Below are positions 1-34,437 of a stretch of DNA of 34,437 nt, in pieces. Below the pieces are notes generated by a model, which had not been told where the DNA came from, ran no database searches, and worked only from the letters and a program-made list of their open reading frames with translations. This DNA comes from Acidobacteriota bacterium (GTDB lineage Bacteria > Actinomycetota > Acidimicrobiia > Spongiisociales > UBA11373). How positions within the stretch are numbered: position 1 is the stretch's first letter; each line of letters begins with the position of its first letter. A program made the translations under genes and the position numbers. The stretch lies in the NCBI GenBank assembly GCA_022571885.1, contig JACZWZ010000007.1, positions 4,493 through 38,929 on the forward strand, in the 5' to 3' direction.

Positions 1-726
1 GTGGTCGGCACGTTTGCATTGGCGGGTCCAGGCAGAGCCGGCCTCCCCGACGACACTCTGACGGGAACCTTTGCATTTGCGGCCCCGCCCGGTGTGGAAC
101 CGAGCCGCGTGTTGCTCTTTGGCGACGCCTCCACGCTTCCCGGAACCTCGCGTGATATCGACGGTCTCGGGTATCGGGTGTTCGTGCCGCCGTATCCGAC
201 ATCCTCCGAGGCCTTTTTGAACGAAGAGCGACTCGGTGACCAGGCGTTGCAGTCGTTGCTGGAGGATCTGATCGACGGGCGGTCACGGCGCGCCGGGTCG
301 GCCTTGGCCGACTTCGGCATCGGATGGGTGGCGTTTACCGAGTCGAGTCCTCTCGAGGCGTTGTTCGAGTCGCAGTTGGATCTGGTGACCCTGCGATCAC
401 TCGACTTCCCGGTTTTTCGAAACGAGGCGCCCGCGGCAATTGTGAGATCGAGCGATGGCGCGGTTTGGCTCGCAGAGGGCACCGGTTATTCGGCTCCCGA
501 CGGTGGGTCTACCGGTGAGGTGTTTGTGGCCGCCAACGCCGACTTCCGGTGGGGTCCGGGTGATTGGTCACAGTCGGATTGGGGCAATCTGATCTCGACG
601 ACCGGATCTGAGATTCGGTTCTCCGCCTACGGGCCCCGTCGGCTGGCTGCGTTCGGTGCGTTGCTCTGGCTGCTGGGTTTGGGGGCCGCCTTCTTCGCTG
701 CACGCATCAGGTGGAATCGGCGATGA
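1..726 (+). CDS. C-terminal part of a large membrane protein (putative glycosyltransferase-linked), 5' truncated
   Basis: The reading frame is open from the first base, so this is the tail of a gene that begins outside the window; the GTG at base 1 is probably an internal codon. The 241 visible residues hold a soluble part followed by one hydrophobic segment near the C-terminus (LAAFGALLWLLGLGAAFFAA) and a basic end (RIRWNRR), which suggests a periplasmic or extracytoplasmic domain anchored by a last membrane helix. Its stop overlaps the start of the DUF5719 gene (ATGA). In Actinobacteria the gene before DUF5719 is often a very long GT2-type glycosyltransferase with a membrane C-terminus, and that is my best guess. 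No catalytic motif is visible in this fragment, so the function is inferred only from context. Confidence 0.6.
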   Translation: MVGTFALAGPGRAGLPDDTLTGTFAFAAPPGVEPSRVLLFGDASTLPGTSRDIDGLGYRVFVPPYPTSSEAFLNEERLGDQALQSLLEDLIDGRSRRAGSALADFGIGWVAFTESSPLEALFESQLDLVTLRSLDFPVFRNEAPAAIVRSSDGAVWLAEGTGYSAPDGGSTGEVFVAANADFRWGPGDWSQSDWGNLISTTGSEIRFSAYGPRRLAAFGALLWLLGLGAAFFAARIRWNRR

Positions 727-2054
727 AACGAGCCCTCGTCGCCGCCTTGATCTTGGCGCTCGGAGCTCTGGCGGCGGCCCTCCCAACCCCAGAACCAGCG
801 GCTGGCCCTCTGGCGGGGCTACTCATCGATCGGCCGGGAATCGATTCCCCGGTGGATGCCAGCATCTGGTACTGCCCGTGGGCTCAGGCGAACGCCGGAC
901 GCGACTCGTTCTTTGGTGTTGCTTCGATCGCGGCTGCCGACGCCGAGTTCACATTCCCGGTGGCGATTCCGGGAGAGCCGCCCGATCAGGCTTCGACGGG
1001 GACGCTCGGACCGGGTGCCTCGATACTGACGCTCTCCGACATCGCTCAGCGAGGCGACTCACCCGGATTCGTCGAGTTCAGTGGCGGCCCGGCTGCGGCC
1101 AGCGTGACGGTCATGGGCGAGGTGTTGACAGCCGACTCTTGTGTATCTCAGGGTCCCGACGAGTGGTTCTTTGCCGGCGGGTCGACTCTCAGCGGAGAGC
1201 GGCTGAGGCTCAGATTGTTCAATCCCTTCCCGGAGACCGCCAAGGTGACCGTCACCGGATTCAGCGAGATCGGCGTGGAGGCACTTGGCGAACTGCGATC
1301 GGTGTCGATCAATTCCAGGTCGTGGCGCGACATCGATTTCGAGGAGATGCTTCGGCAACGCCAGGCACTGGTGATCTCGGTCCGGGTAGATGAGGGCCTG
1401 GTCATTCCCGCGATGTCGTATTCCCAGGGTGACGACGAGGCTTGGTGGATCGGCTCGGGCCTTTCCAGAGAGTGGGAGTTTCCGATCGTTCGAACCGACG
1501 GTCTCGAAAACGGAGTGGTCGTGGTGGGAAATCCCAACTTGACGGAGGTAATCGTCACCGTCGATGTGTACACCTCCGAAGGCCCTGAACGGTCTGCCTT
1601 CGAGTTCGTGCTGGCGCCGGAGGCGCCGCTGCGAATCGATCTCGGGTCGGTGTCCGGGGGCGCGGTGGGGGTGCGAATTTCGGCCACGGCTCAGGTAGCG
1701 GCAGGAGTCGTGGCGAGTGGAGAAGCCGGGACCGCGGTCACCGGGGGAGCTTCGGCGCCCGCCCGGGTTTGGCTTCTTCCCGGGTTACGCTCGGTTGGGC
1801 TCAACCAGGGGACGTTGTGGCTGATGAACTCCGGATTTGAGCAGATATCTGTCACCGTCAGTGTGTTGACGGGAGCCGCTGCGGTCAACTCGCAAATCGT
1901 GGTTGAGCCGGGGACCCAGGTGGCGGTGCCGATCTCCGATCCCGATGCGCTCGGTGTTCTCGTGGAGTCGAACGACCCGTTCACGGCCGCGTGGTCGGTC
2001 GAAGGGCCTTCCGGCGGTGCTTTCAGCGCCGGGCTCGCCGTCATCGATGAGTGA
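723..2054 (+). CDS. DUF5719 family secreted protein
   Basis: I place the start at ATG 723 (MKRALVAALILALGALAAAL), which overlaps the upstream stop as ATGA and begins directly with a signal peptide; the GTG start at 711 in the ORF track only adds four residues. The mature part, about 420 residues, is rich in Val, Gly, Ser and Thr and looks like repeated beta-sandwich strands, with the WYCPW-type segment early in the mature protein that I associate with DUF5719. The function of the family is unknown. It is exported and co-encoded with the membrane protein before it and a thioredoxin-like protein after it (8-bp overlap), so a role in cell-envelope assembly is plausible but unproven. Confidence 0.72.
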   Translation: MKRALVAALILALGALAAALPTPEPAAGPLAGLLIDRPGIDSPVDASIWYCPWAQANAGRDSFFGVASIAAADAEFTFPVAIPGEPPDQASTGTLGPGASILTLSDIAQRGDSPGFVEFSGGPAAASVTVMGEVLTADSCVSQGPDEWFFAGGSTLSGERLRLRLFNPFPETAKVTVTGFSEIGVEALGELRSVSINSRSWRDIDFEEMLRQRQALVISVRVDEGLVIPAMSYSQGDDEAWWIGSGLSREWEFPIVRTDGLENGVVVVGNPNLTEVIVTVDVYTSEGPERSAFEFVLAPEAPLRIDLGSVSGGAVGVRISATAQVAAGVVASGEAGTAVTGGASAPARVWLLPGLRSVGLNQGTLWLMNSGFEQISVTVSVLTGAAAVNSQIVVEPGTQVAVPISDPDALGVLVESNDPFTAAWSVEGPSGGAFSAGLAVIDE

Positions 2055-2424
2055 GTGGGTGGCACCCGTGATTCTCACGGCTGCCGCGGTAGGTGTTGTC
2101 CTCGGAGTCGCCTATTGGGGCCACCGGCGTGAGCGACGCACCGCGATGACCTCGCAATTGCGTCTCGACGGTGTCGAGGGTGCGGTGTTGTTCTTTTCCG
2201 ATGTTGCCTGCAGGCGTTGCGATCTGGTTCGGGATCGCTTGGAGTCCATCGGTGCCGACTTTGTCGAGATCGCCTTCAATCACGAACCGGAGCTTCAGAG
2301 GGCCATCGGTGTGGTGGGCGTTCCTCTCTTGGTGATCCGCGACGACAGTGACACGATTGTGGGGCGAATGGCCGGTGTGCCGTCGGCCAGGCGGATCGGT
2401 CGAGCGCTGGCTCGGTCTCGTTGA
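2047..2424 (+). CDS. membrane-anchored thioredoxin/glutaredoxin-like protein
   Basis: The ORF track starts at 1903, but the first 48 codons there run inside the DUF5719 gene. ATG 2047 (MSEWVAPVILTAAAVG) overlaps the DUF5719 stop by 8 bp and gives a 125-residue protein. Residues 5-24 form one membrane helix, followed by a basic stretch (HRRERR) and a short thioredoxin-like domain: strand GAVLFFSD, then CRRC at the position of the redox CxxC, and later the GVVGVPLLVI segment with the cis-Pro expected after the active site. It could reduce or isomerise disulfides in the partner envelope proteins, or be a regulatory thioredoxin fold. The side of the membrane is not certain. Confidence 0.6.
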   Translation: MSEWVAPVILTAAAVGVVLGVAYWGHRRERRTAMTSQLRLDGVEGAVLFFSDVACRRCDLVRDRLESIGADFVEIAFNHEPELQRAIGVVGVPLLVIRDDSDTIVGRMAGVPSARRIGRALARSR

Positions 2425-2456
2425 ATTCCGGGGGAGCGGCGATCTGGATGGCGTCA

Positions 2457-2478
2457 TTAATCACATCAATGTGATTAA
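2457..2478. promoter_or_regulatory. 22-bp AT-rich inverted repeat upstream of the DUF3499 gene, probable operator
   Basis: Two perfect 10-bp arms, TTAATCACAT and ATGTGATTAA, are separated by CA. The site is much more AT-rich than its surroundings and ends 10 bp before the DUF3499 start codon. Half-site orientation (TCACA..TGTGA) is opposite to the classical Crp arrangement. A possible -10 (TAAACT, 2476-2481) overlaps its right arm and would start transcription at or next to the ATG, giving a leaderless mRNA, in agreement with the lack of a Shine-Dalgarno sequence there. I infer a repressor site; the regulator is unknown. Confidence 0.55.
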
Positions 2479-2488
2479 ACTTGCGGCC

Positions 2489-2716
2489 ATGACCGAGTTC
2501 TGTGTTCGCTGTTCTGCTCCCGCCGGCATCGTGATGTCGTTCGCATATGTCGATCGGGCGGTGTGGCTCGATGACCTGGTTGAACCCGTCGTCCCCGGAT
2601 CGGCATACGCAATGTGCGAGAAGCACGCCGGGCGGCTCACACCCCCGGTCGGCTGGACATTGGTGGATCGACGTACCGCGGCGCGCCCGCTGTTCGCATC
2701 GCTCGAAGTTGCCTAG
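2489..2716 (+). CDS. DUF3499 family protein
   Basis: The ORF track begins at 2348, but the family-like sequence begins at ATG 2489 (MTEFCVRCSAPAGIVMSFAY), giving 75 residues. Characteristic points are the N-terminal CVRCSAPA knuckle, the VDRAVWL strand, the AYAMCEKHAGRLTPPVGW block and a variable tail. The Cys residues (FCVRC and MCEKH) could form a small metal site. DUF3499 is an actinobacterial family of unknown function usually found near whiB2 and phosphomannomutase, and here manB follows about 4 kb later. The mRNA is probably leaderless, and the AT-rich inverted repeat just upstream suggests that it has its own regulation and is not only read from the DUF5719 operon. Confidence 0.75.
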   Translation: MTEFCVRCSAPAGIVMSFAYVDRAVWLDDLVEPVVPGSAYAMCEKHAGRLTPPVGWTLVDRRTAARPLFASLEVA

Positions 2717-2877
2717 TGCCCCGACCGGCAGTGTTCGCCGGGTTCAGGGCCTCCACAGACGCCTCTGGCTGAGTCCTCGAATGCACGGTCTAGTGCGCCT
2801 TCGCCCGAGGTCCGCGCCAGAGCCACCGTGGCCTCGCCCCGAACGTCACCGGCGCCGCCGGCCAGGGCACTAAGCCG

Positions 2878-3195
2878 GTGCCGATCGACCGGGACGTCCT
2901 CGAGGCTGTTCGGGAGATGGATGAGCATGATCTGCGGCGCCTCCTCATCTTGGCCAGGGCACGCCTCGAGAATCGGGGATTCTCTTTCGAAGCGGCCTCC
3001 GGTCCGGATGTCAGTCTTCGTGAGCAGTGGGTTCGTTGTGGCAAGGAAGCATGCTCCAAGTGCCCGCATGGACCCTATTGGTATGCCTTCTGGAGCGAGG
3101 ATGGTCGGAGGCGCTCCCGGTACGTCGGGAAACTCGACGAAGAATCAGTCAATCCCGTAGGCATCGCTGCCGAACCTGCCCCGAGTGGAGAATGA
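2878..3195 (+). CDS. DUF6788-like small cysteine protein
   Basis: A 105-residue protein with a GTG start. The first half (residues 1-45) is a predicted helical region (MDEHDLRRLLILARARLENRG). The second half holds WVRCGKEACSKCPHGPYWYAFW followed by RRRSRYVGKL, a pattern I associate with DUF6788: a Cys cluster, then HGPYWY and a basic strand. It may be a small nucleic-acid-binding module, but no function is established. The stop lies 10 bp before the next start, whose Shine-Dalgarno sequence it contains, so the two are probably co-transcribed. No clear ribosome site is visible for the GTG, so the exact start is uncertain. Confidence 0.6.
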   Translation: MPIDRDVLEAVREMDEHDLRRLLILARARLENRGFSFEAASGPDVSLREQWVRCGKEACSKCPHGPYWYAFWSEDGRRRSRYVGKLDEESVNPVGIAAEPAPSGE

Positions 3196-3205
3196 GGAGG
3201 AAGGT

Positions 3206-3403
3206 ATGAGTCGTAGGCGTGAGCCGTCGACGATCAAGTGCTCTGAGTGCGGGGCGTCCGACGCCATCCAGATCGAGATCACTCTCCCGGATCAAACCGA
3301 CGTGACGTTCAACTCCTGCCATCGGTGTGAACACCGGTGGTGGAAGTCGGGGGCCGAGGTGCTCGACCTGACGACCCTGCTGGAGAAGGCTCGGCGGCGC
3401 TGA
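3206..3403 (+). CDS. small zinc-ribbon protein
   Basis: ATG 3206 is preceded by an excellent Shine-Dalgarno sequence (GAGGAGGAAGG), so I prefer it over the ORF-track start at 3185. The 65-residue product has two Cys pairs, CSECGASD near residue 13 and CHRCEHRWW near residue 38, forming a four-Cys zinc ribbon. The second knuckle followed by RWW resembles the C-terminal zinc ribbon of TFIIS and RNA polymerase small subunits. It could bind nucleic acid or a polymerase-like partner; nothing in the sequence says which. It is the third small Cys-rich protein in a row after DUF3499 and the DUF6788-like protein. Confidence 0.6.
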   Translation: MSRRREPSTIKCSECGASDAIQIEITLPDQTDVTFNSCHRCEHRWWKSGAEVLDLTTLLEKARRR

Positions 3404-3440
3404 ACCATTGCGGGCGCGGCAGCGTTAGCCTGCTGAAACC

Positions 3441-5600
3441 GTGACTGCCTCGAGCCGGGCGCCATCGCGCCGCATCGATATCGACCGCCCTTGGATTCGC
3501 TTCGCCGTGCCGGCGCTCCTCACTCTGGGGGCGCTGCTGGCGTTCGGGTTCATGCGGCCCGACCGTCTGTTCCTGGCGAACACTCCGACCGGCGGCGACA
3601 TGGGAGCCCACGTGCTGGTGCCCGCCTACATCCGCGACACCTTGTTGCCGAGTGGCCGTCTGCTGGGGTGGAGCAATGACTGGTACGCCGGGTTTCCGAT
3701 CCTGTACTTCTACTTTCCGTTGCCGGCGTACACAATCGTGTTGCTCGATGTGTTCGTGCCCTATGGAGTCGCCTTCAAGCTGGTGACCGTTGCCGGCTTG
3801 GTTGCGCTGCCGTTCGCCGCCTATGTGTTCGCCAGGGGGATGGGGTTGGCGAAGTCGGTGTCGGTGGTGGCGGGCATTGCGGGCGGGACCTTCATATTCA
3901 TGGAGTCGTTCTCGATCTTTGGCGCCAATACGCTGTCGACCCTCGCCGGGGAGTACTCGTTCTCTTGGTCGTTCGCCTTGTCGTTCGCCTACCTCGGTCT
4001 CCTCATGAAGAACGTGCGCGAAGGGAGGGGGTTTACTGCGTCTACCGGCGTGTTGCTTGCCCTCACTGCGCTCACCCACCTCATCACCACCGTCGTCGTT
4101 GTTCTGGTGTCTCTCCCGCTGCTGTTCAGGCGACGCGGGCCGGCGATACTCGTCGGGAGTTGGGTCGTCGGATTCGGCATTGCAGCCTTTTGGGCACTGC
4201 CGCTCTTGGCGACGGTTTCGTATACCACGGACATGAGGTGGTTCCCGATCACCGGGTTCGATGCCGTCTTCCCGCGAGAGCTGTGGCCGGTCTTGGTGCT
4301 CGCCGGCGGCGGACTCGCATATTCGATTTGGCGCCGGGTGACACTGGGGCCGGTCTTGGCGCTGCTGGTGATGCCGGTTGCCGGCTACTTCATCATCCAA
4401 TATGTCGACTTTCGCAAGCTGTATAACGCCAGGTTGCTCCCGTTCTGGTTCTTTACGGTGTTCCTGCTTGCCGGCATAGCCGTTGGTGCCGTTGCCAAGT
4501 CGATCGCGCAACGGGTTCGGGGTGGAACGGAAGTGCGGTGGGTTGCGGCCGCGGTGGGCGTGGTCTTTTTCCTGACTGTGGCCGGCTTGGGTGTCAACAA
4601 GGCGCCGAAGTGGGCGACTTGGAACTACAGCGGCTACGAGGCCAAGGCTGTGTACGCCTACGGAGAGGATGGCGAGGAGATTCTCCAGACCGACTACTGG
4701 GCGGAGTATTCGGGTCTGATGGCCACGCTCGACTCCCTGCCGGATGGCAGGGTGATGTGGGAGGCCAACAGCGACCTCAACAGATACGGAACTCCGATGG
4801 CGCTGATGCTTACCGGATACTGGGTCGAGGGCCACCCTTCGATGGAAGGCCTGCTCTTCGAGTCTTCGTTGACCACGCCGTTCCATTTCATCAACGCGTC
4901 GGAAGTGAGCCAGCGCCCTTCGAACCCCATCCCCGGCCTTCCGTACTCAGGCCTGAATTTCGAGCGCGCGGTCAAACACTTGGCGGTGTTTGACGTTGAG
5001 TACTACGTGTCGTTCACCGAGTCGGCAACACAGGCTGCCCACGAGTTTGGCCTGGATGTCGCCGCGGTATCCGACCCGTTTACCGTCTTCCGGCTCCCGC
5101 CGGCCTCGCTGGTCGATATCGCGTCGTTCGAGCCGGCAGTGTGGGACGGTGATGACACCTTCGTCGATGCTGCGATCGACTGGTACGACCAAGTCGAGAG
5201 CCTCGATCGGTGGATCGTCGAGGATGGCCCTGCGGCGTGGCGTCGGATCGACAATGTGTCACTTCGAAGCCGCCAGGTGATCACGACGTCCGGCGTGGTG
5301 ACTGATATCGTCCTTGAGGATCATCGAATCTCGTTCTCGACCACTGCGGTGGGAGTGCCCCACCTGGTGAAGGTCTCGTGGTTCCCCAACTGGTCCGCCT
5401 CCGGCGCTGATGGACCATATCGCGCCGCACCTTCGCTGATGATCGTGGTACCGACTCAGCAGGACGTGGTCATCGATTTCAAGGAACGACTCCCGGAGAT
5501 GGTCGGGAAGGCGATGTCGGCGGCGACCATCCTCGGGTTGGGCACCATGGCGTTCATTCGGCGGAAGGGTCGGCGGCCGGCGGCCGCCTCCCGCGATTAG
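3441..5600 (+). CDS. large polytopic membrane protein, PTPS-related/GT-C-like
   Basis: A 719-residue protein (GTG start) with about ten membrane segments in residues 20-385 and a roughly 300-residue extracytoplasmic C-terminal region closed by a last helix near residue 695. After the first helix comes TPTGGDMGAHVLVP and then WYAGFPILYFYFPLPA, typical of the membrane family called 6-pyruvoyl-tetrahydropterin-synthase-related, which resembles GT-C glycosyltransferases in topology. The acidic first-loop residues (GGDMGAH) are where GT-C enzymes carry catalytic acid. It may transfer a lipid-linked sugar to an envelope glycan or protein; the substrate cannot be read. Its stop codon lies inside a 7-bp tandem array (GCGATTA), so the extreme C-terminus may have been altered by the neighbouring repeat element. 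Confidence 0.62.
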   Translation: MTASSRAPSRRIDIDRPWIRFAVPALLTLGALLAFGFMRPDRLFLANTPTGGDMGAHVLVPAYIRDTLLPSGRLLGWSNDWYAGFPILYFYFPLPAYTIVLLDVFVPYGVAFKLVTVAGLVALPFAAYVFARGMGLAKSVSVVAGIAGGTFIFMESFSIFGANTLSTLAGEYSFSWSFALSFAYLGLLMKNVREGRGFTASTGVLLALTALTHLITTVVVVLVSLPLLFRRRGPAILVGSWVVGFGIAAFWALPLLATVSYTTDMRWFPITGFDAVFPRELWPVLVLAGGGLAYSIWRRVTLGPVLALLVMPVAGYFIIQYVDFRKLYNARLLPFWFFTVFLLAGIAVGAVAKSIAQRVRGGTEVRWVAAAVGVVFFLTVAGLGVNKAPKWATWNYSGYEAKAVYAYGEDGEEILQTDYWAEYSGLMATLDSLPDGRVMWEANSDLNRYGTPMALMLTGYWVEGHPSMEGLLFESSLTTPFHFINASEVSQRPSNPIPGLPYSGLNFERAVKHLAVFDVEYYVSFTESATQAAHEFGLDVAAVSDPFTVFRLPPASLVDIASFEPAVWDGDDTFVDAAIDWYDQVESLDRWIVEDGPAAWRRIDNVSLRSRQVITTSGVVTDIVLEDHRISFSTTAVGVPHLVKVSWFPNWSASGADGPYRAAPSLMIVVPTQQDVVIDFKERLPEMVGKAMSAATILGLGTMAFIRRKGRRPAAASRD

Positions 5601-5613
5601 CGATTAGCCCTTA
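5593..5613. repeat. heptamer array (GCGATTA)2-3 across a stop codon
   Basis: GCGATTA, GCGATTA, GCCCTTA in direct succession. The stop codon TAG of the 719-residue membrane protein (5598-5600) is made by the first two copies. It adjoins the double-hairpin repeat that follows, exactly as the (TTGCTAA)5 array adjoins the related copy upstream of prfB. Confidence 0.7.
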
Positions 5614-5687
5614 GCAAGAGAGAATCACTCCCCCCTCGAGGGGGAGTCGACCGACGAAGTCGGTCGGAGAGGGGGCCCTCCGACTCC
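5614..5687 (+). repeat. modular double-hairpin repeat, copy A (likely bidirectional terminator)
   Basis: Hairpin 1 is ACTCCCCCC-TCGA-GGGGGAGT, hairpin 2 is CGACCGAC-GAA-GTCGGTCG, and the unit ends with GGGGGCCCTCCGACTCCG. It lies between two convergent genes (membrane protein plus, GT2 minus), so it may end transcription from both sides. The first 30 bp counted from 5611 recur exactly, inverted, at 19858-19887, and the end motif recurs at 10.2 kb and 19.56 kb. The family is therefore dispersed and not a local hairpin. Confidence 0.8.
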
Positions 5688-5723
5688 GGGGACTTGCCGC
5701 GCGACGGCGGCTGGGCCCGAGAT

Positions 5724-6449
5724 TCACTCGCCGGCCTGGTGCCGGGCCTCGTTGCGCAGCGACCTGCGTATCCGCCACAGTCCGACCAGAGTCCGCGGGA
5801 TCCGTTTGACGAACGAGGATCGAGCCGTCCGCAGCTCCTCGACGGTGGCCGGAACTTCGGCGATCCGATAACCGGCGCGCTCGGCGCGGATCACGAGTTC
5901 GGTGTCGAACAGGTCCTGGGTGGATTCGACCGCAGGTACAAGCGTTTCGACGACGGACCGTCGAATCATCTTCATGCCGTGGGTGTCCGTCACCTCAGAT
6001 CGGAAGAGCATTTTGAGCACTATGTTGAAGCCCCAGGTGCCGAGCCGGCGCAGCAGGGATCGTCTGTCGTCGGATCCAGCGACCCGCTTCGATGCGAGCA
6101 CGATGTCGGCGGAATCCTTGATTCGAAGACCGGTGCGGATGAAGTCGGCCGAGAAATAGTCAATGTCGAAATTGACGATCCAGGCGCCCTTTGCCCGAAG
6201 GAAACCGGCTCGCATCGCCGCTCCGTAATCCGGTTCGGGCAGTCTGATCATCGTCACCCGATCGTCGGTGTCGCTGATTCGGGAGACGATCTCAGCAGTG
6301 GCGTCCGTCGATCCGTTTTCGGCGATGATGACCTCGAATACCTCTCCCAACGACTCCATCGACTCGATGAGACGGGGAAGGGCAGAGTCGATGAACCCCG
6401 CCTCATTATGGACAGGGATCACTGCGCTGACGGCGGGAGTCGAAGGCAT
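5724..6449 (-). CDS. family 2 glycosyltransferase (polyprenyl-phosphate sugar transferase-like)
   Basis: I choose the start at 6449 (MPSTPAVSAVIPVHNE), because the ORF-track extension to 6521 would run through the divergent manB start. The product has 241 residues. The GT-A fold is clear: SAVIPVHNEAGFI at the N-terminus, EVIIAENGSTDAT for nucleotide-sugar binding, YGAAMRAGFLRAKG, and the metal-binding NFDIDYFS in place of the usual DxD. Later DTHGMKMIRR and FDTELVIRAERAG match dolichol-phosphate-mannose/glucose synthase relatives. There is no membrane segment, so it is probably cytosolic and acts on a polyprenyl-phosphate or similar acceptor. It is divergent from manB with only 49 bp between starts, which fits a shared mannose pathway but does not prove it. 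Confidence 0.8.
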   Translation of the reverse strand: MPSTPAVSAVIPVHNEAGFIDSALPRLIESMESLGEVFEVIIAENGSTDATAEIVSRISDTDDRVTMIRLPEPDYGAAMRAGFLRAKGAWIVNFDIDYFSADFIRTGLRIKDSADIVLASKRVAGSDDRRSLLRRLGTWGFNIVLKMLFRSEVTDTHGMKMIRRSVVETLVPAVESTQDLFDTELVIRAERAGYRIAEVPATVEELRTARSSFVKRIPRTLVGLWRIRRSLRNEARHQAGE

Positions 6450-6483
6450 GGGCGGGTGGAGTCTAGGGATGGGCTGTTCCCCG

Positions 6484-6489
6484 TAGAAT
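6484..6489 (+). promoter_or_regulatory. possible -10 box (TAGAAT) of manB
   Basis: TAGAAT is a close match to a housekeeping -10 and would place the transcript start about 3 nt before the manB ATG, giving a nearly leaderless mRNA. No Shine-Dalgarno sequence is present, which agrees. The -35 region is not convincing, hence the low confidence. Confidence 0.35.
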
Positions 6490-6498
6490 GACTGATCC

Positions 6499-7839
6499 AT
6501 GGATCTCGACGCCATCTTCAAGGCCTACGACGTTCGCGGAGTGGTGCCTACCGAGATCGACGAGGAGGCCGTCCGTCGGATCGGATATGGTTTCGCCCGG
6601 TTCGCCTCGGCAGACCGGATCGTGATCGGGCGGGATGCTCGAATTTCGTCGCCGGTGTTGGCGGCAGCTCTCTGCGACGGAATTCGGTCGGCCGGAGTCG
6701 ATGTCAGCGACCTCGGCATGATCACCACCGACATGGCGTATTTCGGCTCCGGGCACTTCGATCTTCCCGGAGCGATGGTCACCGCGTCTCACAACCCCAA
6801 GGGTTACAACGGGATAAAGCTGTGTCTGGAGGGCGCTGCTCCAGTCGGTGTCGACAGCGGTCTCATCGAGGTTCGAGAATTGGCGGAGGGTGAGCCACCC
6901 TCAGATCTCATAGGCAAGTACCGGGCGGACGACATCCTCGATCCATATGTGGATCATGTCCTCAGGGTGGCGGGGGCCGCGGCGATCGGTGATCTCAGAG
7001 TGGCGGTCGACGGCGGGAATGGTGTTGCCGGCGTCGCGATCCCATCCATCTTCGATCGGATTACGCCCGAAGTCATCGGACTCTTCCTTGATCCTGATGG
7101 GACCTTTCCCAACCACCACCCGGACCCGTTGCGGCCTGAGAATCTGGTTGATCTCACGGCCCTGATGGCGTGGGAACGCCCCGACATGGGAGTCGCTTTC
7201 GACGGTGACGCCGACCGTGCCTTCTTCATAGACGATGCCGGAGTCCCGGTTTCCGGCAGCACGATCACGGCCATGTTGGCCAAGTGGTTCCTCGCCGAAG
7301 ATTCCGGTATGAGCATCGTCCACAATCTGATCTGCTCGAAGGCGGTGCCGGAGACGATCCTGGCGGCCGGAGGTACGCCGGTGCGAACCAGGGTCGGCCA
7401 TTCCTACATCAAGCAGGTCATGAAGGACACCGGCGCCGCGTTCGGTGGCGAGCACAGCGGGCACTACTACTTCAAAGACAACTTCAACGCCGACTCCGGA
7501 ATTCTCGCCATGCTGATACTCATGCGGATCGTCACGGAGTCGGAGCAACCCCTGTCCGAGCTTCGTGGCGAATTCGAGCCTTACGCTCAGTCGGGCGAAA
7601 TCAATATGGTGGTCGCTGATCCGGAGGTAGAGGTCGATCGGATAGCCGGCGTCTTCAAGGGCGAAGATCGACTCGACGGCCTCACGGTCGACGTCGGTGA
7701 CGGGTGGTTCAACCTGCGGCCCTCGAATACCGAGCCGGTTCTGCGATTGAACGTCGAGGCGCCGGATGCGAAGGCAGTGGAGAAGCTGGTGGCCGAGGTG
7801 CGATCCCACATAGAGGAGGTCGGCGATGGCAGTTCCTGA
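6499..7839 (+). CDS. manB: phosphomannomutase/phosphoglucomutase
   Basis: A 446-residue alpha-D-phosphohexomutase, full length for the PMM/PGM group. It interconverts hexose 6-phosphate and hexose 1-phosphate in the cytosol, supplying mannose-1-phosphate for GDP-mannose or glucose-1-phosphate. All four signature loops are visible: the phosphoserine loop TASHNPKGYNG (Ser about 97), the metal loop DGDADR (about 235-240), the sugar-binding GEHSGHYYF (about 316) and the phosphate-binding RPSNTEPVLRL (about 406). The N-terminus IFKAYDVRG is also typical. The next gene (Trm112) begins inside its last codons, and a PMI-type cupin follows, so a mannose-activation cluster is likely. Whether mannose or glucose is preferred cannot be told from sequence. 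Confidence 0.92.
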   Translation: MDLDAIFKAYDVRGVVPTEIDEEAVRRIGYGFARFASADRIVIGRDARISSPVLAAALCDGIRSAGVDVSDLGMITTDMAYFGSGHFDLPGAMVTASHNPKGYNGIKLCLEGAAPVGVDSGLIEVRELAEGEPPSDLIGKYRADDILDPYVDHVLRVAGAAAIGDLRVAVDGGNGVAGVAIPSIFDRITPEVIGLFLDPDGTFPNHHPDPLRPENLVDLTALMAWERPDMGVAFDGDADRAFFIDDAGVPVSGSTITAMLAKWFLAEDSGMSIVHNLICSKAVPETILAAGGTPVRTRVGHSYIKQVMKDTGAAFGGEHSGHYYFKDNFNADSGILAMLILMRIVTESEQPLSELRGEFEPYAQSGEINMVVADPEVEVDRIAGVFKGEDRLDGLTVDVGDGWFNLRPSNTEPVLRLNVEAPDAKAVEKLVAEVRSHIEEVGDGSS

Positions 7840-7996
7840 CGAGCTGATGGAGATCCTGCGCTGCATCGAATGCCATTCGCAGTTGGATCAACGGGACGCC
7901 GAACTGGTCTGCCGGGAGTGTGGGCTTCACTTCCCGGTGGAGGGAGACATTCCGGTGATGCTCCCCGAATCCTCGTATCGCCCAGAGGGTCCGTAG
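7826..7996 (+). CDS. Trm112 family protein (56 aa, absent from the ORF track)
   Basis: A short gene below the ORF-track size limit. ATG 7826 is preceded by GAGGAGGT and overlaps the end of manB by 14 bp. The protein starts MAVPDELMEILRCIECHSQL, continues with VCRECGLHFPVEGDIPVML and stops soon after. Two CxxC knuckles (RCIEC, VCREC) and the closing GDIPVML strand are the Trm112/YcaR signature. Eukaryotic and archaeal Trm112 activates methyltransferases; bacterial members are of uncertain role and often sit beside sugar-nucleotide or envelope genes. In Actinobacteria a Trm112 gene regularly follows the phosphomannomutase gene, as here. Confidence in the gene is high; its biochemical partner is unknown. 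Confidence 0.88.
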   Translation: MAVPDELMEILRCIECHSQLDQRDAELVCRECGLHFPVEGDIPVMLPESSYRPEGP

Positions 7997-7998
7997 GA

Positions 7999-8012
7999 GG
8001 CTCGGGCGAGCC
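7999..8012 (+). terminator. weak hairpin after the Trm112 gene
   Basis: GGCTC-GGGC-GAGCC lies 2 bp after the Trm112 stop. The stem has only 5 bp and no T-run follows, so termination here would be weak at best. Confidence 0.25.
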
Positions 8013-8136
8013 CGTTGCACTCGCTCGTCGTGTTGGAGCCGATCGGCATGGCTGCGCCCTCTGAGGTCGCGTTGGCGCCGACGCGGTTCTTCGCCCGAGG
8101 CCGGGGTGGTGTGTACCGTGGCGAGGAGGCGGGAAT

Positions 8137-8508
8137 GTGGGGAGCGAGATGGATTGGCGAGAGCGGATCGTCGAGGATCAGAGGCCGTGGGGGCGCTTTA
8201 GGCGCTACTCGCTCAATGAGGTGTCAACGGTAAAGATCATCACAGTTCTGCCGGGGCAGAGTCTGAGCGAACAGCGCCATCAACGGCGTCAGGAGCTGTG
8301 GGTGGTCTTGGACGACGGTATTGAGGTTCGTGTCGGAGACACGGCGACGGTCGCCGACAAAGGTGACGAGTTCTTCATCCCGGCGGGAGAAACCCATCGC
8401 TTGTCGTGTGTCGGCGATGCTCCAGCCCGAATCCTCGAGGTGGCATTCGGCGAATTCGATGAGTCAGACATCGAGCGGCTTTCGGACGACTACGGGCGGG
8501 TGGACTGA
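8137..8508 (+). CDS. stand-alone cupin, type II mannose-6-phosphate isomerase C-terminal domain
   Basis: A 123-residue single-domain cupin. GTG 8137 sits 7 nt after GAGGAGG; ATG 8149 is an alternative start four codons later. The sequence follows the PMI type II pattern: RPWGRFRRY near the start, VKIITVLPGQSLSEQRHQRRQELWVVL with the metal-binding His and Glu, FFIPAGETHRL with the third ligand, and the ending EFDESDIERLSDDYGR. In most bacteria this domain is fused behind a GDP-mannose pyrophosphorylase domain (ManC/AlgA), but here no pyrophosphorylase part is present. It could isomerise fructose-6-phosphate and mannose-6-phosphate to feed manB just upstream. An alternative is a related sugar-phosphate-binding cupin without isomerase activity. 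Confidence 0.78.
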   Translation: MGSEMDWRERIVEDQRPWGRFRRYSLNEVSTVKIITVLPGQSLSEQRHQRRQELWVVLDDGIEVRVGDTATVADKGDEFFIPAGETHRLSCVGDAPARILEVAFGEFDESDIERLSDDYGRVD

Positions 8509-8552
8509 GAGGACTCGCCGACAGGCGTGGACGCGGCGGCCTGGGGTTGGGG

Positions 8553-8604
8553 CCCCGGGGGCCGCACTGCGATGAGCCGTGTGGCGAAGAGCCATGGGCA
8601 CAGA
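8553..8604 (+). repeat. degenerate copy of the smpB-region repeat in the cupin-ahcY gap
   Basis: The 279-bp gap before ahcY contains CGGGGGCCGCACTGCGATGA followed by GGCGAAGAGCCATGGG, which parallels the unit at 24.46 kb (CCGGGCGACACTGCGATGAG, then GCCGAAGAGCCTTGGG). The match is interrupted by small indels. Nothing else is recognisable in this gap; in particular I do not see a SAH riboswitch. Confidence 0.5.
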
Positions 8605-8787
8605 GGGCGAGCCCGGCTGTCTGATGGGTCGAATTCGATCGATCAGGGCATGGGTACCATTATCCGGCTGTCGCTTTGGCAGTGATCGGCGTCCTCGTCT
8701 CAGCATTTCAGCCGACCGCGCGGGCTTCGATCCCACTCCAGTACTTACCATCGAAGGTCTAACGACCCGTCACCTCCAGGAGTCTCA

Positions 8788-10035
8788 ATGAACCACGACA
8801 TCGCAGATCCGTCGCTGGCGGAAGCAGGAGCGCTTCGCATCGAGTGGGCCGAGGGTCGCATGCCGGTCCTGGCCTCGATCCGAGAGCGCTTCGAGAAGGA
8901 GTCGCCGCTGCAGGGGCTTCGTATCGCGGCTTGCCTCCACGTGACCTCCGAGACCGCAAATCTGATGACGACGCTGCGGGCCGGGGGAGCCGAGGCCATG
9001 CTGTGTGCTTCCAATCCACTGTCGACTCAGGATGATGTGGCGGCGGCTCTGGTGGCAGATGGAATCGCGGTCTTTGCGGTTCGGGGGGAGGACAACGACT
9101 CCTACTACTCGCATCTGCGTGAGGTGCTCGACGCCGACCCGCAAATCACCATGGACGACGGCGCCGATCTGGTGACGATGGTGCTCAAGGAGCGTCCGGA
9201 TCAACGCCTCGTCGGGTCGACCGAAGAGACGACGACCGGAGTCATCCGGTTGCGGGCGATGGAGGCAGATGGTGTCATCAGGTTTCCCGTGATTGCGGTC
9301 AACGACTCGGCTACCAAGCACCTGTTCGACAACCGTCACGGGACCGGTCAGTCGGCGATGGATGGCATCATCCGCTCCACCAATCTCCTGATTGCCGGCA
9401 AGACGGTGGTGGTGGTCGGGTTCGGTGACTGTGGGGCGGGTGTGGCGGCACGAGCAGACGGACTTGGGGCGAAGGTGGTCGTGGTCGAGGTCGACGCGGT
9501 CAGGGCCTTGTCGGCGGCGATGGAGGGATACACGGTGGCTACAGCCGACGAAGCTGCACGGATAGGCGATATCTTCATCACCTTGACCGGCAACCTTCGG
9601 GTGCTGCGCGGAGAACACTTCGAGCTGATGAAGGACGGGGTCGTCCTGGCCAATGCCGGTCACTTCGACGTCGAACTGGATCTTGGCTATCTCGCCGACC
9701 ATTCCGTCGGTAAACGCCGCATCCGTCACGAGTTAGATGAATGGACGATGAAGGATGGTCGTCGGATCCACGTGGTGGCAGAGGGTCGCCTGGTCAATCT
9801 CGGCGCGGCCGAAGGGCACCCGGCCGAGGTGATGGATATGTCGTTCGCAAATCAGGCGCTGGCTGCCGAGTGGCTGGCGAAAGACGGTGCCGATCTCGAG
9901 AACAAGGTGTTGCGTCTCCCCGATTCGATCGATCAAGAGGTGGCGGCGATCGCGCTCGAAGCCATTGGTGGCGGACTCGAACAGCTCACCCCGGAGCAGG
10001 AGGAGTACCTCTCCTCCTGGGAGTTTGGGACCTAG
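8788..10035 (+). CDS. ahcY: adenosylhomocysteinase
   Basis: A 415-residue cytosolic enzyme that splits S-adenosylhomocysteine into adenosine and homocysteine, using bound NAD and relieving product inhibition of methyltransferases. Visible blocks are the substrate region HVTSETANLM, then EETTTGVIRL and VIAVNDSATKHLFDN, the Rossmann motif VVVVGFGDCGAGVA (residues about 205-218) and MKDGVVLANAGHFDVELD. It ends LTPEQEEYLSSWEFGT, the short ending of archaeal/Thermotoga-like enzymes, not the HYRY ending of the long eukaryotic and proteobacterial type. AGGAG lies about 6 nt before the ATG. Unusual details are GFGDCGAG in place of the common GYGxxGKG and EVDAV in place of EVDPI. Position in the manB-comF-hpf neighbourhood matches actinobacterial synteny. 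Confidence 0.92.
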   Translation: MNHDIADPSLAEAGALRIEWAEGRMPVLASIRERFEKESPLQGLRIAACLHVTSETANLMTTLRAGGAEAMLCASNPLSTQDDVAAALVADGIAVFAVRGEDNDSYYSHLREVLDADPQITMDDGADLVTMVLKERPDQRLVGSTEETTTGVIRLRAMEADGVIRFPVIAVNDSATKHLFDNRHGTGQSAMDGIIRSTNLLIAGKTVVVVGFGDCGAGVAARADGLGAKVVVVEVDAVRALSAAMEGYTVATADEAARIGDIFITLTGNLRVLRGEHFELMKDGVVLANAGHFDVELDLGYLADHSVGKRRIRHELDEWTMKDGRRIHVVAEGRLVNLGAAEGHPAEVMDMSFANQALAAEWLAKDGADLENKVLRLPDSIDQEVAAIALEAIGGGLEQLTPEQEEYLSSWEFGT

Positions 10036-10040
10036 TTCTT

Positions 10041-10128
10041 ACCCGGCCGGACTTCGGCGCCAGGGGCGGCGAACAGGCGCTGGTCCGGCCTCCTCCGCAT
10101 CGTGGGGCCCCTGCCCCACGGCGGCCGT
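10041..10128 (+). repeat. GTGGGGCCCCTGCCCCAC repeat, single copy downstream of ahcY
   Basis: This 88-bp stretch matches the two tandem units at 25681-25882: GGCCGGACTTCG, GAACAGGCGCTGGT, CCTCCTCCGCAT and GTGGGGCCCCTGCCCCAC, closing with GCGGCCGT. The last part can fold into a GTGGGG/CCCCAC hairpin. It lies between convergent genes, followed directly by a heptamer pair (GGTATTA, GGTAACA) and double-hairpin copy B. Confidence 0.75.
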
Positions 10129-10142
10129 CAGGTATTAGGTAA

Positions 10143-10203
10143 CACTCTCCCCTTGAGGGGGAGTCAAAAGCCGAAGGCTTTTGGTGGGGGTCCTCCGACT
10201 CCG
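10143..10203 (+). repeat. modular double-hairpin repeat, copy B (likely bidirectional terminator)
   Basis: Hairpin 1 is CTCCCC-TTGA-GGGGGAG, hairpin 2 is CAAAAGCC-GAA-GGCTTTTG, and the unit ends with GGTGGGGGTCCTCCGACTCCG. It separates ahcY (plus) from the convergent FtsH-like gene (minus) and so may terminate both. Compared with copy A, the arms of hairpin 2 differ almost completely while pairing is kept. Confidence 0.8.
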
Positions 10204-10221
10204 AAGCCCCGCAACGCCTTC

Positions 10222-12015
10222 CTAACTTCTGACGCCTAAAGCCTCATCGGTCAGGTCCACAGTTGCGCCGCCGGCATCACGTGCCGCGTCGAGCACCTCG
10301 AGGATCTCTCGCTCTGCGAGTTCATCCCGCTCGAGCAGGGCGTCGCGGAGCGCCTCGATGAGGTGGCGATTGTCGCGTAGGAGAGCGGTGACTACCGCCT
10401 TCTGATCGTTGAGCAGCGAGTCCACTGCATCGCGGGCCTTTTCGTCGGCCAAGACCGCGGCGACGAGGTTTCCACCGATCAACCCTTGGTCGACCGCCCG
10501 GAAGGAGATGAGGGAACCTCCCATTCCCAGGGAGCCGACCATCTCTACGGCGATGTTGGTTGCCGTTGTCAGATCTGCTGCCGGTCCGGTTCCGGACTCT
10601 CCGTAGAACAACTCTTCGGCGACCAATCCTCCGAGGGCGATCTGTATCAAAGCCAGCGTCTCGCTGCGTCGCTTGGTGTAACGCTCCTCGGTTTCGGTGT
10701 GGGCCAGCAGTCCCAGCGCGTCCTTGCGCTTTACGATGGAGAGCAGGTTCATCTTTCGCCCCTTGCCCGCCAGGTAGGTAACCACCGCATGGCCGGATTC
10801 GTGAACCGCGATGTTCTCTCGCTCCTCAGGGGTGTACTCGGTCGGTTCGGCGAGGCCGATTTCGACGTCGAGGCGTGCTTGGCGCAAGTCGGCAACGCTC
10901 AGAGCGTCGCGCTCGTCTCGCAGCGCGAACAGGAGTGCCTCGTCGAACAGCCGTTCGATCGAAGCCGGCGAATAACCAATCGTCGTGGCCGCCAGGTCGG
11001 CGCGGGCGACATCGTCGACGCTGAGATCGTGCACCTTGGTCTTGAGGAAGAAATCGATCAGCTCTCGTCGTTGCCCACGAGCCGGGAGGGCAAAGTGGAA
11101 TGAGCGATCGAAACGACCGGGGCGCAGCAGGGCCGGATCCAGTTGATCTGCTCGGTTGGTCGCTCCGATCAACAGGATGTTGGCAAACTGCGGCTTGCTG
11201 GTCATGAGGTGTCGATGCTGGGGGAGGAATCTGTTTGCTCCTCGCCTGAGGGCGTTGGCGAACCGGGTGCCCCGGGGTGGGTCGTCGAACGACTGCATCT
11301 GGACGAGAAGCTCGTTGACCACACCACCGGTTCCTTCAGACATCGCCGATCGGTTGAGGCCCGGATCGCCTGCCGCGGCGCGGTTCATGCCTCCGCGCCG
11401 ACCGCCGATGGCGTCGAACTCTTCGATGAATCCGATGGCCCCGCCTTCTTGGCGGGCAACCTTTCGGAGGCGGCGGAAGTAGGCGCGAATCTTGCGAGCT
11501 GTGGCCCCGTACCACATGCTCTGGAAGGCGGTCGACGACACGAACAGAAACGGCACCCCGGCCTCTCTGGCCAGCGCCTTCGCAGTATGGGTCTTGCCTG
11601 TCCCCGGGGGCCCTTCGAAGAGGATCCCGCGTCGCGGTTGGCCACCCATTTGGTCGCGGAACCGTTGATGGTTGAGAAAGACGTCGAGCGTGTGGCGTAC
11701 CTCCGCCAGAACCGGTCCTAGCCCCTTTACGTCGTCGAAGGAGACGTCGATCTGTTCCGGGAGGAAGATCACTTCGGGGGACCGTCCGTTGCCGAGCATC
11801 GGGACGATGAGCACCACGCCCAGGAGAAGGATGATGAAGACGCCGGGGAGCCAGTACACGGCCTCCGGGGGAAGATCTGGCCATCCAGGCGAGACCGGGC
11901 TGCTGTAAATGATCCGCAGCCAGAGCCAGGCGACCAGTGGTGCCATCACCCACGCCACCCTGCGCAGGCGACGCCGGCGCTGGCGCTCCCTCGTGATCTG
12001 AACGTCTACCGGCAT
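10222..12015 (-). CDS. FtsH-like AAA+ membrane zinc metalloprotease (divergent)
   Basis: A 597-residue protein in FtsH order: two N-terminal membrane helices (about 20-38 and 52-73), a AAA+ domain and an M41 peptidase domain. Walker A is GPPGTGKT (about 136-142). Walker B reads GFIEEFDAIG (about 195-204), with Glu where FtsH has the Asp of FIDE. Between Walker B and the ATNRADQLDPALLRPGRFD block there is an extra segment of roughly 45 residues (MNRAAAGDPGLNR..., RGTRFANALRRGANRFL...). The zinc motif HESGH (405-409) and the later Asp ligand in PAADLTTAT are intact. It probably degrades membrane or soluble proteins, but substrate gating may differ from true FtsH. A promoter with TTGAGA-17-TAGGGT lies upstream. 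Confidence 0.85.
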   Translation of the reverse strand: MPVDVQITRERQRRRRLRRVAWVMAPLVAWLWLRIIYSSPVSPGWPDLPPEAVYWLPGVFIILLLGVVLIVPMLGNGRSPEVIFLPEQIDVSFDDVKGLGPVLAEVRHTLDVFLNHQRFRDQMGGQPRRGILFEGPPGTGKTHTAKALAREAGVPFLFVSSTAFQSMWYGATARKIRAYFRRLRKVARQEGGAIGFIEEFDAIGGRRGGMNRAAAGDPGLNRSAMSEGTGGVVNELLVQMQSFDDPPRGTRFANALRRGANRFLPQHRHLMTSKPQFANILLIGATNRADQLDPALLRPGRFDRSFHFALPARGQRRELIDFFLKTKVHDLSVDDVARADLAATTIGYSPASIERLFDEALLFALRDERDALSVADLRQARLDVEIGLAEPTEYTPEERENIAVHESGHAVVTYLAGKGRKMNLLSIVKRKDALGLLAHTETEERYTKRRSETLALIQIALGGLVAEELFYGESGTGPAADLTTATNIAVEMVGSLGMGGSLISFRAVDQGLIGGNLVAAVLADEKARDAVDSLLNDQKAVVTALLRDNRHLIEALRDALLERDELAEREILEVLDAARDAGGATVDLTDEALGVRS

Positions 12016-12048
12016 GTGCTGTCCCTTCCCGCGGCTTCCTCTTCGGTC

Positions 12049-12077
12049 ACCCTAGAACACGTACAGTGGTCTCTCAA
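12049..12077 (-). promoter_or_regulatory. probable housekeeping promoter of the FtsH-like gene
   Basis: On the minus strand TTGAGA (12077-12072) and TAGGGT (12054-12049) are separated by 17 bp. Transcription would begin near 12042 and give a leader of about 27 nt containing GGGAAGGGA as a ribosome site before ATG 12015. Confidence 0.55.
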
Positions 12078-12119
12078 TGCGTAAAGCAGTCAAGGCCAGA
12101 TCATTTAATTCGACCGCAG

Positions 12120-12131
12120 GTGACTAGTCAC
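12120..12131. promoter_or_regulatory. 12-bp perfect palindrome between the FtsH-like gene and comF
   Basis: GTGACTAGTCAC is its own reverse complement and lies 29 bp before comF and about 43 bp upstream of the proposed -35 of the divergent FtsH-like gene. It could be an operator, but a 12-bp palindrome is short and no regulator is known. Confidence 0.3.
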
Positions 12132-12160
12132 TCCCCGGCACCGGTGGCAGGCTGCTTGCC

Positions 12161-12712
12161 ATGACGTGCGTCGCCTGCCGGCAGGCGTCTCCTGGTTGGC
12201 TGTGCACTTCGTGCCGACAGACCCTGGTCATGGCGCCCGACCAGGTGCGAGGAGGAGTCTTTGTTCGAAGTGCCTTCGTTCATGAAGCGGCAGCACGGCT
12301 ACTCGTCCACCGGCTCAAGTACGAGGCGGTGGCCGGGATCGCCGACCGGATGGCGATGGTGCTCGAGCCTTTGCTCGGCACCGAGGCGACGGCGTTGGTG
12401 CCGATCCCACGCGTCACGGCCAGGCGGTGGAAATACGGGATCGACCCGGCGGCGGCCTTGGCGACGGCGCTGGCTCGCCGCGCCGAGATTCCGGTGGTTC
12501 ACTGCTTGCGTGCCCGCTTCTGGGTGCGCCGCCGCGCCGGGACCACAGCCAGTCCGCGAGCGCTGCCGTCGTTCCGGCTCCGGATGCCCGCCCCAGCCGG
12601 CGCGGTCCTCATCGATGACGTAGTCACCACAGGCACAACCCTGGTGGCGGCCTCCAGGGTTGCCGGGAGTCGATTGGCAATCACTTTTACGGCAAGCAAG
12701 TCTCGCGGGTGA
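12161..12712 (+). CDS. ComF family phosphoribosyltransferase-like protein
   Basis: A 183-residue protein with the ComF layout: an N-terminal zinc knuckle pair (CVACRQ at residue 3, LCTSCRQ at residue 14), a middle region LLVHRLKYEAV and LVPIPRV typical of the family, and a C-terminal PRPP-binding loop VLIDDVVTTGTTLV. The family is needed for DNA uptake in naturally competent bacteria and is otherwise of uncertain biochemical role. In Actinobacteria comF is commonly located directly before hpf, as here (Rv3242c-Rv3241c in M. tuberculosis). The PRPP motif is complete. Confidence 0.85.
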   Translation: MTCVACRQASPGWLCTSCRQTLVMAPDQVRGGVFVRSAFVHEAAARLLVHRLKYEAVAGIADRMAMVLEPLLGTEATALVPIPRVTARRWKYGIDPAAALATALARRAEIPVVHCLRARFWVRRRAGTTASPRALPSFRLRMPAPAGAVLIDDVVTTGTTLVAASRVAGSRLAITFTASKSRG

Positions 12713-12760
12713 GGGGAAAGCCCAATTCCTCAGGCTGTACAGTCCCGGGTCCGAGCCAGC

Positions 12761-13115
12761 ATGCCGATCACCAAACCACTCAGTTCCGTGCTTCTTGTCG
12801 GACTCATCATGTCCGGCGCGGTGTTGTCCGCTGATGCCGTTGCCTTGGCGTCGGAGGGCGGAGAAGAAACCCTTCCCGTCGGCGCCGGAGACAGTGCGCA
12901 GATGGGCGCTCCGGAATTCTTGTCCGACTGTGGACGCGATGGCGGTTCCTGTCGCTCGAGGTCAAGCAGGGCGGTGGACCAACTGTGCTGACGGCACGGT
13001 CGTGCAGTTCCGATGGCTACCAGACCCCCACGCCGTCCTGATGACAGAGGACCTTCTTGCGTCCATCGTCGACTTCATTCGCTTGCAAGATCGTTCTGCT
13101 CCTTTGATCAGGTAA
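12761..13115 (+). pseudogene. possible small secreted protein gene split by a frameshift
   Basis: The 581-bp interval between comF and hpf has no intact recognisable gene. From ATG 12761 one frame encodes a signal peptide (MPITKPLSSVLLVGLIMSGA) and a coding-like mature part ending in DCGRDGGSC, then turns arginine/serine-rich and stops at 12991. A second frame, shifted by +1, becomes coding-like around 12950 (GRWTNCADGTVVQF, then DLLASIVDFIRLQD) and stops at 13115 with GC-rich third positions. Joined, they would give a roughly 115-residue exported protein. A sequencing error, a real frameshift mutation or two unrelated ORFs are all possible. No family recognised. Confidence 0.35.
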
Positions 13116-13127
13116 CGACATTGGGCC

Positions 13128-13156
13128 CTGGCATTGGCGCGTCGGTTCCTTAGGAT
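13128..13156 (+). promoter_or_regulatory. possible promoter of the hpf operon
   Basis: CTGGCA (13128-13133) and TAGGAT (13151-13156) are 17 bp apart. The implied leader is about 130 nt and includes two overlapping G/C stems: GGGGG at 13157-13161, CCCCC at 13168-13172 and GGGGGG at 13178-13183, where the C run can pair with either G run. Confidence 0.4.
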
Positions 13157-13293
13157 GGGGGTATCAGCCCCCGTCGAGGGGGGATCGAGAGCAAGGGGAG
13201 GACGGGTGCCACCAGCCCCGCATCTACACCGGCCCGACGCTCCAGCCCATGACCGCGACCATCCGGCGTTGACACGCGTCCGCTAAAGGAGAC

Positions 13294-13851
13294 ATGATGG
13301 AGATTCGCATTCACGGCAACCACATGTCTATCGACGGTGAACTGCGGAAGACCGCCGAGGAGAAGGTTGCCAGAGCCGCTCGGGTGTTTGACGACGCCGC
13401 CTTCGCCGACGTCGAATTCTCCGCGGAACACAACCCCCGTATCACTGCCGAGCGCTTCCGGGTGGAGATCACTGCGACAGCAGCCGGTCACACCGTCCGC
13501 GTCGAGGCGGCCGAGTCTGAGGCCCACGCTGCCCTCGATGTTGCGGTGGATGTATTCGAGCGAAACCTCCGACGGTTGAAGGAACGCTTGATCACCCGAC
13601 ACCGCCGTAGCGAGAAACGGCTCAATGACAGCTCCTATGAGGTCGAAGAAAGCATCGAAGAAGAAGACCGCGACCTCCGTATCGAGCGGGTGAAGCAAAT
13701 CGCGGTGAAGCCGATGATGCCAGAGGAGGCAGCTCTTCAGATGGAAGCTCTAGGACACAGTTTCTATCTATTCCTCAACGCGGAGACCGACCGGTACGGA
13801 GTGCTGTACCGCCGCCGCGGAGGAACGCTCGGGCTGATCGAACCCCAGTGA
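13294..13851 (+). CDS. hpf: ribosome hibernation promoting factor, long form
   Basis: A 185-residue protein preceded by AAAGGAG; the first of two adjacent ATGs is used. Residues 1-105 form the S30AE/YfiA domain (MEIRIHGNHMSIDGELRKTAEEKV, VEFSAEHNP, FERNLRRLKERL) that binds in the 30S decoding centre. After a charged acidic linker (VEESIEEEDRDL) the C-terminal domain IAVKPMMPEEAALQMEALGHSFYLFLNAETDRYGVLYRR dimerises 70S ribosomes into 100S particles in other bacteria. It is therefore a long-form HPF, typical of Actinobacteria. The stop overlaps the start of a response regulator (GTGA), so the two are probably translated together. Confidence 0.92.
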   Translation: MMEIRIHGNHMSIDGELRKTAEEKVARAARVFDDAAFADVEFSAEHNPRITAERFRVEITATAAGHTVRVEAAESEAHAALDVAVDVFERNLRRLKERLITRHRRSEKRLNDSSYEVEESIEEEDRDLRIERVKQIAVKPMMPEEAALQMEALGHSFYLFLNAETDRYGVLYRRRGGTLGLIEPQ

Positions 13852-14495
13852 CGCGCGTACTAGTAGTCGATGACGTAGATCTCTTCCGAACCGGGCTCTC
13901 CGCTGCGCTCGAGGGCGCCGGCTTCGATGTCTGTGGTGAGGCGGCCGATGCCGAGAGCGCTGTTTCGATGGCCGAGGCTCAGCAGCCCGATATCGTCGTG
14001 CTCGACATCCTGATGCCGGGTGTCTCCGGTCTGGACGCCGTCGAAAAGATCATGGCCGTCTCGCCCGCGACGTCGGTCGTCATGTTGACGGCGAGCGAGT
14101 CCGAAGAGGATTTGCTTGCCTGCATCAAGGCCGGTGCTCGCGGCTACCTGGTCAAGGACGTCCCGTTCCCCGACTTGGCCCGTGACCTTCACGAAGTCGC
14201 CGCCGGCGGGGCGGCAATCACTCCGATGATGACCGGGAAACTGCTCGATATCCTGAACCAGTTGCTTCGCCACAACGACTTCTTGGCACCTCGAAAGCCG
14301 GCGCTCACCGGCAGAGAGGTCGAAGTTCTTGGTTACGTGGCTTCCGGATTGACGTCAAAGCAGATCGGTCACGTGCTATTCATCAGTGAGAACACGGTGA
14401 AGAACCACGTGAGAAACATCCTTGACAAGCTCGGATTGCACTCCCGCAACGAAGCGGTTCTCTACGCCGTCCGCGAGAACCTGATCGAGTTGTAG
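13848..14495 (+). CDS. NarL/FixJ-type response regulator
   Basis: A 215-residue regulator with GTG start overlapping the hpf stop. Residues 1-120 are a receiver domain: acidic pocket VVDDVDLF, phospho-acceptor Asp about 53 in VVLDILMPG, Thr in MLTASES and Lys in YLVKDVPF. The C-terminal LuxR helix-turn-helix reads LTGREVEVLGYVASGLTSKQIGHVLFISENTVKNHVRNILDKLGLHSR. No histidine kinase is in the window, so its phosphodonor is unknown. Being in one operon with hpf, it may link ribosome hibernation or the downstream HD-GYP protein to an external signal. Confidence 0.9.
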   Translation: MTRVLVVDDVDLFRTGLSAALEGAGFDVCGEAADAESAVSMAEAQQPDIVVLDILMPGVSGLDAVEKIMAVSPATSVVMLTASESEEDLLACIKAGARGYLVKDVPFPDLARDLHEVAAGGAAITPMMTGKLLDILNQLLRHNDFLAPRKPALTGREVEVLGYVASGLTSKQIGHVLFISENTVKNHVRNILDKLGLHSRNEAVLYAVRENLIEL

Positions 14496-14497
14496 TC

Positions 14498-15550
14498 ATG
14501 GCCGTGAGCAACAGCTCGGCCGATGTCGACACTGCGGGTGTCAGCTGGCACCACGAGCAGTTGCAACGCGTCAGGGCCGTCTTCGACTCGGTGGACGCCA
14601 ACGCCGCCGACGCCGAGCTGCGGGCCAAGGTCCTCGCTCAACTGCCGGATGCTTTCGGCGGATCCGTGTTGGGCACCCGCCTTTTCCGCGATCTGCTCAG
14701 AGTCGAGCACCGCTCCAGTCGGTTCCTGCGTCTCTTGAGGATCTGGTCCGGCAAGGTGGCTGCCGAGGTGTGGGCCGGCGACTACCAGGCAGCCGGACTT
14801 TGGATGCGAGCCCTGACCGAGGCCCCGGTGTTTCCGGAGGAGTTCTCCCAGCTGGTCGCAGAGGCCAAACGTGACCTCTCGCGAGACAGCCTGTTCGAGG
14901 AGCTGGTGACCGGTCTGGTTGCTGGCGAGAGCCCCGAGTCTGCGGACTTGCTGCTGGCGTCCTGGGGCGAGCCTCTTATCGAGTATCTGGTTTCTCAGAT
15001 CACCGGGGACGAGCCGGTCGTCAACAGGCGCTCCATAATTCAACTCCTCGGCATGGCCGGTCGCGGCGATGTTCGACACCTCACGGCTCGGCTGGCCGAT
15101 CCGCGCTGGTTCGTCGTCAGGAGCGTGGTGACTGCCATCGGTAAGGCCGGCAGGGTGTCGGCTTTGCCGGCTCTCGAGGCAGTGGCCAAATACGACGATG
15201 ATCGGGTACGGGTGGAGGTCCTAAGGGCCGTCGGTGCGCTCACACCGGACGAAGTCACTTCGGGGGCACTGGATGCTTTGGGAGATCCAAGCTCCAAAGT
15301 GCGTCATGCGGCCATCTCTCTGCTGCGAGCGAGCGCATCCGACTCAGTCGTGACCGGGGTGGTGGAGGTGCTCGAAGCAGGGATCGTGTCCACCAAGGAC
15401 GTCGTACGGCTGGTCGAAATCATCGCCGAGAGACGTGGACCACATGTGCGAGAGGCGTTGGAACGTTTGACGGTCCGGAAGCTCAGCGGCGGAGTCTCCA
15501 GATCGGTGCGGTCCGCGGCGCGTGATGCTCTAGCCGGTTGGTCAGAATGA
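14498..15550 (+). CDS. HEAT-repeat protein
   Basis: A 350-residue soluble protein whose ATG is 2 bp after the preceding stop. The N-terminal half is a charged helical region without recognised motif. From about residue 175 there are alpha-helical repeats of about 30 residues (RSIIQLLGMAGRGDVRHLTA, VRSVVTAIGKAGRVSALPAL, VRVEVLRAVGALTPDEV, VRHAAISLLRASASDSV) with the R/V-R-x-A pattern of HEAT repeats. Such proteins are scaffolds for protein-protein contacts. It shares an ATGA overlap with the HD-GYP gene and so may be its partner. No enzyme motif is present. Confidence 0.72.
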   Translation: MAVSNSSADVDTAGVSWHHEQLQRVRAVFDSVDANAADAELRAKVLAQLPDAFGGSVLGTRLFRDLLRVEHRSSRFLRLLRIWSGKVAAEVWAGDYQAAGLWMRALTEAPVFPEEFSQLVAEAKRDLSRDSLFEELVTGLVAGESPESADLLLASWGEPLIEYLVSQITGDEPVVNRRSIIQLLGMAGRGDVRHLTARLADPRWFVVRSVVTAIGKAGRVSALPALEAVAKYDDDRVRVEVLRAVGALTPDEVTSGALDALGDPSSKVRHAAISLLRASASDSVVTGVVEVLEAGIVSTKDVVRLVEIIAERRGPHVREALERLTVRKLSGGVSRSVRSAARDALAGWSE

Positions 15551-16839
15551 GTGAACTTCTCGGCAAGAATTTCTTGCAAGCCTTATCGAATGCCTCCCGT
15601 AGCGTGGCGAATGCCGACTCAGAGGCGGCGGCCACCGACGCCGTAGCGGCTCTTCAGGGTGCAGTGGAGGTTCTGGTGGTCGGCTCCGGTGAGGCGACGC
15701 TGTCCATCGTCGAGGACACGTTCTATCTGGATCGAAAGATGCTCGCCCATGCCAGTACCGCGTTCGACGCAATGCTGTCCGAACTGAAGGAACGCAAGAT
15801 CGATTCGATCACTCTTATGCGCGGCGCCACTGCCAGCGACCTCGCCGATTTGGCCGCTCTGGTGGCGGGGGTCTCTGACGACCTGCCGGCCGGCGGAACC
15901 GTTCGCCTCAACGAGAGCGGACTGAGTCCGTCGGACCTCGACGTCCGACCGCTTCACGATCTCCGTCGGCCGTACTCGTTCTCGCTGGACACTTTGCGCG
16001 AGGTGTCTCGATACGGCTCGTTGCATCTCGATGGCGTGATGGCTGCGGTCGATGACCTCATAGAGCGTGGAGCGGCCGATGCCAGTTCCTCCATGCTCTT
16101 GGCGACTGTGCAGAACCATCATGAGGTCACCTACTACCACTCCGTAAACGTTTGTCTGCTGTCGATGGCGCTCGGCCGTTTCGCCGGATTCGAACGCGAC
16201 CAAATGCGGATCCTCGGTCTGGCTGCACTGCTGCACGACGTCGGCCGCGTCGTTGTCGATGAGGCTGCCCTCCGCAACCCCGGACGGCTCGGCAACGAGG
16301 AATGGGCACAGGTGCGGCTGCACCCGCAGGAAGGAGCTGCCACGATCATGGCGGCTTCCGGGGCCGGCCAAGAGATAGCTGCGATCGTGGCCCTGGAACA
16401 CCACATCCGAATCGACGGAAGCGGCTACCCCGAACTGAACGGGTCGGAAACCCATCTGTTCAGTCGTATGGTCGCCATCGCCGACTCCTACGACGCAATA
16501 ACGTCATTCCGACCCTACCGGCCGGCAAGAACGCCCAACGAGGCACTTCGGGTGCTGCTCGAAGGCGCCGGAACCGCCTATGACACGGACCTGATCAGGC
16601 TGTTCATTCAGATGACGGGGGAATATCCACCCGGATCGCTGCTCAAGATCGGCGACGGGCGGGTGGTCATGGTCACCGACACGTCGCATGGGTCGCGCAG
16701 TGGGTTGGTGGTGCGATCGGCCGACGGAGAGGTGCTCAGCGAGCCCGAACCGATCGATTTGAGCGATGTCGAGCTGTTGTCACAGCTAATGGTCGAGGAG
16801 GCCGGGGTGGACCCCGGCTCGATGCTGGAATCGATGTAA
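15547..16839 (+). CDS. HD-GYP domain protein, probable cyclic-di-GMP phosphodiesterase
   Basis: ATG 15547 overlaps the HEAT gene stop as ATGA; the TTG in the ORF track is three codons upstream. The product has 430 residues. Residues 1-150 are a helical N-terminal region ([20 protein letters not shown]) of unknown function. The HD-GYP domain follows: [28 protein letters not shown] (HD about 230), a HPQEGA segment, [12 protein letters not shown] (GYP about 293) and [17 protein letters not shown]. The HD pair, the double His and the GYP residues are all present, so phosphodiesterase activity is plausible. No receiver domain is fused, but a response regulator is encoded two genes upstream. HD-GYP proteins usually degrade c-di-GMP; the true substrate cannot be read here. 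Confidence 0.85.
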
Positions 16840-16903
16840 CCGGGCGAGTGCGTCGAGTGCTACGAGACTTCTAACACTCTATTCCACACTCCCCACCTGT
16901 CGA

Positions 16904-16909
16904 TATGAT
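16904..16909 (+). promoter_or_regulatory. possible -10 box (TATGAT) of secA
   Basis: TATGAT is near consensus and lies 9 bp before the secA ATG, which would give a leaderless or nearly leaderless transcript; no Shine-Dalgarno sequence is visible. A -35 is not convincing. Confidence 0.35.
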
Positions 16910-16918
16910 GGCGGTCCC

Positions 16919-19546
<2,628 letters not shown>

Positions 19547-19555
19547 GAAGGCCTT

Positions 19556-19607
19556 GGAGTCGGAGGGCCCCCCCACCAATCGGCTATGCCGATTGGTGGG
19601 GGGACTC
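19556..19607 (-). repeat. modular double-hairpin repeat, copy C, with a strong secA terminator hairpin
   Basis: Read on the minus strand it is GAGTCCCCCC, a central hairpin ACCAATCGGC-ATA-GCCGATTGGT and the end GGGGGGCCCTCCGACTCC. The perfect 16-bp stem with 3-nt loop (19569-19603) begins 22 bp after the secA stop and is the likely terminator for secA. The end motif is the same as in copies A and B. Confidence 0.8.
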
Positions 19608-19769
19608 ACCAAGTCGCGGCAATCCCGCTGCCCATCTGACGCACACCGGCTCGGCGAACTGACCCACAAGACGCATGATCGAGTAGCTACCCAACCCGGC
19701 GCAACCACCCGGTGAAAGGCCATTACAACACACAAGACGCGTTGGCCTGACGAAGACGAAGACCAGGTA

Positions 19770-19817
19770 CCCCCCACCAGCTCGCTTCGCTCGCTGACTC
19801 CCCCCAAAGGGGAGAGT
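19770..19817 (-). repeat. modular double-hairpin repeat, copy D
   Basis: Minus-strand reading gives ACTCTCCCCTTTGGGGGGAGT as hairpin 1, a GAGC/GCGAAGC-rich imperfect second part, and a GGTGGGGGG end. The ACTCTCCCCTT start matches copy B. Confidence 0.65.
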
Positions 19818-19856
19818 ATTCAGAACAGAACCGTCGGCCCTATCGCCCAACCCGAC

Positions 19857-19887
19857 ACTCGAGGGGGGAGTGATTCTCTCTTGCTAA
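19857..19887 (-). repeat. modular double-hairpin repeat, copy E (beginning of element)
   Basis: Thirty bases (19858-19887) are an exact inverted match to 5611-5640 of copy A, starting TTAGCAAGAGAGAATC on the minus strand and ending in CTCGAG. Only the first half of hairpin 1 is present. Confidence 0.8.
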
Positions 19888-19915
19888 TTGCTAATTGCTA
19901 ATTGCTAATTGCTAA
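19881..19915. repeat. heptamer array (TTGCTAA)5
   Basis: Five perfect head-to-tail copies of TTGCTAA, overlapping the border of copy E by 7 bp. On the minus strand it reads TTAGCAA, in the same position relative to the element as GCGATTA/GCCCTTA is in copy A. Confidence 0.9.
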
Positions 19916-19963
19916 TGCCGCGCGACGGGACGCCACGGACACGCAACTACCCTCCCTGCAGCA

Positions 19964-21071
19964 ATGGATCAGGACCCCAGAGCCGCCATCTCGTCCCTCC
20001 GGGCGCGTCTCGATGACGCCAGGAGGTTCCTTTGACGTTCCGGGGAAACGGGAGGCGCTGGAAGGGCTGAGGCAGCAAGTCGCCGCGCCCGATCTGTGGG
20101 ACGACCAGCAGCGGGCCCGGCAGGTGACCCGCACCCTCGCCCGGTATGAGGGAGTGATCGATCTGGTGGATCGGCTGTCCGGGTCGATCGACGACGCCGA
20201 GGTGTTGTTCGACCTGGCGGTCGAAGAGTCTGATGAGTCTGCTGTTGCGGACGTCTTGGTCGAGCTCGCCGCGGTCGAGACCAGGCTTGGCGAGCTCGAG
20301 CGTGAGAGCCTCTTCTTTGGTGAGTACGACGACCGGCCGGCGATCATGAGCATCCATGCCGGCGCGGGTGGGGTCGATGCGGCTGATTGGGCCGAGATCC
20401 TCCTTCGGATGTATCAGCGCTACCTCGAGAGGCGAGGGTTCGACGTCGAGGTGGATGAAGTCCTCCCCGCCGAGGAGGCCGGAATCCGGTCGGCGACGTT
20501 GACCGTGCGCGGCGAGCATGCATACGGGATCCTCGAGAGTGAGCGTGGGGTCCATCGGCTGGTCCGTATCAGTCCGTTCGATTCGGCTTCTCGGCGGCAC
20601 ACGTCATTCGCCGGAGTCGACGTGATCCCTGAGGTCGAGGTGGAAGAGGTGGAGATCAATCCCGACGATTTGCGAATCGACGTCTTCAGGTCATCAGGAG
20701 CCGGGGGTCAGCACGTCAATGTGACCGACTCCGCAGTACGAATCACCCACGAGCCCACCGGCATCGTCGTGGTGTGCCAGGCGGAACGATCACAGCTCCA
20801 GAACCGGAATCGGGCCATGGCTCTGCTGGCGGCCCGTCTAGCTGAAAGAGCCAGGCAGGAGCAACTGGATCAGATCGACCAGATTCGCGGCGAGCAGGGC
20901 GAAGCGGCATGGGGACGTCAGATCAGGTCGTATGTGATGCAGCCCTATCAGATGGTCAAGGATCTCCGCACCGATCTCCAGGTGGGCAACGTCCAGGGCG
21001 TGCTCGATGGCGCTCTCGAGGAGTTCTCCGACGCGTATCTCCAATGGCGGAGGGCACAGACCGTTTCGTGA
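19964..21071 (+). CDS. prfB: peptide chain release factor 2 with +1 programmed frameshift (join 19964..20032, 20034..21071)
   Basis: The zero frame starts at ATG 19964 (MDQDPRAAISSLRARLDDAR) and stops at TGA 20033-20035 after 23 codons. The stop is in the classical context: AGGAGG (20021-20026), three bases, CTT, TGA, C. Slipping one base forward at CTT gives ...DARRFL-DVPGKREALEGL and a 368-residue RF2 of normal length. When RF2 is scarce, the TGA is not recognised in time and the shift makes more RF2. The 389-residue ORF-track entry starts in the wrong frame upstream. Key motifs are SPF (LVRISPFDSASRRHTSF) for stop recognition at UGA/UAA and GGQ (SSGAGGQHVNVTDSAVRITH) for peptide release. 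Confidence 0.95.
20021..20036 (+). promoter_or_regulatory. prfB programmed +1 frameshift site
   Basis: AGGAGG, TTC, CTT, TGA, C. The internal Shine-Dalgarno-like AGGAGG is 3 nt before the slippery CTT, the same spacing as in E. coli prfB (AGGGGG-TAT-CTT-TGA-C). Confidence 0.95.
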
Positions 21072-21186
21072 TATGCACAGAACTAAACCACCTCGCTAGT
21101 AATCTCAGCCGGGTGTCGTTGGATTCGAGGGGAGTCGCCGAAACCAATGCGCGTCGAACCCCGCCGAGCAATACCCAAGAGGTCCG

Positions 21187-21891
21187 ATGATCCGACTGCA
21201 GGACGTATCCAAGGTCTACGACGGTGCGACCGTCGCGGTCAGCGACGTCTCACTCGAGATACAAAAGGGCGAGTTCGTGTTTCTCGTCGGTCCGTCGGGA
21301 TCGGGCAAGTCGACTCTGATTCGACTGATGCTGCGCCAGGAGCTTCCCACTCAGGGGGAGATCTGGGTGGCCGGCAAGCAGATCACGACGTTGCCATCGT
21401 GGAAGGTGCCATTACTGCGTCGATCTCTGGGGACGGTGTTCCAGGACTTCAAACTCCTCCCCAATAAGACTGTCCACGAGAACGTCGCCTTCGCCCTCGA
21501 GGTGATCGGACGGCCTCGGCATGTGATTCGGAACCAAGTTCCGCAGGTGCTCAAGCTCGTCGGTTTGGCAACGAAGGCAGACCGGCTTCCGACGCAACTC
21601 TCTGGTGGTGAGCAGCAGCGCGTATCGATCGCCCGGGCCTTCGTGAATCGGCCACTCATCATCCTCGCCGACGAGCCGACGGGAAACCTCGATCCGGCGA
21701 CATCGGTTGGGATCATGCGCTTGCTCGATCGAATCAACCGGAGTGGGACGACCGTGGTGATGGCCACCCACGATCACGCCATCGTCGACGCCATGAGGCG
21801 CCGGGTGGTTGCTCTCGAGCGAGGGCGCGTCGTGCGTGATCAGTCCCGCGGAGCCTACGAGACACCCGGCCAGAATCCCGTCGAGGTCTGA
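21187..21891 (+). CDS. ftsE: cell division ABC transporter ATP-binding protein FtsE
   Basis: A 234-residue ATPase; AAGAGGT lies just before the ATG. Motifs: Walker [11 protein letters not shown] (about 36-44), Q-loop [20 protein letters not shown], signature [14 protein letters not shown], Walker [13 protein letters not shown] and H-loop [16 protein letters not shown] and the short length mark FtsE rather than a general ABC importer. FtsE binds FtsX and couples ATP turnover to activation of a periplasmic peptidoglycan hydrolase at the division site. ftsX starts 2 bp after its stop. The 115-bp gap after prfB holds no recognised feature. Confidence 0.95.
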
Positions 21892-21893
21892 TC

Positions 21894-22775
21894 ATGAGAC
21901 TGCAATATCTGTTCAGCCAGGCGATCTCCAATCTCAGACGCAACGTCCTCGTCGTTTTTTCCGCAGTTGTGGCAGTTCTGGTGATGCTGACGCTCGTGTT
22001 CGGAACCATCGTCTTGCGTTGGTCTATCGATCAGGACATAGGCAGGTGGGACGACAACGTCCGAGTCATCGCGTTCCTGAGTGACGATCTCACGCTCGAA
22101 GACATCGACACTCTCCAGCAAGACATCCAGGGGTGGGAGCAGGTCGATGGGATCGAGTACTTCTCGAAGGCCGAGGCTCTCGAGGAGTTTCGCGAGCTGT
22201 TCGCCGACCAGCAGTCGCTGATCGACGTGGTCGAAGAAGACCCATCGATCCTCCCGGCCTCGTTGCGCATCAGACCTGTTGCGGCCGCCGATTACTCCAC
22301 GATCACCGACCGATTGGTGGTGATTCCGGGCATTCGCGAGGTATCGGCTGCCGACGAGGCGATTGACGCACTCGTCGCTCGGTCGAACCGTCTCCGCACC
22401 TTCTCGGTGTGGATCGTTGTTGTCCTCGGCGCCTCTGCAGTGGTACTCATTGCCAACACGATTCGTATCGCCATATTTGCCCGGCGGGACGAGATCGGCA
22501 TCATGAAGCTGGTGGGTGCCGGCAACTGGTTCGTTCGCATCCCGTTCTTCCTCGAAGGGATAGTGGAAGGTCTGGTGGGCGCGGCGCTTGCCGTTGCTCT
22601 GGTTTGGGCGGTGAGCGGATCGATCGCCGAGTTGTTCTCGACTTCGACGGATTCCGGTGCGCTCACGGTCCCGATTGATTTCCTGATCCGCAACGGTCTA
22701 CTCATCGTCGGGTTCGGCGGAGCGACCGGACTCATGGGAAGCGCCTTCGGTATGTGGGGATTCCTGCGGGACTGA
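21894..22775 (+). CDS. ftsX: cell division protein FtsX
   Basis: A 293-residue inner membrane protein: N-terminal helix (NVLVVFSAVVAVLVMLTLVFG, about 18-40), a roughly 120-residue extracytoplasmic domain with DLTLEDIDTLQQDIQGW and FSKAEALEEFRELFADQ, and three C-terminal helices beginning at about 165, 220 and 265. This four-helix type VII ABC permease layout is standard for FtsX. The FtsX extracellular domain contacts the hydrolase it activates, and the M23 protein encoded next, sharing a TGATG overlap, is the obvious partner. Confidence 0.95.
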   Translation: MRLQYLFSQAISNLRRNVLVVFSAVVAVLVMLTLVFGTIVLRWSIDQDIGRWDDNVRVIAFLSDDLTLEDIDTLQQDIQGWEQVDGIEYFSKAEALEEFRELFADQQSLIDVVEEDPSILPASLRIRPVAAADYSTITDRLVVIPGIREVSAADEAIDALVARSNRLRTFSVWIVVVLGASAVVLIANTIRIAIFARRDEIGIMKLVGAGNWFVRIPFFLEGIVEGLVGAALAVALVWAVSGSIAELFSTSTDSGALTVPIDFLIRNGLLIVGFGGATGLMGSAFGMWGFLRD

Positions 22776-23956
22776 TGAGGCGTTCACTGGTGCCGGCTCT
22801 TGCCGTCGCCGTATCTCTCCTCGTTGCGGCTCCGGCCGCGGCAGACCTCGGGTCCGACCTCAGCGAGATACAGAACCAGATCGAGGCTCTCGAAAGTTCG
22901 ATCGCCGCGGCCGAAGGCGCCCGAACCGATTTTGTCACGACCCTGCTCGAAACCGCCAAGCGACTCGAGGCTGTGGTACGAGAGCTCCTCGCCGCCGAGC
23001 AGAGGTTGGCAGACACCGAGTCCTCGATTGTCGCCACGGAAGCGTTGCTGATCGACTTGGTCGACCGGATGGACGTCCGGCAAGGGTTGATCCTTCAGTT
23101 GCGAGCAGATGTCGGACGGGAGCGCCAGGCGGCAGTTGCTCGTGCCGTGACCGTGTACATGGCGGCTCATGCCGATGCATCGGTTCGTTTCGCCGGAGGG
23201 AATGATCCCGATTCGGGAGTCGGCATCGTCTACGCGAACCGGGTGCAGGCAGTCGCCGATCAGGTCATCACGGAATACGAACTCCATCGTTTTCGAGAGG
23301 AGCAGGAGGTCGGGCGGCTCGAAGCCGAAGAGAAAGAAGCAGAAGTCCAGCGCGAGGCGCTAGGCATTCAGCAAGCAGAGGGCGAGGCAATCGCCGCTGA
23401 GGTCGCAGCACGTGCCGCCGAGGTCGAGACGCAGCTCGCCGAACAGAGGGCGTTGCTGGCTCAGATGGAACGCGAGATCGCTCACTTCGAGGGTGAGATC
23501 GCCGACCTGGCCAGGGAAGAGGATCTGGTCCGGGCCCTCATCGCTCAAGAACAGAGCGGCGAAGGCGAGGCGCCGGGCGTTCTGCTGCGGCCGGTTCCGG
23601 GTGGAGTTTCTAGTGGGTTCGGCTGGCGCATCCATCCGATTTACGGCGATTCTCGCCTGCACACCGGCTGGGACATCGATGCATCGTGCGGCGAGCCGAT
23701 CGTTGCCGGTGCCGCAGGGCGAGTCTTCTTCGCGGGTTGGAAGGGCGGCTATGGGAACGCGGTGATGATCGATCATGGAGGGGGTCTCTCCACTCTCTAC
23801 GCTCATCAGTCGGCGACGGGCGTCGTCTACGACCAGCAGGTCGTAACCGGCCAGGTGATCGGCTGGATCGGATCCACCGGTAGTTCGACGGCGTGCCACC
23901 TACATTGGGAGGTGCGGGTGAACGGGATCCCAACGGACCCGTCCCTGTGGGTGTGA
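22775..23956 (+). CDS. secreted M23 (LytM) peptidoglycan hydrolase with coiled coil
   Basis: ATG 22775 overlaps the ftsX stop and begins with a signal peptide (MRRSLVPALAVAVSLLVAAP); the ORF-track start at 22754 is inside ftsX. The 393-residue product has a long coiled coil (about 28-265, e.g. LSEIQNQIEALESSIAAAEG and LEAEEKEAEVQREAL) and a C-terminal LytM domain: SSGFGWRIHPIYGDSRLHTGWDID with the His and Asp zinc ligands and CHLHWEVRVNG with the HxH. All ligands are present, so unlike EnvC-type activators it may cut peptidoglycan itself. By analogy with FtsEX-RipC/PcsB, FtsEX would release an autoinhibited state. Confidence 0.92.
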   Translation: MRRSLVPALAVAVSLLVAAPAAADLGSDLSEIQNQIEALESSIAAAEGARTDFVTTLLETAKRLEAVVRELLAAEQRLADTESSIVATEALLIDLVDRMDVRQGLILQLRADVGRERQAAVARAVTVYMAAHADASVRFAGGNDPDSGVGIVYANRVQAVADQVITEYELHRFREEQEVGRLEAEEKEAEVQREALGIQQAEGEAIAAEVAARAAEVETQLAEQRALLAQMEREIAHFEGEIADLAREEDLVRALIAQEQSGEGEAPGVLLRPVPGGVSSGFGWRIHPIYGDSRLHTGWDIDASCGEPIVAGAAGRVFFAGWKGGYGNAVMIDHGGGLSTLYAHQSATGVVYDQQVVTGQVIGWIGSTGSSTACHLHWEVRVNGIPTDPSLWV

Positions 23957-24414
23957 TGGGTACCAAGAAAATCGCCACCAACCGCCGAGCTCGGTTCAAC
24001 TATGAGATCAGCGAAACGTATGAAGCCGGCATAGTGCTACTCGGATCCGAAGTAAAGAGCCTTCGCGCCGGCCACGCCGACCTCAAGGACTCCTACGCCG
24101 CGGTCCACGGCGGCGAGATGTGGCTGGTGGGGCTCCGCATATCTCCGTATGAGTATGCCCGCGATGGAGGGCACGATCCTGAGAGAGAGCGCAAGCTCCT
24201 TCTCCACAAGCGTGAAATCGAGAAGATCGGAGCCAAGATCGCCGAGAAGGGTCTCTCGCTCCTCCCGTTGAACCTCTACTTCAAGGACGGCAAAGTCAAG
24301 GTCGAACTCGGGCTGGGCAAGGGCAAGGTCCAGCGCGACAAGCGTGAAACCCTCCGGCGCCGCCAGGCGGATAGGGAGATGGAGCGTGCGATGAGGCACA
24401 GGAGTCTTGAATGA
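23956..24414 (+). CDS. smpB: SsrA-binding protein SmpB
   Basis: ATG 23956 overlaps the upstream stop and starts MGTKKIATNRRARFNYEIS; the ORF-track start at 23893 is inside the M23 gene. The 152-residue product has the OB-fold blocks YEAGIVLLGSEVKSLRAGHADLKDSYA, EMWLVGLRISPYEYA and ERKLLLHKREIEKI and the basic tail QRDKRETLRRRQADREMERAMRHR that enters the decoding centre. SmpB binds tmRNA, encoded 880 bp downstream, to rescue stalled ribosomes. The last 11 codons and the stop lie inside the first unit of a tandem repeat, and three further copies of these codons follow. Confidence 0.95.
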   Translation: MGTKKIATNRRARFNYEISETYEAGIVLLGSEVKSLRAGHADLKDSYAAVHGGEMWLVGLRISPYEYARDGGHDPERERKLLLHKREIEKIGAKIAEKGLSLLPLNLYFKDGKVKVELGLGKGKVQRDKRETLRRRQADREMERAMRHRSLE

Positions 24415-24806
24415 GGGGGCGGGTAGCGTGTCGCTCCATCTCGGTCGTCTGGGTAGGGACCCGGGCGACACTGCGATGAGGCTCAGCCGAAGAGCCTTGG
24501 GAGTTGCGATGGAGCGTGCGATGAGGCACAGGAGTCTTGAATGAGGGGGCGGGTAGCGTGTCGCTCCATCTCGGTCGTCTGGGTAGGGACCCGGGCGACA
24601 TGCGATGAGGCTCAGCCGAAGAGCCTTGGGAGTTGCGATGGAGCGTGCGATGAGGCACAGGAGTCTTGAATGAGGGGGCGGGTAGCGTGTCGCTCCATCT
24701 CGGTCGTCTGGGTAGGGACCCCGGGCGACATGCGATGAGGCTCAGCCGAAGAGCCTTGGGAGTTGCGATGGAGCGTGCGATGAGGCACAGGAGTCTTGAA
24801 TGAGGG
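24379..24806 (+). repeat. 130-bp tandem array made from the smpB 3' end (3 units plus 39 bp)
   Basis: Units begin at 24379, 24509, 24638 and 24768, so lengths are 130, 129 and 130 bp and then a 39-bp partial unit. Each begins ATGGAGCGTGCGATGAGG, the code for the SmpB end MERAMRHRSLE, and continues with about 91 bp containing GGTAGGGACCCGGGCGACA and GCCGAAGAGCCTTGGGAG. The few differences are single-base indels in C runs and at CACTG/CATG. The final partial copy joins the lipoprotein gene at its ATG. Each unit also contains a 9-bp inverted repeat, GATGGAGCG with CGCTCCATC 45 bp further on. Confidence 0.92.
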
Positions 24807-25240
24807 CCCACCGCCTGATCCCGCTGCTTCTTGTGTTCGGTCTGGTAGTGGTGGCATGTGGGCAGGATCCCGACACTCAGACCGACGGCACCACTTCCTC
24901 GCTCGAGCCGGTCTCAGGACCGTTCACGGTGCCGGAGGCGCGCGCTTTCGCTGATGGACGGATGAGCGTGACTGGGAGCATTCTGCGTGTTGGCATCGGG
25001 CCTGAGTGCGATCCCGATGGGACCTGCCCGGCTGTGATCTTCGAGATGCACCTTTGTGGGGCCATGACCCGCTCGGTTCCACCGCAGTGCGTCGGCGAGT
25101 TCTTCTACCTGCGCGGCATCGATCCGGACATCATCGAGTTTCAGGAAGCACCCGACGGGACCGGCTGGAGCGCTCCGATTCTCATTACAGGCCGCAAGCA
25201 AGGTGAGGCGTTCATCGGCGAGAGCGTCGAAGGAGGTTGA
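24800..25240 (+). CDS. small lipoprotein of unknown function
   Basis: A 146-residue protein starting MRAHRLIPLLLVFGLVVVAC with a lipobox (VVAC-G, Cys at residue 20), so it is probably exported and lipid-anchored. The mature part starts with a flexible Thr/Ser-rich linker followed by a compact domain holding FTVPEARAFADGRMSVTGSI, four Cys residues (ECDPDGTC, HLCG, PPQCVG) and a late FYLRGIDPDIIEF. The pattern AxSVTGSI suggests a small OB-like or beta fold, but I do not recognise a family. Its start codon is inside the last partial repeat unit. The ATG overlaps a TGA in the repeat, as smpB's stop would have done before the array expanded. Confidence 0.72.
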   Translation: MRAHRLIPLLLVFGLVVVACGQDPDTQTDGTTSSLEPVSGPFTVPEARAFADGRMSVTGSILRVGIGPECDPDGTCPAVIFEMHLCGAMTRSVPPQCVGEFFYLRGIDPDIIEFQEAPDGTGWSAPILITGRKQGEAFIGESVEGG

Positions 25241-25257
25241 GCCTCCAGGAATCCCCC

Positions 25258-25285
25258 TTGAGCACCGATGGTTGTATCTTGTGAT
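25258..25285 (+). promoter_or_regulatory. possible ssrA promoter
   Basis: TTGAGC (25258-25263) and TGTGAT (25280-25285) are separated by 16 bp, and transcription would start near 25292, at the mature tmRNA 5' end. TATCTT at 25275 is a competing -10 but has poor spacing. Confidence 0.45.
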
Positions 25286-25292
25286 TGCCCAT

Positions 25293-25642
25293 GGGGGTGA
25301 CATGGTTTCGACTTTGAGGGTTGAAGCGTCGGAAGCGAGCCGAGGTCCCCGGAGTCCTCGTTAAAGAGCCGGGAAACAATACAAGTGCCGAAGACAACTT
25401 CGCACTGGCTGCTTAACAATGCAGCTCGTCCGTCTGGAGGGTTCCCCTCTCACCAGGTCCGGGCGTCGCAATAGGGGACGCTCCCGCCGGGATTGCCGGG
25501 ACCGGCGGGTCAAGACCACTCCGGCTAGGGCGCAGGACCACCCGCCGATAGGGCCCTGCGTTCCGAAGCTCGCTATCGGCTGCGCTCGGAGATGCCGACG
25601 CTGATGCCTCAGAGGACCGGGGTTCGACTCCCCGCACCTCCA
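25293..25642 (+). ncRNA. ssrA: transfer-messenger RNA
   Basis: The 5' end GGGGGTGACATGGTTTCGAC and the 3' end GGTTCGACTCCCCGCACCTCC are the tRNA-like parts. GGGGGTG pairs with CACCTCC (one G-U), followed by the discriminator A; CCA is not encoded and must be added. The tag reading frame is GGA AAC AAT ACA AGT GCC GAA GAC AAC TTC GCA CTG GCT GCT TAA (25372-25416), giving the tag GNNTSAEDNFALAA after the alanine carried by tmRNA. The ALAA end is the usual ClpXP/ClpAP degron. Together with SmpB it frees stalled ribosomes. Length about 350 nt is normal for a one-piece actinobacterial tmRNA. Confidence 0.95.
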
Positions 25643-25645
25643 CTC

Positions 25646-25673
25646 GATTCGGCCCGCATATGCGGGCCGAATC
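25646..25673 (+). terminator. ssrA terminator hairpin
   Basis: A 28-bp perfect palindrome: arms GATTCGGCCCGC and GCGGGCCGAATC around ATAT, starting 3 bp after the tmRNA end. There is no clear T-run, but the stem is very stable. Confidence 0.75.
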
Positions 25674-25680
25674 TCGTGGT

Positions 25681-25882
25681 GTTGTATTCCCGGGCCGACT
25701 TCGCCCTCCGCTTCGCTTCGGGTGAACAGGCGCTGGTCGGCCCTCCTCCGCATAGTGGGGCCCCTGCCCCACTGCGGCCGTGTTGTATTCCCGGGCCGAC
25801 TTCGCCCTCCGCTTCGCTTCGGGTGAACAGGCGCTGGTCGGCCCTCCTCCGCATAGTGGGGCCTCTGCCCCACTATGGCCGT
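25681..25882 (+). repeat. two tandem 101-bp repeats with a GTGGGGCCCCTGCCCCAC hairpin
   Basis: Units start at 25681 and 25782 with GTTGTATTCCCGGGCCGACT and contain TTCGGGTGAACAGGCGCTGG and then GTGGGGCCCCTGCCCCAC (CCTC in unit 2). They differ at only a few positions and match the single copy at 10041-10128. Confidence 0.85.
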
Positions 25883-26026
25883 GTTCCTGAGGAACCCTCT
25901 TTTCAAGCGGGCCTCTCAGCTTCAGTCCCAGATGTGGGGGGTCGTCACCTGCGGGACGCGGCGACCCGGTCGGTGCGATCGTGCCGTCGAGTCCCCAGTC
26001 TCCAGCCAGAACGAGGGAGGCTCTTT

Positions 26027-26054
26027 GGTGACTGGTGACTGGTGACTGGTGACT
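26027..26054. repeat. heptamer array (GGTGACT)4
   Basis: Four perfect copies of GGTGACT, ending 2 bp before the stop codon (minus strand) of the ABC permease gene. Length 7 and position at a gene end match the arrays at 5593 and 19881, but the sequence differs. Confidence 0.9.
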
Positions 26055-26056
26055 GG

Positions 26057-26869
26057 TTACGCCAGCAACAGCTTGTCGAGGCGGCGGGAAGTGACGGCGA
26101 CTCCGATCGCGCCCATGGCTAACAGGAATGCGATGTGGCCCACGAGGCTGAAGTCGAACACGCCCAGTGTCAGCGCTCGGATCAACTCGACTCCGTGGTA
26201 GAGCGGAGAGAACTTGGTGAGGATCTTGAAGACGTCCGGGTACACATCGAGCGGGTAGAAGGTGCCGGAGAACAAGAAGAGGGGCAATGTCACCATGTTT
26301 ACCAAGTCGAAGTCCTGCCACGACTTCATAAATGTGGTGGCCGCCATCCCCACCGCGGCGAAGGCGAACCCGATCAGAACTGCTGCCGGTATTGCCATCA
26401 CGGCCCACGGCGAGTGGGCGTACCCGGCAACGGTGATCACGACCAGAAAGGCGGTCGCATAGAGCGCCCCGCGACCCAGTGACCAGGTGATCTCACCGAT
26501 GGCGATGTGGCGGGGGAGCATCGGTGTGGAGAGGATGGCGTCGTAGACCTTGCCGTAGCGGAGCTTGAAGAAGATGTTGAACGTCGATTCGAAAATCGCA
26601 CCGTTCATGGCAGACGCCCCGAGCAACGCCGGCGCCACGAACGCCGCATAGGCGACCGGCTCACCGCCGGGGCCGGTGACATCGCCGATCAGTTCGCCGA
26701 GGCCGATGCCGATCGAGAAGAGGTAGAAGATCGGCTCGAAGAACCCAGAGAACACGATCAGCCAGACGCGCCGGTAGACCAGGAAGTTGCGCTCGAGCAT
26801 CTTGGTGGCTCCGCCTCCGAGCATCGGAGGCGGGATCACCCGAGCCATCAGAGTCGCCGAGTCGCTCAT
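26057..26869 (-). CDS. ABC-2 type transporter permease (second subunit)
   Basis: A 270-residue membrane protein with six predicted helices. It contains LERNFLVYRRVWLIVFSGFFEPIFYLFSIG and, near the end, TLPLFLFSGTFYPLDVYP, both typical of the ABC-2 permease group that includes DrrB and NodJ. It probably pairs with the permease encoded just upstream to form the channel of an exporter. The ATG overlaps the stop of that gene by 4 bp. The substrate could be a drug, lipid or polysaccharide; the sequence does not tell. Confidence 0.88.
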   Translation of the reverse strand: MSDSATLMARVIPPPMLGGGATKMLERNFLVYRRVWLIVFSGFFEPIFYLFSIGIGLGELIGDVTGPGGEPVAYAAFVAPALLGASAMNGAIFESTFNIFFKLRYGKVYDAILSTPMLPRHIAIGEITWSLGRGALYATAFLVVITVAGYAHSPWAVMAIPAAVLIGFAFAAVGMAATTFMKSWQDFDLVNMVTLPLFLFSGTFYPLDVYPDVFKILTKFSPLYHGVELIRALTLGVFDFSLVGHIAFLLAMGAIGVAVTSRRLDKLLLA

Positions 26870-27645
26870 GTGATCAAGCGCCTACCCATGAGGCGGATGG
26901 CGAGGAGGGTGCCGAGGATCAGCATGGCGAGCAGGTAAGTGATGCTGTACATCGGGTGAACCGCGAAGTCGGTCCCCAGAGCCAGGCCGCGGCACAGGGA
27001 GACTCCGTGGAACAGAGGCGTGGCGTATGCAGCCGGTTGGATCCAACCCGGGAGTTGGGAGAGCGGGAAGAACGTCCCCGAGAACAGAAACAGCGGCATG
27101 ATCGCAAAGCGGAACAGCGCCGCTAGGCCCTGTTCGTCCTTGAGGCGGGCGGTGTACGCGGTGATGATTGCGGCGAAGCCGAGCCCGGTGAGAAGGGCCG
27201 GGGGGATCGCCAGGGCACCCTGGGCGATTGTGGTTGCACCGAACGCCGTCATCACTCCCGAATACACGACCGTCACGAACAGGAGCCTGATCCCGACCCA
27301 GGAGAGGTGCCCCACCACCAGTTCCGGCACTCCGACCGGGGTGGCCAGGATGGCATCGTAGGTCTTGCGCCATTTGATGCCGGCCATCACCGGCCAGGAG
27401 GCGTCGCCGGCCCCCGTCATCATGGCCGTCGCCGCCAGTAGCCCGGGTGCCAGAAAGGTGAGGTAAGGGATGGCGAGCGTGGTGCTGCCGGTGCCGTCGT
27501 CCACCAGTTGCCCGAGCCCGACTCCCATTGCCAGCAGGTACAGGATCGGATTGAAGAAGGTGCTGATGACGCTGCCGCGCCAGGTTCTGCGGTACACCCT
27601 GGCCGAGGCCTCGACGACCCGACCGGAAAGGGCGAGCATCGTCAT
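26866..27645 (-). CDS. ABC-2 type transporter permease (first subunit)
   Basis: The ORF track extends this to 28044 through the ATPase gene; the true start is ATG 27645 (MTMLALSGRVVEASARVYRR), overlapping the ATPase stop by 4 bp, giving 259 residues. It has six predicted helices, with SVISTFFNPILYLLAMGVGLG after the first basic region and IMPLFLFSGTFFPLSQLPGW near the end, parallel to the next permease. The two are paralogues that probably form a heterodimer. The overlap on both sides implies tight translational coupling and fixed stoichiometry. Confidence 0.88.
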   Translation of the reverse strand: MTMLALSGRVVEASARVYRRTWRGSVISTFFNPILYLLAMGVGLGQLVDDGTGSTTLAIPYLTFLAPGLLAATAMMTGAGDASWPVMAGIKWRKTYDAILATPVGVPELVVGHLSWVGIRLLFVTVVYSGVMTAFGATTIAQGALAIPPALLTGLGFAAIITAYTARLKDEQGLAALFRFAIMPLFLFSGTFFPLSQLPGWIQPAAYATPLFHGVSLCRGLALGTDFAVHPMYSITYLLAMLILGTLLAIRLMGRRLIT

Positions 27646-28568
27646 TCGACCAGTGTCCTCCCGGTGAGACGCAGGAACACGTCTTCGAGGGTGGAGCGGC
27701 GACTCACGGTCGACTCGGGCACGATTCCCTGGGCGGCAACGGCGTCGGCGGTGGCGTCGGCGTCGTCGGTATACAGCAGCACCCGGTCGGGCAGTATCTC
27801 CACTCTGGGAGCAAGGCCTTCCAGGCGGCCGGCGTACTCCTCCTGGGTGCCCACCGCGAACCGCATCTCGAGTACCTCGCGTCGCGAGTGCTGTTCGATC
27901 AAATCCCGCGGTGAGCCTTCGGTGACTATCCGCCCCTTGTCCATGATCACCAGGCGGTCGCACAGCTGCTCGGCCTCGTCCATGTAGTGGGTTGTGATGA
28001 TCAGCGTCACGCCTTCTTGCTTGAGCCGGTACAGGCGATCCCACAGAAGATGGCGCGCCTGCGGGTCGAGCCCGGTGGTGGGCTCATCGAGCAGTAGCAG
28101 TTTGGGGGTGTTGATCAACCCCCGGGCGATGGTCAGCCGGCGTTTCATCCCGCCGGAAAGGGGCTCGACCCGGCTGTGGCGCCGCTCGTCGAGCTGGGTG
28201 AATGTGAGAAGTTCGTCGATCCGTTCGTTGATGACCTTCCTGCTCATCCCGAAATAGCGGCCGTAGATGAGCAGGTTCTCGTACACGGTGAGCTCCAGGT
28301 CGAGGTTGTCCTCCTGCGGGATGACGCCGAGCTGGGCCCTTATTTCCTGGCCGTGTTCGTTCGGATCCTTGCCCAGCACCCGCAGATCCCCGTCGGTGCG
28401 CGGCGACACAGAGCCGATCATCTTCATCGTCGACGACTTGCCGGCACCGTTTGGTCCGAGAAAGCCGAACGCCTCGCCGGCCCGCACCTCGAAATCGATG
28501 CCATCGACCGCGACCAGCTCACCGAACTCCTTGCGGAGGTTGCGTGCGTCTACCAGGGCGTCCGTCAT
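27642..28568 (-). CDS. ABC transporter ATP-binding protein, DrrA-like
   Basis: A 308-residue ATPase. Walker A GPNGAGKSST (about 39-48), Q-loop IPQEDNLDLELTVYENL, signature LSGGMKRRLTIARGL, Walker B LLLLDEPTTGLD and H-loop ITTHYMDEAEQL are all intact. The C-terminal extension, ending in STVSRRSTLEDVFLRLTGRTL, is the DrrA/NodI-type regulatory tail. It would power export through the two permeases that follow. The 140-bp gap before the divergent DUF4328 gene should carry its promoter, but I cannot identify one with certainty. Confidence 0.93.
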   Translation of the reverse strand: MTDALVDARNLRKEFGELVAVDGIDFEVRAGEAFGFLGPNGAGKSSTMKMIGSVSPRTDGDLRVLGKDPNEHGQEIRAQLGVIPQEDNLDLELTVYENLLIYGRYFGMSRKVINERIDELLTFTQLDERRHSRVEPLSGGMKRRLTIARGLINTPKLLLLDEPTTGLDPQARHLLWDRLYRLKQEGVTLIITTHYMDEAEQLCDRLVIMDKGRIVTEGSPRDLIEQHSRREVLEMRFAVGTQEEYAGRLEGLAPRVEILPDRVLLYTDDADATADAVAAQGIVPESTVSRRSTLEDVFLRLTGRTLVE

Positions 28569-28708
28569 GAGGCGGACACGCTAGTGCTGCTACCGACGAT
28601 GTCGGCAGGTGGGAGGATGCTCCTGAGGACCTCGTTGGCTGTCGTCGAAAGGCCGGGCGCCGCGCCGCCATGCTGGGTGAGTGGCCGATCTCCTACGCTG
28701 AGTGGGTG

Positions 28709-29395
28709 ATGGATCCCACGCCTCGTATCTCGTCGGACGTGCATCGCAGTCTGAACCCGGCGCTGACCCTCCTGTTGCGGGTGGCGCTCTACGCAGTAGC
28801 TGCGTTTTCTCTTGCATCGACAATCGCCACTCTCAATGAGGTTGCCGCTTTCGACGACCTCATGAGAACGGGCCGTTCGGTATCGGTGACCGAACTGGCG
28901 GCAGCCGAGGGGCTGACCGAGGGTTTTGCACGGCTGGCGTTCTGGGTGGGGTTGGCCGCGGGCGGACTCACGATCGTGTGGTGGTATCGCGCCTATCAGG
29001 TGGTCGCCGCTGCCAGACCGACCGGGCGAACCTGGTCGGCCCGGTGGGCGGTGGGCAGCTGGTTCATTCCGTTCGCCAACATGGTGATACCGAAGCTGGT
29101 ACTCAACGAGATCGATCGTATTTCCAGGGCAGCCGAGTCGGGGGATGCCGATTGGCGCAGCGAACCGCTCACGGTTCTACCTCACTGGTGGTGGTTCTTC
29201 TGGGTGGGGGGCCTGGTGCTCACATTGGTAGGAGTGGGTATCTCCACCGGTGAGATGGCGGCGGCCACCTTCCGAAGCGACGCCTACCGGACCGGTTTGG
29301 TGTTGACCGAGTGGGGATTCGCCGCGTCCACTCTGGCCGGGTTCTTGGGGGCGGCCAGCGTCAGGGTCATCGGAGCCCGTCTCCACTCATTCTGA
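28709..29395 (+). CDS. DUF4328 family membrane protein
   Basis: I use ATG 28709 (MDPTPRISSDVHRSLNPAL); the ORF-track start is 13 codons upstream without a ribosome site. The 228-residue product has about four to five helices: LTLLLRVALYAVAAFSLAS, LAFWVGLAAGGLTIVWWYRA, the GSWFIPFANMVIPKLVLNEI block, LPHWWWFFWVGGLVLTLVG and a last helix. The WFIPFANxxxPxxxxxEI motif and the following tryptophan-rich helix are the DUF4328 signature; the family has no known function. Its stop codon abuts the thiI stop codon on the other strand without a gap. Confidence 0.78.
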   Translation: MDPTPRISSDVHRSLNPALTLLLRVALYAVAAFSLASTIATLNEVAAFDDLMRTGRSVSVTELAAAEGLTEGFARLAFWVGLAAGGLTIVWWYRAYQVVAAARPTGRTWSARWAVGSWFIPFANMVIPKLVLNEIDRISRAAESGDADWRSEPLTVLPHWWWFFWVGGLVLTLVGVGISTGEMAAATFRSDAYRTGLVLTEWGFAASTLAGFLGAASVRVIGARLHSF

Positions 29396-30544
29396 TCACG
29401 ATCCGGGAACCCAGTCCCGGAGTCGCATCGATTTGTCGGTCATGACTGCCTCTTCGACCAGATCGTCGACCTGGGCCATGATCGCGCGGAGCTTGCCCGG
29501 CGAGGTAGAGACCGAAACCCTGGCTCCCCCCGAGATGTCGCACATCTCCTGGGTACGGGAGGACACCTCGAACGTGCCGATCTGGCGAGCCCGGACGACG
29601 ATGGTGTTCTTGTCGAGACCGATGAGTGGTCGCAGCATCGGCATTTCGATGACCCGATCGAGGGCGGCGACATTGTCCAATGTCTGGGTTGACACCTGAC
29701 CGAGAGATTCGCCATTGATGATGGCGCGGGTGTCGCCATCCGAGAGGGCGATTCCCTCCGCAGCCCGGTACATCACACCCTTTAGTGCCATCTGGCGGTC
29801 ACGGGCGGGGACACGGCGCTGGATTTCTGCGATCGCCGGCTCGAGATCCACGATGTGAAGTATCGGATCGGTTCCGGCGCCGTAGAGCTCGGTGAGGAGG
29901 TGGGCGATACCTGCCGCATGGTCGGCCTGTCCGCACCCGAGCGAGAAGTGGAGGTAGTCGAGGGCCACGCCGCGCTGCGCCATGAGGTAAGCAGCAACCG
30001 GGGAGTCGATACCGCCGGAGAACATGACCAGTGCCTTGCCTTGGGTTCCGGCGGGGAGACCCCCAACACCGGGTTCGGTTGCGAGCGTGAGGTAGGCCGT
30101 CCCATTGACGACTCGGATGCGCACGGTCACCGCGGGGTTGCTCAGATCTACCACGCCTCCCGCCTCGACCAGCAGCGTGCCGGCGGCGATGGCGAGGTCT
30201 TGTGACGACCAGTCATGCGATCCGAGCCGTTTGGGGCGAACCGCAAATGTCTTTCCGCGCACCGTGTCGCCGAATTGGGCGGCGACAAGGTGCGCCAGTT
30301 CCTCGATCGTCTTGAACTCGACCGCCTCGACGGTCTCGACCGCGCCAACACCGAACACCCTGGAGAGTCGCTTCACCGCATTTTCGGCGGACACGGACAC
30401 AGCGAGGCGGTGTCCGGCGAGTCTGCTGATCTCGACTTCGCCGTCGAAGGCAGCAGAGATCGCTTTGGTCAGCACGCCGATCATGCGGCGTTGGGTGCGC
30501 TGCGACTTGAGGTAGATCTCTGGTTCGAGCGATGCGACGAGCAT
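29396..30544 (-). CDS. thiI: tRNA 4-thiouridine synthase / thiamine sulfur-carrier adenylase ThiI
   Basis: I start at ATG 30544 (MLVASLEPEIYLKSQRTQRR); the ORF track adds 20 unsupported residues. The 382-residue protein has an N-terminal ferredoxin-like/THUMP part (about 1-160) and a PP-loop ATP pyrophosphatase domain with MFSGGIDSP (about 176-182), HFSLGCG and EMCDISG, the last being the likely counterpart of the conserved catalytic Cys. It lacks the C-terminal rhodanese domain of E. coli ThiI, as do many Gram-positive forms. It makes s4U in tRNA, and in some bacteria serves thiazole synthesis; no other thiamine gene is in view. Confidence 0.9.
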   Translation of the reverse strand: MLVASLEPEIYLKSQRTQRRMIGVLTKAISAAFDGEVEISRLAGHRLAVSVSAENAVKRLSRVFGVGAVETVEAVEFKTIEELAHLVAAQFGDTVRGKTFAVRPKRLGSHDWSSQDLAIAAGTLLVEAGGVVDLSNPAVTVRIRVVNGTAYLTLATEPGVGGLPAGTQGKALVMFSGGIDSPVAAYLMAQRGVALDYLHFSLGCGQADHAAGIAHLLTELYGAGTDPILHIVDLEPAIAEIQRRVPARDRQMALKGVMYRAAEGIALSDGDTRAIINGESLGQVSTQTLDNVAALDRVIEMPMLRPLIGLDKNTIVVRARQIGTFEVSSRTQEMCDISGGARVSVSTSPGKLRAIMAQVDDLVEEAVMTDKSMRLRDWVPGS

Positions 30545-30650
30545 CAGGACACTCCGGAGGGGGCAACGCAGAGGATACCGAGAGGCTGATCGAACGCGCG
30601 GCAACGGGCGATTCCCATGTGCATGGTCGCCGTATGGTTGTGGTGGACCG

Positions 30651-30980
30651 TCAACTCATTGCCTGTAGTAGCCACAGCACGCTCATTCCGGCGCCGATCG
30701 TGGCGAGTACGTTCTTGGTGCGCCACGCCACCACGCCGGCGATGATCCCTGCCACGAAGCGGTCGGTTCCGAGATCGAAGGTCCCGGAGGCGTGGGTGAT
30801 CGACGGGGTCACGATGGCCGCCAGCACTGCTGGCGGGATCAGGCGGAGGATGCGCATCGCAAGATCGGGAATTGTGGCCACCCGCCCGAGGAGTGCGATG
30901 AAGGACAGCCTGATGAGCCAGGTGCCGAGTCCGGCCAAGCCGATCAGGATCCAGATGAGGGTGGGGGAGTACGTCGTCAT
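30651..30980 (-). CDS. azlD: AzlD family branched-chain amino acid export subunit
   Basis: A 109-residue membrane protein with about four helices (LIWILIGLAGLGTWLIRLSFIAL, IPPAVLAAIVTPSI, GIIAGVVAWRTKNVLATIGAGM). The pattern GTWLIRLSF and IPPAVLAAIV is typical of AzlD. It is the small partner of AzlC, with which it shares a 4-bp overlap. The pair exports branched-chain amino acids and analogues (BrnFE/AzlCD). thiI follows on the same strand after about 106 bp. Confidence 0.85.
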   Translation of the reverse strand: MTTYSPTLIWILIGLAGLGTWLIRLSFIALLGRVATIPDLAMRILRLIPPAVLAAIVTPSITHASGTFDLGTDRFVAGIIAGVVAWRTKNVLATIGAGMSVLWLLQAMS

Positions 30981-31669
30981 TCTCGGCTCCAGATCACTCC
31001 GGCCACAAGACCAAGTCCCGATGCCACCAGAAGCCCCAGATTCAACGGAAGTGATACGAAGGCAACGGCAGACGTCGCCGCGGTCACGGCTGCAATCGTG
31101 GAGGCGCGGTCATTGATGGCCGGGAAGACCAATGCCATGAACACCAGCGGAACCGCGAAGTCCAGTGACCACTTTTCGGGGACACCTGAGCCAATGATCA
31201 CCCCCGCCAGGGACGCGATCTGCCAGGTGACCCAGAGGCCCAGTGAGGCTCCCATGTAGTAGGAGAATCGCTCCGAGGGAGTTTCGTCGATTTGGTCGAA
31301 CCGGACGATGCTGACTGCAAATGACTGGTCGGTGATGATGTAGGACCCGTAGGCCTTGCGCAGCGGCGAGAGATCACGAAACGTCGGGGCCAGCGCAGCG
31401 CTGTACATGGCCATCCGCGCGTTGATCACTAGAACGGTGGCGACGATGACGATCGGTGCTGCGTCACGTCCGATCAGGTCGATCATCGCCAGTTGCGAAG
31501 CCCCGGCGAACACGATCGGAGATGCGGCATACGCTTGGATCGAGTCGAGTCCGGCCTCGACCGCGGCGATGCCTGCAATGATGCCGAACGGGAACACGCC
31601 AACCAGGATTGGTGCAATGTCGAAGAATCCTGCTTGGAATGGGGCACGTCTGGCCGAGGGCTGGTTCAT
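30977..31669 (-). CDS. azlC: AzlC family branched-chain amino acid export permease
   Basis: The ORF track extends to 31849 into the divergent gene; ATG 31669 (MNQPSARRAPFQAGFFDIAP) gives 230 residues, the usual AzlC length. Characteristic parts are the FDIAPILVGVFPFGIIAGIAA helix, SPIVFAGASQLAMIDLI, VLVINARMAMYSAALAP and YIITDQSFAVSIVRF. With AzlD it forms the two-subunit exporter. The 78-bp divergent region towards the DUF885 gene should hold promoters for both sides. Confidence 0.88.
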   Translation of the reverse strand: MNQPSARRAPFQAGFFDIAPILVGVFPFGIIAGIAAVEAGLDSIQAYAASPIVFAGASQLAMIDLIGRDAAPIVIVATVLVINARMAMYSAALAPTFRDLSPLRKAYGSYIITDQSFAVSIVRFDQIDETPSERFSYYMGASLGLWVTWQIASLAGVIIGSGVPEKWSLDFAVPLVFMALVFPAINDRASTIAAVTAATSAVAFVSLPLNLGLLVASGLGLVAGVIWSRE

Positions 31670-31747
31670 TGAGGCAGGGACGGTAACGCCAACGAGCCGG
31701 GAGGTTGTGGCTAACGTCGCCCTCGGTCGAGCCGGGCTCTGGAGATC

Positions 31748-33415
31748 ATGCACCAGGACATCTACACCCTCAGCAGTGAGATCGTGGACGAGACCGCGGC
31801 TGCGATTCCGACGCTCGCCACCTCGCTCGGAATCGCCGGATACGACCACGAATGGGGGGATCTCTCACCTTCCGGACTCGAGGCACTTGCCGACCTCCGA
31901 AGGGACCAGCTACGCCGGGTGGCCGGGCTTCCTGCCGCCGCCGATCAGTGGGCTCGGCTGGCGGTAGATGTGGTGACTGCCGAGTTGGAACGTGATCTCG
32001 GCTTCCATGAGGCTGGCGAGGACTTACGAGAGCTGAACAGCATTGCGTCGCCGCTGCAGGACCTGCGCGATGCTTTCGACCAGATGGATACCGAGACGGT
32101 GGAAGGCTGGTCCAACATCGCTTCTCGGCTCGAGAAGCTCCCGGGTGCCCTGGAGCAGTACGCCGAAAGCTTGTCTCTCAGCCAGGAACGGGGCCAGACA
32201 GTGGCGCGACGACAGGTTGTGGAGGGCGTGCGGCAGGCGCGCAACCACTCTGGGGACGATTCCCACTTCAACACGTTCCCCGCCGCCGCCGCCGGCGTCG
32301 TCGGCGAGTCCCTGGCCCGGCGAATCGAGGTCGGAGTCGCATCGGCCCGAGCGGCGTATGGAACGCTTGCCAACTTCTTGGAGCAACAGTATCTACCGCG
32401 GGCGACCGAGCGCGATGGCGTCGGTCGCGATCGCTACGTCATGCACGCGGCTCGGTTTCTCGGGTCCGAAGTCGAACCGATATCAACCTACGAGTGGGGG
32501 TGGAGCGAGGTCGAACGGCTCCGAGGACGCATGGTCGATGTGTCGGAGGAGATCCTTCCGGGTGGCGAGCTAGCCGACGCACTCGAACTGCTTCTCACCG
32601 ATCCAGAGCGAGCCGCCAAGAGCCAGGATGAGTTCCGCGACCTGATGCTGGAGCGACAGGAGATAGCGCTGCGGGAGTTGGACGGTACCCACTTCGACGT
32701 CCCCGAACCGGTCCGTGCGATCGATGTCAAAATGACACCGCCCGGGGGCCCCCTGGGGGCGTACTACTACCAGCCGAGCGAGGACTTCTCCCGCCCGGGC
32801 ACCGTCTATTGGTCAAAGGGCGATCAGCAGCAGATCCCGTTGTTCGATGAAGTGACTACCGCGTATCACGAAGGCTTCCCCGGGCATCACCTGCAGGTGG
32901 GGCTCCAACTGACCGCCGGGGATCGCTTCTCGAGGATGCAGAAGGTCATGGTGTGGTACTCGGGGTCCGGGGAAGGCTGGGCGCTGTATGCCGAGGATCT
33001 CATGGAGGAACTCGGGTACCTCGAAAAGCCCGACTACGTGATGGGCAAGCTTGCTTCTGAGATGCTTCGGGCGTGCCGGGTGGTGATCGACATCGGATCG
33101 CATCTCGAGCTTCTGATCCCCGACGACCAGCCATTCCATCCGGGCGAGAGATGGACCTTCGATGCCGGGGTAGAGATGCTCGAGGCCTATGCAGCCCAAG
33201 ATCATGACCTTTCGGTCTCGGAGATGAACCGCTACCTTGGGTGGCCGGGCCAGGCCATCTCCTACAAGGTGGGCCAGCAGGCAATCCGGGACCTCCGCAG
33301 CGAAGAGCAATCCCGGCTTGGTGGCGACTACGACCAGAAGGCTTTCCACGCCAGGTTGCTCGAGGTCGGGGCAGTCGGCCTCGATACGCTCCGCAGCCAC
33401 GTCAGAGACGCCTGA
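31748..33415 (+). CDS. DUF885 family zinc metallopeptidase-like protein
   Basis: A 555-residue soluble protein of the DUF885 family, full length. The N-terminal 300 residues are helical. The putative catalytic helix YHEGFPGHHLQ (HExxPGHH, about 374-381) is followed by a Glu in SGEGWALYAEDLMEEL that is the likely further zinc ligand, a gluzincin-like arrangement. Towards the end YLGWPGQAISYKVGQ is also conserved in the family. No signal peptide is seen, so it is probably cytosolic. Members have been proposed to be peptidases; the substrate is not known. The ATG has GAG-rich sequence upstream (CTCTGGAGATC). Confidence 0.85.
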   Translation: MHQDIYTLSSEIVDETAAAIPTLATSLGIAGYDHEWGDLSPSGLEALADLRRDQLRRVAGLPAAADQWARLAVDVVTAELERDLGFHEAGEDLRELNSIASPLQDLRDAFDQMDTETVEGWSNIASRLEKLPGALEQYAESLSLSQERGQTVARRQVVEGVRQARNHSGDDSHFNTFPAAAAGVVGESLARRIEVGVASARAAYGTLANFLEQQYLPRATERDGVGRDRYVMHAARFLGSEVEPISTYEWGWSEVERLRGRMVDVSEEILPGGELADALELLLTDPERAAKSQDEFRDLMLERQEIALRELDGTHFDVPEPVRAIDVKMTPPGGPLGAYYYQPSEDFSRPGTVYWSKGDQQQIPLFDEVTTAYHEGFPGHHLQVGLQLTAGDRFSRMQKVMVWYSGSGEGWALYAEDLMEELGYLEKPDYVMGKLASEMLRACRVVIDIGSHLELLIPDDQPFHPGERWTFDAGVEMLEAYAAQDHDLSVSEMNRYLGWPGQAISYKVGQQAIRDLRSEEQSRLGGDYDQKAFHARLLEVGAVGLDTLRSHVRDA

Positions 33416-33477
33416 CGGAACCAGAGGCCGGCGCCGCCTACTGTGCCCAGCGGTCTCAGCCATGCGGCTCTGGCGTT

Positions 33478-33514
33478 GGGCTCGGGGGGCCGCCAGTCCC
33501 AGGCAGCCGAGCCC
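33478..33514. terminator. possible bidirectional terminator between convergent genes
   Basis: GGGCTCGG (33478-33485) and CCGAGCCC (33507-33514) can pair across a 21-nt GC-rich loop. It lies in the 106-bp gap between the DUF885 and DUF983 stop codons. The repeat families seen elsewhere are not present here. Confidence 0.4.
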
Positions 33515-33521
33515 GCGCCTT

Positions 33522-33884
33522 CTAATCGCTTGAGGGTGGATGCGCCGAGATTTCGACGGCGACCCACAGCGTCTTCGACATGGGGTAGAAGAGCAATGGG
33601 ACGAGCAGGTTGATGACAATCCCCGTCGCGGTCATGGCGGTCCAGGGCGGATCCGGCCAGGCAGCGATGGCCCAGACGACCATGGCCACTGCGAACAAGC
33701 CGATTGTGAATGCGGTATTGATGAGGACTGCACCCAGCCAGTAGCCCTCTTCTCGCTCGTACTTGTGATCGCATGAAGGGCATCGATCAACCATCGTGCC
33801 CCATGATTGGAACACACCGCGGTGCCCACAATTGGGGCAGCGACGCATGGAGGCGCGACCGATTCGACGTAGCACGGGCCGCAT
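33522..33884 (-). CDS. DUF983 family small membrane protein with zinc knuckle
   Basis: A 120-residue protein: an N-terminal zinc ribbon (RCPNCGHRGVFQSW and RCPSCDHKYEREEGYWLGA) and two membrane helices (INTAFTIGLFAVAMVVWAIAA, GIVINLLVPLLFYPMS). CPxCG...CxxC followed by EGYWLGAVLIN is the DUF983 signature. Its function is unknown. It is divergent from the PilT-like gene, with 48 bp between the start codons. Confidence 0.85.
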   Translation of the reverse strand: MRPVLRRIGRASMRRCPNCGHRGVFQSWGTMVDRCPSCDHKYEREEGYWLGAVLINTAFTIGLFAVAMVVWAIAAWPDPPWTAMTATGIVINLLVPLLFYPMSKTLWVAVEISAHPPSSD

Positions 33885-33932
33885 TCTCGCGCGTCGCTAC
33901 AGGTTCCCGGCCGTTGGGCCGATACACCGACG

Positions 33933-34437
33933 GTGACCGCCCCCCCTCAACCGACCATCGACGTCGGCGCCGTCGTTCCGGACGCCGTCGCCCCAGCGGT
34001 CGTGGCCCCAATTGTGGGCACCGCGGTCGTGGCCCCAGAGGCTGTCGCCCCAGCGGTCGTGGCCCCAGAGGTTGTTGCCCCAGAGGCTGTCGCCCCAGCG
34101 GTCGTGGCCCCAGACGCTGTCGCCTCGAGCGCCGATGGCGACGATTTGGTCGGGCAGCTTCTCGACGCCTGCATCGCCCGCGGCGCCTCCGATCTTCACA
34201 TCACTCCGGGGAGTCCCCCGGTTTGCCGAATCGCCGGCGAACTAATACCGCTCACCGATGCCGTGTGGGGCGCCGAGACGACCGAGGTCTTTTGTCGCGC
34301 TGTGGCGGGGCACCACTGGGAGGAACTGGACCGGATCGGGACGACCGACTTCGGGCTGGCGCACCCCTCGGGTAACCGGTTCCGAGCGAACGTGATGAAG
34401 CAGCGGGCCGGATACTCCGCAGTGTTGCGCCGCATCT
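33933..34437 (+). CDS. PilT-like ATPase with Ala/Val/Pro-repeat N-terminus, 3' truncated
   Basis: This open frame is missing from the ORF track because it runs off the window without a stop. From GTG 33933 the first ~65 residues are a low-complexity stretch (MTAPPQPTIDVGAVVPDAVA...) built from five-residue xxVAP repeats encoded by related 15-bp and 30-bp units. Then DLVGQLLDACIARGASDLHITPGSPPVCRIAGEL matches the N-terminal domain of PilT/GspE-type secretion ATPases, continuing DFGLAHPSGNRFRANVMKQR to the edge. The Walker region is outside the window. It may retract type IV pili or drive a related machine. The start is uncertain because no ribosome site is visible. Confidence 0.72.
   Translation, partial: MTAPPQPTIDVGAVVPDAVAPAVVAPIVGTAVVAPEAVAPAVVAPEVVAPEAVAPAVVAPDAVASSADGDDLVGQLLDACIARGASDLHITPGSPPVCRIAGELIPLTDAVWGAETTEVFCRAVAGHHWEELDRIGTTDFGLAHPSGNRFRANVMKQRAGYSAVLRRI

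Follow-up and report, generated by a model that had tools for sequence, protein, structure and literature searches.

A probable McdR/ResR operator at the predicted leaderless promoter of a DUF3499 gene in Acidimicrobiia

McdR/ResR (Rv1830) is a non-classical member of the MerR family described in mycobacteria as a regulator of cell division and "antibiotic resilience". It is essential in these organisms and has been linked in the literature to the drug resilience of tuberculosis, with few targets described so far. Its site, AATnACAnnnnTGTnATT, was worked out in mycobacteria with DIP-seq, EMSA and mutated promoters, the length of the spacer being essential but not its sequence (PMC9040748), and was confirmed in a second paper (PMC10336103). 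McdR represses whiB2 in mycobacteria, repression being the only kind of direct effect for which published measurements exist, and overexpression of McdR in M. smegmatis leads to more recA, dnaE2 and imuAB mRNA. The site and reader discussed below are already known and the regulator can be named, its consensus having been published in PMC9040748. DUF3499 as an McdR target and the breadth of replication and repair targets in Acidimicrobiia are absent from the main texts of PMC9040748 and PMC10336103, as are the terms smc and Rv3258c, and a search of the open literature found neither this target nor this breadth.

A palindromic box at the predicted DUF3499 promoter

The window, a stretch of 34,437 nucleotides, contains upstream of a small gene the inverted repeat TTAATCACAT-CA-ATGTGATTAA. 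The first-pass annotation had described it as an AT-rich, operator-like repeat, perfect over 20 paired positions, in GC-rich DNA and 10 bp from the start codon of a DUF3499 gene. Each of these particulars was borne out (Table 1): all pairs match, the repeat has 23% GC against 63% for the window and ends 10 nt before the ATG, and the downstream product matches the DUF3499 family in Pfam. The core of the repeat, AATCACA-TCAA-TGTGATT, agrees with the published consensus at each of its 12 defined positions, which make up the half-sites AATnACA and TGTnATT; these are separated by exactly 4 nt, as are those of the aligned orthologous boxes of other DUF3499 promoters. A bare palindrome is not extraordinary in this window, in which perfect repeats with 10-bp arms and spacers of 0 to 10 occur 13 times (register shifts within longer palindromes counted) versus 0 to 2 times in shuffles. 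The site owes its significance to recurrence of the motif, since 100 dinucleotide-shuffled versions of the window yielded no site within 3 mismatches, and the motif was found again by genome search and is conserved across the order, at DUF3499 as well as at other genes. Recurrence and footprint together rule out a chance palindrome, and on comparative sequence grounds we regard the inverted repeat as a regulatory site.

The proposed overlap with the promoter was upheld as well, the best -10 hexamer, TAAACT, sharing its first T with the last T of the box and lying 7 nt before the ATG. The presence of TAnnnT 6 to 8 nt from the ATG in all 12 aligned promoters, with the box located at each of these predicted promoters, agrees with the leaderless mRNA claimed earlier and leads us to predict a transcription start at or next to the ATG. 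A scan for consensus promoters found no TTGACA/TATAAT pair. Read-through from the upstream ORF into DUF3499, adding McdR-independent expression, is possible. In the DUF3499 protein, C5-x2-C8 and C43-x2-H46 are invariant and are likely to form a zinc site; its single-sequence fold was poor (pLDDT 48).

Table 1 Coordinates of the features discussed. Plain positions are those of the window; positions preceded by an L number are those of other loci.
Feature	Position	Strand	Basis or remark
Perfect inverted repeat TTAATCACAT-CA-ATGTGATTAA	2457..2478	.	20/20 pairs
Probable McdR/ResR box AATCACATCAATGTGATT	2459..2476	.	12/12 vs published AATnACAnnnnTGTnATT (PMC9040748)
Predicted -10 hexamer TAAACT	2476..2481	+	TAnnnT 6-8 nt before ATG, 12/12 aligned family promoters
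DUF3499 gene, 75 aa, predicted leaderless	2489..2716	+	PF12005, E 6.3e-9
Upstream ORF, 125 aa, without Pfam family	2047..2424	+	ORF and Pfam check
McdR ortholog, MerR_1 domain	L287:1067-1582	-	G000:C9, window's genome
RHH protein	L002:1264-1488	-	G000:C112
~99-aa conserved protein, box before start	L091:687-983	-	no Pfam family
Boxes 3' of crgA	L067:1001-1018, L074:1001-1018, L092:1001-1018 and 2388-2405

Conservation and recurrence of the box

A lack of conservation upstream of DUF3499 in close relatives had been named beforehand as what would refute the reading, and the site withstood this test. The gene was found in 13 of the 14 genomes of the acidimicrobial family (G000 being the window's genome), and the box stands upstream of the gene in all 13. 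Counted on the 12 defined positions, it has no mismatch in G000, G002 and G008-G011, one in G001, G003, G004, G012 and G013, two in G005 and three in G006, that is 0 to 1 in 11 genomes and 2 to 3 in two. Among the eight genomes that share the layout of the window, mean pairwise identity was 0.96 at the 12 box positions, whereas the box spacer (0.29) and the upstream flank of 37 nt (0.28) were at the level of chance, and a fixed box with free spacer and flank is the pattern expected for a binding site under selection. The layout varies, the -10 starting on the final T of the box in these eight genomes and the box lying about 7 to 13 nt further upstream in five, with the promoter core covered by the box in both arrangements.

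The motif is also found well away from DUF3499. A search of the 2.79-Mb genome for near matches returned six sites within 2 mismatches of the 14-position pattern AATCACA-N4-TGTGATT and none, within 2 mismatches, for the reversed control pattern. These sites are at DUF3499, at a small ribbon-helix-helix (RHH) gene (G000:C112), at smc, dnaE and uvrD, and on the 3' side of crgA. In other genomes of the family the box also precedes uvrA, HU, whiB (G001, G002, G003, G006-G009 and G011), nrdJ, thyX and a protein of ~99 aa without Pfam family; in the draft genome of the window itself, which is 92% complete, no whiB with a box was seen. Other families of the order have it at smc, uvrD, whiB, HU, recA, gyrB, thyX, nrdJ, dnaE, crgA (5') and pilM. 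Genome-wide statistics are pattern searches with the reversed pattern as control; within 1 mismatch, the motif was present in 88 of 119 genomes of the order, the control being zero in every one, and in 112 of 397 genomes sampled across the phylum. Sites in other actinobacterial classes were at whiB2/cofD, crgA, gidB, a DUF3263 gene, recA and dnaE, and the mycobacterial target types whiB2 and the DUF3263 gene thus carry the box in other actinobacteria. We take the DUF3263 gene to be MSMEG_0833/Rv0430, a known mycobacterial McdR target. Some weak sites, few in number, lie before other genes, and the matches are therefore not confined to replication genes. Retention of the box before DUF3499 in relatives and its recurrence at other genes across the order uphold the operator reading of the first-pass annotation.

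Three further observations concern individual boxes. The ~99-aa protein (…RSRRAWRREV…VVAELY…) is conserved, with orthologs in G001, G007-G009, G012 and G013. In the family, the crgA box lies 3' of the gene, between convergent genes and adjoining a TCCACA...TGTGGA palindrome, and elsewhere it lies 5' of crgA. A box was also seen between genes for a DNA cytosine methyltransferase-like protein and a Vsr-like nuclease (L142-L143 region, G309:C12 and G292:C55).

Candidate readers of the box

The window's genome encodes an McdR ortholog (Table 1), the best of the eight MerR-type proteins tested; over 131 aa it is 57% identical to McdR from a Mycobacterium-like genome (so labeled from its gene content). 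Its HTH segment GITYRQLDYWART is unchanged and its gene neighborhood, FHA - Rv1828-like MerR - DUF151 - McdR - gcv, is that of mycobacteria. We consider it likely, with good confidence, that the site at 2457-2478 is the operator of this genome's own McdR/ResR, which would occlude the DUF3499 promoter. Points that speak against this reading are the differing position of the box between genomes, its location around the TSS and not in the spacer at mycobacterial whiB2, and the failure to find a whiB with a box in the window's genome. A degenerate box with 3 mismatches, AATTACnnnCGTGTAAGC, precedes mcdR in G000 and G002, which represent two genera (L287 and L291), making autoregulation possible.

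The same protein could instead activate DUF3499 in the style of classical MerR regulators, bound in the spacer between -35 and -10. The box does fall in the spacer region, at about -30 to -13, and the rise of recA, dnaE2 and imuAB mRNA upon McdR overexpression would be compatible with activation. However, no -35 hexamer is recognisable at 19-20 bp at the DUF3499 promoter, the distance from box to -10 is not fixed but differs by several bases from one genome to the next, a variation that would sit badly with a twisting mechanism, and repression is the only direct effect with published measurements, so that we regard activation as unlikely.

An omega-like RHH protein was at first favored as the reader because of its own perfect boxes: the protein encoded by G000:C112 would be autoregulated through an identical box and act on DUF3499. 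Perfect boxes lie 13-16 bp ahead of the RHH ATG in the first genomes examined, all nine genomes with a MYEL-type N-terminus have a perfect or near-perfect one, and the half-site AATCACA resembles what we take to be the heptad (WATCACW) of the RHH omega repressor. Distribution and contact residues led us to demote it. RHH orthologs were detected in this family only, while the motif occurs across the order and in other classes as well; the predicted beta-strand contact residues vary within the family (K-T/A-Q, R-D-R, R-V-L) but the motif is constant; and McdR has already been demonstrated to read the motif. Omega-type repressors use contiguous heptads, and here the distribution of the family RHH protein does not follow that of the motif. 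Judging from these sequence patterns, the RHH protein is probably itself a target, and there is only a slim chance that it is the reader. It has 64-76 aa and an N-terminal [D/E]WGxPxP, and was detected in 14/14 family genomes; orthologs were not clearly found outside the family, where weak matches were generic antitoxin-like proteins.

Still more improbable is a LexA (SOS) box or the site of another palindrome-binding repressor. The presence of uvrA, uvrD, recA and dnaE among the box-bearing genes resembles an SOS set, and the LexA regulon shares the use of a palindrome with a 4-nt spacer and some repair genes, but its half-site differs. The lexA promoters of 12 family genomes have the canonical CGAACN4GTTCG and not this motif, which rules LexA out as the reader, and the site at 2457-2478 does not contain CGAACN4GTTCG. 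The lexA promoters examined (L116-L127) have three spaced boxes of this type. A CRP site was rejected, its half-sites being in the opposite order. A pair of DnaA boxes was likewise rejected: TTAATCACA resembles TTATNCACA, but the conserved box has an A where DnaA presumably needs a T.

Proposed regulation and comparison with mycobacteria

In the occlusion that we favor, a McdR dimer would bind AATCACA-N4-TGTGATT at about -30 to -13 of the leaderless promoter and, with the -10 beginning at the last base of the box, would keep RNA polymerase off DUF3499. Its relief would induce DUF3499 together with the family RHH gene, smc, dnaE and uvrD and, in relatives, also uvrA, HU, whiB, nrdJ, thyX, recA and gyrB, and DUF3499 might be released with the cell cycle or DNA stress. 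A repressor role is proposed here because of the position of the box and the repression of whiB2 measured in mycobacteria. The sequences show the box, its conservation, its co-occurrence with replication and repair genes and the McdR ortholog; that McdR binds the box, that it represses and does not activate, that the mRNA is leaderless and what signal induces the gene are inferences.

On this view, DUF3499 would belong to a regulon connected with DNA replication, DNA repair and the handling of the chromosome, one that appears to reach far beyond DUF3499 and to be larger than the main texts of the mycobacterial papers describe. More tentatively, and at slightly short of an even chance, McdR may be an actinobacterial cell-cycle regulator of ancestral origin whose direct targets in Acidimicrobiia form a replication-repair-segregation regulon (dnaE, gyrB, nrdJ, thyX, recA, uvrA, uvrD, smc, HU and whiB) with the phylum-conserved DUF3499 as a core member. 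If so, DUF3499 would be a small zinc-binding protein for DNA replication or chromosome handling. DUF3499 thereby gains a named candidate regulator and a likely functional context, and the exact McdR site directly before many replication and repair genes across an uncultured order makes direct control testable.

The locus shares with the mycobacterial whiB2 operator the consensus AATnACAnnnnTGTnATT, the 4-nt spacer and the promoter location, and with the mycobacterial system as a whole a regulator ortholog, a near-identical HTH and a conserved gene neighborhood. At whiB2 the box lies around the TSS, whereas here it lies over the -10 and spacer of a predicted leaderless promoter and the target is DUF3499. 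Unlike in the mycobacterial system, the box-bearing genes around DUF3499 comprise smc, dnaE, uvrA, uvrD, recA, gyrB, nrdJ, thyX and HU.
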